From Verrucomicrobiia bacterium (lineage in GTDB: Bacteria; Verrucomicrobiota; Verrucomicrobiia; Limisphaerales; CAIMTB01), in assembly GCA_019634625.1 (NCBI GenBank), contig JAHCBA010000017.1, forward strand, positions 62,001 to 126,000: a DNA stretch of 64,000 nt, read 5' to 3'. The notes under the pieces were generated by a model. It saw only the letters and a program-made list of their open reading frames with translations. It had not been told where the DNA came from and ran no database searches. The position numbers and the translations under genes were made by a program. Below, one piece after another: positions 1 through 64,000 of the stretch (within the stretch, counting starts at the first letter, position 1; every line of letters starts with the position of its first letter).

Positions 1-1
1 G

Positions 2-376
2 GGGCATCGTCCGGACATTTGCATGCCGGCGGGCGGATGGCGGGTGGAGGGCCAGGTGGAGCCGCTGGAGGTCCGCTTCGGGGACCGGGCATTGACGATG
101 CATCTGTTCCGGTTCGCGGGAGTGGGCCAGCGGGCGGTGCAGGTCTGGGGCATCTGGCGGAACGGGGAGGAAATCCCGATGGCGTTCTTCGATCGCCCGA
201 CCCTGGAGTGGTCTCTGTTGACGGGGAAGAGCCGGTCGGCCGTTGAGGTGGTGTCGTGCGTGGTGCCGTACCTGGACGGGGAACCGCCGATCGAGACAGC
301 CCGGCGGGTCCTGGGCGAGGTGATGGACTACCGGCGGGCGCCGGTTGCGGGAGGCCCGCAGACGCCGGCCCTGTGA
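2..376 (+). CDS. EpsI-like exosortase-associated protein, C-terminal part (5' end outside window)
   Basis: The frame is already open at the window edge and reads GHRPDICMPAGGW before the first internal ATG. The H-R-P-[DE]-I-C-x-P pattern is typical of EpsI/exosortase-C-terminal-domain proteins that partner an exosortase (membrane-bound sorting of PEP-CTERM-type proteins, linked to exopolysaccharide). About 124 residues are visible. There is no membrane segment in this part, so it would be the periplasmic domain. It is followed by a convergent sugar-nucleotide gene (GDP-mannose synthesis), which fits an exopolysaccharide setting. The family call rests on this motif and on the general fold pattern from memory; the exosortase itself would lie upstream of the window. 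Confidence 0.6.
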   Translation, partial: GHRPDICMPAGGWRVEGQVEPLEVRFGDRALTMHLFRFAGVGQRAVQVWGIWRNGEEIPMAFFDRPTLEWSLLTGKSRSAVEVVSCVVPYLDGEPPIETARRVLGEVMDYRRAPVAGGPQTPAL

Positions 377-443
377 CTTCCCGGGGGGATGGACAGGGGC
401 GCCTACCGGCGAAGAGGATGGGGAAGCGGTGGGTGTTCAGGCT

Positions 444-1592
444 TCAAACCCATCGGGCCCGGTCCGGGTCGGCGGCGAGGCGGCGGACGAGTTCCTTGAT
501 TTTCTGGGACTGGGACTTGTGGGCGACGAGGGTGGCGTCGTCGGTTTGCACCACGATGGAGTCGCGGAGGCCGACGAGGCAGATGGGGGTGCGGCGGGCC
601 GGGGACCTGGCATCGAAGACGATGTTGCGGGCGGCATCGACGTGGAGGAAGTCGGCCTGGGAACAATTGCCCTCGGAGTCCGGTTTGAGGTGACGGGCGA
701 GGGCGTTCCAGGAGCCGAGGTCGTCCCAGGAGAAGTCGCCATCGGCGACGACGACATTCTGGGCGTGTTCGAGCAGGGCGAAGTCGATGGCGATGCGTTT
801 TACCTCGGGGTATTCGGCGGCCAGGGTGCGGGAGAGGCGGGCGGGACCGGCGGCGGCGGCTTCGAACCAGCGGTGGCAGGCCTCGTGCATGGCGGGCTGA
901 TGCGCCTGGAGGCCCTGGGTGACGGTGACAAAGGACCAGATGAACATGCCGGCGTTCCAGCGGTATTGTCCGGACTGGAGGTATTCGAGGGCGGTGTCGT
1001 GATCGGGCTTCTCCTTGAACCGTTCGGCGCGGTGGAAGACGGTTTTGTAGGGTTTGGCGCCCTGGGGAGGCGGGAGCGGGGCGCCGACACGGATATAGCC
1101 GTAGCCGGTGGCGGGTTCGGTGGGTTGGATGCCGATGGTGACGATGACCTGGCCGCGGCTGGCGAGGTCGAGGGCGTCGGCGAGGACGCGCTGGAACTTC
1201 TTCTCCTCGGGGATGACGTGGTCGGCGGGGAGAACGGCCATGACGCCTGTGGTGGAGCGGGCGCCGACGAGGGCGGCGCCGAGGGTGACGGCGGCGCAGG
1301 TATCGCGGCCGACGGGTTCGGCCACGACATTTTCCCGTGGCAGGAGGGGCAGTTGACGTCGGACCTCGGGGGCCTGGGCGGCGTTGGTGATGACGAGAAT
1401 GTTTTCGGCCGGGACGACGGGGAGAACGCGGTGGACGGCCTGCTGGAGGAAGGACTGGTCGCCGAGGAGGCGGATGAGTTGCTTGGGGGTCTTTTCGCGG
1501 CTGACGGGCCAGAAGCGTTCGCCGCGACCGCCGGCCATGATGATGACGTAGCGGTCGGAGGGGCGGGATTTCCGGGCGGCCTTGGTCTTCAT
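444..1592 (-). CDS. manC: Mannose-1-phosphate guanylyltransferase (GDP-mannose pyrophosphorylase)
   Basis: Makes GDP-mannose from mannose-1-phosphate and GTP in the cytoplasm, feeding polysaccharide and glycoprotein synthesis. The nucleotidyltransferase signature MAGGRGERFWPVSRE is at residues about 18-32, followed by the family block TPKQL; PADH and the late WDDLGSW motif, typical of GDP-mannose pyrophosphorylases, are also present. The length of 382 residues matches the single-domain form; there is no C-terminal phosphomannose-isomerase cupin as in the bifunctional enzyme. The ATG at 1592 is chosen because conserved sequence begins about 15 residues after it; upstream sequence in the same frame is low-complexity and proline-rich. 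Confidence 0.9.
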   Translation of the reverse strand: MKTKAARKSRPSDRYVIIMAGGRGERFWPVSREKTPKQLIRLLGDQSFLQQAVHRVLPVVPAENILVITNAAQAPEVRRQLPLLPRENVVAEPVGRDTCAAVTLGAALVGARSTTGVMAVLPADHVIPEEKKFQRVLADALDLASRGQVIVTIGIQPTEPATGYGYIRVGAPLPPPQGAKPYKTVFHRAERFKEKPDHDTALEYLQSGQYRWNAGMFIWSFVTVTQGLQAHQPAMHEACHRWFEAAAAGPARLSRTLAAEYPEVKRIAIDFALLEHAQNVVVADGDFSWDDLGSWNALARHLKPDSEGNCSQADFLHVDAARNIVFDARSPARRTPICLVGLRDSIVVQTDDATLVAHKSQSQKIKELVRRLAADPDRARWV

Positions 1593-1741
1593 GAACGGCG
1601 CCAAAGAAATCCGGAACGGGGGCGGGAGGCGACGCGAAAACGCGGGTTCATGGGGTGGGGGCCTGCGGCAGCCGGGGCAATGAGGGAGGCGGGGTGGGAG
1701 GGCTTGCGCCGGATTGGAGCATTGAGGACGCTGCGCGGGCG

Positions 1742-3472
1742 ATGAGTTTGCTGCCATTTGGAGAGCTGGCTCCCTATCGGGAGCGGCGGTTCCTGCCGAC
1801 CACGGTGGATTGGAACGAGTGGGACGCGATCGAGCCGTTGTTCGACCTGTTGGAGATACGGTTGGGGGCGGCACAGACGGGCGCCGAACTGGAGCGATGG
1901 TTGGGGGATTGGAGCGAGTTGACGGCTGCGATCGGGGAGGAGAGCGCACGACGGTACATCGGGATGACCTGCCATACGGAGGATGCGGAGGCGGAGCGGG
2001 CCTATCTGGATTTTGTCGAGCAGATCGAGCCCGAACTGAAGCCGCGGCAGTTCCAGCTCGAACGGATGTATCTCGCGCATCCCGCACGGGGCGATCTGCC
2101 GGCGGGCCGGTACCGGGAGTTCGACCGCCATGCGGAGGTCCATGTGGCGCTGTACCGGGATGAGAACGTGCCCCTGGAGACCGAGGAGGCTCGGATCGGG
2201 CAACAGTACCAGAAGGTGTCGGGGGCCATGACGGTGACCTTCCAGGGGGAGGAGAAGACCCTGGTGCAAATGGGCCGGTACCTGGAGGAACCCGATCGGG
2301 CCTTGCGGCAGGAGGCTTGGGAACGGGTGGCGGAACGGCGCCTGAAGGAGAAGGAGACCTTCGAGAGTCAGTTCGACGAGTTGGTGCGGTTGCGGCACCG
2401 GATCGCCAACAACGCGGGTTACGGCAGCTACCGGGATTACGCCTTCCCGCTGCGGGGCCGGTTCGATTACACGCCGGCGGATTGCGAAGCGTTTCATGCG
2501 GCGATCGAGGCCGAGATGGTGCCCCTGTTGCGGGAGTTGCAGGAGGAACGGCGCCAGCGCCTCGGGGTCGGGACGCTCCGGCCGTGGGATCTCATGGTGG
2601 ATGTGGCGAACCGTCCGCCGCTCCGGCCGTTCGAGCAGGTGGACGGGTTGGAGACCGGGACCGAACGGATCATGGAACGGCTGGATGCAGGACTGGCCGA
2701 ACAGTTCCGTCAGATGCGGGCGTTGAAGCTGCTGGACCTTGGGAACCGGAAGGGCAAGGCGCCCGGCGGCTACCAGAGTTCCCTGCCGGAGGCGCGCCTT
2801 CCGTTCATTTTCATGAATGCGGTGGGCCAGCAGCGGGACGTGGAGACGCTGCTGCACGAGGCGGGGCATGCGTTCCACACCATGGCCACGCGGGACGAGG
2901 ATTTCTATGCGTACCGGGATGCGCCGATCGAGTTCTGCGAGGTCGCATCGATGAGCATGGAGTTCCTGGGAGGCGAGTATCTGGACGCGTTCTACGGCGC
3001 AGACGATCTGCGGCGGGCGCGGCGGGATCACCTCGAGGGGGTGGTCGAGACGTTTCCATGGATTGCGGCGGTGGATGCGTTTCAGCACTGGATCTACACG
3101 CACCCGGAGCACACGCGCGAGGAACGGGCCGCGGCATGGAATGGGTTGATGAACCGGTTCGGCGGCGACACGGACTGGACGGGCTGGGAGTCGGCGCGGT
3201 CGTGGTCGTGGCACCGTCAGCTCCATGTGTTTCTGTATCCGTTCTACTACGTCGAGTACGGGCTGGCACAGATCGGGGCGTTGCAGGTGTGGCTGCGATC
3301 CCGCGAGGATCGCGGGGCGGCATTGGCGGGGTACAAGCGGGCGCTGGGGTTGGGCGGATCCAGGCCCCTGCCGGATTTGTTCGAGGCGGCGGGATGCCGG
3401 TTCGCCTTCGACCGGGAGACATTGGGACCCCTCGCCACCCTGCTGCGGGCGGAACTGCGTGCGCTGGCGTGA
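1742..3472 (+). CDS. M3-family metallopeptidase (PepF/oligoendopeptidase type)
   Basis: Cytoplasmic zinc peptidase that degrades short oligopeptides. The zinc motif H-E-A-G-H is at residues 372-376 (HEAGH), followed by the expected downstream region FCEVASMSMEF that supplies the third zinc ligand Glu. Length is 576 residues from the ATG at 1742, usual for PepF-type M3 peptidases. A GTG 29 codons earlier keeps the frame open but adds only glycine-rich sequence that looks non-coding. It is transcribed divergently from manC, with about 150 bp between them. No signal peptide is seen. Confidence 0.88.
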   Translation: MSLLPFGELAPYRERRFLPTTVDWNEWDAIEPLFDLLEIRLGAAQTGAELERWLGDWSELTAAIGEESARRYIGMTCHTEDAEAERAYLDFVEQIEPELKPRQFQLERMYLAHPARGDLPAGRYREFDRHAEVHVALYRDENVPLETEEARIGQQYQKVSGAMTVTFQGEEKTLVQMGRYLEEPDRALRQEAWERVAERRLKEKETFESQFDELVRLRHRIANNAGYGSYRDYAFPLRGRFDYTPADCEAFHAAIEAEMVPLLRELQEERRQRLGVGTLRPWDLMVDVANRPPLRPFEQVDGLETGTERIMERLDAGLAEQFRQMRALKLLDLGNRKGKAPGGYQSSLPEARLPFIFMNAVGQQRDVETLLHEAGHAFHTMATRDEDFYAYRDAPIEFCEVASMSMEFLGGEYLDAFYGADDLRRARRDHLEGVVETFPWIAAVDAFQHWIYTHPEHTREERAAAWNGLMNRFGGDTDWTGWESARSWSWHRQLHVFLYPFYYVEYGLAQIGALQVWLRSREDRGAALAGYKRALGLGGSRPLPDLFEAAGCRFAFDRETLGPLATLLRAELRALA

Positions 3473-3511
3473 ATGGCGTTGCCGACCCCAACTCCGGAAG
3501 TGGCTTTCCAT

Positions 3512-3569
3512 GGACTCGCGGGGTTCGTCCCTCCGATGGACTGCCTCCCCACCCGCAATCCGGGGATGC
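3512..3569 (-). repeat. Dispersed repeat, partial copy D
   Basis: This is a half-length copy of the 155-bp repeat described at 3835 and 21039, in reverse orientation. It keeps the outer end GCATCC and the block GGAGGGACGA. It lies about 75 bp before the tRNA-Gly gene. It shares the 22-bp string at 14856-14877 exactly. Confidence 0.7.
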
Positions 3570-3646
3570 ACCTGGGGACGATTTGGGCCTCAAACGAACG
3601 GTTGCGCCGGGGCGGTGCTCTTGATAGGAACTTGGTCGTTCGCGGT

Positions 3647-3720
3647 GCGGGTGTGGTTCAATGGTAGAACGCGGGCTTCCCAAGCCTGAAGCGAGGGTTC
3701 GATTCCCTTCACCCGCTCCA
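3647..3720 (+). tRNA. tRNA-Gly (anticodon CCC)
   Basis: The acceptor stem GCGGGTG (3647-3653) pairs with CACCCGC (3710-3716), followed by discriminator T and an encoded CCA. The anticodon stem CGGGC/GCCTG (one G-T pair) closes the loop TTCCCAA, giving anticodon CCC, which reads GGG. The T arm contains GGTTCGATTCC. Total length is 74 nt. It reads the most GC-rich glycine codon, in keeping with the genome. Confidence 0.95.
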
Positions 3721-3834
3721 TTTCTTCACGATGGTCAGCACGGAACCGTGGCGTCCGAATCGAGGACGGCATCGGGAAGGAAGCGGGTCGGCATCGAGGG
3801 TCCCGGCGCTTGGCTGTCCCATCCAGAAGGCGAT

Positions 3835-3989
3835 GCATCCCCAAGTTGTCGGTGAGGAGGCAGCCAATCGGAGGGACGAGCTCCGCGAGTCCTCATCCCA
3901 ACGCACCCCATCGTTGCGGCCTCGTGGAACTCGGCCCTCCGAGGCGATGCCTCGCGAAGTTCGCGCCTCTACCCACAACTCCGGGATGC
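3835..3989 (+). repeat. Dispersed 155-bp repeat with terminal inverted repeats, copy A
   Basis: The copy begins GCATCCCCAAGTTGTCGG and ends with the imperfect inverse (ACAACTCCGGGATGC), so the two ends form terminal inverted repeats of roughly 25 bp. Internally it has small palindromes: GAGGC-GAT-GCCTC and CGCGAAGTTCGCG. It is nearly identical to copy B at 21039-21193, of the same 155-bp length. It occupies most of the 336-bp gap between tRNA-Gly and the E1/KAS III fusion gene. No open reading frame in it resembles a protein. It behaves like a small non-autonomous mobile element (MITE-like) or a structured intergenic repeat. Confidence 0.8.
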
Positions 3990-4056
3990 GCCCCGGGGGC
4001 GCAGGCACTCCACGTTTGGCTTTCGCGGGGACGGGGAACCGGGCAACATCGCACCC

Positions 4057-7000
4057 GTGGATTCCGCGTTTGCTGTTCAGCGGGACGTGAGCACGAAGGC
4101 CGGGACACCGGTCGTGCCGGTCCCGGAGGGTGAAGTGTCCCAGGCGTTGGCCTTGTTGCGGTTCATGCACCTGGCCCGGTGGGTGGATCGGGTGGAGATG
4201 GAGCTGGTGAACCGGGGAGAGGCTTATTTCCACGTGGGTGGGGCCGGCCACGAGGCTTCGGCGGCCATTGTGCAGCACCTGACCCCCGAGGACTGGCTGC
4301 ATCCGCATTACCGGGACAAGGCCCTGATGCTGGCCCGCGGGATCCCCCCCGAGCAGTTTTTCCATGGGCTTCTCTGCACGGCGGGTTCGACGTCGGGGGG
4401 GCGGCAGATGGGGGCGCATCTGAGTTACCCGGAGGTGAAGGTGATGGCCATGGCAGGCCCGGTCGGGAACAACGCCCTGCCTTCCGTCGGTGTCGCCCAG
4501 GAACTGGTGGCGCGGGCGACGGCGGAACGCGGGGCCCGCAACGGGGATCACCCGGCTCGGGAACCCGGTCCGCTGGTGCTGTGCGTGAACGGAGACAGCA
4601 CGACGCAGCAGGGCGAGTTTCTCGAGGCGATTGGCGAGGCTGTCCGCTGCCGGCTTCCCGTGCTGTTCCTGATCGAGGACAACGGCTACGGGATCTCGAC
4701 GCGGACCGCGGGAAGGACGTTTTACAGTCTGCCGTCGGGACCGGCCGCGGAGTTTTTGGGAATCCCGATCCGGCGTCTCGATGGGCGGGATGCCATCGAG
4801 GTGGGGCGGGCGTTGGGGCCGATTGTGGCGTCGGTTCGCCGACGGGAGCCGGCGGTGGTGGTGCTGGAGGTCGAGCGGCTCACCCACCACACCAACGCCG
4901 ATGACGAGCGGGTGTACCGGGACGAGGCGGAATTGAAGCGGGTCCGGTCGCACGCGGACCCGGTGGAGCGCCTGAGGGGCCGGTTGCTGGCCAGCGGGGT
5001 GGCCGAAGCCGAGCTGGACCGGCTCGACCGGGAGGCCGAGGTGGAGGTGCGCGCGGCGGCCGAGCGGGCGCTGGCCGCTCCCAATCCTCCCACCAACCTG
5101 GATGCGCGTCCCCCGGCGGCGGTGGATGCCGTCGCGCCGCCGGCGGTTCCCCCGTCGGTGACCACGGTGCTGCCGGCGGTGGCCGGTTCGTACACGATGC
5201 TGGAGGCCATGCGGGAAGTGCTGCGACGCCATCTGGCGTCGGACGGGCGGGTGAGTCTCTATGGGGAGGACATCGAGGATCCGAAGGGGGACGTATTCGG
5301 TCTGACCCGCGGTCTGACCCGGGCGTTTCCGGGTCAGGTTCGCAATTCGCCGCTGACCGAATCCACGATTGTGGGGGTGAGTCTGGGCCGGGCGCTGGCC
5401 GGGGGGCGGCCGGTGGCCTGCATCCAGTTCGCGGATTTTCTGCCGATGGCGTACAACCAGATCGCGTGCGAGCTGGGATCGATCCATTGGCGGAGCGGGG
5501 GGGGGTGGAGTTGCCCGGTGATCATCCTGGCCCCTGGCGGAGCGTACCGCCCGGGTCTCGGGCCGTTTCACGCGCACACCTTCGAGAGCGTGATGGCGCA
5601 CGTGCCGGGGATCGATGTGGTGACGCCGAGTTCGGCGGCGGACGCGGCGGGGTTGCTGAATGCGGCCTTTGCCAACCAGGGCACCGGGCGGCCGACGGTT
5701 TTTCTCTATCCCAAGGTCTGTCTCAACGATCCGGCGCTGGCCGCGCCCGAGGGGGCGCTGGGGGAGATCCTGCAGCCGGGTGTGGCCCGAACCCTGACCC
5801 GGGGCGACGAGCTGACGATGGTTTCCTGGGGCAGCACGGTGCCGTTGTGTCTGCGGGCGGCGCGGTTGCTGGAGGAGGCCGGTGTGGGTGTGGAGTTGCT
5901 GGATCTACGTTCCATCAGTCCGTGGGATCGGGCGGGTGTGGCGGCCAGCGTGCGGCGGACCGGGCGGCTGGTGGTGGTCCACGAGGACAATCTCACCTGC
6001 GGTTTCGGGGCCGAGGTGGTGGCCGGCGTGACGGAGGAACTGGAAGGCGCGGTCCGGGTCCGGCGGGTGACGCGGTTCGACACGTATCCGCCGTGCAATT
6101 ATCTGAACCAGATGGAGGTCCTGCCCAGTCTGCGCCGGATCCTCGAGGCCGTGGCCGACCTGTGCGCGCTGGATCTGCGCTGGGAAGGCGGGGCGGCGGC
6201 GGCCGACGGAGCGTATGTCCTCGAGGCGGTGGGCTCGAGTCCGGCCGATCAGAGCGTCTCGGTGGTGGAATGGAAGGTGGCGGAAGGGGCGTCGATCGAG
6301 GCGGGTGATCCGATTGCGGATTGTGAGGCGGACAAGGCCACCTTCGAGCTTCGCGCCCCGGTTTCGGGGGTGATTCACGATCTGCTGCCCTTGGACGAGA
6401 AGGTGCCCATCGGCAGTCCGATGGCGCGGATTGTCCGACGGGCCGTGGGACCGGCACTGCCCAAGCGGGTGCCCACCGAGTTGCGCCCGGTCATCACGCG
6501 TCGCGCCGGGGCGCCCGCTCCCGGAGAGCGGCCCCGAGCGGTGCCGTTGCGATCCAGCGAGCGGTCCGTGGTGGGCATCTCCGTCATTGCGCCCAGGCCT
6601 GCGGGCCGGGTGGTGACCAACGAGGAACTGGTGCGCCGGTTCGAGGGCCGGACGCCGCATGACATTCTCCAGCGGACCGGCATCGAGTCGCGACCGCTGC
6701 TGGGGCCGGGGGAGACGGCGTTGACGCTGGCGACGCGTGCGGCCCGGGAGGCGCTGCGTGCCGGCGGGCTGACGCTGCACGATCTCGACGCCATATACGT
6801 GAGCACCAGCACGCCCATCTCAGTCAGCCCGAGCATGGCATGCCTGCTTCACCATCAACTGGGAGGCGAGGGGGCGAAGAAGGATCTTGCGGCGAGCGAC
6901 ATCCTGGCGGCCTGTACCGGGTACCTGTACGCCTTGCAGACCGCCTTCGATTTCTGCCAGTCGCGCCCGGACGCCAATATCCTGGTGGTCACGGCGGAGG

Positions 7001-7536
7001 CGATGAGCGAGTACACCAACCCGGACGATTTCGACACGGCCATTGTCTTTGCCGATGCCGCCACGGCGACGTTGGTCCACGGACCGGCCTCCGCGAAATT
7101 CGGGGGTTCGCGGGTGCGCCTGCATCGCCCGGTGCTAAGCGCCCGGGGCGAGGACGGCACGATTCTGCATCACGGGCGGCGGGGGGATCCCAACGTGAAC
7201 ATGGACGGTCTGAAGGTGTTTCCGATGGCCGTGCGGCAGTTGATCGCGCTGCTGAAGGAGGCGTGCGCCGAGAGCGAGATCGGGGTCGAGCAGCTCGACC
7301 ACATTGTGCCGCATCAGGCCAACGGGCGGATTCTCGATGCCGTGGATCAGCGGTTGAAGCTGCCGCGCGGGCGGTTGATCAACCGGGTGAAACACGCCGG
7401 CAACACCAGCAGCAGCACCATCCCGCTGGTCCTTGCCGAACTGCTCCGGGAAGGCGCGCACGGGCGGGTGGGGCTGTGCGCCTTTGGAGCCGGGTTCACC
7501 TTCGGCGCCGCGGTGATGGAGCTGCAGCGGGAGTAG
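4057..7536 (+). CDS. Fusion: 2-oxoacid dehydrogenase E1-alpha + E1-beta + lipoyl domain + 3-oxoacyl-ACP synthase III
   Basis: A single open frame of 1159 residues with four domains. E1-alpha covers about 25-330, with the thiamine diphosphate motif GDS (Asp 180) ... EDNGYG. E1-beta covers about 375-690. A lipoyl-type domain covers about 705-790, with acceptor Lys 760 in CEADKATFEL. A FabH-type ketoacyl synthase covers about 830-1158, with Cys 953 (AACTGYLYAL), His 1086 (VPHQANGRIL) and Asn 1116 (HAGNTSSS). All catalytic positions I can check are present; the usual GDG of E1-alpha is GDS. There is no E2 acyltransferase core. E1 enzymes decarboxylate branched-chain or similar 2-oxoacids and load the acyl group on lipoate; KAS III condenses a starter acyl group with malonyl-ACP. 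The fusion suggests direct supply of a starter unit for fatty acid or polyketide-like synthesis (inference). The start is a GTG at 4057; a GTG at 4087 is also possible. Confidence 0.88.
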   Translation: MDSAFAVQRDVSTKAGTPVVPVPEGEVSQALALLRFMHLARWVDRVEMELVNRGEAYFHVGGAGHEASAAIVQHLTPEDWLHPHYRDKALMLARGIPPEQFFHGLLCTAGSTSGGRQMGAHLSYPEVKVMAMAGPVGNNALPSVGVAQELVARATAERGARNGDHPAREPGPLVLCVNGDSTTQQGEFLEAIGEAVRCRLPVLFLIEDNGYGISTRTAGRTFYSLPSGPAAEFLGIPIRRLDGRDAIEVGRALGPIVASVRRREPAVVVLEVERLTHHTNADDERVYRDEAELKRVRSHADPVERLRGRLLASGVAEAELDRLDREAEVEVRAAAERALAAPNPPTNLDARPPAAVDAVAPPAVPPSVTTVLPAVAGSYTMLEAMREVLRRHLASDGRVSLYGEDIEDPKGDVFGLTRGLTRAFPGQVRNSPLTESTIVGVSLGRALAGGRPVACIQFADFLPMAYNQIACELGSIHWRSGGGWSCPVIILAPGGAYRPGLGPFHAHTFESVMAHVPGIDVVTPSSAADAAGLLNAAFANQGTGRPTVFLYPKVCLNDPALAAPEGALGEILQPGVARTLTRGDELTMVSWGSTVPLCLRAARLLEEAGVGVELLDLRSISPWDRAGVAASVRRTGRLVVVHEDNLTCGFGAEVVAGVTEELEGAVRVRRVTRFDTYPPCNYLNQMEVLPSLRRILEAVADLCALDLRWEGGAAAADGAYVLEAVGSSPADQSVSVVEWKVAEGASIEAGDPIADCEADKATFELRAPVSGVIHDLLPLDEKVPIGSPMARIVRRAVGPALPKRVPTELRPVITRRAGAPAPGERPRAVPLRSSERSVVGISVIAPRPAGRVVTNEELVRRFEGRTPHDILQRTGIESRPLLGPGETALTLATRAAREALRAGGLTLHDLDAIYVSTSTPISVSPSMACLLHHQLGGEGAKKDLAASDILAACTGYLYALQTAFDFCQSRPDANILVVTAEAMSEYTNPDDFDTAIVFADAATATLVHGPASAKFGGSRVRLHRPVLSARGEDGTILHHGRRGDPNVNMDGLKVFPMAVRQLIALLKEACAESEIGVEQLDHIVPHQANGRILDAVDQRLKLPRGRLINRVKHAGNTSSSTIPLVLAELLREGAHGRVGLCAFGAGFTFGAAVMELQRE

Positions 7537-10042
7537 TTGGCGCCTGCGTCGGCGCCTGCCGGGAGGAGGGGCGGGCGGGTGCGGATCTGCGCTTCGGCTT
7601 GACCGGGCGTGAGGACGGGCGGGCGCCAGAGGCCGGTGCCGGCGCCGGCGGTGCGTTGCGGAACGGTCTCCCCGGTCTCCCCGGTCTCCCCGGTCTCCCA
7701 CGTCGAGTCCGGGCATCGGTGGAGCGGCCATGGGACGGCCTGGTGGCGTCGGAGCGGTTGGTGCGGTCGGAGGCGGGCTGGGGGCCGCGGCGGTCCTGGC
7801 GGCTGCGGTCGGTTGAAGGGAGTGTGCGATCCTGGGTTGGGCGGCTGGGATGAGGGCGGGTCTCCCGGAGCGGCCTTTGTTGGGGCCTTCGTTGGGGTCG
7901 TTCGGGGCGGGCTTGTCCGGGGCGGGCTTGTCCGGGGGCCTGGGCGAGCCGGAAATCGACCTGCTTCTTGGCGCGATCGACTTTGGCGACCTGAACCTCG
8001 ATGCGGTCGCCGAGGCGGATGACCTGGCGGGTGCGCCGTCCGACGAGCTGGCCGCGGGAGGCATCGAAGGCGTAGAATTCGTCCTGAATGGTGGAAAGGG
8101 GTACCAGGCCGGACATGGCGAGATCCGGGACATCGACGAAGAAGCCGAAGTTGCGGACGTCCGTGACGAGCGCCGGGTAACGGTGCGGCTGGCGGTTCCG
8201 CAACTGGGCTTCGAGGTAGGCGAACAGCTTGACGTCCTTGCTGTCGCGTTCGGCGTCGGAGGAGTTGCGTTCGGTGAGGGAGAGATGGTCGGCCGTTTCC
8301 TTGAGGGCGGCACCTGCCTCGGGGTGTTTGTCGAAGAGGGCGCGGTGGACGACGAGGTCGGCGTAACGGCGGATGGGGGAGGTGAAGTGGGCGTAATGGC
8401 GTTTGGCGAGGCCGAAGTGGCCGAGGGGTTCGACGGCGTAGCGGGCGCGCATCAGGGACTTGAGGAATCCGATCTTGAGGGCGGGCCCGATGGGGAGGGC
8501 GTCCAGGCGATGCAGGAGGCGTTGGACTTCGGCGCGCTGGGTGAGGTTGCCGCAGGGGACATTGTGGGAGAGGACCTCCTCGCGGTATTCGCGGAGGCGC
8601 CGTTCATCGGGGGCCTCGTGGACGCGGTGAATGGCAGGGATGCGCGTTTGGACGAGGCGGCGGGCGACGGCCTCGTTGGCAAGGAGCATGTACTCCTCGA
8701 TGAGTTGGTGGGATTCGTCGTTTTCGATCTTCTCGATCCGTTCCACGCGACCCTGGTCATCGAGGCGGATCTTCATTTCCGGGAAATCCAGGGCGAGGGC
8801 TCCTTCGCGAAAGCGACGCTTGCGCAGGCGCTGGGCCAGGCGGTGGGCGTCGTGGAGCATGTGTTCGATGGGATCGGCGGCCGGGCGGCGGAGGATGCCA
8901 AGCACCTCGCCGTAGGTGAACCGGCGCTGCGAATGGATCACGGCGGAATGGAAGGCGGCCTTGAGGACCTGGCCGTCGTCGGTGACCAGGAATTCGACGG
9001 CTTTGGTCAGACGGTCCACCCGGGGTCGAAGCGAACAGAGTTCGTTGCTGAGGGCCTCGGGGAGCATGGGGATGACGCGATCGACGAGGTAGGTCGAATT
9101 GCCACGGCTGCGGGCTTCGGCATCGAGGGCGGTACCGGCCTTCACATAGTGCGACACGTCGGCGATGTGGACCCAGAGCCGCCAGCGGCCGGTCCCGGCG
9201 GGTTCGAGCGAGATCGCGTCGTCGAAGTCCTTGGCGTCGTCCGGATCGATCGTGACCACCGGGTGGCTCCGGCAGTCGACCCGGCCGGCGGTGTCGCGGG
9301 CATGGACGGTGTCCCCGTAGGCTCGGGCCTCCTGGAGGACGCGCCGGGGGAAATGGAGGGGAAGGTTGTACTGGCGGAGCACGGAGAGCATGTCCACGCC
9401 CTCGTCGTCGGGAGCGCCGAGCACCTCGATGATCTCGCCTTCGGGCTGGGTGTGGTCGGATTCCCATTCCTTGAGTTCAACGACCACCTTGTCGCCCTCC
9501 CGAGCTGGGCGCCCGACATCCCTGGGTTCGGGCACGGCGATGTCGTGGGGGATTCGCGGATCGTCCGGAACCACATAAAGCAGGCGCCGGCCGTGACGGA
9601 GCGTTCCGACGAGTTGATTGCGGCGACGTTCGAGAATGCGGATGACCGAGCCGGTATTCTCGTCGGCGGGATGGGGGCGGAGTCCCTTGGGGGAAACATC
9701 GCGCCGGACGAGGACCCTGTCTTCATGCAGGGCGGTGGCCGTGGCGCGTTCGGGAATGACAATCTCGCGGATGGCCGGATCGTCGGGAATGAGAAAGCCC
9801 TTTCCCTGGCGGTTAATGCGGATGCGCCCCGGGATGAGGTCGGCTTCGCGCGGGAGGATGTAGCGTTCGCCCTTGATGCGGACGAGTTGGGCGGTCCGCT
9901 CCAGGCTCCGGACGAGATTCCGGAACTCGGTGCGCCGGGATTCGGGGAGGCTCAGGTGCCGGAAGAGGTCTGGGAGGGTTGCGGGGACGTAGTCCGGTTT
10001 TCGCAACCAGCCGAGCAGTTGGTCTTTCATCGATGAAGTCAT
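7496..10042 (-). CDS. rnr: Ribonuclease R, with long basic C-terminal tail
   Basis: 3'-5' exoribonuclease of the RNB/RNase II family that degrades structured RNA in the cytoplasm. The N-terminal cold-shock-type domains are followed by the RNB domain with catalytic motif DPDDAKDFDDAISL (about residues 264-277), the motif HYAHFTSPIRRYADL, and an S1 domain ending near residue 700. The last 150 or so residues are an arginine/proline-rich, low-complexity tail. The length is 848 residues. The ATG at 10042 is used; a second ATG four codons later (10030) is equally plausible. The 3' end overlaps the convergent fusion gene by 41 bp. Confidence 0.95.
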   Translation of the reverse strand: MTSSMKDQLLGWLRKPDYVPATLPDLFRHLSLPESRRTEFRNLVRSLERTAQLVRIKGERYILPREADLIPGRIRINRQGKGFLIPDDPAIREIVIPERATATALHEDRVLVRRDVSPKGLRPHPADENTGSVIRILERRRNQLVGTLRHGRRLLYVVPDDPRIPHDIAVPEPRDVGRPAREGDKVVVELKEWESDHTQPEGEIIEVLGAPDDEGVDMLSVLRQYNLPLHFPRRVLQEARAYGDTVHARDTAGRVDCRSHPVVTIDPDDAKDFDDAISLEPAGTGRWRLWVHIADVSHYVKAGTALDAEARSRGNSTYLVDRVIPMLPEALSNELCSLRPRVDRLTKAVEFLVTDDGQVLKAAFHSAVIHSQRRFTYGEVLGILRRPAADPIEHMLHDAHRLAQRLRKRRFREGALALDFPEMKIRLDDQGRVERIEKIENDESHQLIEEYMLLANEAVARRLVQTRIPAIHRVHEAPDERRLREYREEVLSHNVPCGNLTQRAEVQRLLHRLDALPIGPALKIGFLKSLMRARYAVEPLGHFGLAKRHYAHFTSPIRRYADLVVHRALFDKHPEAGAALKETADHLSLTERNSSDAERDSKDVKLFAYLEAQLRNRQPHRYPALVTDVRNFGFFVDVPDLAMSGLVPLSTIQDEFYAFDASRGQLVGRRTRQVIRLGDRIEVQVAKVDRAKKQVDFRLAQAPGQARPGQARPERPQRRPQQRPLRETRPHPSRPTQDRTLPSTDRSRQDRRGPQPASDRTNRSDATRPSHGRSTDARTRRGRPGRPGRPGRPFRNAPPAPAPASGARPSSRPVKPKRRSAPARPSSRQAPTQAPTTPAAAPSPRRRR
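7665..7700. repeat. 9-bp tandem repeat (4 units) in the rnr tail
   Basis: Four units of GGTCTCCCC (last unit ending in A) lie in the part of rnr that codes the basic tail. On the coding strand it gives the peptide series GRPGRPGRPGRP. A second short tandem repeat (about 15 bp, two copies, near 7910-7940) gives GQARPGQARP. The tail is thus prone to length change by slippage in whole codons. Confidence 0.8.
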
Positions 10043-10302
10043 GGGGGCGAAGGAATGTCGTTATGGGAGCTTCCAACGGATCGCCGACCTGGGATCCGAT
10101 GCGCCAACGAAGCCAGGTTGCCCGCACCCCCTTGGAGGGATGAGGTTGAGGGACGGGCGGGATGAAGGCGAGTGGCAAAAGGGAGGGATGTCTTGCGGGT
10201 GTGGTCGTCGGTCATGCCCTGTCCGCTCTCCCCCTGGTCTGTGCGTTGTCCCCCAAGGTTGGTTCCTGCGATCAACGAGCATGACGCCTCAGGTCCGGCG
10301 AC

Positions 10303-11283
10303 TTACCCCACCGCATCGACCCGCAGATCGCGCAGGACGGTGAGCCCGGGGATGGGAGCGCCTCGAATGTTGCGTGCGCCGCTCTTGCGCCGCTTGCCGA
10401 ACTTGTCCCGGTGCCGTTCCCACATCTGGTCCACAAACTCCTTCGATCCCAGAAACACCCCATCGGTCATGTGGCGGATCCGCAGGCGCAGGATCTGGCC
10501 CAGCGGCAATTTCCCGCCCCGCGCCAGTTCCGCCTTAATCGCCTCCGGATCGAGCACCCGCTTGTCGCTCCGTCCTGACGTCCCGCCAATCACGTATAGC
10601 GCCAGGCGATATTCTGCTGACGCCGCGCTCCAGTCCTGGGTCCCCAGAAAGCCCATGATTCCGCGGCGGATGACCTTGTCGCCGGTGAGGGCGGCGGCGT
10701 AGCCGCAGAAGCGGTAGTCCTTGGGATCGTTGACCAGTCCGGCGCGGACGGGGTTGAGGTCGATGTAGGCGGCGATGGCGCGGAGGGTGCTGGGACAGTC
10801 TTCCACCAGGACGCTGCGGAAACGTTCGCCCCAGAGGTAGCCGGTGCGGTCGTGGCGACGATTGTACCAGCGGGAGAAGCGTTGCTTGAACTCCTGAAGG
10901 AAGACGGAGAGGTCGGCGATGCGGGAGAGGACCGCTTGGCGGATGTCGTCGGGGATGGGTTGGCCCTTCTTGAGAGCGGCACGGGCGAGGGTGGGGAGAG
11001 TGGCCTTGGGGCCGTAGAAGTCCTCGAGTTTGGCGAGGATGACGTCGTCCGGGATGGAGTCGGGGAGGGGTTTGGGCGGGACACGGATGAGGAGATGGAA
11101 GTGGTTGGACATCATGCAGAAGGTGATGACGTCGATGTCGCAGAATCGGGCGAGGTGGTGGAGGAGGTTGATGAGCTTGTGTCTGGCGGAGTCGTCGAGG
11201 AGATGGAGGCGGCCGGCGACGCGGGACATGCAATGGTACGTCGACGGAAGGGAGGGATCGGCCTTGATGCGTGGGATTCTCAT
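10303..11283 (-). CDS. REP-associated tyrosine transposase (Y1/IS200-like, RAYT)
   Basis: A Y1-type HUH single-strand transposase of 326 residues. The HUH motif is HFHLL at about residues 61-65 (NHFHLLIRV). The candidate catalytic tyrosine is in FKQRFSRWYNRRH. The G-Y-L-W-G-E-R-F block (TGYLWGERFRS) and YIDLNPVRAGL are typical of the REP-associated family. These enzymes act on short palindromic repeats rather than on a full IS, and no IS ends are seen directly at its borders. The dispersed repeats in this window are possible partners. The C-terminal 70 residues are family-variable. About 260 bp without a gene separate it from rnr. Confidence 0.88.
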   Translation of the reverse strand: MRIPRIKADPSLPSTYHCMSRVAGRLHLLDDSARHKLINLLHHLARFCDIDVITFCMMSNHFHLLIRVPPKPLPDSIPDDVILAKLEDFYGPKATLPTLARAALKKGQPIPDDIRQAVLSRIADLSVFLQEFKQRFSRWYNRRHDRTGYLWGERFRSVLVEDCPSTLRAIAAYIDLNPVRAGLVNDPKDYRFCGYAAALTGDKVIRRGIMGFLGTQDWSAASAEYRLALYVIGGTSGRSDKRVLDPEAIKAELARGGKLPLGQILRLRIRHMTDGVFLGSKEFVDQMWERHRDKFGKRRKSGARNIRGAPIPGLTVLRDLRVDAVG

Positions 11284-11654
11284 GAGGTGGGGATGGGCGC
11301 TGTTTGTTGAGCAGTCGAGGGTGAGGGAGCCTGCAGGATTGCGGAGAACTCGCTGACCCCGCGCAAGGTGTGGCGGAAGAACAAAGGGATCAACTTTAAA
11401 ATGCCTGACATAATGATTTGAAATGGGCCCGAAGGCCGACTTTCCCGAGGTCGGATTGCCCCTTCATTCAAGCGCCCGACAGAGCGTTGAACACCGGACG
11501 AAGGCATTTCCGGCCAGCCGCCGGCCCAGTTTGCCCGCCTGATGGCGCCATCTGCGACCGTCCGCCGCCGCCGCCATGGCTCATGCGGCGATTTGGGCTG
11601 CGATTCAGCCATTGCGCAGAGTTCCCGGGTTTGGCATGCAAGCGGTTCTCGTTT
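11284..11654. other. Intergenic region with an AT-rich promoter candidate
   Basis: This stretch of 371 bp lies between the divergent transposase and lipoprotein genes. The only local departure in base composition is an AT-rich patch at about 11393-11423 (CAACTTTAAA, CATAAT at 11409-11414). This could carry a -10 element for the lipoprotein gene, but I see no convincing -35, so the promoter call is weak. Nothing else is recognisable. An open frame runs into the lipoprotein gene from 11418, but its translation looks non-coding. Confidence 0.35.
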
Positions 11655-13607
11655 ATGCGCTTCATTGTAATCGCAGCCGGTGTGATGGCGGTTCTGACGG
11701 CTTGTGGGACCGAACCCGAAGCTGAGAGGGGCACTTCGACGATCCTGCGGCAGCACTTCGTGGGAGTTGACGCGGTGGTCGCTGCATCGGACCTGGCGCC
11801 GGTGGCGGCGATTGTGGCACTCCCGGAGACCCGGCAATTGCTGGTCGAAGGGGTGAGTCGCCTCGCGTCGAATCTGCCCCTGTGGTGGGGGGCCCCGGCA
11901 GGGATTACCAACCACACCGCGACCATCGAGGCGCTGGTGCGCGAGTTCGTCCGTGCCGAGTTCTTGGTGGAAGTGCAGGCGGGAGGCGATCGGATCACGG
12001 GTTGGGCGGTGGCGGCGCGGTTGGGTGAAGAGCGATGTGCGACCTGGGCCGCCGAATTGGCGGCCCTTGGCGGGTCCTCATCCGTCGAGGATGCGATCGA
12101 CGCAAACCGCCCGCGCAGTGCCGAGTCCGCTGTGGGCAGGGAAGGCATCGAGGAGGACCATCCCGCGACCTCGCCAGAGCCAGGGCCCGGCGAAGCCGGG
12201 TCCGAAGACGACACGCGCGAAGCGGAGGGTCTGGAAAAGTCCAAGTTCAGGGGGAATGAGCCGGCGGAAGGGCTGGCTGAGCCCGGTGAAGGTTCATCGA
12301 GCGATGCCGGGGCAGGGCCGGGCGAGGTTTCGGACTCGGGGGAGGTGGCTCAGGCGGCAACGGCAGGCGCCTGGGCCTTGGAACGGGCACCGGGCGGGGG
12401 CGTGCGGTTCGAGGCGAACGGGGAGTGGGCGATGATCGGGGGTGGGGAAGGGGCGTGGGAGGCCTTGGTGCAACGGGTGAGTGCCGGGGCCGGCGAACCG
12501 AAGCACGACCACGTTCTGTGGATCGAGGGCAGTCCGGAGCGTTGGGCCCGGTTGATGGGATGGGGCGAGGCGAAGCTGGGTCCCCTGGATCAGTGGCCAC
12601 GCTGGATGGAGTGGAGCATGACGCCGCGTCAGGGACGGTTCCGGACCGAGGCGCGATTGGATCTGGCCGAGGCGGTTGCGGGGCCTTTGGAGCCGTGGCA
12701 GGTGCCGACGAATCTGGTTCGGGATCCGCTGGTGGGGTTCACTGCCATGCATGGAGCGGACCGCTGGTTGAGCCGGCTGGGGCTGTTTTCGGAATTGGGC
12801 GTGACGGAATGGCCGAAGCGCCTCCTGCTCTGGTCGGTGGCGGGGTTTCCCTGGCTGCAGTATTTCGCGGCCGAGACGGCGAACCCGGCGAATCTCCTGA
12901 CGGAATTGATGCCGGCACTGCCACTGCGGTTCATGACCAACCACGCCTGGCAGGGCCAGACCTTCGCGTTGCGCGTCACCAACCGCGCGTCCCGGGTCGA
13001 GGTCATGGGTCTTGGATACCTGGCACCGTTTGTCGAAGGCCGTGCTGAGAGCGATCCGCCCCTGTTGGTCGGCGGGCTTTTTCCGGCGCCCCCCGGCGGT
13101 GATCCAGCCCCGGCGGAGCTGATGCGGCAGGTGGTTGGGAGGACGAACCTCCTGATGTACGACTGGGAGATGACAGGGTTGCGGTGGGTGGAAAGCCAGA
13201 CCGGCGCGGGTGGGGTCACCCACAAGGTCACCAACCACGTCGGGCGGCTGGTCCAGTTGAAGGAACTCGCACAGCTCGGAATCATGCTTCGTCATCCCCC
13301 CGCCCAATGGCCGAGGAACAAGGAGGGCTTCATCCAGGTTGCCGGTGGAGCATGGATCGACCGGGCCGGCCCGCTGCTGGGTGACACCATCACCGAGCTG
13401 GTGCTGGAGACGCCGACCCGGGTGGTCCTGACGCGGAGTTCGCAACTCGGGTTAAGCGCCCTCGAATGGACTCAGTTGTTGCGATGGATTCACAACCCGG
13501 GTTTTCCGGGGTGGCAGGATCCTCCGGCGCCTCCGGTGCGACGCGGCCGGCCGGGGCAGGTCTCGGGGCTACAGTCCGGCGGCGGGTTGGAGGCGCGAAT
13601 CCCCTGA
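11655..13607 (+). CDS. Putative lipoprotein of unknown function with acidic low-complexity linker
   Basis: The protein is 650 residues from the ATG at 11655. That start is chosen because it gives a clean lipoprotein signal: [17 protein letters not shown], with lipobox LTAC and Cys 17 as the predicted lipidated residue. Residues about 140-240 are rich in Glu, Gly, Ser and Pro and look like a flexible linker. The later part is a Trp-rich globular region. I do not recognise a family; the overall pattern (a signal, then a distance-like comparison of enzyme-like domains) resembles large uncharacterised verrucomicrobial proteins. It ends 5 bp before pdxJ and may be co-transcribed with it. Confidence 0.7.
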
Positions 13608-13612
13608 CTTCC

Positions 13613-14365
13613 ATGCTGAGGCTTGGTGTCAACATCGATCACCTCGCCACTCTGCGCGAAGCCCGCTACCGCGGACGCCCGTGGGGTGAGCCGGATCCCG
13701 TCGAGGCGGCCCTGGTCTGTGAGCAGGCGGGGGCTCACGGCATCACCGCCCATCTGCGGGAGGACCGGAGGCATATCCAGGATCGCGATGTGTTTGCGTT
13801 GCGGGAGCGGATCCGGACGCGCCTGAACCTGGAGATGGCCCTGTCCGAGGAGATGGTCTCCATCGCCGAACGGGTCCGGCCGGATTTCGTCTGCCTGGTG
13901 CCGGAGCACCGCCAGGAGATCACCACGGAGGGCGGTCTGGATGTGGTTGCGCACCGGACCCGGGTCGCGGAAGTCTGCCGCCGGATGGAGCGGATCGGAT
14001 GCGCGGTGAGCCTGTTTGTGACGCCGGATCCGGAACAGATCGCCGCCGCGGCGGCATCAGGCAGCCCGTTCATCGAACTCCACACCGGGGGTTTCGCGGA
14101 GGCCCGACGGGAGGGTGCGGGCGAGGAGGAAGCCCTCATGAGATTGGTCTCCGCGGCGGAGCAGGCACGAGGGAGCGGCCTTCGGGTGAACGCCGGTCAC
14201 GGTCTTACCCTGGAAAACCTCCCGGTCCTCCTGAGCCGCGTGCCTCATCTCGAAGAGCTCAACATCGGGCACAGCCTGGTCAGTCACGCCCTGACCGTCG
14301 GCCTGGGCGTGGCTGTCGGAGCCTTTCTGGAACGAATGCAGGGTTATGCCCTGGGACCGCGATGA
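13613..14365 (+). CDS. pdxJ: Pyridoxine 5'-phosphate synthase
   Basis: Last step of DXP-dependent vitamin B6 synthesis: condenses 1-deoxyxylulose 5-phosphate with 3-amino-2-oxopropyl phosphate. Diagnostic motifs are all present: [12 protein letters not shown] at the N-terminus, [32 protein letters not shown] and [11 protein letters not shown]. The 250-residue length is normal. The ATG at 13613 fits the conserved [10 protein letters not shown] start. Its stop overlaps the start of acpS (ATGA), so the two are translationally coupled; pdxJ-acpS is a known conserved pair. Confidence 0.96.
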
Positions 14366-14739
14366 TCCTTGGCACGGGTATCGACATCATCGAGGTGTCC
14401 CGAATGACGGCGATGGTCGAACGGTTCGGCGACCGGTTCCTGCGCCGGGTGCTGGTCGCCCGGGAGATCGAGTACTGCCAGGGCCACGTGAAACCCGGGC
14501 CGCACATCGCCGCGCGTTTTGCCGCGAAGGAGGCGGTCTCCAAGGCATTCGGAACCGGAATCGGAGCCAGCCTGGGCTGGGGGGACATCGAGGTGGCCCA
14601 CCGGCCCACCGGCGCCCCGATGATTGTCCTTCACGGGCGTGGACGGGACCTGATGACGTCTCGCGGCGCTCGGGAGCTGCATGTGAGCCTGAGTCACACG
14701 GAGCACTACGCAGCAGCCTTCGCGCTCCTGGAGGGTTGA
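14362..14739 (+). CDS. acpS: Holo-[acyl-carrier-protein] synthase
   Basis: Transfers 4'-phosphopantetheine from CoA to the serine of acyl carrier protein. The N-terminal [12 protein letters not shown] carries the Mg-binding Asp, and [15 protein letters not shown] carries the catalytic Glu/Lys block; [11 protein letters not shown] closes the fold. The length of 125 residues is standard. Translation starts inside the pdxJ stop (ATGA). Confidence 0.96.
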
Positions 14740-14815
14740 GGGTGTCCCTTCGGCAAGCGTGCGGGGCGCGGACGTCGGAGACTCGTTCATGACGGCAACC
14801 AGTACCCGTCGGGCC

Positions 14816-14831
14816 AACGGGTGAACCCGTT
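14816..14831 (+). terminator. Short hairpin after pdxJ-acpS, possible terminator
   Basis: AACGGG-TGAA-CCCGTT is a perfect 6-bp stem with a tetraloop, about 77 bp after acpS. There is no T-run after it, so it would be a weak intrinsic terminator at best. Confidence 0.35.
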
Positions 14832-14855
14832 CGCCCAGGTCGAGCGATGGGATGG

Positions 14856-14877
14856 GGACTCGCGGGGTTCGTCCCTC
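14856..14877 (-). repeat. Dispersed repeat, 22-bp remnant (copy E)
   Basis: The 22 bases here are identical to an internal piece of copy D (3512-3533) and match the same internal region of the full 155-bp repeat closely. It is a fragment, lying about 100 bp before the dienelactone hydrolase gene. Confidence 0.5.
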
Positions 14878-14981
14878 AGGATCCGATTCCGGCACAGGTG
14901 AGGCGCCATTCCATTGCACCCGGCAGATCGCCGAAGGAGTGGAGATTGACCGGAGACGGGCAGGCGTCAGGCTGTGAGTCG

Positions 14982-15764
14982 ATGAACGTGCGAGTCTGGC
15001 AAGTGACGGCGGCCCTGGTTCTGGCGGCGGTTTCGGCAACGGCGTCGGTCCAGCGACGGACGGTGGAATACCGGCAGGGGGAGGTGGTGCTGGAGGGGGC
15101 ATTGGTTTGGGATACGTCCCATGCGGGTCCGCGTCCCGGGGTGCTGGTGGTGCATCAATGGCGGGGGTTGGGGGACTACGAACACAAGCGGGCGGAGATG
15201 CTGGCGCGGCTGGGGTATGCGGTGTTCTGCGCGGACATTTACGGGAAGGGCGTGCGGCCGGGGACGCCGCAGGAGGCGGCCCAGTTGTCGGGCACATACA
15301 AGGAGGACCGGCCGCTGCTTCAGGCCCGGGTCCGGGCCGCGCTGGACGAGTTTCGCCGGCATGCGGTGGTGGACCCGACCCGGATCGCGGCGATCGGGTA
15401 TTGTTTTGGGGGAACGACGGTCTTGGAACTGGCGCGGAGCGGGGCGGTTCTGCGGGGGGTGGTGAGCTTCCATGGGGGGCTGGGGACGCCGAATCCGGCG
15501 GAGCGCGGGCGGGTGGCGGCGCGGGTGCTGGTGTTGCACGGGGCCGACGATCCGTTCGTGCCGCCGGCGGAGGTGTCGGCGTTCGAGGAGGAGATGCGGA
15601 AGGCCGGGGTGGACTGGCAACTGGTCAGCTACGGGGGCGCGGTCCACAGCTTCACCGACTGGAATGCGGGCAGCGATCCGACGCGCGGAGCGGCCTACGA
15701 GGAGAAGGCGGATCGACGGAGCTGGGAGGCGATGAAGGTCTTCTTCGACGAGATCCTGAAATAA
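14982..15764 (+). CDS. Secreted dienelactone hydrolase family protein
   Basis: Alpha/beta hydrolase of the dienelactone hydrolase family, which uses a Cys-Asp-His triad. The nucleophile is Cys 141 in GYCFGG; the Asp is in HGADDPFVP and the His in GAVHSF. The 260-residue protein starts at the ATG at 14982 with a signal peptide (MNVRVWQVTAALVLAA, then SATAS), so it acts outside the cytoplasm. Typical members hydrolyse lactones or esters; the substrate here is unknown. It stands alone between the acpS region and a convergent epimerase gene. Confidence 0.85.
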   Translation: MNVRVWQVTAALVLAAVSATASVQRRTVEYRQGEVVLEGALVWDTSHAGPRPGVLVVHQWRGLGDYEHKRAEMLARLGYAVFCADIYGKGVRPGTPQEAAQLSGTYKEDRPLLQARVRAALDEFRRHAVVDPTRIAAIGYCFGGTTVLELARSGAVLRGVVSFHGGLGTPNPAERGRVAARVLVLHGADDPFVPPAEVSAFEEEMRKAGVDWQLVSYGGAVHSFTDWNAGSDPTRGAAYEEKADRRSWEAMKVFFDEILK

Positions 15765-15796
15765 GGGAGACAGGGGCGGCTGAAGGGGGCTGGGAT

Positions 15797-16729
15797 TCAG
15801 GCGGGGCGGATGCCCCATTGGAACGGGTCGCGCGGATCGAGGAGGAGGGTGGCGTCGGCGATGACGTGGGCGGTGCCGGTGACGGTGGGGAGGATGATGC
15901 CGCGGGTGCGGTCGAGCCACTGGTAGTGGCCGGTGAAGGTGGTGCCGAGGATGCCCTCCTGGATCCAGGGCTGGTTTTCGGCGAGGTCGCCGTCGTCGGC
16001 CAGGCAGGCGAGCTTGGCGCTGGTGCCGGTGCCGCAGGGGGAACGGTCATAGGCGCGGCCGGGACAGAGCACGAAGTTGCGGGAATGGCCGCCTGCACCC
16101 GGCGGGCCGAACAGTTCGACATGATCCACCTCGGGATGGCCGGCGGCATTGACGGCCTGCCGGATGCGCCAGGTGATGTCGGTGAGTTGCCCGACCGAGG
16201 CCAGGTCGAGTGTCCAGGGATGATGAGCGACGAGGAAGAACGGATTCCCGCCCCAGGCGACATCGCCGGTGACGGGTCCGAGTCCGGGCACCTCCACGGT
16301 GATGGCGCGGGCGATGCGGTGGCTGGGGACATTGCGGACGGAGACCGAGCCGTCGGGATGGAGGGTGGCGGTGACGATGCCGACCGGGGTTTCGAGGCGG
16401 CACTCGCCGGGCTGGAGGCGGCCGAGGTGGGCCAGGGTCACCACCAGCCCGATGGTCCCGTGGCCGCACATGCCGAGATAGCCGACGTTGTTGAAGAAGA
16501 GGACGCCGGCGGCGCAGGAGGGATCGAAGGGTTCCACCAGGAGGGCGCCAACGAGGACGTCCGAGCCGCGCGGTTCGTTGACGATGGCCGAGCGGAAGGG
16601 GTCGTGATGGGCGCGGAACGCGGCGAGGCGCCCGGGCAGGGGACCGCGACCGAGATCGGGACCGCCTTCGAGGACGACGCGGGTGGGTTCTCCGGCGGTG
16701 TGGGAATCGAGGACGCGGATACGGGTCAT
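15797..16729 (-). CDS. 4-hydroxyproline 2-epimerase / proline racemase family
   Basis: Cofactor-independent epimerase using two cysteines as acid/base. Cys 88 is in MCGHGTIG and Cys 232 in DRSPCGTGTSAK, so both catalytic cysteines are present, which separates it from the one-cysteine dehydratases of the same family. The 310-residue length fits. N-terminal DSHTAGEPTR is the family signature. Epimerises trans-4-hydroxy-L-proline to the cis-D form; proline racemase is the alternative. No downstream hydroxyproline catabolic genes are nearby. Confidence 0.87.
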   Translation of the reverse strand: MTRIRVLDSHTAGEPTRVVLEGGPDLGRGPLPGRLAAFRAHHDPFRSAIVNEPRGSDVLVGALLVEPFDPSCAAGVLFFNNVGYLGMCGHGTIGLVVTLAHLGRLQPGECRLETPVGIVTATLHPDGSVSVRNVPSHRIARAITVEVPGLGPVTGDVAWGGNPFFLVAHHPWTLDLASVGQLTDITWRIRQAVNAAGHPEVDHVELFGPPGAGGHSRNFVLCPGRAYDRSPCGTGTSAKLACLADDGDLAENQPWIQEGILGTTFTGHYQWLDRTRGIILPTVTGTAHVIADATLLLDPRDPFQWGIRPA

Positions 16730-16776
16730 GGGAGCGGCGCCTTTCGGCGGGCGGGGGGCGGTGGTAGGGTGCGCCG

Positions 16777-17646
16777 GTGACGACGGGACGTACGGTCGGC
16801 GGGGAGGAGCGGCGCAGCGGGCGTCGGGCGGAGGGCTTTCAACTGATCGAGATGCTGGTGGTGATCGCCATCATTGCGATTCTGGCGAGTCTGCTGCTGC
16901 CCGGGTTGTCGCGGGCACGGGACTCGGCGCGACGGATCCAGTGCATGAACCATCTGCGCCAGCTTGGGCTGACGTGGCAGCTTTACGCGGACGATCATGA
17001 GGACCGGTTGGCGCCGAACGGGTATGGGATTCCGGAGACGGTCGAAGGGCGGCGCCTGTGGGTGATGGGGGCGTCGCATCGCGAACCGGAGACCTTCACG
17101 AACACGACGTTCCTGCTGGATCCCCGCCATGCGGCGTTTGGCTCCTACCTTGGATCGGCGGCGGTGTACAAGTGTCCGGCCGACCGGAGCACGGTGGAGC
17201 TGGAAGGGCGCGAGCATCCGAAGGTGCGGTCGTATGCATTGAACGGGTACATGGGGTGGCAGGATCCGCCGCTGGAGATTTTCCCGTATGTGTCGAGCCG
17301 GCATCATGCGTTCAGGAAGACCAGCGATCTGAGCGTGGGGAGCGCCTCGAGGCTGCTGCAGTTCATCGACACGGCACCGGGGAACATCTGTTATCCCGGC
17401 TTCGTGATCTCGCTGGGCGGGTGGCTTCCGGACCTCTACTACCACTTGCCCTCGGTTCAGCACAACCGGTCCGGGACGTTCAGCTTTGCGGACGGGCACG
17501 TCGAGAGCCGTCGCTGGCGGAATGCGGAGACCACGCGGCTGGCCCGGGAGCGATGGATTCCCAACCACATCGCCTTGCAGTACCCGAACAACGAGGATCT
17601 GGCCTGGTTGCGCGAGCGGGCGTCGGTGGCGAAGGCGGAGCCGTGA
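16777..17646 (+). CDS. Prepilin-type protein with H-X9-DG motif (pseudopilin-like)
   Basis: Type IV pilin/type II secretion pseudopilin-like protein of 289 residues. A basic leader ends in the prepilin peptidase site GFQLIEML (around residue 20), followed by a hydrophobic helix [17 protein letters not shown]. Near the C-terminus the H-x9-DG pattern is [12 protein letters not shown]. Such proteins occur in many copies in Verrucomicrobiota and Planctomycetes. The start is a GTG at 16777, about 50 bp after the start of the divergent epimerase gene. Confidence 0.88.
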
Positions 17647-17674
17647 GCGTTGAGCCGGTGGAGGCCGGGAGTGG

Positions 17675-18775
17675 CTACTTCCGGCGATAGGTGATGGTGA
17701 GGGTGGAGGAACCGGCCGGCGTGTCGAAGTTGCGGGGGCGGGGTCCGCCTTCCGGGGTGTAGGCGACACGAAGCTGGTCGCCGGAGAGTTCGTAGATCCC
17801 GTACACCCGACCGGCCGAAGTGCCATCGATGTCCATGCGCTTGGGACTGGCCGAGGGATCGAGGGTGATCGTGCCGCGATCGCCGCCGTCGTCCCAGCGG
17901 ACGTCATAGCGATCGCCTTCGATCTTGAGGTGGACCTGGGACAGCCAGTCGGCGGGGATGTCGAAGCCGTCCCGGCGGCCGGCGTGCCCGATCCACTCGC
18001 CGGCCAAGCGGTCGAGGTCGGAGAGGGTGGGGGCGGGGGCGGGGGCAAGGTGGCGGAGGCGGATGTCCTTGAATTGAACGGTCATCGGGGGACCGACATG
18101 GACCTGAAAGGCGAGCACGCCGGAGGCGGCGGCACGGGCGGGGTCATCGTCGATGACGTCGGCGGTGACGCGTCCGTTGATGAGGTGGGTGAGGCGATTG
18201 CCGCGGGCGACGATGAGGTAGTCGTTCCACTGTTCCGGTTTGATGCCGGCCTGGATGTCCTCGGTCCTGCCGAGAGAACCCAGGACGGTGACGCGGTGAC
18301 GTCCGTCATCGGCGGGAGTGATACGGGTGAACTGGCCACGTTGGGCGAGGATGCCGCGACCGCGTTCCTCGTAGAGGATGCCGGAGTAGGTGGTGCCGGC
18401 CTCGAAGTCGGCCTGGTAACCGCCGACGATGGGGCCCTGGGCGCCCTGCTGAACGACGCGGCTGCGGTACTGGATGCCGGAGTTGCCGCCGACGATCCGG
18501 TAGGAGAGGCGCAGTTCGAAGTCCTCGATGGTGCCGCCCTTCCAGACGAGGAAGGTGTTGTGCTTGAGGGCGGTCTCGGGACGGGTCTGGCCGGTGATGG
18601 CGCCGTCGCGGACGAACCAGATGTCGGCATGTCCCTCCCAGCCGTCGAGGTTGCGTCCGTTGAAGAGGGCGATCTCGTCCGAAGCGGCATGCCCTGAGAA
18701 GGGCTGGGCAGCGAGGAGGGCCAGGGCGAGGGAGGCGAGGCCGCGGGCGAGTCGGGGGGACGGGTTCATGGGCAT
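17675..18775 (-). CDS. Secreted DUF1080 protein (3-keto-disaccharide hydrolase-like) with C-terminal TIGR03067-type domain
   Basis: A signal peptide (LASLALALLAAQPFSGHA) is followed by a DUF1080 jelly-roll at about residues 33-245. Characteristic strings are LFNGRNLDGWEG, FELRLSYRIVGGNSGIQYRS and VGGYQADFE. A second domain at about residues 255-366 (LAGEWIGHAG ... TYRRK) resembles the TIGR03067 planctomycete/verrucomicrobial domain. DUF1080 enzymes hydrolyse 3-keto-glycosides. It is the last of three same-strand genes (epimerase, cupin, DUF1080), which suggests a sugar-degradation operon. Starts at 18775 and 18769 are both possible. Confidence 0.85.
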   Translation of the reverse strand: MPMNPSPRLARGLASLALALLAAQPFSGHAASDEIALFNGRNLDGWEGHADIWFVRDGAITGQTRPETALKHNTFLVWKGGTIEDFELRLSYRIVGGNSGIQYRSRVVQQGAQGPIVGGYQADFEAGTTYSGILYEERGRGILAQRGQFTRITPADDGRHRVTVLGSLGRTEDIQAGIKPEQWNDYLIVARGNRLTHLINGRVTADVIDDDPARAAASGVLAFQVHVGPPMTVQFKDIRLRHLAPAPAPTLSDLDRLAGEWIGHAGRRDGFDIPADWLSQVHLKIEGDRYDVRWDDGGDRGTITLDPSASPKRMDIDGTSAGRVYGIYELSGDQLRVAYTPEGGPRPRNFDTPAGSSTLTITYRRK

Positions 18776-18865
18776 CGTGGGGACGGGAGGGATGCGGGGT
18801 TGGGTTGGGGGGTAAGGATGGACCGCAGAGACCGGGCAGGCCGCGAGGGGGACATCAGGAGGGCC

Positions 18866-19330
18866 TCAGGCGGGGACCGGGGACGGCAGGAAGGTGCAGT
18901 CGTAGCGATCGCGCAGGACCGTCATGACATTCTCCGGGGAACATTCGCCGCGGGCGGCCAGTTCATCGGCTTCGCGGAAGAAGCGTTCGAAGCCGGCCGG
19001 CGTGATGGTCACCAGGAGCCGGGCAGGGGCGGCGCCGTCGGCCCGGATGGCGTGGGGGATGCCGCGCGGGGCGAAGTAGGTATCGCCGGAGCGGAGTTGG
19101 ACCGAATGATGGCCGCAGGTGATGTCGAGTTCGCCCTCGATGAGGTGGAAGGTCTCCTCTTCGCGGTGGTGGACATGGGCGGGAATGCCACCACCGGGCG
19201 GGACGATGAGTTCGACGAGTGAGAAGGCGCCGTGGGTCTGCTTACCGTCGAGGAGGATGCGGGTGACGGTGCCCAGGACATCGAGGGTGGGCAGGCTTTC
19301 GGCGTGGGAGGCGACAGGGTGCAGTGACAT
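18866..19330 (-). CDS. Cupin domain protein
   Basis: A single cupin barrel of 154 residues. Motif 1 is seen as HVHHREEETFHLIEGEL, with two His and one Glu as metal ligands, and motif 2 as YFAPRGIPHAI, with the fourth ligand His. It lies 36 bp after the sugar epimerase gene and 90 bp before the DUF1080 gene on the same strand, so it is probably in one operon with them. Substrate unknown; a sugar isomerase or a small-molecule sensor are both possible. Confidence 0.85.
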   Translation of the reverse strand: MSLHPVASHAESLPTLDVLGTVTRILLDGKQTHGAFSLVELIVPPGGGIPAHVHHREEETFHLIEGELDITCGHHSVQLRSGDTYFAPRGIPHAIRADGAAPARLLVTITPAGFERFFREADELAARGECSPENVMTVLRDRYDCTFLPSPVPA

Positions 19331-19366
19331 GGAGGATGGGGCGAACGGAGGGGGCTTCGGCCTGGA

Positions 19367-20218
19367 TTATTTGGATTTGAGGAGGCGGCGAAGGAACTGG
19401 AGACCCTTGGTGGCGATCTCGTCGCGGGTCGGTTCCATCTTGCGCCAGATGGCGGCGGCGCGGGCGATGACCTTGACGTCGGTGGTGAAGCTTTCGATGA
19501 CGATGTCGCCGCGGTACCCGACTTTGGTGAGGGCGGCGGCGATGGGTTTCCAGTCGATGTGATCGTTGCCCGGGGTGCCGCGGTCGCTGCCGCAGGCGTG
19601 GAAATGCCCGAGGAGTTTGCCGGCCTTGAGGATGGCGGCGGCCTGGTTTTTCTCCTCGATGTTCATGTGGAAGGTGTCGAGGTGGAGGCGGACGGCAGGG
19701 CTGGCGATGGCCTTGACCAGCTTGAGGCCCTGGTCGCAGGTGTTGAGGAAGTCGGTTTCGAAGCGGTTGAGAGGCTCGATGCAGATCTGGACACCGCGCT
19801 CTTCGGCGTAGGCGGCGAGCTGCTTGAGGTTCTTCACGACGGTGGCGAACTGGGCCTTGCGTTCGTCGTTGTCGTGGGCGCCGATGCGGCCGACGACGCT
19901 GTAGACGGGGCCGATGAGGGAGGGGCAGCCGAGGGCGACCATGTGGTCGATGAGACCGCGGCAGTAGGTCATGGCGGTGCGCTGCTCGCCGGCATTGCCG
20001 CGGAAGTCGCGGCCGGGTCCCATGCAGGCGCAGACGCTGCCGATGGCCAGACCCGCCTTGTCGGCGGCCGCCTTGACCTTGACGGGGTCGATGTGGTCGA
20101 GGGCTTCGATGGGCAGTTCGACCGTGTCAAAGCCCCACTTCTTGAACTTGGGGAACAGGCGGACGCTGTCGGTGGTGAAGGGGGAGACAAAGAGGAAGGA
20201 GTTGATGCCGATTCTCAT
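19367..20218 (-). CDS. Sugar phosphate isomerase/epimerase (D-psicose/tagatose 3-epimerase-like TIM barrel)
   Basis: A TIM-barrel protein of 283 residues in the xylose-isomerase-like (AP endonuclease 2) superfamily. Metal-ligand regions typical of D-ketose 3-epimerases are visible: ICIEPLNRFE (Glu), LHLDTFHMNIEE (Asp and His), GHFHACGSDRGTPG (His), and a late IVIESF (Glu). It is the first gene of the epimerase-cupin-DUF1080 cluster, and the role is probably ketose epimerisation in degradation of an unusual sugar. Start ATG at 20218. Confidence 0.85.
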   Translation of the reverse strand: MRIGINSFLFVSPFTTDSVRLFPKFKKWGFDTVELPIEALDHIDPVKVKAAADKAGLAIGSVCACMGPGRDFRGNAGEQRTAMTYCRGLIDHMVALGCPSLIGPVYSVVGRIGAHDNDERKAQFATVVKNLKQLAAYAEERGVQICIEPLNRFETDFLNTCDQGLKLVKAIASPAVRLHLDTFHMNIEEKNQAAAILKAGKLLGHFHACGSDRGTPGNDHIDWKPIAAALTKVGYRGDIVIESFTTDVKVIARAAAIWRKMEPTRDEIATKGLQFLRRLLKSK

Positions 20219-20320
20219 GGTAGCAAGCGCGATGGCGCATGTGGGTCCGTGGAGGGGAGGCTAGGCGACAGGAACGGGGAGTCAAAGCTTTCGCGGTGTG
20301 GGGACAGGACGGGGGATGGA

Positions 20321-20356
20321 TGGGACCGATGGGACTGATAGGACTGATAGGACTGA
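20321..20356. repeat. 9-bp tandem repeat (4 units) upstream of the sugar epimerase gene
   Basis: Four units of T-R-GGAC-Y-GA (TGGGACCGA, TGGGACTGA, then two of TAGGACTGA). It lies about 100 bp upstream of the epimerase start and in a 255-bp gene-free gap. A slippage-prone microsatellite; no coding sense. Confidence 0.75.
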
Positions 20357-20473
20357 TGGCACAGGGGGGGGAATAAGGCTTGACCCGCTAGTCAATCAGC
20401 GGGGCCCCATGAACGGAGTCATGGGGGGGGGAGAGGGAGGATGTCCGACCCGGGGCTGGGGGTGGGTGCCGGA

Positions 20474-20956
20474 TCAACCGCGGAAGACGACCATGGCGCC
20501 GTAGTCGGTGACGAAGGCGCCGCTGGAGAGGTCCTTGTAGGTGTAGGTGATGGGGGTGACGCTGATGATGTAGTCCTGGCCGACCTTCTGGAGGAATTCG
20601 GAGACGACCTCGTCGAAGTGATCCTTGTTCACCGTCATGGTGTCGATGCGGCGGAAGGTTTTCACCCGGAGTTTCTTTTCGGGCTCGGAGGCGGCGACTT
20701 CGAGGGTGGGGGCGGACTTCTGGATGAGGACCTCGGCGGGGCCATCGTGGATGGGGACGACGAAGTGTTTCTCCTCGCGGTTGGGGTCCGGGGCGCCGGT
20801 GCCGGCGCCATGGGGGGCGACGTGCAACTGGGACACCTCCGGGACGGGCACGTTCATCTTCCGATTGCAGGCCGGGCACTCCACCTGGGTTCCGGCGGCG
20901 GAGATGTCGACTTCCAATTCCTGCTGGCAGTTCGGGCAGTTGAAGGTGAAGTCCAT
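20474..20956 (-). CDS. Zinc-ribbon protein of unknown function
   Basis: The protein has 160 residues, with an N-terminal double-CxxC zinc ribbon: CPNC at about residues 7-10 and CPAC at about 28-31, in the string FNCPNCQQELEVDIS. A hydrophilic linker leads to an alpha/beta domain (VNKDHFDEVVSEFLQKV ... YGAMVVFRG). Start ATG at 20956, because the zinc ribbon starts right there. It resembles uncharacterised verrucomicrobial proteins; the function is unknown. Confidence 0.72.
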   Translation of the reverse strand: MDFTFNCPNCQQELEVDISAAGTQVECPACNRKMNVPVPEVSQLHVAPHGAGTGAPDPNREEKHFVVPIHDGPAEVLIQKSAPTLEVAASEPEKKLRVKTFRRIDTMTVNKDHFDEVVSEFLQKVGQDYIISVTPITYTYKDLSSGAFVTDYGAMVVFRG

Positions 20957-21038
20957 AAGGGAATCAGGCGTTGAGGTGACGGCGGCAGGTTGAACCGGCC
21001 TCCCGGGGAATTCCCAGCAAAAAGGGTCCGGGATTGGT

Positions 21039-21193
21039 GCATCCCCAAGGTGTCGGTGAGGAGACAGCCAATCGGAGGGACGAGATCCGCGAGTCCTCAT
21101 CCCAACGCACCCCATCGTTGCGGCCTCGTGGAACTCGGCCCTCCGAGGCGATGCATCGCGAAGTTCGCGCCTCCACCCACAACTCCGGGATGC
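21039..21193 (+). repeat. Dispersed 155-bp repeat with terminal inverted repeats, copy B
   Basis: Same length and over 90% the same bases as copy A by eye. Ends GCATCC ... GGATGC. One internal difference (GCGATGCATCGC here, GAGGCGATGCCTC in copy A) changes the sequence but keeps a local palindrome. It fills most of the 274-bp gap between rlmN and the zinc-ribbon gene. Confidence 0.8.
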
Positions 21194-21230
21194 ACGGGAC
21201 CGAGATTGGCGGCCCGGCGACGGACGACGC

Positions 21231-22373
21231 TCAGGCGGACTCACGCTCGGTCTGGAGCCGGAGTTGACCGCAGGCGGCGGCGATGTCGTGGCCTTTTTCG
21301 AGGCGGAGGGTGGTGGGGATGCCGGCACGATCGAGGAGGGAGGCGAAGGCCTGGCAATGGGCGTCGTCGGGGCGTGACCAGGGCAGTCCTTCGACCGTGT
21401 TGTAGGGGATGAGATTGACCTTGGCGTGGAGGCGCCGGGCGAGGGCGGCGAGGGGCGGGACCTGGGCGAGGTCGTCGTTGACCCCGACGAGGAGGATGTA
21501 TTCGAGGGTGATCATGCGTCCCTTGTGGCGAAGGTATTCCTCGCAGGCGGCGGTCAGTTCCTGGAGGGGATATTTGCGATTGACCGGCATGATGCGCTGG
21601 CGGACGGCGTCGGTGGCGCCGTGGAGGGAGATGGCGAGGCGGAACTGTTCGGGTTCGGCGGCGAGCTGGCGGATGCGGGGGGCGAGTCCGCTGGTGGAGA
21701 CGGTGATTTTGCGGGCGCCGATGGCGGCACCCCAGGGGGCATTGAGGGTGCGGAGGGCGGCGAGGAGGGCGGAGTAATTGGCGAGGGGTTCGCCCATGCC
21801 CATGATGACGAGGTTGTCGATGAGCCGGGCGGACCGGGAGGGTGGGGGATGGGGTGGGGCGGCGGGGGTGGGTGTTGGGGTGGAGCGGTGCCAGCGTTCG
21901 ACGGCGAGGACCTGGCCGACGATTTCGTCGGGGCCGAGGTTGCGTTTCCATCCGTCGAGGCCGCTGGCGCAGAAGCGGCAGCCGTAGGCGCAGCCGACCT
22001 GGGTGGAGACGCAGAGGGTGTGGCGGTCGGCGCGGTCGCCATAGAGGGCGGGATTGGCGGGGATGAGGACGCTTTCGATGAGGGCACCGTCCTGAAGGCG
22101 CCAGAGGAACTTGCGGGTGGCATCGGCGGAACCCTGGAGCCGGGCGAGGGTGGGGAGGGACAGGTCGAACGACTCGGCAAGCCGGGAGCGGAGGGTGCGG
22201 GGGAGGTTGCTGAGATCGGACCAGTTGGAGGCGCGTTTGGCGTAGAGCCAGTCGAGGAGTTGATCGGTGCGCCAGGCGGGTTGGTTCCAATCGCGGAGGC
22301 GGTCGGCGAGCTGGTCGCGGGTGCAGGCGTGGATGGGGAGGCGATCCCGGGCGGGCATCTGGGGAGGGTTCAA
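21231..22373 (-). CDS. rlmN: 23S rRNA (adenine2503-C2)-methyltransferase
   Basis: Radical SAM enzyme that methylates C2 of A2503 in 23S rRNA (and A37 of some tRNAs). The 4Fe-4S motif is CAYGCRFC, followed by the RlmN block VIMGMGEPLANY and the C-terminal methyl-carrying Cys in AAACGQLR. An insert PTPTPAAPPHPPP lies between the cluster region and VIMGMGEP. The frame begins with a TTG at 22373 that overlaps the stop of the preceding EcsC gene (TTGA); an ATG five codons in (22358) is an alternative. Coupled translation with the EcsC gene is likely. Confidence 0.94.
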   Translation of the reverse strand: MNPPQMPARDRLPIHACTRDQLADRLRDWNQPAWRTDQLLDWLYAKRASNWSDLSNLPRTLRSRLAESFDLSLPTLARLQGSADATRKFLWRLQDGALIESVLIPANPALYGDRADRHTLCVSTQVGCAYGCRFCASGLDGWKRNLGPDEIVGQVLAVERWHRSTPTPTPAAPPHPPPSRSARLIDNLVIMGMGEPLANYSALLAALRTLNAPWGAAIGARKITVSTSGLAPRIRQLAAEPEQFRLAISLHGATDAVRQRIMPVNRKYPLQELTAACEEYLRHKGRMITLEYILLVGVNDDLAQVPPLAALARRLHAKVNLIPYNTVEGLPWSRPDDAHCQAFASLLDRAGIPTTLRLEKGHDIAAACGQLRLQTERESA

Positions 22374-23242
22374 GAGTCGGACGATTGGGAGAGGGATTCG
22401 TAGGCCTGGCGGACGGTTTCGGTGCCGTACTGGCGTTCGAGGCGGCGGACGATGAAGTGACCTTCGGCCATGAGTTGGAAGTGGTTCATGAAGGCGACGT
22501 TGATGGCGGCGCCGGCGGCGGCACCGACGACTGGAACGGCCTTGGCGGCGACCTGTTCGGAGACGACGAGGCCGAACCGGGCGGAGACGGCGGCCACGAG
22601 GCGCACGGCGGCCGGGGTGGCATCGAGGGAGGCGGCCCGGCCGGCGAGGGAGCTGGCGGCCTCGGTGACGAGGCGGCCAAGCGCGGCCCGGACGGCCCAG
22701 TAGGAGGTTTCGGCGGCATTGTCGGCGGTGGTGTCGCCGCCGAGGGCGAAGACTTCGAGGCAGGCGAGACGGGTTTCGAGGGCACTGAGCCTGTGGCCCT
22801 GGCTGGCGGCGATCTGGGCGATGGAGCGCAGGATCAGGGTGGTGGAGACGGGCAGTTCGACGGCGAGGGCGCCCAGGCCGAAGGCGCCTCCGACCGCGCC
22901 GGACGCCCCGACGAGCCAGCGATGGAAGCGGTTTCTTGGGGTGGGCACCGGCGTGTCCGGGAGCGAGTGGACGGCGATGCGGAGGGCATGGGAGAGGGCG
23001 AGGCGGGTGGCGCGATGGACGACGCGGGCGGCGGAGGGGGGGAGGAGGCGAAGGCCCTTTTCGATGGGGGCGCCGACGATGTTGGCGAGGCGGATGGCGA
23101 CGCCGGGCCGGCTGAGGAGGTGCCGGGCCCAGCGCAGTTCGGCGAGTTCGTCAGGGGTGAGGGGATTGCCGCCATCGCGGGCGACGATTTCGACGTCGAT
23201 GACCGGGGGAAGGTTGGAATCGGCTGGAGAACCGCGGTTCAT
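22370..23242 (-). CDS. EcsC family protein
   Basis: A protein of 290 residues with the EcsC pattern: an N-terminal helical region (LTPDELAELRWARHLLSRPG), then glycine/alanine-rich amphipathic or membrane-associating helices, and a conserved VPVVGAAAGAAINVAFMNHF near the end. The family name comes from a Bacillus ABC-transporter operon protein, but the biochemical role is not known. It overlaps rlmN by 4 bp. Start ATG at 23242. Confidence 0.82.
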   Translation of the reverse strand: MNRGSPADSNLPPVIDVEIVARDGGNPLTPDELAELRWARHLLSRPGVAIRLANIVGAPIEKGLRLLPPSAARVVHRATRLALSHALRIAVHSLPDTPVPTPRNRFHRWLVGASGAVGGAFGLGALAVELPVSTTLILRSIAQIAASQGHRLSALETRLACLEVFALGGDTTADNAAETSYWAVRAALGRLVTEAASSLAGRAASLDATPAAVRLVAAVSARFGLVVSEQVAAKAVPVVGAAAGAAINVAFMNHFQLMAEGHFIVRRLERQYGTETVRQAYESLSQSSDS

Positions 23243-23430
23243 GATCGGATCGGGCGGATGGGAGGAGGTCCTGGGAGGCTTGGGCGGGGTTGGGATGGGG
23301 ATAGGGATGTGGGGTGCAGCGACCGGACGCCGGCAATGTGGGCCGGGAAGGGCGGATTGCGCAAGGGACGGGGAGGCGCGTGGGTTTGACAGGGGCGCTG
23401 GTGCGGTCAGCCTGCGGGCGGTGCACGGCC

Positions 23431-26316
23431 ATGAATGAAGCGTTGTCCGCGGGGAACCTGGTGAATGTCGCGTATATCGAGGAGCTCTTTGAGGTGTTTC
23501 GATCCGATCCGGACTCGGTGTCGCCGGAGTGGCAGGCGTACTTCCGTCAGGGTGGGAACGGCGAGGCGTGGCCGACGGGCGCGGGGACGGGGCCTTCGAT
23601 CGGGCCGCGCGGGCTGTTTCACCCGGCCGGACCGGCGCAGGGCGACCGGGTGACGGGCCGGGTGGGGAGGGGGGCGGACGAGACGGTGGTGGAGGACATC
23701 AAGGCGACGGGGTTTCAGGACCGGGTGGGGCAGATGATCCGGAACCACCGGGTGCGGGGCCATGTGGTGGCGCGGTTCGATCCGCTGCACGACGAGCGGC
23801 GGGACCAGGAGAAGGCACGGATGCCGGAGGAGCTGGGGCTGGCATACTTTCATTTCTCCGAGGCGGAACTGGACCGGATGGTGTCGTGCCGGACGTTTCA
23901 GAACGGGCGGCAGATGCCGTTGCGGGAACTGCATCAGCGGCTGCGGGACACGTACTGCGGGAGTGTGGGGGTGGAGTACATGCACATCGACGACATCGAG
24001 GTGCGCCGCTGGCTGCAGCGGCATCTCGAGCCGATCGAGACGCGGATGCAGTTGTCGAAGGACGAGCAGCTTCGGATTCTGACGCGGTTGACGGATGCGG
24101 TGATGTTCGAGGAGTTCATCCGGAGGAAGTTCATCGGGGCCAAGAGTTTTTCGCTGGAGGGGTCGGAGACGCTGATTCCGCTGCTGGACCTGGCGATCGA
24201 GAAGTCGGCGGCGCAGGGGGTGGCGGAGATCGTGTTGGGGATGGCGCATCGGGGCCGGTTGAATGTGCTGGCCAACATTCTCGGGAAGAGTCCGAAGGAG
24301 ATCTTCCGGGAGTTCGCGGACAAGGATCCGGATCTCTACATCGGGCGGGGCGACGTGAAGTATCACCTGGGGCACAGCAACGACTGGATCACCACCACGG
24401 GGCGGCGGGTGCATCTGTCCCTGTGCTTCAATCCGAGCCATCTCGAGTTTGTGAATCCGGTGGTGCTGGGGCGGGTGCGGGCCAAGCAGGACCGGGTGGG
24501 GGACACGGGGCGACGGAGCTGCATGGGGCTGCTGATCCACGGGGATGCGGCGTTTGCGGGGGAGGGGGTGGTGCAGGAGACGCTGAACCTGAGCCAGCTT
24601 GACGGCTACCGGGTGGGCGGGACGCTGCACATCATCGTGAACAACCAGATCGGATTCACCACCAGCCCGCGGGAGGCGCGATCCTGTGCCTACGCGACGG
24701 ACGTGGCGAAGATGCTGCAGTCGCCGATTTTCCACGTGAACGGGGAGGATCCGGAGGCGGTTGCGCTGTGTTTGCGGCTGGCGCTGGATTTCCGGGCGGC
24801 GTTTCAGCGGGACGTGTTCATCGACATGTACGGGTACCGGCGGTTGGGCCACAACGAAACGGACGAGCCGGCGTTCACCCAGCCGTTGCTGTACCGGACG
24901 ATTGCCCGGCGCAAGACGGTGCGGGAAGGGTATCTGGACCATCTCTTGAAGCTGGGGGGCGTGACGCGGGAGGAAGCGGACCAGGTTGCGGAGCAGTGCC
25001 GGCGCCGGTTGGAGGATGAATTGGGGGAGGCGACCAGCGAGCGGTACCAGCCACCGGCGGAGCGTCTGCTGGGGATTTGGGCGCGGAGCCGGTACGTGGG
25101 CGGCCGGGAGAGCGACGTTCCGGACGGGGAGACCGGGATTCCGGTGGAGGAGGTGGAACGGTGGCTGGCGAGGCAGACGGAACTGCCGGAGGGATTCCGG
25201 GCGCATCCGAAGGTGGTGAAGGTGTTGGAGGGGCGGCGGGAGATGGCGGCGGGCCGGCAGGGTCTGGACTGGGCGGCAGCCGAGGCGCTGGCTTTTGCGA
25301 GCCTGCTGGCGGCGGGGCGGCGGGTGCGGTTGTCGGGTCAGGACGCGGCGCGGGGGACCTTCAGCCATCGGCACGCGGTATTGCACGACATCGAGACGGG
25401 GGCGACCTGGACACCGTTGAGGGAGCTGGGTCCCGGGCAGGCGGCGTTTGGGGTGGTGAACAGCCCGCTGAGCGAGATCGGGGTGCTGGGTTTTGACTAC
25501 GGGTACAGTCTGGACATGCCGGACGGGCTGGTGCTGTGGGAGGCGCAGTTCGGGGATTTTGCGAACGTGGCCCAGGTGATCATCGATCAGTTCATTGTGA
25601 GTGCAGAGGACAAGTGGCGGCGGTTGTCGGGGCTGGTGCTGCTGCTGCCGCACGGGTTCGAGGGGCAGGGGCCGGAACATTCGAGCGCGCGTCTGGAGCG
25701 GTTTCTGGCGCTGGCGGCCGAGGACAACATCCAGGTGTGTTACCCGACCACGCCCGCCCAGTATTTCCATCTGCTGCGGCGCCAGGTCCTGCGGAACTGG
25801 CGCAAGCCGCTGGTGGTGATGACGCCGAAGAGCCTGTTGCGGCATCCGGGGTGCGTGTCCGCGCGGGAGGAGTTGAGCGGGGGGGGATTCCGGAGGGTGC
25901 TGGGGGACACCGAGGTGGCGCCATCGGAAGTGCGGACGGTGCTGCTGTGCAGCGGAAAGATCTATTACGAGCTGGTCGAGAGGAGGAAGGAACAGGGGCG
26001 CGGCGATGTGGCGATCGTGCGATTGGAGCAGATTTACCCGATGGACGAGGCGGCCCTGCAGGAGGCGATGCAGGGGTACGAGCGGGGCACGGTGGTCCGG
26101 TGGGTGCAGGAGGAGCCCGGCAACATGGGGGCGTTGCGGTTCCTGAAGGGACAGTGGGGCAACCGGCTGTTGCGGCGGTTTCCTTTGAGCTACGTGAGCC
26201 GCCCGGCTTCGGCGAGTCCGGCGACCGGCTCGAACAACGCGCACAAGAAGGAGCAGGCGGCGTTGCTCGACCGGGCGTTCGAGAGGACGGACGGCGGCAG
26301 GACGGAGCGGGGCTAG
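23431..26316 (+). CDS. sucA: 2-oxoglutarate dehydrogenase E1 component
   Basis: TCA-cycle E1: thiamine-dependent decarboxylation of 2-oxoglutarate and transfer of the succinyl group to the lipoyl E2. The protein has 961 residues. It contains the N-terminal E2-binding region, GMAHRGRLNVLAN, GDVKYHLGHS, CFNPSHLEFVNPV, the TPP block IHGDAAFAGEG ... VNNQIGFTT, and the C-terminal GQDAARGTFSHRHAV and LPHGFEGQGPEHSSAR. The ATG at 23431 is chosen from the conserved MNEALSAGN... FRSDPDSVSPEWQAYF start. There is no sucB or lpd next to it. The stop overlaps the convergent isomerase gene by 4 bp. Confidence 0.96.
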   Translation: MNEALSAGNLVNVAYIEELFEVFRSDPDSVSPEWQAYFRQGGNGEAWPTGAGTGPSIGPRGLFHPAGPAQGDRVTGRVGRGADETVVEDIKATGFQDRVGQMIRNHRVRGHVVARFDPLHDERRDQEKARMPEELGLAYFHFSEAELDRMVSCRTFQNGRQMPLRELHQRLRDTYCGSVGVEYMHIDDIEVRRWLQRHLEPIETRMQLSKDEQLRILTRLTDAVMFEEFIRRKFIGAKSFSLEGSETLIPLLDLAIEKSAAQGVAEIVLGMAHRGRLNVLANILGKSPKEIFREFADKDPDLYIGRGDVKYHLGHSNDWITTTGRRVHLSLCFNPSHLEFVNPVVLGRVRAKQDRVGDTGRRSCMGLLIHGDAAFAGEGVVQETLNLSQLDGYRVGGTLHIIVNNQIGFTTSPREARSCAYATDVAKMLQSPIFHVNGEDPEAVALCLRLALDFRAAFQRDVFIDMYGYRRLGHNETDEPAFTQPLLYRTIARRKTVREGYLDHLLKLGGVTREEADQVAEQCRRRLEDELGEATSERYQPPAERLLGIWARSRYVGGRESDVPDGETGIPVEEVERWLARQTELPEGFRAHPKVVKVLEGRREMAAGRQGLDWAAAEALAFASLLAAGRRVRLSGQDAARGTFSHRHAVLHDIETGATWTPLRELGPGQAAFGVVNSPLSEIGVLGFDYGYSLDMPDGLVLWEAQFGDFANVAQVIIDQFIVSAEDKWRRLSGLVLLLPHGFEGQGPEHSSARLERFLALAAEDNIQVCYPTTPAQYFHLLRRQVLRNWRKPLVVMTPKSLLRHPGCVSAREELSGGGFRRVLGDTEVAPSEVRTVLLCSGKIYYELVERRKEQGRGDVAIVRLEQIYPMDEAALQEAMQGYERGTVVRWVQEEPGNMGALRFLKGQWGNRLLRRFPLSYVSRPASASPATGSNNAHKKEQAALLDRAFERTDGGRTERG

Positions 26317-27152
26317 CCGGACGCGACGAACCAGCGACGGAAACTTTCGATGGTCTGTCGGGCGGCCTCCTCCGGGGAGGGCAGGGGGAAGACCTCGGCG
26401 GAGAGGTAGCCACGGTAGCCGACCGCGCGCAGGGCCTCGATGATGGGGGCCATGGCGGTGTGCCCGCCGCCGACGGCGGTCCGGTTGCTGTCGGCGAAGT
26501 GGACGTGCCCGAGGATCTCGCCGGCCCGTTCGAGGGCGGCCGGGATGGACGTTTCCTCGATGTTCATGTGAAAGAGGTCCGCGAGGATCCGGACATTGCG
26601 GGAGTGTAGGGTGGCCAGGAAGGTGAGGGCCTGCTCGACGGTGTTGAGGAGATTGGATTCGTAGCGGTTGAGGGGTTCGAGGAGGAAAGGCTGGCCGTGG
26701 GCATGGGCGCGGGGGGCGAGTTGTTCGAGCGCCTGAGCCAGCCATTCGAGGGCCTGGCCGCGGGTCACTTCGCCCAGGGCCCGGCCCTGCATCGAGCCGA
26801 GAATGGCCGGCGCACCGAACGCCCCGGCAAAATCCACGATCGAGGCGACGTACGCCTGGGCGCGGGTGCGCTGCGCAGGGTCGGGGTCGGTCAGGGACAG
26901 TCCCTGGGTCACCCAACCGGCGCCGGTGCCGACGGCGGCGAGGGCGAGGCGGTTGCGGTGCAGCACCTGACGGAGCAGACGGGCGTCTAGGGCATCCGCG
27001 CCGGGCGGGAAGAGTTCGATGGCGTGGAATCCCAGCTCCGCCGCCCGGGCGCAGGCGACGTCCAGGTCGCCGTGAAAGATGAACGGACCGCCGCGGGCTT
27101 CCGGTACGAGGGAGACCGTTACGGAGCAGCGGGGTCGGACGAGGCGGTTCAT
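26313..27152 (-). CDS. TIM-barrel sugar isomerase/epimerase (hydroxypyruvate isomerase-like)
   Basis: The protein has 279 residues in the xylose-isomerase-like TIM-barrel superfamily. Ligand-bearing segments are LLEPLNRYESN (Glu), ILADLFHMNIEE (Asp, His), GHVHFADSNR (His) and LSAEVFP (Glu). The pattern resembles hydroxypyruvate isomerase or D-ketose 3-epimerase relatives. Only about a third of residues match the paralogous gene at 19367 by eye, so it is a different subfamily. ATG at 27152, where homology begins; no operon partners. Confidence 0.8.
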   Translation of the reverse strand: MNRLVRPRCSVTVSLVPEARGGPFIFHGDLDVACARAAELGFHAIELFPPGADALDARLLRQVLHRNRLALAAVGTGAGWVTQGLSLTDPDPAQRTRAQAYVASIVDFAGAFGAPAILGSMQGRALGEVTRGQALEWLAQALEQLAPRAHAHGQPFLLEPLNRYESNLLNTVEQALTFLATLHSRNVRILADLFHMNIEETSIPAALERAGEILGHVHFADSNRTAVGGGHTAMAPIIEALRAVGYRGYLSAEVFPLPSPEEAARQTIESFRRWFVASG

Positions 27153-27248
27153 GCTTCGGGGACAGGAAGCTGGGAGTCCGGGGCCCCGCACGTCAAGGGA
27201 GGCATGCCGGGGGGGCGGGCGGGGGCGAATCTCCATGTTGTCGGAGAT

Positions 27249-27403
27249 GCGATCGGGCGAGGGATAGGACGAGGGGAACTCCGCCAAGCGGTGCTTCGGA
27301 GGGCCGAGTTCCACGAGGCCGCAACGGTGTGGAGCGTTGGATTGAGGACTCGCAGAGCTCGTCCCTCCGATTCGCTGCCTCCTCACCCACAACTCCGGGA
27401 TGC
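27249..27403 (-). repeat. Dispersed 155-bp repeat, copy C (reverse orientation, left end diverged)
   Basis: Reverse-oriented copy ending GGGATGC at 27401-27403 on the + strand. The right two thirds match copies A and B closely; the left 50 bp are diverged, but the spacing gives the same 155-bp length. It fills half of the 333-bp gap between two genes; the rest shows nothing. Confidence 0.72.
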
Positions 27404-27485
27404 ACAGCTCGTCAGCGATGGGAACGGCGCAGGATTGAAAAAGACGGCGGCGGCGCCAATAAAGGGCGCGGCGGTATTCCTCGAC

Positions 27486-28016
27486 ATGAAGCTCGACGAC
27501 ACACAAGCGGCCCGGGTGCGGGAATGGATCGACCAGGGACTGAAGGTGGCCGACATCCAAACGCGGCTGGGCGACGAACTGGGGATCCGGCTGACCTACA
27601 TGGAGGCCCGGATGCTGCTGGACGACCTGCAATTGCGGCCACGGGATCCCAAGCCGGTTGCGCCGGCTCCGGCTCCGGCTGTTGCGACCGGGGGTGGAAC
27701 TGCGGGGGGCAAGGCGGGAGGGAGCACCGGAACCTCTGCGGGAGGAGCCGGTCTGCTGGTTGGCGGGGGCGCGGAAGGGGCGGCGACGGGCGGGGCGCCC
27801 GGGCGGGTGACGGTGACGGTGGACGATCTGGCGCGGCCTGGGGCGCTGGCGAGCGGGAAGGTGACATTTCGGGACGGGAAGGGAGCCGAGTGGCAGCTCG
27901 ATCAGTATGGCAGGCTGGGGGTGATCCCGAAGACGCCGGGGTACCAGCCCTCGGCGGCGGATGTCGGCGATTTCCAGGTGGAGCTGGAGAAGGTCCTGGC
28001 CCGGCTGGGATTCTGA
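27486..28016 (+). CDS. Conserved hypothetical protein with helical N-terminus and Ala/Gly linker
   Basis: The protein has 176 residues from the ATG at 27486. Residues 1-55 form amphipathic helices (VREWIDQGLKVADIQTRL), resembling a small DNA-binding or coiled-coil domain. Residues 60-110 are an Ala/Gly/Pro linker, and the C-terminal part is a small beta-rich domain (ASGKVTFRDGKGAEWQLDQYGRLG). No family is recognised. It ends 10 bp before thiH and is probably co-transcribed. Confidence 0.65.
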   Translation: MKLDDTQAARVREWIDQGLKVADIQTRLGDELGIRLTYMEARMLLDDLQLRPRDPKPVAPAPAPAVATGGGTAGGKAGGSTGTSAGGAGLLVGGGAEGAATGGAPGRVTVTVDDLARPGALASGKVTFRDGKGAEWQLDQYGRLGVIPKTPGYQPSAADVGDFQVELEKVLARLGF

Positions 28017-28026
28017 GGGGCAGAGC

Positions 28027-29280
28027 ATGCCATTTCTCGACGTATTCCGGGAATTGCCGCTGCGGCGGTGGGTGACGGAGGCGGAGGGCACCCGTCCCGA
28101 GGCGGTGCGCGCCCTGCTGGCCCGGGGGGAGGGACTGGGGTTGGGGGAGTTTGCGCGGTTGCTGTCGCCGGCTGCGGCGGAGTGTCTGGAGGCGATGGCG
28201 CAGCGGTCGCAGGCCCTGACGCGGCGCCGGTTCGGGCGGGTGATCCGACTCTTTGCGCCGGTGTACCTGTCGAACGAGTGCATCAACAACTGCGCCTACT
28301 GCGGCTTCTCGCGGGATAATGCGATTCTGCGCGTCACGCTCAGCGTGGAGGAGGTGGCGCACGAGGTGCGGGCCCTTCGGGACCAGGGATTCCGTCAGAT
28401 CCTGCTGGTGGCCGGGGAGCATCCGCGGTTTGTGTCGGAAGGGTATCTGGAGGCGTGCGTGGGGGCCGTTGCGAAGCTGGTGCCGGGAGTGTCGCTGGAG
28501 GTGGGGCCGATGGAGGCGGACGAATATCGGCCGCTGGTGGGGGCGGGAGCGGAAGGGCTGGTGGTGTACCAGGAGACGTACGATCGCGAACGGTATGCCT
28601 CGGTTCACACTTTGGGACCGAAGAAGGACTTCGAGTGGCGCCTGGCCACGCCGGAACGGGCGTACCAGGCCGGGTTCCGGAGGCTGGGCATCGGGGCGCT
28701 GTTTGGATTGGCCGACTGGCGGACCGAGGCCCTGGCCGTGGCGGCGCATGCGTTGTGGCTGTTGCGGAACTGTTGGAAGGCACAGATCACGATCTCACTG
28801 CCGCGGTTGCGTCCGTGCGCCGGGGGCTACACGCCGGAGCGGCCTTTGGGAGACCGGGAGCTGGTGCAATTGGTGACCGCGTTTCGGATCCTTCTGCCGG
28901 ATGTGGGATTGGTGTTATCGACCCGGGAACCGGCGCGGTTGCGGGATGGATTGGTTCCCCTGGGCATTACCCTGATGAGCGCCGGGAGCCACACGGAGCC
29001 GGGCGGGTACACGGGTGTGGGCCGGGACAAGGTGCACTATACCGAACGCGGGCGGAGGGTGGCGGTTCGCGAGGGGGAAGGGGAGCCTGGGGCGGGACGG
29101 AGGACGGGGGCGACGGGGCAGTTCGAGATTGCGGATGAACGGCCGGCGGGAGAGGTGGCCGGGGTGCTGGCGGCGCTGGGGCTGGAGCCGGTGTGGAAGG
29201 ATGGGGACGCGGCCCTGACGGGGGCAGGAAGCGGCGGCTTGGAGGGTCCGGAAGCGGGTCGGTTGGCCGGGAGCGTGTGA
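28027..29280 (+). CDS. thiH: 2-iminoacetate synthase ThiH
   Basis: Radical SAM tyrosine lyase that makes dehydroglycine for the thiazole half of thiamine. The cluster motif Cys 85-x3-Cys 89-x2-Cys 92 (CINNCAYC) is followed by GFSRDN, and the later block SAGSHTEPGGY is typical of ThiH. The protein has 417 residues, including a variable C-terminal tail. The thiazole partners (thiG, thiS, thiF) are not in the window, so it is an orphan; HydG and aminofutalosine-type relatives were considered but the TEPGGY block favours ThiH. Confidence 0.85.
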   Translation: MPFLDVFRELPLRRWVTEAEGTRPEAVRALLARGEGLGLGEFARLLSPAAAECLEAMAQRSQALTRRRFGRVIRLFAPVYLSNECINNCAYCGFSRDNAILRVTLSVEEVAHEVRALRDQGFRQILLVAGEHPRFVSEGYLEACVGAVAKLVPGVSLEVGPMEADEYRPLVGAGAEGLVVYQETYDRERYASVHTLGPKKDFEWRLATPERAYQAGFRRLGIGALFGLADWRTEALAVAAHALWLLRNCWKAQITISLPRLRPCAGGYTPERPLGDRELVQLVTAFRILLPDVGLVLSTREPARLRDGLVPLGITLMSAGSHTEPGGYTGVGRDKVHYTERGRRVAVREGEGEPGAGRRTGATGQFEIADERPAGEVAGVLAALGLEPVWKDGDAALTGAGSGGLEGPEAGRLAGSV

Positions 29281-29324
29281 AGCGGGCGGCGGCTGGGGGA
29301 CAGGTGCGTGGGACAGGCGCCGGC

Positions 29325-30269
29325 TCAGACGTACAGGGCTCGTTCGAGATCGCGGACGACGATGCTCAGGAAGGGGTAGCGCTGGCCGGGATCCCGTTCG
29401 AGGCATTTGAGGACGATGCGTTCGAGGGCGGGCGGGATGTTCGGATTGATGTCGCGGGGGACGCGGAAGTCGGAACGGTGGAGTTGCCGCCGGAGGATCT
29501 CGTCGGGGGATTCTCCCGGGAAGGGTTTCTCGAGGGTGAGGAGTTCGTAGGCCATGACGCCGAAGGCGAAGATATCCACCCGATGATCGTAGGGAAGGCG
29601 CTGCAGTTGCTCGGGGGCCATGTAGGCCGGGGTTCCGGGGTTGCGGGAGGCTTTGCGGGGCTGGTCGGGACGGGGTTGGGCGAGGTCGAAATCGATGAGT
29701 TTGATATTGGCGTTGCGGGTGACCAGGAGGTTCTCGGGTTTGAAGTCGAGGTGCATGTACCCGGAGTCGTGGACATGTTCGAGGGCACGGGCGCTGTCGA
29801 TGAGAATATTGCCGAGGTATTCCTGGAGCAGGTCATCACAGCGGGCGAGGATGAGTTTGAGGTTGGAGGCCTCGACGTACTCCATCGCGAGGTAGGGGCA
29901 GCCCTCGATGCGCCCGTGATGGAGGTAACCGATGATGAGGTCGTTGCCCTGGAGTTGGCGGAGGATCTCGCAGCCGCGGCCGAACCGGCTCCGTTCGGTG
30001 AAGTGGAACATCGAGGTGTTGACCAGGCGCCGGATGGCCAGGGAACGACGATTCGAATCGCGGGCCAGCCAGACCTCGGAGAAGCCCCCGCGATTGATGA
30101 GTTCCTCCAGTCGGTACGGTCCGAACGGTCGCGGTTCCAAATCCAGAGCGTCTCCGGCCACAGTGCAAATCTCCGCCATTTCCGGGGGCGGAGTAACACG
30201 CGAAGGCGTGGTGAACCACTGGTTTTTTGCGGGCACAGGCGGGAGTGACTTGAAGACAGTCTTTGCCAT
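29325..30269 (-). CDS. Protein kinase-like protein with altered catalytic motifs
   Basis: An eukaryotic-type Ser/Thr kinase fold of 314 residues. The glycine loop is NRGGFSEV. The usual lysine of strand 3 is Arg (LAIRRL). The catalytic HRD is HLD (MHLDFKPENLL, with Asp, Lys and Asn kept). DFG is DFD (IDFDLAQ). APE is present (YMAPEQL). The loss of the strand-3 Lys in particular argues for weak or no ATP catalysis, although the C-lobe residues are mostly kept. It has no membrane segment or sensor domain. It is divergent from the small basic protein gene, with 54 bp between them. Confidence 0.82.
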   Translation of the reverse strand: MAKTVFKSLPPVPAKNQWFTTPSRVTPPPEMAEICTVAGDALDLEPRPFGPYRLEELINRGGFSEVWLARDSNRRSLAIRRLVNTSMFHFTERSRFGRGCEILRQLQGNDLIIGYLHHGRIEGCPYLAMEYVEASNLKLILARCDDLLQEYLGNILIDSARALEHVHDSGYMHLDFKPENLLVTRNANIKLIDFDLAQPRPDQPRKASRNPGTPAYMAPEQLQRLPYDHRVDIFAFGVMAYELLTLEKPFPGESPDEILRRQLHRSDFRVPRDINPNIPPALERIVLKCLERDPGQRYPFLSIVVRDLERALYV

Positions 30270-30323
30270 TGACCCCGAGTAGCGTCTGTGTAGCGTTCAA
30301 ATTTCGAAAGGAAACTTCTCGAC

Positions 30324-30593
30324 ATGATTCCGAGCGCAGAGACTCTTCAACGGGCGGGACAGATCATTCAGGAGATCGAGGCACTCCAGGCGGAGCTGGC
30401 GGGATTGTTCGGGGGGGAGGGTGGGGGCGGCGGGAAGGCACGGCGCGGGCGGCCTGCCCGCGGGGTCAGGGCGGCAGGAATGGGGCCTCGGAAGCGTCGT
30501 CAGATGAGTCCGGCGGCGAAGGCGCGGATTGCGGAGGCGGCGAAGGCGCGATGGGCGAAGTATCGGGAGGAGAAAAACCGGGTGAATAACTGA
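30324..30593 (+). CDS. Small basic protein (possible nucleic-acid-binding)
   Basis: The protein has 89 residues. An N-terminal helix (AGQIIQEIEALQAELAGL) precedes a Gly/Arg linker and a basic C-terminus containing MSPAAKARIAEAAKARW. This C-terminal motif recurs in small verrucomicrobial and actinobacterial basic proteins and in some resolvase/histone-like tails. A good ribosome-binding site (AAAGGAAAC) is about 10 bp before the ATG. It is divergent from the kinase-like gene. Function unknown. Confidence 0.65.
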   Translation: MIPSAETLQRAGQIIQEIEALQAELAGLFGGEGGGGGKARRGRPARGVRAAGMGPRKRRQMSPAAKARIAEAAKARWAKYREEKNRVNN

Positions 30594-30630
30594 CCCGCAG
30601 CCTCGCGACGTGCGTGAGGTGCGACCCGGC

Positions 30631-30717
30631 CGGCGACGATTCACCGGCGACGATTCACCGGCGACGAACTGCTGGGGACGAACCGCTGGGGACGAACCGC
30701 TGGGGACGAACCGCTGG
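30631..30717. repeat. 14-bp imperfect tandem repeat (6 units)
   Basis: Units of about 14 bp: two of CGGCGACGATTCAC, a changed one, then three of GGACGAACCGCTGG. It sits in the 214-bp gap between the small basic protein gene and comF. Confidence 0.75.
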
Positions 30718-30807
30718 CGCCGGGCTGCGGGTGGCGATGGGAGGACATGAGGAGAGTTGTACAATCCGAGGATTCCCGTGGGTGAGACGCGGCGGGCACT
30801 TGGGGCG

Positions 30808-31545
30808 ATGGACTGGATCGAGGCGGCGTTGTCCCTGGTGTATCCGGATGTCTGCGGCATTTGCGGGGAAGGGGAGGCGGGGCGCGACGAGGGGTATGTC
30901 TGTGCGGAATGCGCGGGAGGTCCGGGTCATGTGAGATGGGTGGGCGGGACGTATTGCGAGCGGTGCGGACTTCCCTATGAGGGGGTGGTGACCGGGACGT
31001 TCGAGTGTGGGAATTGCGGGGAGATGGAGCTTCATTTCGAGGCGGCACGAGCGGCGGTGGTGGCGACGCCCTTCCTGCTGGATGTCGTTCACCGTTACAA
31101 GTACCGGGGGGCGGTGTGGTTTGAGCCGTTTCTGGCGGGGCTGTTATTGAGGGAGGCATTGCCGCGGGTGAGGAGGGAGGATTGGGATGCGATCGTGCCG
31201 GTGCCGCTGCATCCGTTGCGATTGCGGGAGCGGGAGTTCAACCAGGCGGAACGGTTGGGCGCGAGGCTGGCGCGGGCGACGGGGATACCGTTGCGGACGC
31301 GGTGGGTGGAGCGGACGCGGGCGACCCGGACGCAAGCCTTGCTTGACCGGAGGGAGCGGGTTCAGAATGTGGGCGGTTCCTTTGCGGTGCGGGCCGGGGC
31401 GGGGCCGATCGGCGGGCGGGTGCTGGTGGTGGACGACGTGCTGACGACCGGGGCGACGACCAGCGGGGTGGCCCGGGCGCTCCGGCGGGCCGGGGCGGAG
31501 CGGGTGGGGGTGTGGACGGTGGCCCGCGGGGTGATGGAGCCGTGA
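30808..31545 (+). CDS. ComF family protein (phosphoribosyltransferase-like)
   Basis: The protein has 245 residues. The N-terminal zinc-finger region has cysteine pairs CGIC, CAEC, CERC and CGNC. The C-terminal phosphoribosyltransferase domain carries the PRPP-binding block VLVVDDVLTTGATTSG. ComF is needed for DNA uptake in competent bacteria; in many genomes the role is unproven. The ATG at 30808 gives the MDWIEAALSLVYPD start typical of the family. It lies 19 bp before accD. Confidence 0.9.
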   Translation: MDWIEAALSLVYPDVCGICGEGEAGRDEGYVCAECAGGPGHVRWVGGTYCERCGLPYEGVVTGTFECGNCGEMELHFEAARAAVVATPFLLDVVHRYKYRGAVWFEPFLAGLLLREALPRVRREDWDAIVPVPLHPLRLREREFNQAERLGARLARATGIPLRTRWVERTRATRTQALLDRRERVQNVGGSFAVRAGAGPIGGRVLVVDDVLTTGATTSGVARALRRAGAERVGVWTVARGVMEP

Positions 31546-31564
31546 CCTGGAGCGGAGCGGCCGA

Positions 31565-32557
31565 ATGCAGGAACAGGCGCAGGAACAGGCGCAGGAGCGG
31601 ATGCAGGAACAATCGATCATGAGCCAAGAGCGATTCCCCAGGCGACGGCCGGCGATGGAGAAATTCGATCCGACCTTCAGTCCGCCGGCGGTGCCCAGCG
31701 ACACGGCGTTTTTCCGAAAGCCCAAGATGGCGGCGGGACGACCGCGGAAGAAGGAGATTCCGGAAGGGCTGTGGACGAAGTGCCCGAAGTGCGCGTCGAT
31801 GATCTTCGACCGGGAGCTGGACGAGAACCTGAAGGTGTGTCCGCGGTGCCAGCATCATTTTCCGATCGGGGCGAGGGAGCGGATTCACGCGCTGGTGGAG
31901 ACGTGTTCGTTCCAGGAGATGGATGCGGATCTGGCGAGCGTGGATATCCTGCGGTTCTCCGGCGCGGCGACCTACGAGTCGAAGCTTGAGGCCAATTACA
32001 CGAGGACGGGGCTGAGCGATGCGGTGGTGACGGGGGTGGGCCTGATGGGGCCGCACCGGGTGGCGTTGGGGGTGATGGACTTTTCGTTCCTGGGGGGGTC
32101 GATGGGGGCGGTGGTGGGGGAGAAACTGACCCGCCTCATTGAAGCCGGCACGGACCGGCGTCTCCCGGTGGTCATCTTGTCCACCAGTGGTGGCGCGAGG
32201 ATGTACGAGGGGATGTTCAGCCTCATGCAGATGGCCAAGACCAGCGGGGCGCTGGCGTATCACGGGGCGGCGGGACTTCCCTACATCAGCGTGCTGACGC
32301 ACCCGACGACCGCGGGAGTGATGGCCAGTTACGCCAGTCTTGGAGACCTGATTCTGGCCGAACCGGGGGCGATGATCGGATTTGCGGGGCCGCGGGTGAT
32401 CGAGGCAACGACACAGGCGGATCTGCCGCCGGGGTTCCAGACGGCGGAGTTTCTGATCGAGCACGGGCTGATCGATGCCCTGGTGCCGCGGCGCGAGATG
32501 CGGGAGCGGCTGATCGGGTACCTGGACTACCTTCGGAACGGAGCGGCCGTGGCGTAG
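31565..32557 (+). CDS. accD: Acetyl-CoA carboxylase carboxyltransferase subunit beta
   Basis: Carboxyltransferase beta subunit of acetyl-CoA carboxylase, first step of fatty acid synthesis. The zinc ribbon is CPKC ... CPRC, followed by GARERIHAL, FLGGSMGAVVGEKLTR and the STSGGARMYEG active-site block. Up to 330 residues. The N-terminus is uncertain: the first ATG (31565) begins a Gln/Glu repeat (MQEQAQEQAQ) coded by a 12-bp tandem repeat; ATGs at 31619 and 31655 are alternatives. Conserved sequence begins near FFRKPKM. Confidence 0.93.
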   Translation: MQEQAQEQAQERMQEQSIMSQERFPRRRPAMEKFDPTFSPPAVPSDTAFFRKPKMAAGRPRKKEIPEGLWTKCPKCASMIFDRELDENLKVCPRCQHHFPIGARERIHALVETCSFQEMDADLASVDILRFSGAATYESKLEANYTRTGLSDAVVTGVGLMGPHRVALGVMDFSFLGGSMGAVVGEKLTRLIEAGTDRRLPVVILSTSGGARMYEGMFSLMQMAKTSGALAYHGAAGLPYISVLTHPTTAGVMASYASLGDLILAEPGAMIGFAGPRVIEATTQADLPPGFQTAEFLIEHGLIDALVPRREMRERLIGYLDYLRNGAAVA

Positions 32558-32592
32558 CCCCGGCGTTCGCAGCGTGGGATGGGAGACGGCGG

Positions 32593-34386
32593 CTACTGGA
32601 TGCGGGAGAGCAGCCAGGGGAGGAGGTCGGCGATGGGGAGTCGCTGCTGGGTGCAGGTATCACGGTCACGGACGGTGACGGTGTCGGCGGTATCGGGGCC
32701 CTTTTCCCCGAGCGTTTCGAAGTCGATGGTCACGCCGAACGGAGTCCCGGCTTCGTCCTGGCGCCGGTAGCGGCGACCGATGGCGCCGGCGTCGTCGTAG
32801 AATGCGTACATGTGCGGCCGCAGCAGTTCCAGGACCTGGCGGGCCTTGGTGACGAGATCGGGTTTGTTCTTCAGGAGGGGGAAGACGGCGACCTTGACCG
32901 GGGCGATTCGCGGATGGAATCGGAGGACGGTGCGGATCTCGGGTTTGCCCTTGTCGTCCGGCACCTCGTCTTCGGAGAAGGCCTGGGCGATGAGGGCCAG
33001 GACAAGGCGATCGACGCCGGCGGACGGTTCGATGACGTGGGGGATGTAATGGCCACGGGCGAGACCCTCGGCGGCCTCGTCGGCCTGGCGTGCGGCGTCC
33101 TCGGGGGAAAGGCCGGCATGGGTGAAGTAGGCAAGGCGGGCTTCGCGGTAGCCGCGGGCGAGGGCCTGCTGGCGCCCGGCATCGAGTTTGGACCAGGCGG
33201 CGCGGAGATCCTCGTCGAACACGCCCATGGGTTTGCCGGAGAAGCGCTGGTGCTGGGACAGGTCGAAGTCGCCGCGGGCGGCGATGCCCTCGAGTTCCTG
33301 GGTGCCGAAGGGAAACTGGTAGAGGAGATCGACCGTGGCGCGGGCGTAGTGGGCCAGTTCCGCGGGCTTCTGCCAGTATTCCTCGAGGCGGGTGCGGGGG
33401 AGTCCGATGGATTCGTAGAAGCGGATGCGTTCCTCGACCCAGTACTGGTGCCACATGCGCCAGCCCCAGTCGGGTTGGGGGGAGCCGGGATGGCCGGGGC
33501 TGGAAGGCTGGGCGACGCGGCCATGAATGGCCTCGATGGCTTCATCCGGGGCGATGAAGAACTCGAGCTCCATTTGTTCGAATTCGCGGGAGCGGAAGGT
33601 GAAGTTGCGCGGGGTGACCTCGTTGCGGAAGGCCTTGCCGACCTGGGCAATGCCGAAGGGGATCTTCCGGCGGGAGGTTTCGAGGACGTTCTTGAACTGG
33701 GCGAAGATCGCCTGGGCGGTTTCCGGCCGCAGGTAGGCGAGGTTGTCGTCGGATTCGACGGGCCCGTAGTGGGTCTTGAACATCAGGTTGAAGGCCCGGG
33801 CCGGGGTGAGTTCGCAGCCGGTTTCCGGGTGGAAGTCGACCGAGTTTTCCAAGGGCTCCGGGGGATCCTCGAGGAGTTCGAGCGTGTACTTGTCCCCGAC
33901 CTGGTCCCAAGGGCCTGCCAGCCCGTAGAAGACGCGGGCGCGACGCCGGGCGATCTCGATCTTTTCGTTGGGTTTGAGGAGGACGGCGAAGGGCTTGTCG
34001 GTGGTCCAGCCCGTGGAGGGGGAGCGGGCGCCCCGGAAGCGATGGAGGAGGCCGGATTGGGGGTCCACCTGGTCGGCGCGGACGCGCTTGTTGGTGATGG
34101 GACACTCCCGCATGAAGTCGGCAAAGGTGTCCACATGGCCCGAGGCCTTCCAGATCTGGGGATGCATGATGATGGTCGCCTCGAGTCCGACGACGTCATC
34201 GCGCAGCCGGGTCATGGCGCGCCACCAGAGGTCCTTGACATTGCGCTTCAACTCGGCGCCGAGCGGGCCGTAGTCCCAGAAGCCGTTGATGCCTCCGTAG
34301 ATCTCGGAGGATTGGAAGATGAAGCCCCGTCGCTTGCACAGGGACACGATCTTTTCCATCAGCGGGTTTTCCTTCGGCTCGGACAT
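32593..34386 (-). CDS. glyS: Glycine--tRNA ligase (dimeric, GlyS/GRS1 type)
   Basis: Class II aminoacyl-tRNA synthetase of 597 residues that charges tRNA-Gly. N-terminal motif: CKRRGFIFQSSEIYGGINGFWDYGP; motif 2 region FRNEVTPRNFTFRSREFEQ; motif 3 region EPSAGVDRLVLAL; C-terminal anticodon-binding domain from about residue 490. This is the single-chain alpha2 enzyme, not the alpha/beta heterotetramer. Start ATG at 34386. It is convergent with accD. Confidence 0.95.
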   Translation of the reverse strand: MSEPKENPLMEKIVSLCKRRGFIFQSSEIYGGINGFWDYGPLGAELKRNVKDLWWRAMTRLRDDVVGLEATIIMHPQIWKASGHVDTFADFMRECPITNKRVRADQVDPQSGLLHRFRGARSPSTGWTTDKPFAVLLKPNEKIEIARRRARVFYGLAGPWDQVGDKYTLELLEDPPEPLENSVDFHPETGCELTPARAFNLMFKTHYGPVESDDNLAYLRPETAQAIFAQFKNVLETSRRKIPFGIAQVGKAFRNEVTPRNFTFRSREFEQMELEFFIAPDEAIEAIHGRVAQPSSPGHPGSPQPDWGWRMWHQYWVEERIRFYESIGLPRTRLEEYWQKPAELAHYARATVDLLYQFPFGTQELEGIAARGDFDLSQHQRFSGKPMGVFDEDLRAAWSKLDAGRQQALARGYREARLAYFTHAGLSPEDAARQADEAAEGLARGHYIPHVIEPSAGVDRLVLALIAQAFSEDEVPDDKGKPEIRTVLRFHPRIAPVKVAVFPLLKNKPDLVTKARQVLELLRPHMYAFYDDAGAIGRRYRRQDEAGTPFGVTIDFETLGEKGPDTADTVTVRDRDTCTQQRLPIADLLPWLLSRIQ

Positions 34387-34476
34387 GGGGCGCGGAGTCT
34401 CCGGAGGGTCGGGGGAGCAAGTCAAGGGACGGAACGGGGTGGATCGGGGACTTTGTGGATAACGGAAATTCACTAC

Positions 34477-34506
34477 TTGTCATGATCTAGGCAGAGTGAT
34501 TATGTA
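34477..34506 (+). promoter_or_regulatory. Possible sigma-70-type promoter
   Basis: TTGTCA (34477-34482) and TATGTA (34501-34506) with an 18-bp spacer, in an AT-richer patch between glyS and the small coiled-coil gene. The -10 match is only fair (3 of 6), so confidence is low. Confidence 0.3.
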
Positions 34507-34581
34507 ATCGGTGTTGCGAGCATCTGGCTCAGGGCGAAATGCACGGGGAGAGGGTCGCGACGTTGAACCGAGGCGTGACGT

Positions 34582-34920
34582 ATGAAAGCGCAAGAGGAGA
34601 TTCCCGAGGCCATCCGGATCACGATGGAGACGTTTGTCCAGTTGTTGCGGACGGATCGGCGTCGCAAGGAGGAACTGGAACGGGAGATCGAGGCGTTGCG
34701 ATTGCGGGAGAGGATCATTGGGGCGACGGGGGATGCGCGGTGGATTTCGGATCGGTTCATCTGGCCGCGCCGCGAGGAACTTCGCGGGGTGGAGGCGCGC
34801 CTGGCGATCGTGGAGGAGAAGCTGGCCCGCTTGCGGGAGGCGTGGCTGCGTCCGAGTCCGACCACGGCATGGGCGTGGGTGCCGACGGATTCGCCGTCGA
34901 TCCTGGCCCTGGTGGCGTGA
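34582..34920 (+). CDS. Small coiled-coil protein of unknown function
   Basis: The protein has 112 residues with two charged helices (RRRKEELEREIEALRLRERI and RREELRGVEARLAIVEEKLARL) that look like a short coiled coil. No signal peptide. It lies 146 bp upstream of the octad-repeat giant gene. The intervening sequence carries the hairpin described at 35012. Not recognised. Confidence 0.6.
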   Translation: MKAQEEIPEAIRITMETFVQLLRTDRRRKEELEREIEALRLRERIIGATGDARWISDRFIWPRREELRGVEARLAIVEEKLARLREAWLRPSPTTAWAWVPTDSPSILALVA

Positions 34921-35011
34921 CGAAGTGGCGGCGATGGCGGATTGGGGGCTTCGTGGCGCGGCATGTTTCTGCTTGATCGCGCCGGATCGTCGGTTCAGCC
35001 TGCCGCCCATT

Positions 35012-35052
35012 CCCAACAGACACTACTGACAGCCAGTAGGGTTTCTGTTGGG
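35012..35052 (+). promoter_or_regulatory. Perfect nested hairpin immediately upstream of the giant gene's ribosome-binding site
   Basis: The outer stem CCCAACAGA (35012-35020) pairs with TCTGTTGGG (35044-35052), 9 of 9. An inner stem TACTG (35024-35028) pairs with CAGTA (35034-35038) round the loop ACAGC. The ribosome-binding site GGGAGGTG (35056-35063) and the ATG (35067) follow directly. No T-run follows, so it is not a typical terminator. It could protect or regulate the long mRNA's 5' end, or be a protein-binding site. Confidence 0.7.
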
Positions 35053-35066
35053 AAAGGGAGGTGACC

Positions 35067-38000
35067 ATGAAGCGATCCGCTGCGTCCTTGCCGGCCCTGC
35101 TCCGGGCTGGCTGCGTCCTTCTCATGGTGTCGGGTTTGCCGGGAGGGGTCCTAGCGGCCGATGGGGGGGTGGTCGTGCACGATGCAATCCGCTCCGTGGT
35201 GCATAGGCCGGATCGATCGGCCCTGCATCGCCCGGAGGATTCGGCGGTGCACGATCCGGCGCGGTCCGCGGTGCATCTTCCCGATCGATCCCTCCAACAC
35301 GATCCGCTGCGGTCGGAGGTGCATGATGTGTTCCGCTCGGAGCGTCATCGCCCGGAGGACTCGACGGCCCACGATCCGACGCGATCCAAGCTTCATCAGC
35401 CGGCGACCTCGGCAACGCACGATCCGGCGCGGTCGGAAGTGCATGCCCCGGCCCGCTCGGCGCAGCATCGGCCTGAGGATTCGCTGGTCCACGATCCCTC
35501 GGTGTCGGGAGTTCACGCGGTGGAACGGTCGGCGGCGCACCAGGCGCTTCAGTCGGATCTGCACGATCCGGTGCGATCGGCCGGACACGATCCGGACCTT
35601 TCACAACGGCACGACCCGGGCAGTTCGGCGCTCCATCGGCCGGAGCGTTCGGCCATGCACGATCCGGTCCGCTCTCTGCTGCATGTGCCGGCGCGGTCGG
35701 AGGCGGTGGTGGAGGTGCCGGTCCATGATGCGGCGTTGTCGGGAGTGCATCGTCCGGACCGGTCGGCGGTGCATGAGCCGTTGGCCTCGGTGGGGCACGA
35801 TGTGTGGTGGTCATCGCGGCACGAGCCGGCGGACTCGGCGGTGCATTCGCCCGAGCGATCGAGTTTTCATGATGCGGAGCGATCCCGGCTGCACCGGGTA
35901 TTCGACTCGGCGGTGCATAGTCCGGTGCTGTCGGAACATCACGCGGTGGGGCGGTCCGCGGTGCACGAGCCGGGCGTATCGATGCTGCATGCGGTCGAGC
36001 GGTCGGAGGTGCACGACCCGCTGGCCTCGACTCTGCATGCTCCGGTGGTGTCTGCCTCGCATGGGCCGGAAGGCTCCGTGACGCATGGCGCGGCATTGTC
36101 GGCGGTGCATGAGCCGGAGAAGTCGGCGGAGCATCGTCCTGAGCTTTCGGGCGGCCATGCACCGGCGCGCTCGCTGCTGCACGACATCGCGCGTTCGGCG
36201 GCGCATGCGACGGCGGTTTCGGCGCAGCACGACCCGGCGTTGTCGGCGGTGCATGCGCCCGGCGTTTCGGCGGGACACGACCCGTTGCGGTCGGTGGTGC
36301 ACGATCCGTGGTGGTCGGGAATGCACCGGCCGGAGGCATCGGAATGGCATGATCCGGTCCATTCGATCGTTCACGAACCGGATGCCTCGGCGATGCATGA
36401 CCCGCTGGAATCGCTGTTGCATGACGTGCGCGGGTCCCACCAGCACGACGCGATGCGTTCGCGGCGGCACGACGTCTTCCGGTCCCGGATCCATGACCCG
36501 GGCCGGTCGGGGGCGCACGAGCCGCTGGCGTCCCTGTTTCACACCGTCTTCCTGTCATCGCAGCATCTGCCAGGGGACTCCGCGGGGCATGACGCCACAT
36601 TCTCGATGGCCCATGTGCCGGCGACGTCGGGCGTGCATGAGCCCGCCCGGTCGGCAGCGCATGAGCCGAGGGCCTCCGCGACGCACGAGGTGTTGAGGTC
36701 GCTGCTGCATCGTCCGGAGCGATCCGAGATTCATTCCCCCTTCGAATCGCGGCGTCACGATCCGGCGATATCGGTGGCCCATACGGTGGCGGATTCGTCG
36801 CTGCACGCGCCATTGCGGTCGGATCTGCATGATCCGGTATGGTCACGTCAGCACGAGCCGGCGCAGTCGGTCGAGCATGAGCCGGTGCAATCCACCTTCC
36901 ACACGGCGGCGGAATCGCGTGAGCACGGGGTCCTCACGTCGGTGGTGCATGACGTTCTGCGGTCGAGGGAACACCGGCCGGAAGCCTCGGCGACCCATGA
37001 AGTGGTACGATCCCGGCTTCATGATCCGCGGCGGTCGGCGATACACGGGGCGTTGGAGTCGGTGCTGCATTCGCCGGTATTGTCGGCGGAGCATCAGCCC
37101 GGGGTGTCGGCGCGTCACGACGTGCTGGGTTCGATCCTTCATGACCCGGTGGATTCGGTGGTGCACGACGCGGTCCGGTCGGCGGCCCATCAGCCGGCGC
37201 AGTCGGCGCAGCATGCACCGGTGATGTCGATGTGGCATGAGCCGTCCATGTCGCCGGGTCACGATCCGCGCCGGTCGGTGATCCACGACATCCACTGGTC
37301 GCGGCAGCACGGCGATGCTGACTCGCGACTGCACGACGCGGCGGCCTCGATTCTGCACGACCCGGTGCGATCGGCGGCGCATGAACCGCTTCGGTCGGTG
37401 GTGCATGACCCGGTTCGTTCGCGGCGCCACGATCCGGTGCGGTCGGTCTGGCATGACCCGGCGCGGTCGGTGGTGCACCGGCAGGATCTTTCGGGACTGC
37501 ACGAGGCGCTGCTTTCGGCACTGCATGGTCCGGTGCTGTCGCGGTTGCACCTTCCGGGGCCGTCGGCGGAGCACGATCCGGTGCTGTCGATGACGCATGT
37601 TCCGAGCACGTCGGCGACGCACGATCCGGGGGCTTCGAGGCAGCACCGGATCGAGGATTCGGTGGAGCACGGGGTGCTGCGATCCGCGTTGCATGATCCG
37701 AGGCAGTCGTGGGTGCACGACGCGATCCGGTCGGAAGCGCACGATCCGGCGTTGTCGGCGGTGCATGTGCCGGACCGTTCGCGAATGCACCGTCCGCTGA
37801 CCTCGGACATTCATGATCCGGTGTGGTCGGACCAGCATGATCCCGAGGTGTCGCGGGTGCACGATCCGGCGGTGTCGGTGGTGCATGCGCCGACGTTGTC
37901 GGGAGGGCACGAGGCGCTGATCTCCCTGGGGCATGATCCGCTCTGGTCGGGTCACCATGAGGTGGTGCGGTCGCGGGTTCATGATGCCCTGGTGAGCAGC

Positions 38001-41000
38001 CTGCACCGGCCGGTTCGATCGGAGATGCATGTTCCTTCGCGATCGTTCCTGCATTCGCCGGTGATGTCGGATGAGCACAGGCCTGAGCAGTCGCTGGGGC
38101 ATGATCCGGCGTTGTCGGTGGTGCATGAGCCGGTTCGGTCGATCTTCCATGACGCGGGCCGGTCGGCGGCCCATGAGCCTGCGGTGTCGGGGGCGCACGA
38201 TGCGGTGGTGTCACGGATTCACCGGGTGGAGGAATCGATCGTGCATGAGCCGCTGCGGTCGGAGGTGCACGATCCATGGTGGTCGCGGCAGCACCGGCCG
38301 GAGCGGTCGGAGGTTCACGAGGTGGTGTCCTCGCATCTGCACGAGCCGGCGCGTTCCCGGCTGCACGATCCTCTGGCGTCGCTGTTGCACGATCCCGTGC
38401 GATCGCGGCGGCACGAGGCGGGGTTGTCGGGGGTGCACGATCCGGTTCGATCGGCGGTGCACGCGGTGGCGACCTCCGAATGGCACGACCCGGCGAAGTC
38501 GGCGGTTCACGAGGCGGACCGTTCCCGGGTGCATGTGCCGCTGATTTCGGCGCTTCACGATCCGGCGTTTTCCCGGGATCACGATGCGGCGCGGTCCGCG
38601 ATTCATCATCCGGCGGCTTCCGTGCTGCATCGTCCGGAGGAGTCGCGCACGCACGAGCCGCTGCGGTCGCTGGGCCACGATCCGGTGCGTTCGGCCAGGC
38701 ACGAGGCTGCGGCCTCGGAGTTGCATGACGTATTGCGGTCCAACCTGCACGATCCGGGTCTGTCGCGACTGCATCGTCCGGTGGCGTCGGTGCTGCACTC
38801 CGTGCTGATGTCGGCGGAGCACGATCCGGCGGGATCGGGTGGCCACGATCCGGTGGTATCGGCGATCCACGAGCCGGGACGTTCGGCGGTGCACCGGGTG
38901 GGGGTGTCCACGGTGCATGAGGCGATCCGCTCGGTGCTGCACGAGACGGGCGGCTCGGTGTTGCACGATCTTGTCCTATCGAGGGAGCACGATGTGGTGG
39001 TATCGCGGGTGCACGGGGCAGCGGAGTCCCGGGTGCATGAGGTGGTGGCTTCGAGGGTGCACGATCCGGTCCGATCGCGGCAGCATCGTCCGGAGGCCTC
39101 GGCGGAGCATGATCCGGCGGTGTCGGCGGTGCATGTTCCGGATCGTTCCCGGCTGCACCGACCGCTGATTTCGGACATTCACGATCCGGTGTGGTCGGAG
39201 CGGCACGAGGCTGCGGAATCGCGGGTTCATGATGCGGTGTTGTCGGTGGTGCACGATCCGGCGCGGTCGGGGGCGCATGAGCCTGTGCGTTCGGCGGTGC
39301 ATACGCCATGGCAGTCGGAGCGTCATGACGCGGGGGTGTCGGCGGTGCATCATCCGATGCGCTCGAACGTGCATGAACCGCGGGCCTCGGTGATTCACGA
39401 CCCGGTATGGTCCGGGGAGCATCAACCGGCGGCGTCGCTGGTGCATGACGCGGTCCGCTCGACGCTGCACCGGCCGGAGCGGTCGGCGTTGCACGACGCG
39501 CTGACCTCGACGGTGCACGATCCGGTGTGGTCGGAACGGCACCGGCCCGAGCGATCGGGAATTCACGATGCGGCGCGGTCGATGGTGCATGAGGCGCGGC
39601 TGTCGGCGCTGCACGATCCGCTGCGGTCGGCGCTGCATGCTCCGGTGATGTCGGTGCAGCATGCGGTGGCGGATTCGCGCGGGCACGATCCGGCGTTGTC
39701 CATGCAGCATGAAGCCGGGTTGTCGGCGGCGCATGAGGCGTTGCGTTCGCTGCTGCACACGCCGTTCGAATCACGGCTCCATGACGCGGCGCGGTCGGCG
39801 GTGCATGAGGTGGCGACATCGCGGGTCCACCAGCCGGAGCGGTCGGCGGAGCACGATCCGCGGTTTTCGCTGGTGCATGATCCGGTATGGAGCCGGACGC
39901 ACCGCCCGGCGGAGTCGGAGGTGCATGACGCGGTCCGGTCGGTGCTGCACCGGCCGGAGGCTTCGTTGCAGCACGACGCGCTGCGTTCGGCGGTCCATGA
40001 TCCGGTCTGGTCGGGGATGCACCGGCCGGAGGAGTCGCGGATTCACGATGCGGCCCGTTCGGCGGTGCATGAGCCAATGCGTTCGGCCGGGCACGAACCG
40101 CTGCGGTCGGCGGTTCATTCTCCGTTCGCGTCCGGGCGCCACGACGCCGCGAGTTCCGGGGGGCACGATCCGGCGTGGTCGATGGCGCACAACCCGGAGA
40201 ATTCGGTCCGGCACGATCCCCGGTGGTCGTCGGGACATCAGGCGGACTTGTCGGGATTGCACGATCCGCTGCGGTCGATCTGGCAGCCGTTGGAGAGGAC
40301 GGGATTCCGGGTGGGCCGGCTGACGATCGTTCCCGATGCCGGGGGCACGCGGCCGCCTGGAGATACGGACAGCGACACGACGGTTCGTCCGGCGTCGGGT
40401 GTGGCGAATACACGGGGAACGATCGAGTTGCATCCGCCCGAGGGTGCGCCCCAGGTGATTCAACTGGCGGGGGCGAGTCTGATGGCGCTGCAGATCAACG
40501 CCGTCACGGATGACAACGGGAACCTGCTGGACGAGATCCCGATCGAGTTGGCGCAGCTTGAATTGGCGGGTGAATCGCGGTGGGGACCGGTGGTGGTACG
40601 AGTGCGGTCTCCGAGGGTTTGGCCATTCTGCCGGAGCACGGGAGTTCTCGAGGAGGCGGAGAACGTCCAGTCAGGGCGGATCGATTTGCCGCCACTGACG
40701 GCGGAAGGGAAGGGAAATGCCTTCCTGGACCTGGTGCTGGACGTGGGGTTGGGGGATCAGTCGATGCGGGTGCGGGAGGCGGTGCGGGTCCTGGCGGTGG
40801 TCTCGCGGGTTCCGGCGGGGCCGGGCGATACCTTCGAGGCGGCGGGCGCGTTCGAGCTATTTGTGGAAAGGCCGCTTCCGACGGTGGAACCGGGACAGCA
40901 CGACCCGTGTTTGTCGGTGTGGCACGCGGTGGACCGGAGCCTGCTGCATCGGCCGCTGGCCTCTGACATCCACGATCCGGTGTGGTCGGCCGAGCATCGG

Positions 41001-43415
41001 CCGGAGGCATCGGGGCTGCACGACCCGGCGGTGTCGGTGGTGCATGCGCCGGAGCGGTCGGGGTTGCACGAGGTGTTTGCGTCGTTGCTGCACGATCCGC
41101 TGCGGTCCTCGGTGCATGGAACGGAGCAATCGGCCGTGCATGATCCGGGGATCTCGATGTTGCACCGGCCGGAGCTATCGGCCGAGCACGGGGCGTTGCG
41201 TTCGGCGTTGCATGCTCCCTTCCTGTCCTCGGCGCATACGGTGCAGGTGTCGGCAACGCACGACCCGGCCCGATCGATGCTGCATGGTGTCTCGGTTTCC
41301 GTGGGGCACGACGTGCTGCGGTCGGTGCACCATCACCCGGTGGGGTCGGTGCAGCATCTGATCACCGAATCGAGGGTCCATGATCCCTCGGTGTCGCTGG
41401 TGCATCGGGCGGAGGTGAGCGGATTGCATGGGGCGTTGCGATCGGATCTGCACGATCCGGTGTGGTCCCGGGAGCACCGGCCGGAGGTTTCGGCCGGGCA
41501 CGATCCGGCGATTTCGACGGTGCATGGGGCGGACCGGTCGGTGATGCACGATGCGTGGACATCGTTGATCCACGATCCGGTGCGATCGGCGGGGCACGCG
41601 GTGGCGGAATCGCGCAGGCACGATCCGGGGCTTTCGATGATCCACCGGCCGGAGGCGAGTGCCGGGCATGCGGCATTGCGGTCGGCGTTGCATTCTCCAT
41701 TCCTGTCCAGCGGGCATGATGCCACGGACTCGGCGGTGCATGATCCGGCGCGGTCGATGGTGCATTCGTCGATCCGTTCGACGGGGCACGATGCCCTGCA
41801 GTCGGTGGTGCACGATCCGTTGTGGTCGGTGGCACATCGCCCCGAGGATTCGGTGGTGCACGATCCGGCCGTGTCGATGGTGCATGCGGTGGGACGGTCG
41901 GAGTTGCACGGGGCCTTGCGATCGGATGTTCACGATCCGTTCTGGTCTGCGGGGCATCGGCCGGACCTGTCGGCGGCGCACGATCCGGCGGTCTCGCTGA
42001 TCCATGAGGCGGCGAACAGCCGGGTGCATGAGCCGTTGCGGTCGGCGGTGCATTCGCCACTGATGAGCGCGCACCATGAGGCGGACGGATCGCGGCGGCA
42101 TGACGCGGCGCTGTCGGGGGTGCATGAACCGGACCGGTCGGTGGAGGTGCATACGACGGCGCTGTCGCAGCAGCATGGGCCGTTGCGGTCGGCGATTCAC
42201 GAGGTGGCGCGATCGACCCAGCATGGGGCGGCGTTGTCCGGGTTGCATGATGCGGCGCTCTCGGTGGTGCATGAGCCCCTGGCGTCTCGCGGGCATGATG
42301 CGCTGGCCTCGGCGATCCATGATCCGTTGTGGTCCGGGCAGCACGTGGCGGCGGACTCGGCGCGGCACGACGCGGTCCGTTCGATGATTCACGAGCCGGT
42401 GGAATCGGGGCGGCACCTGGTGTTGCGATCGGTGGTGCATTCACCGTTGATGTCGGTGCACCACGGGGCGGAAGCGTCGCGGCTGCATGATGCGGCGGTA
42501 TCGGGATTGCACCTGCCGGGGACGTCCCTGGGTCATGAGCCGTTGTTGTCGGACGTGCATTCGGTGTTGATGTCGCGGCATCACGACCCGGTGGGGTCGG
42601 GGTTGCACGATGCGTTGAAGTCGGTTCAGCACGAGCCGGCGGCGTCGCTTGGGCACGACAGCGTAGGATCGGGGTTGCACACGGTGGAGCAGTCGGGGAT
42701 GCACGATCCGCGGCGCCCGGCGTTTCATTCGCCGGAGCGGTCGCTGGCGCATGACGCCCTGCGGTCGGCGGTGCATGCGCCGCTGGAATCGGCGGGCCAC
42801 GGTGCGGCGTTGTCGGAGGGCCATGATCCGGCACGGTCGGCGGTGCATTTGGCGGCGGTGTCGAGTGCGCACGAGCCGTTGAAGTCGCTGGTGCATGATG
42901 TTCTGCGATCGGAGCAGGTGCACACCCCGGACCGTTCGTTGCAGCACGATCCGGCGCGTTCCGCGGTGCATGAGCCGGCGGCGTCGCTTGGGCACCATCC
43001 GCTGCGGTCGGTGGTGCATGGGGCGGTGGATTCGGGATTGGGTGAGGATCTGGACGGGAACGGGCTGCCGGACGCATGGGAGATTCTGGCGTTTGGGCCC
43101 GGGGTACGGGTGAATGCGGCGGAGGACACGGACGGGGATGGCATGACCAACGAGGAGGAGCTGCGGGTGTGGACGAATCCGGCGGATCCGGAGGATGTGT
43201 TGCGCATGACGGGGATCGAGCCCAGGACGGAGGGGCGGGCGTTGCGGTGGCGGGCGGCGCCGGGACTCCGGTACTTGATTCAGTGCACGGCGGATCTGGC
43301 GGATCCGGAGGGATGGCAGACGATCGGCTCGGTGGTGGCGGACGGGCCGGTGGCGGTGTTCACGGATGCCAATGTGGACGGGACGCGATTCTTCTACCGG
43401 ATCGTTGTGGAGTAG
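35067..43415 (+). CDS. Giant secreted octapeptide-repeat protein, x-S-x-x-H-[DE]-P-x
   Basis: The protein has 2782 residues. Start ATG 35067 has a strong RBS and a signal peptide (LLRAGCVLLMVSGLPGGVLAA). Two repeat blocks carry the octad x-S-x-x-H-[DE]-P-x: residues about 38-1732 with 212 octads, and about 1945-2650 with 89 octads. Ser and His are almost invariant. Between them lies a beta-rich domain (residues about 1738-1940), resembling an extracellular domain I recall in verrucomicrobial and cyanobacterial proteins (IPIELAQLELAGESRWGPV ... GRIDLPPL). The C-terminus has a Ca-binding-type pair DLDGNGLPD and DTDGDGMT and ends FFYRIVVE, typical of verrucomicrobial exoproteins. No anchor or sorting motif is visible. 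The role is unknown: a surface filament, adhesin or metal-binding solenoid are possible. The following small secreted-protein gene is likely in the same operon. I do not recognise the repeat. Confidence 0.9.
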   Translation: MKRSAASLPALLRAGCVLLMVSGLPGGVLAADGGVVVHDAIRSVVHRPDRSALHRPEDSAVHDPARSAVHLPDRSLQHDPLRSEVHDVFRSERHRPEDSTAHDPTRSKLHQPATSATHDPARSEVHAPARSAQHRPEDSLVHDPSVSGVHAVERSAAHQALQSDLHDPVRSAGHDPDLSQRHDPGSSALHRPERSAMHDPVRSLLHVPARSEAVVEVPVHDAALSGVHRPDRSAVHEPLASVGHDVWWSSRHEPADSAVHSPERSSFHDAERSRLHRVFDSAVHSPVLSEHHAVGRSAVHEPGVSMLHAVERSEVHDPLASTLHAPVVSASHGPEGSVTHGAALSAVHEPEKSAEHRPELSGGHAPARSLLHDIARSAAHATAVSAQHDPALSAVHAPGVSAGHDPLRSVVHDPWWSGMHRPEASEWHDPVHSIVHEPDASAMHDPLESLLHDVRGSHQHDAMRSRRHDVFRSRIHDPGRSGAHEPLASLFHTVFLSSQHLPGDSAGHDATFSMAHVPATSGVHEPARSAAHEPRASATHEVLRSLLHRPERSEIHSPFESRRHDPAISVAHTVADSSLHAPLRSDLHDPVWSRQHEPAQSVEHEPVQSTFHTAAESREHGVLTSVVHDVLRSREHRPEASATHEVVRSRLHDPRRSAIHGALESVLHSPVLSAEHQPGVSARHDVLGSILHDPVDSVVHDAVRSAAHQPAQSAQHAPVMSMWHEPSMSPGHDPRRSVIHDIHWSRQHGDADSRLHDAAASILHDPVRSAAHEPLRSVVHDPVRSRRHDPVRSVWHDPARSVVHRQDLSGLHEALLSALHGPVLSRLHLPGPSAEHDPVLSMTHVPSTSATHDPGASRQHRIEDSVEHGVLRSALHDPRQSWVHDAIRSEAHDPALSAVHVPDRSRMHRPLTSDIHDPVWSDQHDPEVSRVHDPAVSVVHAPTLSGGHEALISLGHDPLWSGHHEVVRSRVHDALVSSLHRPVRSEMHVPSRSFLHSPVMSDEHRPEQSLGHDPALSVVHEPVRSIFHDAGRSAAHEPAVSGAHDAVVSRIHRVEESIVHEPLRSEVHDPWWSRQHRPERSEVHEVVSSHLHEPARSRLHDPLASLLHDPVRSRRHEAGLSGVHDPVRSAVHAVATSEWHDPAKSAVHEADRSRVHVPLISALHDPAFSRDHDAARSAIHHPAASVLHRPEESRTHEPLRSLGHDPVRSARHEAAASELHDVLRSNLHDPGLSRLHRPVASVLHSVLMSAEHDPAGSGGHDPVVSAIHEPGRSAVHRVGVSTVHEAIRSVLHETGGSVLHDLVLSREHDVVVSRVHGAAESRVHEVVASRVHDPVRSRQHRPEASAEHDPAVSAVHVPDRSRLHRPLISDIHDPVWSERHEAAESRVHDAVLSVVHDPARSGAHEPVRSAVHTPWQSERHDAGVSAVHHPMRSNVHEPRASVIHDPVWSGEHQPAASLVHDAVRSTLHRPERSALHDALTSTVHDPVWSERHRPERSGIHDAARSMVHEARLSALHDPLRSALHAPVMSVQHAVADSRGHDPALSMQHEAGLSAAHEALRSLLHTPFESRLHDAARSAVHEVATSRVHQPERSAEHDPRFSLVHDPVWSRTHRPAESEVHDAVRSVLHRPEASLQHDALRSAVHDPVWSGMHRPEESRIHDAARSAVHEPMRSAGHEPLRSAVHSPFASGRHDAASSGGHDPAWSMAHNPENSVRHDPRWSSGHQADLSGLHDPLRSIWQPLERTGFRVGRLTIVPDAGGTRPPGDTDSDTTVRPASGVANTRGTIELHPPEGAPQVIQLAGASLMALQINAVTDDNGNLLDEIPIELAQLELAGESRWGPVVVRVRSPRVWPFCRSTGVLEEAENVQSGRIDLPPLTAEGKGNAFLDLVLDVGLGDQSMRVREAVRVLAVVSRVPAGPGDTFEAAGAFELFVERPLPTVEPGQHDPCLSVWHAVDRSLLHRPLASDIHDPVWSAEHRPEASGLHDPAVSVVHAPERSGLHEVFASLLHDPLRSSVHGTEQSAVHDPGISMLHRPELSAEHGALRSALHAPFLSSAHTVQVSATHDPARSMLHGVSVSVGHDVLRSVHHHPVGSVQHLITESRVHDPSVSLVHRAEVSGLHGALRSDLHDPVWSREHRPEVSAGHDPAISTVHGADRSVMHDAWTSLIHDPVRSAGHAVAESRRHDPGLSMIHRPEASAGHAALRSALHSPFLSSGHDATDSAVHDPARSMVHSSIRSTGHDALQSVVHDPLWSVAHRPEDSVVHDPAVSMVHAVGRSELHGALRSDVHDPFWSAGHRPDLSAAHDPAVSLIHEAANSRVHEPLRSAVHSPLMSAHHEADGSRRHDAALSGVHEPDRSVEVHTTALSQQHGPLRSAIHEVARSTQHGAALSGLHDAALSVVHEPLASRGHDALASAIHDPLWSGQHVAADSARHDAVRSMIHEPVESGRHLVLRSVVHSPLMSVHHGAEASRLHDAAVSGLHLPGTSLGHEPLLSDVHSVLMSRHHDPVGSGLHDALKSVQHEPAASLGHDSVGSGLHTVEQSGMHDPRRPAFHSPERSLAHDALRSAVHAPLESAGHGAALSEGHDPARSAVHLAAVSSAHEPLKSLVHDVLRSEQVHTPDRSLQHDPARSAVHEPAASLGHHPLRSVVHGAVDSGLGEDLDGNGLPDAWEILAFGPGVRVNAAEDTDGDGMTNEEELRVWTNPADPEDVLRMTGIEPRTEGRALRWRAAPGLRYLIQCTADLADPEGWQTIGSVVADGPVAVFTDANVDGTRFFYRIVVE
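35178..40262 (+). repeat. 24-bp coding tandem repeat array, block 1 (212 octads)
   Basis: The span runs from the first to the last repeat His codon; it is 211 units of 24 bp plus one 18-bp insertion near 35702 (RSEAVVEVPVHDAA in place of an octad). Unit sequences vary at the base level (for example TCG, TCC, TCT and AGC serine codons), so the array is not a recent expansion. Confidence 0.9.
40899..43019 (+). repeat. 24-bp coding tandem repeat array, block 2 (89 octads)
   Basis: The span from first to last repeat His codon is 88 units of 24 bp plus two single-codon insertions (RSVEVHTTA and RSEQVHTPD). One octad lacks the Ser (RRPAFHSP). Same consensus as block 1. Confidence 0.9.
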
Positions 43416-43457
43416 CCGGGAGGGGCAATAGGATGACGTTTGAACCAAGCTCTTGAG

Positions 43458-44657
43458 ATGAGTTTCCTGACGCGCACTGGACTTGGATGGGGGCTTCTGA
43501 TGGTGCTCCTGAATGGGGGCGTGACGGTTCGGGCGGCGGCGCCCGGGTCCTCGCAGGGTGTTGGAGGGCTGGGGACGGGTTCGTACCTGTCGCTGCAGCA
43601 ATGGCGGAACGAGGGCTACTACAGCAAGGGGGTCGATCCGAACGACGTGGACGCGTATTTCTGGCATGTGTACTCGCGATTGCCGGAGGAGGTGACCATC
43701 TATCCGTCGGAGAACTACTATTATTTCATCGACTACATCGACGGGATGCAGATCTGGGGGAACATCCGGCTGCCGGCGGGGCGGAGGGAGCGGGGGGTGT
43801 TGTCGTTCGGGTACTCGGAGTATGTGGAATTTCCGAGTTCGCCTGGGAGTTATCTGAGCCGGTCGAAGTATTTCACGGATGCGGACGGGCTGACGATCAC
43901 GGAGCTGGACAAGCACACGTACCGGGTGCGGTACAACGGTCGGTCGGTGACCTTTCATTTGCACCGGCTGCGGCAGGATCCGCCGGAGAGGTTTCCGGTG
44001 CGGTCGAACGAGGCGTTCATCATGCGGACGTTCGATGAGTCGGGGATCCAGTTCTTTCTGATGTTCAACACGGATCGGAACTGTTTCTTCTGGGTCTTGA
44101 ACGAGGAGGAGCCGGTGCCGGATACCTTTACGACGTTGGAGAAGGACATCGTGGTGGGCCGGCGGACGGGTTTTGCGTTCTGGAACGACGAGGCAAACGG
44201 GGGCCGGAAGGTGCTGGCGATGATCCGGAAGATCAGCGTATTGCGGAACGACTATTACGACGGGCCGTTCGACCAGCTGGCGGACAATTATGTGGAGCAG
44301 ACGCGGATCTCCGAGTGGATGGAGCGGGCAATTCCGTCGATCAAGGGTCGGATCGACCGGTACGGGTATTACACGGACACGGAGCGGCCGTCCCGGGTGG
44401 CATTGTCCACGTACGGGACGTATTACACGCAGGCGGAGATCATCGAATTTGTGAAGCGGGCCAAGGCGGCGACGGACATTTACCAGTACATCTCCCGGGG
44501 GGGGGTGCCGACACCGGAGGAATACGCGGCGCAGCTGGCGGCGGCGCGAACGAATGCGCCGCCGACGTTGGTCCAGCCGCCGCGCGCGGAGGGGGAGCGG
44601 GTGGTGGAGGAGGGTGAGGGCGGGGATGCGGTGAGGCGACGGGCCGGCGGGCGGTGA
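43458..44657 (+). CDS. Secreted protein of unknown function, partner of the octad-repeat gene
   Basis: The protein has 399 residues from the ATG at 43458, with a signal peptide (LGWGLLMVLLNGGVTVRA). The mature part is rich in Tyr and Phe and looks beta-rich, for example YPSENYYYFIDYIDGM and YYTDTERPSR. The C-terminal 50 residues are low-complexity and charged (ERVVEEGEGGDAVRRR). It starts 42 bp after the giant gene on the same strand, so co-transcription is likely. No family is recognised. A role in export, folding or surface attachment of the repeat protein is a guess from position only. Confidence 0.75.
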   Translation: MSFLTRTGLGWGLLMVLLNGGVTVRAAAPGSSQGVGGLGTGSYLSLQQWRNEGYYSKGVDPNDVDAYFWHVYSRLPEEVTIYPSENYYYFIDYIDGMQIWGNIRLPAGRRERGVLSFGYSEYVEFPSSPGSYLSRSKYFTDADGLTITELDKHTYRVRYNGRSVTFHLHRLRQDPPERFPVRSNEAFIMRTFDESGIQFFLMFNTDRNCFFWVLNEEEPVPDTFTTLEKDIVVGRRTGFAFWNDEANGGRKVLAMIRKISVLRNDYYDGPFDQLADNYVEQTRISEWMERAIPSIKGRIDRYGYYTDTERPSRVALSTYGTYYTQAEIIEFVKRAKAATDIYQYISRGGVPTPEEYAAQLAAARTNAPPTLVQPPRAEGERVVEEGEGGDAVRRRAGGR

Positions 44658-44733
44658 GGCGGTGCAGGCGGTGCAGGCGGGGTTGGAGGGCGAGGTTTCT
44701 TGCGGGAGCCCTGACGGAGGGTAGGCTGACGGC

Positions 44734-45390
44734 GTGAAGGGGCTGATGGATCAGGTGATGGAGTTGCCGACGCTTCCGGAATTTGTGGCCGAGTTGGACG
44801 CGCGGCTGACGGCGGAGCGGGAGCGGCGGCGCCGGTTTTACGAGGGACTGCCGGACGGGGCGAAGTGGGAGTTCATCAATGGCGAGACTGTCATGCATTC
44901 GCCGGACCGGGTGGTGCACATGGCGGTGCGGGCGCGGCTGGAGCGATTGCTGAGCGCCCATGTGGACGCGAGGGGCATGGGGTTGGTTCTTGGGGAGAAG
45001 GGACTATGCGTTTTTCCGCGGAACGACTTCATGCCGGATGTGATTTACTTTGGAACGGAGAAGGCGGCGGGGTTGCAGCCCGGGCAGGTCCGCCTTCCGA
45101 TTCCGGACCTGGCGGTGGAGGTTTTGTCGGAGTCGACGGCGTCGCGGGACCGCGGGGTGAAGTTTCGCGACTACGAGGCGCACGGCGTGCGGGAGTACTG
45201 GCTGGTCGATCCGGAAGCAGAGAGTTTGGAGCAGTATGTGCTGGGGCAGGGGGGATACGCGCTGGTGGTGAAGTCGGGGGATGGGCGGGTGCGATCGCGG
45301 GTTATCGAGGGATTCGAGATCCCGATACGGGCGTTGTTCGACGCGACAGCGAATCTGACGGCGTTGCGCGGCCTCTTGGAGCCTGTCTGA
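44734..45390 (+). CDS. Uma2 family endonuclease-like protein (DUF820)
   Basis: The protein has up to 218 residues (start GTG 44734; ATG at 44746 is an alternative). A PD-(D/E)XK-type core is visible as FMPDVIYFG and PDLAVEVLSEST, followed by KFRDYEAHGVREYWLVDPE, which is characteristic of Uma2/DUF820 proteins. These are abundant in cyanobacteria and PVC bacteria; the biological role is unclear. Stand-alone gene. Confidence 0.85.
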   Translation: MKGLMDQVMELPTLPEFVAELDARLTAERERRRRFYEGLPDGAKWEFINGETVMHSPDRVVHMAVRARLERLLSAHVDARGMGLVLGEKGLCVFPRNDFMPDVIYFGTEKAAGLQPGQVRLPIPDLAVEVLSESTASRDRGVKFRDYEAHGVREYWLVDPEAESLEQYVLGQGGYALVVKSGDGRVRSRVIEGFEIPIRALFDATANLTALRGLLEPV

Positions 45391-45393
45391 AAA

Positions 45394-46515
45394 TCAGAGG
45401 GCGTGGAGGAAGAGGACGACGATATCGCGCTGGCTGCGACGGTCGAGGAGGGCGCGGTACTGGCGGACATAACCGCCGATATCGCAGGTGACGATGACCT
45501 CGAAGGTACGGCTGCGGATGGTGAAGTACTGCTGGATCTGCTGGCGGAGGGCGGGGTCGTTGCCGGGGACGGGGATCTGGGCGGTGCTGCGGAAGGGCAT
45601 ATCGTCCTCGGTACCGTCCACGCCATCGGGGCCGCGCCGGGCTTCGAGGACGAACTGGGCGACGAGGGGATCGAGGCCGGCGAGCTGGAGGGTTTCGGCG
45701 GAGCAGGTGTTGATATTGACCTGGGGGGCGGAGACGGCGGTGAAGAGGTCGCGGAGGCCGTGGACGATGTAGGGTTCCTCGTCGAAGCGGGGGAGGGCGC
45801 CGGGGGCGGCAACGGGCTGGCTGCGGAGGACGTTGGTGGAGCCGGAGCCCCAGTAGATTTCGGGGGTGATGCCGCGGACGAGGAGGAGTTCGGAGAGGTC
45901 GTCGATGGGGCCGTTTTTGGCGAAGTAGGGGGGATCGAGGCGGAGGTAGAAGTCGTCGCTTTCGGCGCCGTTGAGGCGCGGGTCATCGTCGGGATCGCGC
46001 CAGTCGAGGATGGAATCGACGATGGTGGCGTGGAGGCTGGCGTCCACGTTCATCATGAGGAGGGCCTGGGAGAGGACGAACTGGTCGGCGCTGTTGATGT
46101 TGAAGCGGCGCTCCTGATCGGTGATGGAGAGGGCGAAGCGGCCGCGTCCGATCTGGTTGTCGGTGAGGGAGATGCCGGCGAGGATTTCGTTGGTGGGGCT
46201 GCCGACGCCGCCGGCCCATTTCTGGTTGAGGGCATCGAACATGCGGCCTTCGGGGCTGAGGAGTTCCTGGGCGAGGATGAAGCGGGCGAGTTCGACGCCG
46301 GAACGGGCCATCCATTCCATTTCGGCCTCGTGGCGGTTGTTCATGGCGAGGCGGGCTTCGACCTTCATGGAGTAGGTGAAGCCGGCGACGAGGGCGGTCA
46401 GGACGACGATGGCGCCGAGGACGAGGATGAGGGCGATGCCGGCTTCGGCGGGGCGGGGGCGGGGCGCGCCGGGTTGGGAGGCGGGGGATGGGCGGTGGTG
46501 GGCGGGGATCCTCAT
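45394..46515 (-). CDS. gspK: Type II secretion system protein K
   Basis: Minor pseudopilin K of 373 residues. An N-terminal hydrophobic helix (GIALILVLGAIVVLTALVAG) without the usual Glu5 is typical of GspK. The large globular part contains FNINSADQFVL and PQVNINTCSAETLQLAGL (two helix-hairpin-like segments). It is last in the gspF-H-I-J-K run; its start overlaps the gspJ stop (ATGA). Confidence 0.88.
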   Translation of the reverse strand: MRIPAHHRPSPASQPGAPRPRPAEAGIALILVLGAIVVLTALVAGFTYSMKVEARLAMNNRHEAEMEWMARSGVELARFILAQELLSPEGRMFDALNQKWAGGVGSPTNEILAGISLTDNQIGRGRFALSITDQERRFNINSADQFVLSQALLMMNVDASLHATIVDSILDWRDPDDDPRLNGAESDDFYLRLDPPYFAKNGPIDDLSELLLVRGITPEIYWGSGSTNVLRSQPVAAPGALPRFDEEPYIVHGLRDLFTAVSAPQVNINTCSAETLQLAGLDPLVAQFVLEARRGPDGVDGTEDDMPFRSTAQIPVPGNDPALRQQIQQYFTIRSRTFEVIVTCDIGGYVRQYRALLDRRSQRDIVVLFLHAL

Positions 46516-47267
46516 GGGGCGACGGGATCGCCGCCCGGGGGCGGTTCGTTGGGGTTGGGGGGCGGTTGATTGGTGGGTGGGGTGCCGGGGGCGCGCATGG
46601 GGCGACCCTGGAGTTCGAAAGGAACGGGGGTGGCGGAGAGGGCGACGGTACGGACCTGGAGGGTTTGGGGGAGGGAGGGGTTATCGGGGCGCTGGCCGAC
46701 TCCGAGGAGGAAGCGGACGACGGGGGGGAGCTGGTTGGTATAGACCCATTCGGAGAGCCATTCGCCGCGGCGGGCGTCCCAGAACTCGAGGAGGAAGTCC
46801 GTGAGATCGCTGGCCAGGACGATCGGGTAGGCTTCGTCCACGACATTGGTGGCGAGGAGGAGGGGGTACTGGCGAAGGACGAGTTGCGGGCGGCCGTTGG
46901 TGCCGGACTCGACCTGGAAGGTGACGCGGCGGAGGGTTTGGTCGCCGAAGAGGCCGGAGCCTGGGAAGGCCTGGGGGAGGCGGGAGGCGAGGCTGAGGAA
47001 GGCGAACTGGGAGCCGGTGTCCGCGAGGAAGGCGTAGTAGGGCTGGTTCTGCTGGAAGACCTGGACGCCTTCGAGGGCGTCTTCGAGGGCGCGGACGGCG
47101 ATGCGGGAACGCTGGGCCTGGAGGGCGGCCCTGTCGGCGGCGACCTTGGAGCGGAGGATGGCCATCCAGGTGGAGTAGATGACGGTGAGCACCATCATGA
47201 GGATGCCGAGGGCCAGCATGACCTCGAGGAGGGTGAAGGCGCCGGATGGACGGCGGGCGGCGATCAT
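46512..47267 (-). CDS. gspJ: Type II secretion system protein J (pseudopilin)
   Basis: The protein has 251 residues. The prepilin site and hydrophobic helix are FTLLEVMLALGILMMVLTVI at the N-terminus. The middle is typical GspJ (LRRVTFQVESG, FLLEFWDARRGEW). The C-terminus is a Pro/Asn-rich tail. Its start overlaps the gspI stop by ATGA. Confidence 0.82.
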   Translation of the reverse strand: MIAARRPSGAFTLLEVMLALGILMMVLTVIYSTWMAILRSKVAADRAALQAQRSRIAVRALEDALEGVQVFQQNQPYYAFLADTGSQFAFLSLASRLPQAFPGSGLFGDQTLRRVTFQVESGTNGRPQLVLRQYPLLLATNVVDEAYPIVLASDLTDFLLEFWDARRGEWLSEWVYTNQLPPVVRFLLGVGQRPDNPSLPQTLQVRTVALSATPVPFELQGRPMRAPGTPPTNQPPPNPNEPPPGGDPVAP

Positions 47268-47686
47268 TGACGGGAGGCGCCGGCGCGCAGGATGGAATCG
47301 GGTCGGAAGAGGAGGATGACCAGTTCGGATTCGAGGGAGCGATCGTGGGGATGGAAGACCTCGAATCGGGCTTCGAAGAGGCCGTTGGTGCCGACGAGGA
47401 GGATTTCACGGCGCCATTCGTAGCCGGGATGGAGTTCGCCGAAGTCGCCCATTTCGATGCCTTCGACGAGCTGGTTGGTGAGGGTGAGTTCGGCGGCGAG
47501 GCTGCCGGCGTCCACGGTGGTGCGCTGGAGGGCGCGGGCCACACGGAGGTTGGTGGAGGTGATCTGGAGGAGGACGAAGGTGACGCCGAAGAGGAGGCCC
47601 ATGGCGAGGGCGACTTCGAGGAGGGTGAAGCCGCGGCGGCGACCGGGCGTGCGGGATCGGGACGGGTGGGAAGGGGAGAGGCGCAT
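47264..47686 (-). CDS. gspI: Type II secretion system protein I (pseudopilin)
   Basis: The protein has 140 residues. Leader ends RRRGFTLLEVALAMGLLFGV, the prepilin peptidase site. The remainder is short and matches the GspI role by position between gspH and gspJ. Subtype I is partly positional. Confidence 0.75.
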   Translation of the reverse strand: MRLSPSHPSRSRTPGRRRGFTLLEVALAMGLLFGVTFVLLQITSTNLRVARALQRTTVDAGSLAAELTLTNQLVEGIEMGDFGELHPGYEWRREILLVGTNGLFEARFEVFHPHDRSLESELVILLFRPDSILRAGASRQ

Positions 47687-47702
47687 TGGGGGCGGCTGGG
47701 GG

Positions 47703-48320
47703 TCAGCGCATCACTTCGAGGACGGGGAGGCCGGTGACCATCTCGAGGGAGATCTTGCGCCAGGCGGAGGCGCCGATGCGGAGGACGATGGTGAACTCGT
47801 CGCTGGTGCCGTTGGGATGGAAGCGGACGCGGGCCTCCTCGGCGTCGCGGTATTCGGTGAAATTGACGTCGAGCAGTTCGATATGGACGTCGTCGCCGAG
47901 GTGGCCTGAGACGGGTTTGGCGGCATGGCGGGCGTAACCGCGGGGCGGGGGTGGCGAATCGTCGTAGGGATCGCGGTCGGGGGCGGCGAAGCGGGGAAAG
48001 GCGGACTGGCCGGGTTGGACGCTGACGGACTTGTCGAGGGGACGGATGACGAGTTCGGCGGTGGCGTTGTGAAAGATGGCGGTGGAGCGGGCGTTGCGGC
48101 AGGCATCCTCGACGAGGCGGACAGCCTGAAAGACGGCATCGCGGCGGAGGGTGCGTTGGACGAACGGGATGCTGATGGCCATGACCAGGGCGGCCATGCC
48201 GATGACGATCATCAATTCGAGGAGGGTGAACCCTTGGGAGCGGCGTCCGGGGGCGGACGGCCTGGGGAATGGAAGGCCTCCGATGGGATGCGGACGGGGC
48301 ATCGAAGGGGGGACGGGCAT
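47703..48320 (-). CDS. gspH: Type II secretion system protein H (pseudopilin)
   Basis: The protein has 205 residues with a long leader before GFTLLELMIVIGMAALVMAI and the GspH-like pattern AVRLVEDACRNARSTAIFHN. The start shares one base with the gspF stop (TGATG), so translation is coupled. Ends 16 bp before gspI. Confidence 0.82.
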   Translation of the reverse strand: MPVPPSMPRPHPIGGLPFPRPSAPGRRSQGFTLLELMIVIGMAALVMAISIPFVQRTLRRDAVFQAVRLVEDACRNARSTAIFHNATAELVIRPLDKSVSVQPGQSAFPRFAAPDRDPYDDSPPPPRGYARHAAKPVSGHLGDDVHIELLDVNFTEYRDAEEARVRFHPNGTSDEFTIVLRIGASAWRKISLEMVTGLPVLEVMR

Positions 48321-49594
48321 CACATGTTGAGGTTTTGGGTGATCGAGAACATGGCGGAGACGACGCTGAAGAGGAGGAAGCCGACGCCGAGGGCCATGGT
48401 GATGATCATGGCGGGCTCGATGAGGTTGGTGAGGACGCGGAGCTGAATGGCGAGTTCGTTTTCGTAGGTGCCGGCGAGGTTTTCGAGGGAGCCGGGGACA
48501 TCGCCGGTATCTTCGCCGATGCGGATGAGGTCGATCATGAGCTGGGGGAAGACCTTCGAGCGGGCCAGGGGCTGGGCGATGGTTTTGCCGTCCGTGACCT
48601 CCTCGCGGGTTTTGGCGATGGCCTCCTTGAGGATGACATTGGGGATGATGGACTCGCTGATCTTGAGGGCGGTGAGGACGGGAACGCCGTTGGACAGCAG
48701 GGTGGAGAGGGTGCGGCAGAACTGTCCGAAGAGATTGAGACGAACGACCTTGCCGAGGACGGGTGCGGACAGTTTCCAGCGGTCGAGGGTGCGACGTCCG
48801 GAGTCGGTGGCGCGGTACCGGGAGAAGAGGATCCAGCCGGCGACAGCGACGAGGCCGATCAGCCACCAGTATTGGGCGAAGATGTCGCTGACCGACATGA
48901 CCATGAGGGTCGAGGTGGGGAGGCGGGATTCCATGCCCTCGAAGATGGTCATGAACTTGGGGAGCATGACCGCCATGAAGAAGACGATCACGGCCAGGCC
49001 GACGAGGGCGACGACGGCGGGGTAGATGAGGGCGGAGACGAACTTCGACTGGACCTCGGCGAAGCGTTCGAAGTGGGCGCCGAGGCGGCGGAGGACATCG
49101 ACGAGGGCACCGCTTTGTTCGCCGGCGCGGACCATGTTGACGTAGAGGTCGGCGAAGACACGGGGCTGCCGGGACATGGCGTCGGAGAGGGATTTTCCCT
49201 CCATGACGTCCTGTTTGAGCTGGCGGCTGACATCGGAGGGGATGCCCCGGGTTTCGAGGTGCGTCATGCTGTTGAGCGCGACGGTGAGGGGCATGCCGGA
49301 CTTGAGGAGGTTGGCGAGCTGCTGGGTAAAGGTGGCGAGTTCCTGGAGCTTGGGTTTGCGCTGGCGCTGGACGAGGGACCGGAGTGCCGGGGGCAGCCAG
49401 CCGGCGGCGGGGGAGCCGGGGGAGCGGGCCTGGGCCTGTTTCCGGAGTTCGGCGCCGGTGGCGGTCTGGACCGCAACGGGGAAGAGGCCGAGCCGTTCCA
49501 ACTGGCCGAGGGCGGTGGCGCGGTCGGCAACTTCGAGGACGCCCTGGACGACCTCGCCGGTGCGGCGTCGGGCTTTGTAGGTGAACTGCGGCAT
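48320..49594 (-). CDS. gspF: Type II secretion system inner-membrane protein F
   Basis: The polytopic inner-membrane platform protein of 424 residues, with two GspF domains. Signature LLKSGMPLTVALNSM and GVPVLTALKISESII; three hydrophobic segments (near residues 195-215, 245-265 and 395-415). N-terminal PQFTYKARRRTGEVVQG is typical. First of the operon gspF-H-I-J-K. gspC, D, E, G, L, M are not in the window. Confidence 0.93.
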   Translation of the reverse strand: MPQFTYKARRRTGEVVQGVLEVADRATALGQLERLGLFPVAVQTATGAELRKQAQARSPGSPAAGWLPPALRSLVQRQRKPKLQELATFTQQLANLLKSGMPLTVALNSMTHLETRGIPSDVSRQLKQDVMEGKSLSDAMSRQPRVFADLYVNMVRAGEQSGALVDVLRRLGAHFERFAEVQSKFVSALIYPAVVALVGLAVIVFFMAVMLPKFMTIFEGMESRLPTSTLMVMSVSDIFAQYWWLIGLVAVAGWILFSRYRATDSGRRTLDRWKLSAPVLGKVVRLNLFGQFCRTLSTLLSNGVPVLTALKISESIIPNVILKEAIAKTREEVTDGKTIAQPLARSKVFPQLMIDLIRIGEDTGDVPGSLENLAGTYENELAIQLRVLTNLIEPAMIITMALGVGFLLFSVVSAMFSITQNLNM

Positions 49595-49615
49595 CCGGAC
49601 CTTCGTGAGGGGAAC

Positions 49616-50536
49616 CTAACCCGTGGGGGTGGAAAAGTTGCGGAGGAGGGGGGTGCGGAGGGCCTCGAGGGTGCTGCCGCGGCGGTAGCCCTGCAGGTCG
49701 AGGGTCACCTGGGAGTAGCCGAGGCCCGCGAGGTGCCGGGCGACGCGGGCGGGGAGGTCGCCGACGACGAGGCGGGGCAGTTCGGCGGAGCCCAGTTCGA
49801 GGCGGGCGAGGGCGCCTGACTTGAGTTCGTGATGACGGACCCGGACGTCGTGAAAGCCGAGATCGCGGAGGAAAGCCTCGGCGGCCTCGATCATGCGCAG
49901 TTTTTCGGGGGAGACGGACTCACCGTAGGGGATGCGGGAGGAGAGGCAGGCGAGCTGGGGCTTGTCGGCGGTGGGCAGGCCCAGGAGGGCGGACAATTCG
50001 CGGATCTCGCTCTTGGTGAGGCCGACCTCCTTGAGGGGGGCGCGAACCTGGAATTCGGAAGCGGCTTTGGCGCCGGGGCGGTGGTCACCGAGGTCGCTGG
50101 CATTTTCGCCGTAGGCGAGGACGGCGAAGCCTTCTGCGGAGGCCAGGGGGGCGAGGACCTCGAAGAGGGCGTGTTTGCAGAAGAAGCAGCGGTTTTCGGG
50201 ATTGGCGAGGTAGTTTGGGTTGTCGAATTCGCGGGTGCGGACGACACGGACGGCGAAACCGAGGCGTTGGGCGAGGGCGAGGGCTTCGGCGAGTTCTGCG
50301 CGGGGCAGGCTGGGCGAGTCGGCGATGGCGGCGAGGGCGCGATCCCCCAATTCGCGGTGGGCGACGGCGGCGAGGAGGACGGAATCCACGCCGCCGGAGT
50401 AGGCGGTGAGGCACGAGCCGAAGGAACGAACCAACGCCCGCAATTGTTCGAGTTTGGCCTGCGCCACGCGAGCAGAGTGCCCGTCACGGGGGAGAATGTC
50501 GAGGGGGGCTGCCAGGGCCGGGGAACCGGCCGTCAT
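49616..50536 (-). CDS. larE: ATP-dependent sacrificial sulfur transferase LarE
   Basis: Adenylates and sulfurates the nickel-pincer nucleotide cofactor precursor for lactate racemase and relatives. The protein has 306 residues. The PP-loop is SGGVDS, and the sacrificial cysteine is Cys 197 in QLACLSSRIPYG. Start ATG at 50536. larB/larC are not nearby. It is divergent from the gene at 50672. Ends 21 bp before gspF starts, so read-through into the secretion operon is possible. Confidence 0.9.
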   Translation of the reverse strand: MTAGSPALAAPLDILPRDGHSARVAQAKLEQLRALVRSFGSCLTAYSGGVDSVLLAAVAHRELGDRALAAIADSPSLPRAELAEALALAQRLGFAVRVVRTREFDNPNYLANPENRCFFCKHALFEVLAPLASAEGFAVLAYGENASDLGDHRPGAKAASEFQVRAPLKEVGLTKSEIRELSALLGLPTADKPQLACLSSRIPYGESVSPEKLRMIEAAEAFLRDLGFHDVRVRHHELKSGALARLELGSAELPRLVVGDLPARVARHLAGLGYSQVTLDLQGYRRGSTLEALRTPLLRNFSTPTG

Positions 50537-50671
50537 CGCGGAGCGATTGGGCTCGAGGACTGCTGGCAAACGACCGATGTCAACGCAGGGAAGTTGTGCA
50601 AGGGTGGGGTGAGGGATCCGGGCTCGACAAGGGACGGTTCTCTCTGGCAGAGGACAAAACCCGGACTGGCC

Positions 50672-51379
50672 ATGAAGTTTATCCTTCCGAACTGCAGGCA
50701 GCAATTCACGCCGACCGACTTCGAATTCATCAGCCGGGTGCTGGGACGGGACGACCGACAGGAACGGGCGCTCCTGGGATTGCTGGCCGATGCCGACACG
50801 CGGGACCGGATTCTGGATGAGGAGAAGCTGGTTGCGGCATTGCGGGACCTGCCGGGCTGCACGGCGATTTCGGAGCACTGCTACTTCTACATTCTTGTCC
50901 GGCACGTGTTGCGGAGGGCGGGGATCGACGATCGGCGTCTGGCGGATTACGTGGCGGAGGTGCTGGTCGGCTTCACGCATGCCGACAACGCGACGCCGAG
51001 GGACGCTGAAGGGCGTCCGATGCGATATGTTTTCGAGATGCTGGCGGCGATGGACAAGGCGGACGACCGGACACGATTCCTGATCCAGGCGCACCTGGGG
51101 AACCACACTCTGTTCGTCACGGGCCTGTTCCCTGAGCACCTCCGATGGCGATCGGACCGACGTGGCGCGCCGGGGATTGGGTATTACGAGGGCATGGGGC
51201 GATCGAGCTTCAAGGCTGCCAGCGACCATCGTCTGGCGTCGCGCTACGAATTGGACGGGATCCTGGCGGACCTGTCGGAAGCGTTCGGCGAGGTGCGCCA
51301 GGCCCTGAACGATCTTACCGACCGGGTCGTCTTCATGGGCGACCCGGGGGCCGGGATTCGACCCGGGGCTTTCGGTTGA
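50672..51379 (+). CDS. Conserved hypothetical protein, helical
   Basis: The protein has 235 residues from the ATG at 50672. Mostly alpha-helical and charged (HCYFYILVRHVLRRAGIDD, RTRFLIQAHLGNHTLFV). No transmembrane segment or signal. The family is not recognised; it is probably cytoplasmic. Confidence 0.68.
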   Translation: MKFILPNCRQQFTPTDFEFISRVLGRDDRQERALLGLLADADTRDRILDEEKLVAALRDLPGCTAISEHCYFYILVRHVLRRAGIDDRRLADYVAEVLVGFTHADNATPRDAEGRPMRYVFEMLAAMDKADDRTRFLIQAHLGNHTLFVTGLFPEHLRWRSDRRGAPGIGYYEGMGRSSFKAASDHRLASRYELDGILADLSEAFGEVRQALNDLTDRVVFMGDPGAGIRPGAFG

Positions 51380-51394
51380 GGAGGGGGGGCCGAT

Positions 51395-51964
51395 TCAGGG
51401 TGCCGAACTGGCTCCACGCGGTGAGCGGGCCGGGGATCGAGGGGTTCGGGTCGGGACGGAAGGAGTTCCCTCGTCGCCGGGTCGGGCGTTACGGCGCAGG
51501 GCGACGCCAGCGGGCCGGACATCCCGGAAATCGACCCTGGCGTGGACGGCTGGAAGGGCGACGAGGTGGTACGGTTGGGTGAGTTGCTGGATTTGGAAGG
51601 CACCTGGCTGTGGGCGGCGTTCTCCGACGAGGATTCGGAGCTGGTCTCCGCGCAATTCGACATCGACGATTTCGATGAAGTAGCCCCCGGTGGGCTGGGT
51701 GCCCATGCTGACGAAGAGGACCATTTCCCGATCGAAGTTGACGGCCGGGGGCAGTGCGACGCGGTCGGCCTGGGCGGCATGTTCGGCCCACAGGCGGAGG
51801 TACGGCGCCTCCGCATGGAGGACCACCCGGCGGGGTTCGCTGATGCCGCTGGTCAGTCCACGGGAGAGCGTCCGCCAGGTCAGTTTGTGGGGAGGGCCGG
51901 AAGCCGCGCAGCCGCTCAGCAGGCCGAGGATCAGCGCGAGGGAAAGGGAGGCGAGACGGCGCAC
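51395..51964 (-). CDS. Lipoprotein with PrcB-type C-terminal domain
   Basis: The protein has 189 residues with a lipoprotein signal (LILGLLSGC, Cys 19). Residues about 70-145 show the PrcB_C pattern: VNFDREMVLFVSMGTQPTGGYFIEI and QPYHLVALP. This domain is found in a subunit of a Treponema protease complex and in many stand-alone lipoproteins. A disordered tail follows. It is divergent from argH (120 bp). Confidence 0.78.
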   Translation of the reverse strand: MRRLASLSLALILGLLSGCAASGPPHKLTWRTLSRGLTSGISEPRRVVLHAEAPYLRLWAEHAAQADRVALPPAVNFDREMVLFVSMGTQPTGGYFIEIVDVELRGDQLRILVGERRPQPGAFQIQQLTQPYHLVALPAVHARVDFRDVRPAGVALRRNARPGDEGTPSVPTRTPRSPARSPRGASSAP

Positions 51965-52084
51965 GGGGCCATGCTGCCGCGAGAGCGGGCCGGTGCCAAT
52001 CCTGGCGGCATCGCGGTGGGAACTGGGGCGATGGGAACTGGGGATAGCCGACGCCGTCCGGTCCCGGCAGACTCGTCGCCTGAC

Positions 52085-53521
52085 ATGGCCACCAAACGTT
52101 CGTCCGTCGTCGCCCGGTCCGGGCGGTTCTCAAGGGGTCCCGCCGCCGAGGTGGCGGCGTTTTCGGAGTCCGTGGGGTTCGACTGGCGGCTATGGTCCCA
52201 GGACATCCGGGGTTCGATCGCCCATGCCCGGATGCTGGCGCGCATCGGGGTGCTTGAGGCGGAGGAGCGGGACGCGATTGTGGCCGGGTTGGAGGCGATC
52301 GGGCGGGAGATTGCCGAGGGAAGATTCGAGTGGCGGCGGGATCTCGAGGATGTCCACATGAACATCGAGTCGGCCCTGACGCGCCGGGTGGCGGCCGGGG
52401 CCAAGTTGCACACGGCACGATCCCGGAACGACCAGGTGGCCCTCGATCTGCGCTTGTGGCTGCGCGAGGAGATCGAGGCGCTGGACAGCGAACTCGCGGC
52501 GCTCCAGGGGAGCCTGGTGGAGCTGGGTGGGCGTCATGCGGACGTGCTGGTGCCGGGATACACGCACCTGCAGCGCGGTCAGCCGGTGTACCTGGCCCAT
52601 CATCTTCTGGCGTATGTCGAGATGGTGGCCCGGGACCGGGACCGGATGGCCGCCTGCCGGGAGCGGGCGAATGTCTGTCCGCTCGGCTCCGGAGCGCTGG
52701 CGGGAACGACCCTCCCGATCGACCGGGAATTCGTGGCCAGGGAGTTGGGATTTGTGGACGCGCGTGGCAGGGCGCGACTGTCCCGAAACTCGATGGATGC
52801 GGTGAGTGACCGGGACTTCGCGGTGGAATTCTGTGCGGCTGCGGCACTGCTGGCCGTGCATCTCAGCCGTTTGGCGGAGGATTCGATTCTGTGGGCGAGC
52901 GCCGAGTTCGGGTTCGTACGAATTGCAGACGCCTACACCACCGGGTCGTCGTTGATGCCGCAGAAGAAGAACCCGGATGTTGCGGAACTGACGCGAGGCA
53001 AGAGCGGCCGGGTGGTGGGGAATCTCATGGCCCTGCTGACGCTGCTGAAGGGGCTGCCGATGACGTACAACCGGGATTTGCAGGAGGACAAGGAGCGGGT
53101 GTTCGACACCGCGGACACGGTGCGGGCCTGTGTGCGGTTGATGGCGGGGATGCTGGCCAACACCGAGGCGGTTGCGGATCGGTGCGAAGCGGCGGCAGGG
53201 GATGCCCAATTGCTGGCGACGGATCTGGCGGATTACCTGGTGTTGCGTGGCATGCCATTTCGGGAGGCCCACCATGTGGTGGGCGAGGTGGTGGCCCTGG
53301 CTGAACGCAAGGGCCGGACGCTGGACCGCCTGGAGCTGGATGACTTCCAGGGGGTATCGCGGCGGTTCGGGCCGGATGTGAAGGAGGTGTTCGACCTGCG
53401 ACGGGCGATGGCCCGGAGGCGACAACCGGGGTCGCCGGGAACGACGGAGGTGGGTCGGGAGCTGAGGCGATGGAGGAGGATACTGTCGGCAGGGAAACCG
53501 GGGAGTCCTGCGGCGACGTGA
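52085..53521 (+). CDS. argH: Argininosuccinate lyase
   Basis: Last step of arginine synthesis: argininosuccinate to arginine and fumarate. The protein has 478 residues. The fumarase/ASL signature GSSLMPQKKNPD is around residues 286-297. N-terminal SRDIRGS..-type block SQDIRGSIAHARML and THLQRGQPVYLAH are present. The ATG at 52085 fits the usual length. Confidence 0.95.
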   Translation: MATKRSSVVARSGRFSRGPAAEVAAFSESVGFDWRLWSQDIRGSIAHARMLARIGVLEAEERDAIVAGLEAIGREIAEGRFEWRRDLEDVHMNIESALTRRVAAGAKLHTARSRNDQVALDLRLWLREEIEALDSELAALQGSLVELGGRHADVLVPGYTHLQRGQPVYLAHHLLAYVEMVARDRDRMAACRERANVCPLGSGALAGTTLPIDREFVARELGFVDARGRARLSRNSMDAVSDRDFAVEFCAAAALLAVHLSRLAEDSILWASAEFGFVRIADAYTTGSSLMPQKKNPDVAELTRGKSGRVVGNLMALLTLLKGLPMTYNRDLQEDKERVFDTADTVRACVRLMAGMLANTEAVADRCEAAAGDAQLLATDLADYLVLRGMPFREAHHVVGEVVALAERKGRTLDRLELDDFQGVSRRFGPDVKEVFDLRRAMARRRQPGSPGTTEVGRELRRWRRILSAGKPGSPAAT

Positions 53522-53546
53522 AGCGGGAGCCATCGTTCCACCCCTG

Positions 53547-53564
53547 AACGGGCCTGGACCCGTT
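53547..53564 (+). terminator. Short hairpin after argH, possible terminator
   Basis: AACGGG-CCTGGA-CCCGTT, a perfect 6-bp stem, 25 bp after argH. The same stem AACGGG/CCCGTT occurs after acpS. A second inverted repeat (GCGGGATGG at 53568-53576 and CCATCCCGC at 53633-53641) follows. No T-run. Confidence 0.35.
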
Positions 53565-53703
53565 TCTGCGGGATGGGCATCGGCGTGCGCGGCTTGCCGG
53601 CAGAACGGGTTCGGTCGGGATGCTTCGCCCCACCATCCCGCGATCCGGGCTCAGAGCATTCGATTTCTCACCGGCACCGCCGTGGGGTCCAGGGGCATCC
53701 GGT

Positions 53704-54945
53704 TCACCGGCGGGTGGGAAATGGGCGGGTTTGGAAGGTTTCGGATGCTGCCTCCCAGGCCGCCTGCAGATCCCGCAAGTCAGCGGGCACCAGGCTGCCC
53801 TCGCCCTCAATCCGGTGCCCCGTCAACAGGAGAGCGCTGCGTTCCAATTCGTCCGGGGATCGAGGATCGTAAGCCAGGCGTCGTTGCCACAAGGCTGCGA
53901 GTGCGTTCGGCGAAGGGAGGTGCCCGGCATCCGTGGGGTTCGGCGGGTCGAAGTCGATCGGCGATCCTGCGAGGGTCCAAGGCAGTCCCGAGGGCAACTC
54001 CCAGAGCCAGGCCCGCAGATCCTCCGTCACCGTCAGTAGCAGTGCTCCGGATTCTCCGAGAAATGCGATGTACCGGACGCCGGCTGGGTGGGGAAGCGGC
54101 GGCGAGACGACCTGCCCCGATTCAAGGTTCCAGACTCGGACCGAGTGGCCGCTGTCGAGAGTGGCGAGGTGCGGTCCGCTGGGAGCGAAGACCGCACCCA
54201 CGACCGTGCCGCGATGCCGCAGGGGCAGCGCGAGCGGTTGGCCCGTCCTGGCATCGCAAACCCGTGCGGTTCCATCGTAGCCGGTTGTGACCAACCGCGT
54301 GCCGTCGGGATCGAACGTGCCGAAGACGGCCAGGTCATCGTGACGAGGGGTCTCAACCAGGGGCTGCGCCGTGTCCATGCACCACATGCGACCCGCCCCA
54401 TCGTCGCTGACGGTCAGGAGGCGGCGTCCATCCGAGGCGAACGCCATGTGCCGAACGGCGGTATCCGGAATGGGGACAACCCCGAGGAGGTCGCCGGAGG
54501 TTGTCTCGTAACGATGGACATGGGTGCCGCCGGGGTCCGACAGGAAGATGACGGTCCCCAAGGTGTCCAGACTGATCGTGCGACTGCGGGGCGGTCCCTG
54601 CCAGGAGGCAGTCTTGCGGAGTCGTGGATACGGGTCATGGGGAGCAGGATTCGTCGCGGGCTCCGGATCGAAGACCGTCACCGTTCCGTCGGCGGGGCGG
54701 TAGAGGACGAGTCGTTGGGTCGTGGGGGCGAAGGCGTGGCGATCGGCTTCGACGAAGGTCTCGACTGGCAGGAGCCATTCGATGGTCCCCGAGAGGAGGT
54801 TGGCCAGGGCAGGACCGATTGCCGGCAGGCGCACCAAGGCGTACCGGGCATTGTCGCCGCACGCGTGGGTCTCCGCCAGTTCGGCGCGCCCGGCCGGTTC
54901 ATGCAGGGCCCACAAGCGGATCGATCCGTCGAGGCTCACAGCCAT
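53704..54945 (-). pseudogene. WD40 repeat C-terminal fragment of a broken kinase-WD40 gene
   Basis: About 413 residues of WD40 blades (CDARTGQPL, VWNLESGQVV) in one frame. It continues upstream beyond the first ATG with HILTHAELSLDGTRLM, which directly adjoins the C-terminus of the next fragment in another frame. Removing one base from the G8 tract at 55004-55011 joins the two frames. This is therefore the C-terminal end of one gene, not an independent gene. Confidence 0.8.
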
Positions 54946-54970
54946 CAGTCTGGTGCCGTCCAGGCTGAGT

Positions 54971-56300
54971 TCAGCGTGGGTGAGGATATGGGTATGGGGG
55001 ATCGGGGGGGGTGAGGGGGCGGCCCGTCTCGATGTCCCAGACGCGCGCGCGTTCTGCCGTGGCGGTCATGACGCGCCGCCCGTTGGCGGACCATCCCACC
55101 CAGACGACGGCACTGCGGCTGCCGGGGTGAGAAATCGAACGAACGGCCGTACCTCGACGCCAATCCCAAAGGCGGGCCGAGCCGTCCGACTCGGTGGCCA
55201 GGAGGTGACTGCCGGTCGGGTCAAAGCGTGCCTGACGGACGGAGCGTCCTGCGGTCAGTGTGGCCGCCAGGGTGGCGTCGGGGAGGTGCCATACGCGGAA
55301 GACTGGGGAGGCGCTGGCCGAGACGAAGTACCGGCCCGTCGGCGCGACTTCGACATGGGAGATCAGGCCCTCGTGAAGGGGGGTGACGGCCAGACGCCGC
55401 CCTGTGGCAGCGTCCCAGACGGACACCGTTCGATCACGGCCACCGCTGACGATCAGGCGGCCGTCCGGGCTCCAGTCGGCAACGAGGATGCCGGCCTCAT
55501 GGGACATGGGTGCACCGATGGGTTGGCCCGTGGTGGCACTCCAACAACGGATCGTGCGGTCAAGACTGGCCGTCAGGATGCGGGATCCATCCGGGCTGAA
55601 GCGCGCGACGCGGACCTCGTTGGCGTGGGGAAGGGGAGGGGACAGCAGGCGGCCGGAGGCGGTGTCCCAGAGGCGCGCGTCGAGATTGCCGGCGCTGACG
55701 AGGCGGGAGCCGTCCGGGCTGAAGTCCACCCTGAAGAGCAGGGTGAGACCCGCACCGGGATTGGCATGCGGGCGCGGCAATCCAATCTCGGCACCCGTAG
55801 CGGTGTCCCAAACCCGCACGGTGCCGTCATAGCTGGCCGTGGCGGCCCGGCTGCCGTCGGGGCTGAAGGCGGCGTGTTGAATGAGGCGTTGATGGAAGCG
55901 GATTGCCCGGAGGTCGGGCATCTCCTGGAGCACGGACGCGATGCGCGTGCGGTGGGCGAACTCGCGGGTGGAAGACCCGGCATCGGCGCGCAGGGCCTTG
56001 GCGAGCCAGGGGAGGGCGAAGACCGGGTCATCCGCCCGGGCGGCGGCGACGCCCGTGTTGACCATCATGCGAACGAGTCGGCCATGACTTTCGGCGGCCG
56101 TGTTGCGGGCCTCGTCGCGGGCGTCGCGGAGACGGAAGGCCAGGGCGGTGGACCCGAAGGCGGTGAGGACAAGTACCAGGGCCAGGGTGGAACTCAGAGC
56201 GGCGGTGAGGGGGTTGGTGCGAATCCAGGATCCGAGGCGTTCCGAGGCGGTGGGAGGGCGGGCATGGACCCATTCCCGTCGGAATTGGTGGGCTTGAGGT
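54971..56300 (-). pseudogene. WD40 middle fragment of the broken kinase-WD40 gene
   Basis: The open frame 54971-56068 gives about 365 residues of WD40 blades (SYDGTVRVWD, SGGRDRTVSVWD). In-frame sequence upstream of the first ATG continues with a transmembrane-like segment (ALSSTLALVLVLTAFGSTALAF) and the charged linker typical of kinase-WD40 proteins, back to about 56300. There the frame differs from the kinase part. It ends TPPDPPYPYPHPR at a premature stop. Confidence 0.8.
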
Positions 56301-56856
56301 CCCGGTGAAGAATGCCGCGCTGGTGGGCGAAGTGCGCGGCTCCGGCGACCTGGGCGAGGAACTGCGCGATGCGCTCCTGCTCGGGGCGGGTGGAAGCGGG
56401 CCAGCGGCCGTCCGCCAACTGGCGGGCGAGGTCCCCACCCTCGACGAGTTTCATGGCATAGAAGTGCCAGCCTTCGTGTTCGCCGAAGGCAAGGATGGGA
56501 ACGATGTTCGGATGCTCGAGGCGGGCGCTGGCACGTGCCTCGACGCGGAAGCGCTCAACCTGTTCCGGGCTCGCCCAGTGACCTGCGAGAATCATCTTTA
56601 CGGCGACCTCCCGGTCCAATCCCACCTCCCGGGCCCGATAGACCACGCCCATGCCTCCGCGGGCGATCTCGGGTCCGAGTTCATAGTCGCCAACACGCCG
56701 CCAGAACCCGGGACGTCCCGAAGGAGGGGCGTCGGACGGGTCCCCGGGGTTGGCGGGGTCCGGGAATCCCATCCAACCGAAGGTCAGGAGGCAGACTTCA
56801 CAGAGGCCCTCGAACCCGGGGTGGCCGAGCGATCGCCCACAGGTCGCGCAGATCAT
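56194..56856 (-). pseudogene. Ser/Thr kinase N-lobe fragment of the broken kinase-WD40 gene
   Basis: Begins at ATG 56856, overlapping the sigma-factor stop (ATGA). A CxxC zinc-knuckle (MICATCGRSLG, LCEVC) is followed by the kinase N-lobe: glycine loop ARGGMGVVYRA, the strand-3 block EVAVKMI, and HRDLKPTN. Directly after DLKPTN, around 56300, the expected DFG-to-C-lobe region is missing; the frame reads NSDGNGSM and on to a stop, while another frame continues with EWVHARPPTASERLGSW, the part normally found after the kinase domain. An internal deletion of some hundreds of bases with a frame change explains this. Confidence 0.82.
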
Positions 56857-57500
56857 GACCTCATCGTTTCGGGGTGACTTCGGACCGTTTCGACCAGATG
56901 GCGGAGTTCGTCCTCGACGTCCCCGGCGGGTCCCACGGTTTCCGCGATCCGACGCCGCAGGACTTCCTGAAAGCGTCGGCGGAGGCGGTGGACGGCGACC
57001 TTGACGACGCCGTCGGTTACGCCCAACGCGGCAGCCGCGGCACGATACGCCTCGCCCCCGCCTTCGCGGGAGAGGAAGCCTTTGATGGCCTCGAAGTGGG
57101 TGGGGTTGGGGGCTTCGTGACGGAGGGTTCGCAGTACGCTTTGGAGGAGCGCACCGGCCCACTCGCGGTCGAAGGCCACCTCGGGTGGCACGCCATCGTC
57201 GGGGGTGGCAAGGAACCGTTCTTCCGCGGCGGGCAGCAGGGAGTCGAGGGACAGGATCGCCTTGTGTCCGCCTCGCTGCTGGCGCCGGAGTCGATGCCAG
57301 TCATTGGCGAGAAAATGATTGAGGGCGCCCGAGAGGAAGGCGCGAAACCGGCCTCTTTCCCGTGTCACGTTGCCGAGGTCGCTCTTCTCGATGAGCGCCT
57401 GAAAGAAATCGTGCAGCAGGTCCTGGGCGTCGTGGGGCGGGTAACCACGGCGGCGAATGAGGGCGTACAGGGGGTAGCGATCGGAATCAGGACGCTCGTG
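56853..57500 (-). pseudogene. Truncated sigma factor (ECF-type, partner of kinase-WD40)
   Basis: Sigma-factor-like sequence from YPLYALIRRRGY onward: DAQDLLHDFFQALIEK, RGRFRAFLSGALNHFLANDW (sigma-2 like) and AALGVTDGVVKVAVHRLRRRF (sigma-4 HTH). The usual first 30 or so residues are absent; upstream of about 57500 the sequence is the start of a different gene in another frame. The stop overlaps the kinase start. Confidence 0.75.
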
Positions 57501-57670
57501 TAATTCAGGATCCCGTCCGGCGGCAGAGGGATCTCGGTGTTGGACGCGACGGTGAGCGCGCCGTCGGCACCGGTGCTGCCTGAATCGAATCCCTGCCCCG
57601 AAAGGCGGAGGACACCGGCCCATCCGACCACAGCGGCGATGAGGATGAGGAGCTTGTTTCTTATGTTCAT
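57365..57670 (-). pseudogene. 5' fragment of a secreted-protein gene, joined to the sigma-factor remnant
   Basis: ATG 57670 begins with a signal peptide (LLILIAAVVGWAGVL) and then DGALTVASNTEIPLPPDGI, an N-terminus typical of verrucomicrobial exoproteins. From about 57498 the same DNA is sigma-factor coding in another frame, so this frame's later residues are meaningless. It marks the deletion junction. The ATG lies 36 bp after the next gene's stop. Confidence 0.7.
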
Positions 57671-57705
57671 GAATGGGGATGGAGTTGGAGTGAGGGAAGC
57701 ACGTC

Positions 57706-59583
57706 TCAGCGAGGTTCCAGGCGCAGGAGGGGGCGCGCGATCGTCGTGTTCGGCGGGAGACCCCCCTTCTCGCCGGGGTGCGGCAGTACGAGTTCCACCC
57801 GCGGCAGAGCCATCACCGTGCTGCGTCCGAGGTCACCCGAATCGCCGAGGTGCGGCAGGACCAACTCCACCCGCGGCACGGCCGCCACCGTGCCGCGTCC
57901 CAGGCCACCCGAATCACCCCGTTCAGGTCGGACAAGCTCCACCGACGGCCGCGCCGCGGTCCCCATCGCCGGCCTTGACGCCGGGTCGAGAGGATCGCTG
58001 CCGGCGGTGACTTCCGCCTCGTCCCACCAACCATCGCCGTCGGTGTCCCTCAGGACAGGGCTGGTACCCAGCCAGAACTCGTCGATATCGCTGAGCCCGT
58101 CGGCATCCCGATCTTTCTCGCCGTCGTGAATCCCGGTGCTGCCGGTATCCGCCTGGGTGGGATCGAAGCCCAGCAGGATCTCGACTGCGTTGGGGATGCC
58201 GTCGCGGTCGAAGTCCTCCTCGCCATCGAGCAGGCCGTTTCCGTTGGTGTCGGCTTTGGTGGGATCCAGACCCATCGCAGGTTCGAGATGGTCCGGGACA
58301 CCATCCTGGTCCAGGTCCTCTCCAGGGATGGCCCAGAACGAGGATCGAAACGCCTCACTCATGAAGTTGCCTGCCAGGTCGGCGAGTCCAGGTCCGATCT
58401 CGACGCGGTAGCGTCCGGGCGGAAGCGGATCCGCGAACGCGGCGGTCAACGTCATCGTCTCGTCCGTGTACTCGACCCGCGCGACGGGAACCTCGATGTC
58501 GTCGCCCGTCCCGAACACCCAGTCGGGTCCTGCCTCGCTCAAACGCACGGAGCCCGGGCCGACCGAGGCGGGATCGAGGCGCTCGCTCATCAGGGCGGTC
58601 AACGACGTGACCGAGCCCAGGATGGCCTGGTGAGCCGGATGGGAGCGTCGCACGCGCGGGGGGGTGCTGTCCGGACTCAATCGCACCTCGTACCCGGGTG
58701 ACCAGGTGCTGTTCCCCCCGGTGTCGAGCGCCCGGACGCGCAACCGGAACTCGCTGCGGGAGGCACTGATCGCGGGAGTCGTGAAGCGGAACTCGAAGGG
58801 ATAGCTGCCGTCGCTGAAGGCAAGTCCGCCATCAAGGTAGAACTCAACGGTCCGTACCTGCACATCGTCCGCGATGTCAGCCATCACGATCGCTTCGAAG
58901 TTTTCGTCCGCCACGGCCGGGTCGAGCGGGAAGGTGGCACGAAGCGCGATGCTCGGGGCCTGGCGGTGGGTGTCTGGCTGGAGGTAACTGACCACCTGGA
59001 GGCCCTGGCTGTCGGCCACATAAGCCAGTCCGTTGAAGAGCGAGACGGCCCGCGGCACTCCGGGTGTGCGAAACGACGTGATGAACCGCGTGACGTCGGT
59101 CGGGTTCGAGACGTCGTAGAGCGAGACCATCAGGCTCTGCGGTCCGGCGAAGCTGCTGATCATGACGAGCCATCCGGAGCCGTTCGCGGCCAGATCATGC
59201 ACGGCCGCCTGGGTGCGTGGTGGGAGGCCGACGATGCGTGGCGCGGCCCGATCCCGAACATCGACGATGGTGTAACCCGTGAAGTAACCGACATAGGCGA
59301 ATCCTCCGCCCACGAAGAGCTTCCTGCCGAACTCCAGGGGCGCGACATGGCCCGCCACACGAACCGCTCCCAATAACCCGTCGCTCGGTGTGTCCGCCCG
59401 GTAGAGGCGAAGCGATCGGCCGGTCAGGACCACGAGCGTGTCGCGCTCGATCGCGATGGCTTCCACCGTCTCGTTGCCGGTTCGCGCCTGCTCCAGGATC
59501 ATGCCGGAGACGGCATCGATCACGTGCACGATTCCCCCGGCCCCGGCATAAATCCGGCTGCCAGCGACCGCGACCACGCGCAC
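57706..59583 (-). CDS. C-terminal part of a secreted protein with DxDxDG repeats (frame break from upstream part)
   Basis: Begins after a frame break near 59600, with AEPLRLSLGNVRVVAVAG and beta-propeller-like blocks (IYAGAGG, FAYVGYFTGYTIVDVRD). Ig-like and cadherin-like sections follow. Then thrombospondin-type Ca repeats: DLDQDGVPD, DTNGNGLLDGEEDFDRDG, DRDADGLSD and DTDGDGWWD. It ends with three degenerate 26-residue units (PRVELVLPHLGDSG). No own start with RBS is seen; a GTG at 59583 is possible. It is probably the 3' part of the gene at 59595. Confidence 0.6.
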   Translation of the reverse strand: MRVVAVAGSRIYAGAGGIVHVIDAVSGMILEQARTGNETVEAIAIERDTLVVLTGRSLRLYRADTPSDGLLGAVRVAGHVAPLEFGRKLFVGGGFAYVGYFTGYTIVDVRDRAAPRIVGLPPRTQAAVHDLAANGSGWLVMISSFAGPQSLMVSLYDVSNPTDVTRFITSFRTPGVPRAVSLFNGLAYVADSQGLQVVSYLQPDTHRQAPSIALRATFPLDPAVADENFEAIVMADIADDVQVRTVEFYLDGGLAFSDGSYPFEFRFTTPAISASRSEFRLRVRALDTGGNSTWSPGYEVRLSPDSTPPRVRRSHPAHQAILGSVTSLTALMSERLDPASVGPGSVRLSEAGPDWVFGTGDDIEVPVARVEYTDETMTLTAAFADPLPPGRYRVEIGPGLADLAGNFMSEAFRSSFWAIPGEDLDQDGVPDHLEPAMGLDPTKADTNGNGLLDGEEDFDRDGIPNAVEILLGFDPTQADTGSTGIHDGEKDRDADGLSDIDEFWLGTSPVLRDTDGDGWWDEAEVTAGSDPLDPASRPAMGTAARPSVELVRPERGDSGGLGRGTVAAVPRVELVLPHLGDSGDLGRSTVMALPRVELVLPHPGEKGGLPPNTTIARPLLRLEPR

Positions 59584-59594
59584 GTTGCCGAGGC

Positions 59595-61367
59595 TCAACC
59601 GAAGGGGTTCAGCAGGCAGCCTCGAATCGCCCCCATGCCTCCCCCCACCACGCACCGTCCACGGCCCCGTTGAGTGTTGTTCAGTCCGTTCGGTCCACCC
59701 GGGCATCCGCAACCGGAACCGCCACTGTGGCAGTCGTCGGGGGCCGGCGGACCTTCGGGACCGACGCCCTGGGAACCTGGCTGGACGCCATGCCAGCCGG
59801 GCTGCCGGATCCCAACCCCGGGTTCCGGCTCCAGGTATTCGCCATCCGTCGTGACGATCATGGGGCCCTGGATCTCCCATCGCCCGAGATCGTGATCGAA
59901 GCTCCAAAGCGCGCTGCGGGCACCCGGCGGCAACCGATCGCCGGTGGCCGGATCGGGCAGGTTCGGAAAGCGGACAGGAATAGGAACATCGAAGTTGCTC
60001 GGCCCGTCGGTCTGCACGGTGATCACAATGGGAAACGCGAGCCCGGGCGGAAGGGGTTCGGGCAGGCGGTCGGGGGGAACCGCGGCGATGCCGACGCGTC
60101 CCCCGCGCGTGCCGTCGTTGGCGAAGAGGGTATTGGCAGGAATCGTGATCGAAACCCCGGCCAGGGCGGGGTTGTTTTGCACAACGTGCTCCGGGAAGGT
60201 CACCACGGTGTCTTCCGTGGCACTGACCGCACGCAGCGCGTCGGAGGGGATCCACGGCAGGTAGATCTCCCCGGTGCCGCCGGCCAGGTTGTCGGTGTGA
60301 CCCGCCAACGTCTCCCACGCCTTGCCCACCACCGGGTAATAGCCACCGTTTGGCCACTCACTGCCCACCGCGGTGCGCCCATCCACATGGACAAAGAACC
60401 GTCCGGCCGGAGCCGGATCGAGGGTGAATTTCCCCGTCGCGTCGGTGGTGGTCCGCAGCGATTCCTCCGCCCCGTCCACGGTGACGGTAACCCCTTGGAG
60501 CGGACGCACCGTGGCGGAGGCGCCGGGACCGACTCCAGGCACCGGTTCCGAGGCGAACACGCGACCGTGAATCGCGGTGCCCGGGATGGGGGTGGTGCTG
60601 AAGGTTCGAAATCGGAGGCGCGCCACCCCGCCCGGGACGCCGTCGCCATCGGCATCCACCTCCAAGCCCTGCTCGTCCAGCACGCCCGTGGCATCGAAGG
60701 TGACATGGACCTGCGCCGAGGCCGGGAGGTTCTCCAGGAAGAAGAGTGACGCCGTGCGCCGATCGGATGACAGTTCGACGCGCGACAACAGGCGACGCCC
60801 GAGCGCCTCGGCATGAAAGCGGTCGAGCGTCAGGATCGTGCCCGGTGACAGGGCCCCGGAGAACCGTAGAAGGCACTCCCGCGTCACCGACACTCCGTCT
60901 TCCCCATCCACCGGCGACGTTTCGACGAGGGTCGTCAATCCACCACCGACGAGGCGCAGACGGAAATACCGTCCGTGCCCCGAAGCGGGCAAGGCGACGA
61001 CATGGCGGCCCCCGATCAGGCTCGGCGACCGGGAAGCCGGCTCCCATTGGGCACGGGATCCGAGTTCCGCCGACTCTTCCAGCACGACCCCGCCGGCATC
61101 GCCTGGCCAGGAAAGCCGGAGCGCGCTCGGAAGATCGAGTTCGACCGCGATACGGGGAATCTCGGCGGACACCGACGCGATCGAAACCAGCAGGAGCGCC
61201 GCCGCGGCAACCGTGGAGTGCGCGATCCCGTCAAACGCCGTCCGCCTGACCCGGTCCGCCGGGTGCGGGCTGTCCGACCGCGTGTGGCCAGCGAAGGCGT
61301 CCGTCGGGGTCCCGTGGGACCGGAGAAGGCGCACCCGCTCGGTTACTGCGGCAACCCGTTTCACCAA
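59595..61367 (-). CDS. N-terminal part of a large secreted protein (stops near a frame break)
   Basis: The frame covers 590 residues with a hydrophobic signal segment (VAAAALLLVSIASVSA) around residue 55; a start inside the first 50 codons is possible. Domains: an Ig-like start, FN3-type YFRLRLVGGG, a Ca-binding DADGDGVPGG, and a carboxypeptidase-regulatory-like domain GRVFASEPVPGVGPG. The end is Gly/Cys-rich and stops GCLLNPFG. The next in-frame sequence of the expected long protein continues in another frame (gene part at 57706). Either a frameshifted gene or an assembly error. Confidence 0.65.
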   Translation of the reverse strand: MVKRVAAVTERVRLLRSHGTPTDAFAGHTRSDSPHPADRVRRTAFDGIAHSTVAAAALLLVSIASVSAEIPRIAVELDLPSALRLSWPGDAGGVVLEESAELGSRAQWEPASRSPSLIGGRHVVALPASGHGRYFRLRLVGGGLTTLVETSPVDGEDGVSVTRECLLRFSGALSPGTILTLDRFHAEALGRRLLSRVELSSDRRTASLFFLENLPASAQVHVTFDATGVLDEQGLEVDADGDGVPGGVARLRFRTFSTTPIPGTAIHGRVFASEPVPGVGPGASATVRPLQGVTVTVDGAEESLRTTTDATGKFTLDPAPAGRFFVHVDGRTAVGSEWPNGGYYPVVGKAWETLAGHTDNLAGGTGEIYLPWIPSDALRAVSATEDTVVTFPEHVVQNNPALAGVSITIPANTLFANDGTRGGRVGIAAVPPDRLPEPLPPGLAFPIVITVQTDGPSNFDVPIPVRFPNLPDPATGDRLPPGARSALWSFDHDLGRWEIQGPMIVTTDGEYLEPEPGVGIRQPGWHGVQPGSQGVGPEGPPAPDDCHSGGSGCGCPGGPNGLNNTQRGRGRCVVGGGMGAIRGCLLNPFG

Positions 61368-61579
61368 CCCCTACTGAAAGAATCGCGGCAGCCGGTTACA
61401 AAAAAAGTGAAACGATCAAGCCAGCACACCCGACCTGACTGCGTGGCTGCGGCCAAGAACGAACAGCCGGGAATGGCTCGGACGTCCTGCTTGCACGGAT
61501 GATGCGAACGGGCCGCACCATCGATCCGAATCCCGCCCGCGGCGGGGTTCACGGTTCGGATCCAGACCCACGCCGGGGA

Positions 61580-64000
61580 TCAGGGGGGGGGGCGGGGCCG
61601 GAGGTGCAGGAGTTCGTCCAAACGGGCCTTCACGCGGACGATCTCGGCGACGCCGACGGTCCCATCCGTGCAACCCCAGCCCGCGCGGTTGCCGTCGCTG
61701 GAGAAAAGGAAGCTATCCCGAAGCAGGACGCTGTCGGAATCGATGGGCAGGTCCGGAGCTTTGCCCATGGTGGCGCGCAGCAGGACGAAACCCTGATTGT
61801 CCAGATGAGTGGCGTAGGCGTTTCCGCCGGGCCCCAGAGCGATGCAATCCCCGATGGCGGGGCCGGGGCTGCCATCCGAGAGGGCGACGAGGCGCGTACT
61901 GAGGGCAGGACGCCAACCGGGCACGGCGGCCCATTGGCCCAGGGGATCGACGCGGAGCACGTGCCAGACGTGTTCCCGTCCGAATTCGGTGCGCCATAGG
62001 GTCTTTGCGGTCTGGGTGTGGACGATGCGGAACCCATCGCTGGACCGGCCGGTCTCCTGGGTCAGCAGCACCAGGCGCTGGGTGGTGGGGTCCAGGGTCA
62101 GGGCTTTGGTCGAATAGGTGTCGTCGGTCTGTTGCAGGTCCGGAACGATCGGAAGGGTTCCGTCTGAATCGAGTCGGTACATCTCCCAGCGGCGAGGTTC
62201 GCCCTGCCGTTCGGGGAGTCGAACGCGCGCGAGAACAAGGATGCCGTCGGGGCGAAACGCGAGGCGACTGGAGTAGGCTCTGGCGGGAGGGAGAGTCCAT
62301 TGGCGAGTTGCTCGGCCCGACTCGATGTCGAAGAGGGTGACGTCGGCGCTTCTGGCATAGGCCAGGCGGAGTCCGTCGGGATCGAGGGCAACGCCGCTGC
62401 CATCGGCGAAGTCGCCGGGTGGGACGTCGAAGAGGCGCAGCAAGCGTCCATCGGGGATGTCCCAGACCCCGATGCGCCATTCGTCCGAGAGGGCTGCGAT
62501 GCGGTGGCCGCTGTGGGAGAAGTCCACATGGCGCACGGAGGCGGTGAGGCCGCGCAGTCGCTGGATGCCCCGGTGAGGTTCGATGGCCCAGAGGCAGACA
62601 TCGGGAGCGGCATGTTCTCCTGTGGTTCCTGAAACCACGCGGGTTCCGTCAGGGCTGACGGCCAGCGCCCGGGTACGGCCGCTGTTCTCGAGGGTCCAGA
62701 GGAGGGGTTGCCCGGTGGCGATGTCCCAGTAGCGGACGCCCATTCGTCCGGCCGAGGCGAGGGTCGTCCGGTCCGGGAGGCAGGCGAGGGCCGTAACTTC
62801 CCATGTGGCTCCGCGGGCAAACGAGCGGGGCAGTCCGGAGGTCAGATCCCACACGACGATGCCGGTGCCGCGATGGCCGGCTGCCAGCAACCAGGGACGG
62901 CGTGGGGAAAAGGGCTGGGAATCGTGGGAAGGCGTCATCCAGGGGACACGGGCATCCTCGCCGAAGGCCAGGGCTTGAACCGGGCTTGGAGCCACGGCCG
63001 CCGGCAGGTGCCACACGATCTCGAAGGGATCGAGGCGCAGCACCAGGATCGAGCCCGAGTGTTGTCCCGCGGCCAACCATTGGGCGTCCGGGGAGAACGA
63101 CAGTGCGGTGGCGGATTCGGGAAGGACACCCCGTTCGCGGCCGGTCCGGGTTTCCCACACGACCAGCCGGCTCCCTCCGGATCGGGAGAGGGAACCGGCT
63201 GCCAGGGCGCCATCCGGACTCAGCGCAAAGACCGGTCCGGTTTCGCTGACGGCGGCTTCTCCCGGCTGAAAGGGATAACGTCCCAGCCTCTCGCGTGAGA
63301 TGGCGTTTCGCAGGACAAAGGACTGGTCTTCGATCCGGAGAAGGACGGGGTCCCCGGAATGGGTCCATGCGGGGCGTCCGTCACCGACGAGGGGCAGGGG
63401 GTGGCGGGTGGTGTCTTCCTGGAACAACCAGGCTGGTTCGTCGCCGTAGCCAGCCAGCAGGAGACGTCCGTCCGGCCCGAAGGCCGCCGAACTGACCGGG
63501 GTGCCGCGCCAGTGCGAGGTCAGGCTGGCGTCCATGCCCGACAGGGTGGCGATGGCCTGACGGAGGACGAGAGGATCGCCTCGCTGACGGGCGGCGGCCC
63601 GGGCGCTTTGCCAGTCGGTGGCGGACCAACCGGCGCGGCGGTCCTGAATTCGGGAGAGCTTGCGATTTTCGAGCTGGGCGAGGCGGGCGCGATCGGCTTC
63701 ACGGGCGCGGCGGTACTCCATCAGCAGTCCGGCGAGGACCAGGACGAGGATTGGAACCAGGATGAGGGAGACCAGCCTGGCCCGACGATAGAGGGATTCG
63801 AATCGCCGGAGCCGGAGGACCGAGCGGTTGCCGAGGAGAAGTTCGAGATCTTCGCGCAGGCGGGTGGCGGTTTTGTAGCGCAGGCGCGGATGGGGTTCGC
63901 AGGCGCGGTCGCAGATGGCGCGGAGTTCGCTTCGATGCCGTCCGGCGCGGGAGTCTGCGGGTGGGTCAGGGTCCGGGGGATCTCTGGGGAAGTCTTCGAC
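61580..64000 (-). CDS. Kinase-WD40 type membrane protein, C-terminal part (5' end outside window)
   Basis: Open to the window edge (806 residues visible). The upstream end shows the kinase-domain tail (ELRAICDRACEPHPRLRYKTA), the linker LREDLELLLGNRS, a transmembrane helix (LVSLILVPILVLVLAGLLM), then a WD40 propeller of many blades to the end (SATALSFSPDAQWLAAGQHSG, SVRHVDFSHSGHRIAALS). Such proteins are signalling or scaffold proteins paired with sigma factors in Verrucomicrobiota. Unlike its neighbour at 53704-56856, no frame break is seen in the visible part. 61368-61579 before it holds nothing recognisable. Confidence 0.82.
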   Translation of the reverse strand, partial: VEDFPRDPPDPDPPADSRAGRHRSELRAICDRACEPHPRLRYKTATRLREDLELLLGNRSVLRLRRFESLYRRARLVSLILVPILVLVLAGLLMEYRRAREADRARLAQLENRKLSRIQDRRAGWSATDWQSARAAARQRGDPLVLRQAIATLSGMDASLTSHWRGTPVSSAAFGPDGRLLLAGYGDEPAWLFQEDTTRHPLPLVGDGRPAWTHSGDPVLLRIEDQSFVLRNAISRERLGRYPFQPGEAAVSETGPVFALSPDGALAAGSLSRSGGSRLVVWETRTGRERGVLPESATALSFSPDAQWLAAGQHSGSILVLRLDPFEIVWHLPAAVAPSPVQALAFGEDARVPWMTPSHDSQPFSPRRPWLLAAGHRGTGIVVWDLTSGLPRSFARGATWEVTALACLPDRTTLASAGRMGVRYWDIATGQPLLWTLENSGRTRALAVSPDGTRVVSGTTGEHAAPDVCLWAIEPHRGIQRLRGLTASVRHVDFSHSGHRIAALSDEWRIGVWDIPDGRLLRLFDVPPGDFADGSGVALDPDGLRLAYARSADVTLFDIESGRATRQWTLPPARAYSSRLAFRPDGILVLARVRLPERQGEPRRWEMYRLDSDGTLPIVPDLQQTDDTYSTKALTLDPTTQRLVLLTQETGRSSDGFRIVHTQTAKTLWRTEFGREHVWHVLRVDPLGQWAAVPGWRPALSTRLVALSDGSPGPAIGDCIALGPGGNAYATHLDNQGFVLLRATMGKAPDLPIDSDSVLLRDSFLFSSDGNRAGWGCTDGTVGVAEIVRVKARLDELLHLRPRPPP

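Follow-up and report, generated by a model that had tools for sequence, protein, structure and literature searches.

The 64,000-nucleotide stretch of the genome of a Verrucomicrobiia bacterium analyzed here (the window) encodes a 2782-residue protein, predicted to be exported, that consists almost entirely of 301 eight-residue repeats (octads) of the general form x-S-x-x-H-[DE]-P-x. These octads are not equivalent to one another: the real repeat comprises five octads, or 40 residues, and recurs in two homologous proteins, whose genes are followed, like that of the window, by a gene for a second secreted protein (here called the partner).

The open reading frame of the octad protein extends from position 35061 to position 43415 of the forward strand; ATG 35067 is very likely its start codon, and translation to the stop at 43415 gives 2782 amino acids. 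The features of this locus are listed in Table 1. The preliminary description of this DNA had counted 301 octads (212 + 89) in exact register, with one 18-bp insertion in the first block and two 3-bp insertions in the second; all these numbers were reproduced by translation and motif counting. Its prediction of an exported product agrees with the signal-like N terminus, which is present in the homologues as well. The stretch that separates the two blocks exceeds the usual 2-residue Ser-to-His link by 205 residues. The region that includes the TSP3-like repeat and the C-terminal domain matches ∼25 other open reading frames or places in the same genome, so that it probably serves more generally as a module for export or anchoring; it is also the single feature of the octad protein that points to a cell-surface location. 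A 1159-residue open frame antisense to the octads (36934-40413, minus strand) is a by-product of their TCG/CAC-rich codons and, on present evidence, is not a gene.

Table 1. Features of the octad protein gene and its downstream neighbor (positions in the window)
Feature	Position	Strand	Basis or remark
Ribosome-binding site AGGGAGGTGA	about 35055-35064	+	Read in sequence; strong, 5' of ATG 35067
Giant octad-repeat protein, 2782 aa	35067-43415	+	Open reading frame and translation
Predicted signal peptide MKRSAASLPALLRAGCVLLMVSGLPGGVLA	35067-35156	+	From sequence; cleavage site placed by eye
Octad block 1, 212 octads	35178-40277	+	Motif count
Ser-to-His link with +6 residues (18-bp insertion), block 1	35700-35723	+	
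Non-repetitive domain between blocks, 207 residues in one Ser-to-His link	40278-40898	+	
Octad block 2, 89 octads	40899-43034	+	Five-octad order clearest here; no slips over 51 octads
Ser-to-His link with +1 residue, block 2	42141-42149	+	
Ser-to-His link with +1 residue, block 2	42912-42920	+	
Bacterial TSP3-like repeat (PF18884)	43125-43190	+	Pfam, E value 4e-4, under Pfam's cut-off
C-terminal domain, ends FFYRIVVE	43200-43412	+	Role inferred
Secreted partner gene	43458-44657	+	Frame opens with TTG 43440; likely start ATG 43458

The window protein contains 295 S-x-x-H motifs, which are spaced by exactly 8 residues in 289 of 294 cases, and 300 H-x-x-x-x-S units; a single Ser is replaced by Pro in block 2. 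As many as 292 of the 295 octads are distinct, no two of them are identical at the DNA level, and their His residues are encoded by CAC (152) and CAT (143) at a ratio of about 1:1. Such diverged units, with no DNA-identical pairs and with mixed His codons, speak against a recent microsatellite expansion and indicate, at the level of sequence, that selection on the protein has kept Ser and His constant. The regular ladder of almost invariant Ser (position 2) and His (position 5) noted in the preliminary description was confirmed by the motif counts. Its statement that the His is followed by DP, EP, or RP holds in part: Asp, Glu, and Arg are the commonest residues at position 6, but they occupy it in only 41%, 17%, and 12% of the octads, respectively, and Pro is found at position 7 in only 62%, followed by Ala (20%) and Val (13%). 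The octads are rich in Ser, His, Ala, and Pro, with 0.2% Lys, 1.8% Gln, 1.4% Met, and no Cys, and their mean hydropathy (0.438) is near the order/disorder boundary (0.427).

The higher-order repeat became apparent from the autocorrelation of the octads in the window protein, which peaks at lag 5. When five octad types were fitted as a cyclic model, the training gain on this protein was 426 nats, versus 137 to 166 nats after the order of its octads had been shuffled. Periods from 1 to 8 were compared by training the models on two of the three homologous proteins and testing them on the third. Five octad types performed best each time (gains of +131, +50, and +25), versus −57 to +16 for the other periods of 2 to 8, making period 5 the sole tested period with a clear cross-protein gain. 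The reported models use stronger pseudocounts, as small ones resulted in overfitting, and the periods were poorly separated when the model was trained on the shortest protein alone. The 40-residue unit can be roughly written as xS-x-x-HDPA / [RVL]S-x-V-HxPx / xS-x-x-HDPL / RS-x-[VLI]-HDPV / [RW]S-x-Q-HxPx, with the hydrophobic positions 4 and 8 of the octad varying with the five-octad phase and with phase slips at roughly 4-5% of octad steps. The phase also looked partly preserved across the insertions, but the prior of the model favors such continuity, and this observation was set aside as evidence.

The three proteins combined have 731 H-x-x-x-x-S units and about 33 insertions or deletions, 20 of which involve just 1 or 2 residues. 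All of these are located between a Ser and the next His (+1 in 16 cases; the remainder include +2, −1, and larger insertions, the longest of 205 residues), and none alters the His-to-Ser distance in any of the 731 units. Were the small ones spread evenly over the eight junctions of the octad, the chance of their avoiding H-[DE]-P-x-x-S would be about (3/8)^20, or 3e-9. The rare losses of Ser in these proteins are substitutions by Thr or Pro. After subtraction of the protein and phase means, the charge at position 6 proved to be anticorrelated with the charge at position 8 (i,i+2; r = −0.42, z = 11.1) and at position 1 of the next octad (i,i+3; r = −0.24, z = 6.3); nothing as large was seen elsewhere among the 909 tests of covariation. 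The confinement of insertions and deletions to one link, together with this charge coupling, marks H-[DE]-P-x-x-S as one compact unit (a brick) and the two residues from Ser to His as a loop or link able to carry inserted sequence; given also the conserved 40-residue order, this pattern argues against a floppy polymer. The brick is probably a compact turn led by its Pro, within a folded chain, and the indirect evidence favors a solenoid-like ordered chain. There was no clear covariation at octad lags 2 to 8, i.e., beyond neighboring octads, so that the geometry of a coil could not be read from these data.

Structure prediction, which the preliminary description had proposed as a check, was run with AlphaFold2 on 25 octads and gave no confident fold (mean pLDDT of 35 and pTM of 0.17, from a shallow alignment built solely of pieces of the window). 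The same low-confidence model has helical turns at the P-x-x segments of many octads; combined with the Pro after Asp/Glu and with the i,i+2 and i,i+3 coupling, these modeled turns suggest a proline-led turn or the N terminus of a helix. In ordinary helices, a hydrophobic staple can be formed by the residue before the cap and residue N4. By analogy, not homology, the His and Ser of the octad would occupy these two positions of the staple motif, which is discussed in PMC4429112. The Arg at position 1 and the Arg or Glu at position 6 are not ideal residues for a helix N terminus and count against the helical reading.

The two homologues of the octad protein come from other families of the same order (2662 residues with 250 S-x-x-H motifs; L147) and of the same class (about 1516 residues with 153 such motifs; L161). 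Both combine a signal-like N terminus and octads with a C terminus that resembles the TSP3 repeat and the last domain of the window protein. By eye, the N-terminal part of the former (L147 6458-14446, minus strand) resembles a BACON-type domain preceding the octads; Pfam reported none. These protein searches covered the order, the family of one match, and genomes drawn evenly from the phylum, with about 900 genome searches, some of them repeated. The octad protein was absent from the four congeners in the protein searches, and the DNA beside the orthologous T2SSK gene in three of these four contained neither the partner nor the octads, which makes the two-gene cassette an accessory one. Adjacency of the cassette to type II secretion genes is likewise not meaningful, given that the congeners carry the T2SSK ortholog without an adjoining cassette. 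Searches of viral contigs, phages, and plasmids found no true relatives of the octads, and, when 84,980 genomes were scanned for the DNA pattern, the inspected runs among the matches listed resembled simple repeats or short open reading frames of low complexity. One genome (G009) contains a 128-residue open reading frame with a signal-like start and about ten SGAHQAPK octads (L129 1242-1628) that show the S-x-x-H-x-x-P spacing in miniature; the partner gene was not found in that genome, and these octads are possibly convergent.

The partner has a signal-like N terminus; searches of Pfam, NCBIfam, PHROGs, PADLOC, and PDB gave no credible match for it. In all three octad genomes, it is encoded directly downstream of the octad gene, on the same strand and separated from it by roughly 40-100 bp; the window partner shares 71% identity with the one in genome G043 (over 322 residues) and 56% with the one in G384. 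Among the genomes drawn from the order and the phylum, only G048 and G673 encode the partner without octads, and a search of both with the octad profile found nothing. Adjacency to octads in three genomes out of three, versus two partner-only cases in several hundred other genomes, makes a functional link between the two proteins likely, as judged from gene neighborhoods. Aromatic, Asp, Asn, and Gly residues are invariant at many positions of the partner alignment, as in RNDYYDGPFDQLADN and YPSENYYY; AlphaFold of the partner alone gave a pLDDT of about 35 and no confident fold. No relatives of the partner were found in viral contigs or plasmids.

The partner copies without octads map to L168 9807-10958, where the copy adjoins an open reading frame of 1584 residues with TSP3-like stretches on the opposite strand, and to L172 13152-14417, where an in-frame TGA falls within the matched stretch. 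Among other neighbors, a Uma2-family (putative restriction endonuclease) gene immediately follows the window partner (44734-45390) and was not found in the congener DNA read beside T2SSK; two adjoining WD40 beta-propeller genes are located at 53704-56068 of the window (minus strand); and in G043 the DNA downstream of the partner encodes a protein of TSP3-type repeats that carries CxxC and His motifs (ETCEICKEVVNMGYM...HFLDHG; L147 2-2074, minus strand).

The octad protein can be envisaged as a giant exported rod or fiber of folded H-[D/E]-P-x-x-S bricks joined by Ser-x-x-His links, a reading to which we assign about even chances. Each brick would be a compact proline-led turn or a single helical turn, and five of them would form one 40-residue structural repeat. 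In the helical register, Asp, Glu, or Arg would serve as the N-cap, with Pro at N1, Ser at N4, and His just before the cap. The His and Ser residues would then lie on one side and could hydrogen-bond to each other, forming a continuous ladder along the chain, and the Ser-to-His links, including any domains inserted there, would face outward. The TSP3/C-terminal module would export the protein or anchor it at the cell surface, and the secreted partner would assemble, anchor, or modify the rod. More tentatively, and with distinctly less confidence, we suggest that the repeats adopt a new fold whose axis is polar, namely, a rod of hundreds of proline-capped bricks that has the near-invariant His/Ser hydrogen-bond ladder as its interior or one of its faces, with a dedicated secreted partner, itself of a new family, to build or decorate it. 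Such a ladder could possibly bind metals or protons or could be purely structural; the metal-binding, filament, and adhesive roles named in the preliminary description are conjectural. Among giant exported repeat proteins, this one combines the lack of a known family with invariant Ser and His in about 730 units of three proteins, an 8-within-40 repeat, the insertion rule, and a partner that matches nothing in the family libraries searched. If the ladder is indeed an ordered core, the protein would represent a genetically encoded imidazole rod, of interest for capturing metals, for responding to pH, and for designing protein materials; with a 40-residue unit and a cassette of two genes, small constructs are enough to test it.

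The octad protein might instead be a metal sponge, i.e., a secreted high-capacity Zn, Cu, or Ni buffer with one His (often followed by Asp/Glu) per octad, similar to the Met/His octapeptides of CopA and CopB, with metal binding as its main function. Its 316 His residues among 2782, almost never lost, would fit this role, and a tblastn search with the octads does match the CopB Met/His octads on plasmids of Cupriavidus and Comamonadaceae (E value 5e-19). However, this match consists of short MQGMDHSK repeats with about 30% identity and looks compositional; Met is scarce in the window protein; no metal transporter, oxidase, or regulator was seen among the Pfam-scanned neighbors (about 29-56 kb); and a pure sponge would need neither the invariant Ser, nor the five-octad order, nor indels limited to one link. 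We regard this explanation as rather unlikely. To a similar degree, we doubt that the chain is a beta-solenoid with each octad as one side of a coil, the D-P as a corner, S-x-x-H as a short bulge-tolerant strand, and the 40-residue period as one or two turns. The exact spacing, the loop-like insertion site, and the phase-dependent hydrophobic residues would all suit such a coil, but its strands would be very short, Pro is present in 62% of the octads, PDB offers no match, and long-range covariation is not evident. A disordered, sticky or gel-forming polymer (an adhesive or a matrix) crosslinked by the partner is less probable still: the low AlphaFold confidence and the composition near the disorder boundary are what one would expect of it, whereas one-link indels and a conserved 40-residue order are not. 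That the region is an untranslated tandem-repeat or antisense artifact, akin to the numerous microsatellites, apparently noncoding, that the DNA pattern scan found elsewhere with an identical 24-bp spacing, is hardly credible in view of the ribosome-binding site, the signal peptide, the 2782 stop-free codons, and the synonymous drift around invariant Ser and His; the homologues from two other families, each followed by the conserved gene, already contradict it.

The view that the octads belong to no described repeat family has held up, as Pfam, NCBIfam, PHROGs, and PDB gave no credible match. The one profile match to a described family, Cornifin/SPRR (PF02389), scored 81.1 bits on the window protein, with a curated cut-off of 34.8; octads with shuffled columns still scored 57 bits, and the 2662-residue homologue scored only 16, so that the score reflects the period and the [DE]-P, and membership was rejected. 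Both kinds of protein have proline-containing eight-residue repeats, but Cornifins are animal crosslinking repeats rich in Gln, Lys, and Cys, whereas the octads have no Cys, almost no Lys, and little Gln. The PADLOC match to "REase_II" (2e-11), in which no single stretch passes on its own, was taken as a repeat artifact. No paper was found on octapeptide repeats in Verrucomicrobia, ALTTAQ, or HeliScrew. The ALTTAQ repeat (PF20080) and HeliScrew4 (PDB 9zem) also have eight-residue units; the former did not match the window protein in Pfam at E values of up to 1. The HeliScrew4 octad, L-[ST]-P-[ED]-[QK]-[IV]-A-A, places its Pro at position 7 of the window octad in weak blastp alignments (E value 0.09, not significant, a comparison by sequence) but has hydrophobic Leu and Ile in place of the invariant His and Ser. 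Long tandem repeats in exported bacterial proteins include ice-nucleation octads and RTX nonads, whose motifs differ from that of the window octads; Pfam reported none of the beta-solenoid profiles (RTX, ice nucleation, pentapeptide) for the window protein. The copper-binding octarepeat of the prion protein has eight residues with one His, but it is Gly/Trp-rich, is present in few copies, and lacks an invariant Ser, and the PDB search revealed no relation to it. The CopA/CopB octapeptides, detected by tblastn, share His- and Ser-containing octads in an exported protein; they are Met/Gly-rich, are found in about 10-20 copies, and adjoin multicopper oxidase and copC genes, whereas in the window protein Met is rare and no cop genes are seen among the scanned neighbors. 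Neither the CopB octads nor the ALTTAQ repeats are more than analogues. Proteins of this general kind, giant, exported, and repetitive, are already known; what is new here, as judged by sequence comparison, is the repeat family and the family of its partner.

Follow-up and report, generated by a model that had tools for sequence, protein, structure and literature searches.

Membrane Ser/Thr kinases with arrays of WD40 repeats are known from Planctomycetota and their relatives; in the available part of PMC11032199, they combine a kinase domain with C-terminal WD40 repeats, and many kinases are encoded per genome. ECF sigma factors regulated by neighbouring Ser/Thr kinases include the groups ECF43, ECF59 and ECF60, and in kinase-regulated groups uncharged residues replace DAED, as stated in the excerpted text of PMC8103513. 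Bacterial pseudogenes are characterized by lesions relative to intact homologues (PMC2916853, in the portion accessible). Literature joining a kinase, WD40 repeats and an ECF sigma factor in Verrucomicrobia was not found.

Here, we analysed a stretch of 64,000 nucleotides (the window) on contig 17 of a Verrucomicrobiia genome, a draft of 6.74 Mb in 88 contigs. As described for Planctomycetota, one of its genes encodes a kinase domain followed by C-terminal WD40 repeats, and the genome holds many kinases (48 Pkinase matches genome-wide); unlike the kinases described there, the window kinase lacks the DFG motif and the C-lobe, and its frame is broken twice. As with ECF43, ECF59 and ECF60, a sigma-factor-like gene is located directly upstream, its stop codon overlapping the start codon of the kinase (ATGA); unlike in these groups, it reads DAQD and not an uncharged replacement, and its N-terminus is gone. 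The DAQD matches DAE or DAQ in several sigma-factor paralogues of the same genome. Like bacterial pseudogenes, the genes carry lesions relative to intact homologues, and no categorical difference from them was seen, the lesions in the window being dense and lying in adjacent genes. The comparisons described below make recent decay of a sensor cluster that was no longer needed a quite probable explanation.

Genomes and homologues used for comparison

An earlier note on this DNA had proposed comparing the kinase-WD40 gene with an intact orthologue, and had named as counter-evidence to its reading an orthologue of the same layout. Neither was found in the four other genomes of the same genus: the first WD40 half had no match at E ≤ 1e-40 in any of them (for one genome, scoring covered 150 of its 212 first-look candidates), and the second half had weak matches at the level of paralogues (best E 2.0e-27). 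The genus sample consists of four relatives, one of them 82% complete, plus the genome itself, and the family is represented by the same five genomes; the per-genome counts add up to 231 kinase matches across the genus. A scan of named genomes revealed 54 loci with best segments of 25–44% identity, which were rejected as orthologues, being only distantly similar. Among the matches listed, a layout showing the split form to be functional was found neither in the genus nor in the named-genome scan. In the surroundings of argH, which was found in all four same-genus stretches (one of 3.3 kb and one of 12 kb), none of 14 other window proteins was matched at E ≤ 1e-5. The argH frame in the window itself (51542–53521) has 659 codons, and similarity to it in 19 other genomes begins only at residue 148–190; the true start codon is probably located further downstream.

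Since no intact orthologue was available, paralogues served as yardsticks. For this purpose, DNA of 37 stretches around most of the 48 Pkinase matches was used, in which 32 places with an HRD motif were detected, distributed over 31 open frames with lengths between 346 and 1,909 amino acids, a filter that is blind to genes cut before the motif.

Organization of the locus

All features of the kinase-WD40 gene were found where the earlier note had placed them, and they lie on the minus strand, which the note had not given. Together with the upstream genes, the following features were distinguished:

53704–55008, minus strand: second WD40 half, frame 2, 434 codons plus stop
54971–56281, minus strand: linker, partly hydrophobic (by eye), followed by the first WD40 half; frame 1, ending with the stop at 54971
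55004–55011, minus strand: C8 on the coding strand (G8 on the plus strand), meeting place of the two WD40 frames
56282–56283, minus strand: deletion point in the kinase, with about 403 bp from the DFG motif to the end of the C-lobe gone
56284–56856, minus strand: N-terminal part of the kinase, with zinc-ribbon-like start (by eye), N-lobe and catalytic loop to HRDLKPTN
56853–57476, minus strand: remnant of a tentatively ECF-like sigma factor without N-terminus
57477–57484, minus strand: approximate fusion point of the secreted-protein start to the sigma-factor-like remnant
57485–57670, minus strand: truncated gene for a small secreted protein, reduced to its first 62 codons
57706–59592, minus strand: C-terminal part of a large secreted protein (Big_5, Big_7, TSP3_bac)
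59593–59753, minus strand: zone holding a third deletion and frame change
59754–61367, minus strand: N-terminal part of the large secreted protein (Big_5, carboxypeptidase-regulatory-like)

The kinase frame comprises 191 codons from ATG at 56856 to AAT at 56284. It contains an N-lobe and the catalytic loop HRDxKxxN in the form HRDLKPTN, where the kinase stops, as had been noted before; the Pfam Pkinase match covers only positions 1–128 of the 263 model positions (E 5.2e-19), and neither this match nor the alignment with nine paralogues revealed a DFG motif or a C-lobe. After HRDLKPTN, two bases (56283–56282) are followed by RREWVHARPPTASERLGSWIRTNPL from 56281 in a different frame, so that the frame change reported near 56300 is confirmed and fixed at this position. 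The new frame continues into the linker and the WD40 repeats up to the stop at 54971. The second WD40 frame, open through 55008 and ending with the stop at 53704, meets the first one in the G8 tract, in agreement with the earlier assignment of the halves to different frames. Both halves were recognized as WD40 repeats (PF00400, E 2.2e-41 and 7.6e-17). Kinase, linker and WD40 repeats therefore do not form one continuous frame, the breaks being located at 56282–56284 and 55004–55011.

In the alignment with the nine paralogous kinase frames, the loss appeared as one block that starts just past the catalytic loop and ends with the C-lobe, with 135 residues missing relative to six paralogues, 136 relative to one, and 162 and 164 relative to two of a longer type. 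From the block size and the two leftover bases, the deletion amounts to about 403 bp, which accounts for the frame change at the junction. Only two of the 48 Pkinase matches lie in a short frame and break off within the first half of the domain, namely the window copy and one on contig 11. The latter (L121:3101–3847) is a second truncated kinase with a match to Pkinase positions 2–83 only, and its kinase-like sequence stops at the onset of a dispersed palindromic repeat of about 107 bp. Copies of this repeat, 85–92% identical to that on contig 11, are present in the window at 3837–3942, 21041–21146 and 27295–27381, and further ones occur in many other fetched stretches among the matches listed.

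Lesions in the upstream genes

Damage extends beyond the two lesions noted before. At about 57476–57485, the sigma-factor-like gene is fused to the start of another gene. Similarity of the window copy to its paralogues begins at YPLY in 17 of 18 paralogue matches and at residue 1 in the weakest one (L124), and all 17 paralogue places listed extend further upstream than the window copy, with a recognizable stretch of about 30 residues that is absent from it. The window gene has no complete N-terminus with a start codon of its own; in its place are 62 codons resembling gene starts on contigs 49 and 11, and hence the sigma-factor gene is joined to a cut-off gene for a small secreted protein. The copies on contigs 49 and 11 continue for 345 and 327 residues, respectively, beyond the shared PPDG motif. 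Judged from the lengths of the paralogues, roughly 1 kb must be missing at this fusion. The designation as ECF-like sigma factor is tentative, because the match to the NCBIfam model TIGR02937 (E 8.5e-6, 25.5 bits) is below the curated cut-off of 42.9 bits and no Pfam match was obtained; it relies mainly on paralogues near kinase genes, which are 30–49% identical.

The large secreted protein further upstream is broken as well (59593–59753), again a lesion in addition to the two noted before. Its two parts lie in different frames (open frames 59595–61367 and 57706–60357). The protein, whose window copy carries Ig-like and TSP3 domains, belongs to a family of ten in the genome, the copy at 57706–61367 and nine other places with open frames of 1,506 to 3,345 residues. 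All nine are continuous through the break and match both window parts (weakly for the second part in the L188 copy, with 26% identity and 74 bits), and all have several hundred residues of their own between these matches. Measured against the contig 11 and contig 49 copies, 535 and 621 residues, respectively, are left uncovered, minus the window remainder at this place. A third deletion, accompanied by a frame change, is therefore located near 59.6 kb. On contigs 11 and 49, the large-protein copy is followed by a small secreted protein of the kind that is cut off in the window.

Evaluation of alternative explanations

The idea that the gene is phase-variable, with the C8 run turning the WD40 half on or off, has in its favour that the frame change does sit in an eight-base run. 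However, the kinase is already destroyed 1.3 kb upstream, so that no tract state could give an intact product or bring back the DFG motif and C-lobe, and such runs occur elsewhere too: 42 G/C runs of at least 8 bases were counted in 444 kb including that of the window, which leaves 41 others, and 21 are located in coding segments, 20 of them outside the window gene. For these two reasons, the possible phase variation raised in the earlier note is not supported, and we assign it a negligible chance. The same runs bear on sequencing error. Eighteen of the 20 other coding runs are away from places where two segments of one strand adjoin in different frames, which makes systematic homopolymer error unlikely; the remaining two (L155:3438 and L159:3909) are at such a place and could be either similar lesions or ordinary neighbouring genes. 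Separately, the next kinase-WD40 gene (61580–64000) has a run of ten G (61583–61592) within its last codons at the 3′ end, where a change in length would alter only its tail.

A local assembly artefact, with stretches dropped, the C8 run perhaps misread and the genes intact in the cell, would fit the draft state of the genome in 88 contigs, the high density of breaks, and the three sharp and close junctions, at which no dispersed repeat was found in the fetched DNA. Nevertheless, we consider it unlikely. The best other DNA matches to 56200–59900 in the genome (26 matches, from 40 scored of 182 first-look candidates) are pieces only 64–84% identical, with no long exact repeats seen among them, which, with the lack of repeats at the junctions, speaks against repeat-driven misassembly. 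In the fetched DNA, the kinase junction matches, on one side, only other kinase genes, and the other two junctions match only themselves. By eye, ATTCCGA is present at two of the three junctions; it is absent from the third zone and was rejected as a shared motif, as its occurrence is probably due to chance. The families of the sigma factor and the large protein are also intact elsewhere in the same assembly. When 19 other stretches, each of 20 kb, were scanned with a codon model, six direct same-strand frame switches were found in five loci. Four of them have run-ons of 33, 89, 21 and 7 nt, and the other two form a pair in L162 (4,108 and 143 nt) that leads back to the same frame; in these 380 kb outside the window, there is thus one switch with a run-on of at least 50 nt (L155, 89 nt) besides the L162 pair, again arguing against an artefact. 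In the window, the scan detected one switch (58 nt), which is that of the kinase, and it assigned the sigma-factor stretch to the opposite strand. Since it missed three of the four window lesions, it is a weak control and gives a rough genome baseline. The gene families are the better control, with 17 of 17 sigma-factor places and nine of nine large proteins unbroken. The switches at L155:18294 and L162:8562–8799 may themselves be other broken genes or ordinary neighbours.

If the pieces worked as separate proteins, they would be a pseudokinase with an N-lobe only and one or two WD40 proteins. Each WD40 half is indeed open for more than 420 codons without a stop, and the second one has an ATG at 54945. 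Young decay may alone account for such open frames, however, and the kinase piece runs into out-of-frame sequence right past the catalytic loop, the upstream sigma-factor gene is cut too, and orthologues at E ≤ 1e-40 were not found in any of the relatives from the genus; we therefore regard functional fragments as very unlikely. Even less credence, as an extremely unlikely case, is given to a remodelled cluster in which a kinase-free linker-WD40 protein would be made as a decoy for the partners of the intact paralogues, with the C8 run tuning the length of the WD40 part.

Probable decay of the sensor cluster

The comparisons support the pseudogene interpretation of the earlier note, and the two deletions upstream strengthen it, while its phase-variation part is not supported. 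In total, a region of about 8 kb contains three deletions and a shift of a single base; the deletions are deduced from paralogues that are mostly 25–60% identical. Relative to intact homologues, in this case paralogues and not orthologues, the lesions are disabling. Apart from the density of the breaks, the locus looks like ordinary recent gene decay and not like a new switch.

Before the decay, the cluster would have comprised genes for two secreted proteins, one large and repetitive and the other small, for a sigma factor of the ECF-like type, and for a membrane Ser/Thr kinase carrying a WD40 half. By comparison with paralogues, one deletion removed about 0.4 kb of the kinase, another the rest of the small secreted gene together with the start of the sigma factor, and a third several hundred codons of the large protein; the fourth lesion is the single-base frame change in the C8 run. 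In the intact paralogues, by analogy with known systems, the WD40 half would serve the kinase for sensing, and the partner sigma factor would be the target of the kinase. As both the sigma factor and the kinase are incomplete, no signalling would be expected from the window cluster. Presumably, this lineage had no need of the cluster; one of the lesions may have abolished its use, and more could then have accumulated without counter-selection.

The fragment frames contain no internal stop in 7,290 nt. With 2.4% of single changes making a stop, this corresponds to at most 0.017 neutral substitutions per site, a rough upper bound that assumes equal mutation types and no selection and is taken from frames that were picked for being open. 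Accordingly, either the decay of the cluster began recently or some of its parts remain in use; some fragments could still be under selection.

Conclusions

The biological weight of the finding is small, as it concerns one of many kinase-WD40 paralogues that would have decayed along with its neighbours. For annotation, it advises caution, because several truncated or fused genes are found here and each of them might be given a name. The locus also provides an example of a whole sensor cluster, including a sigma-factor-like gene, that was seemingly lost together.
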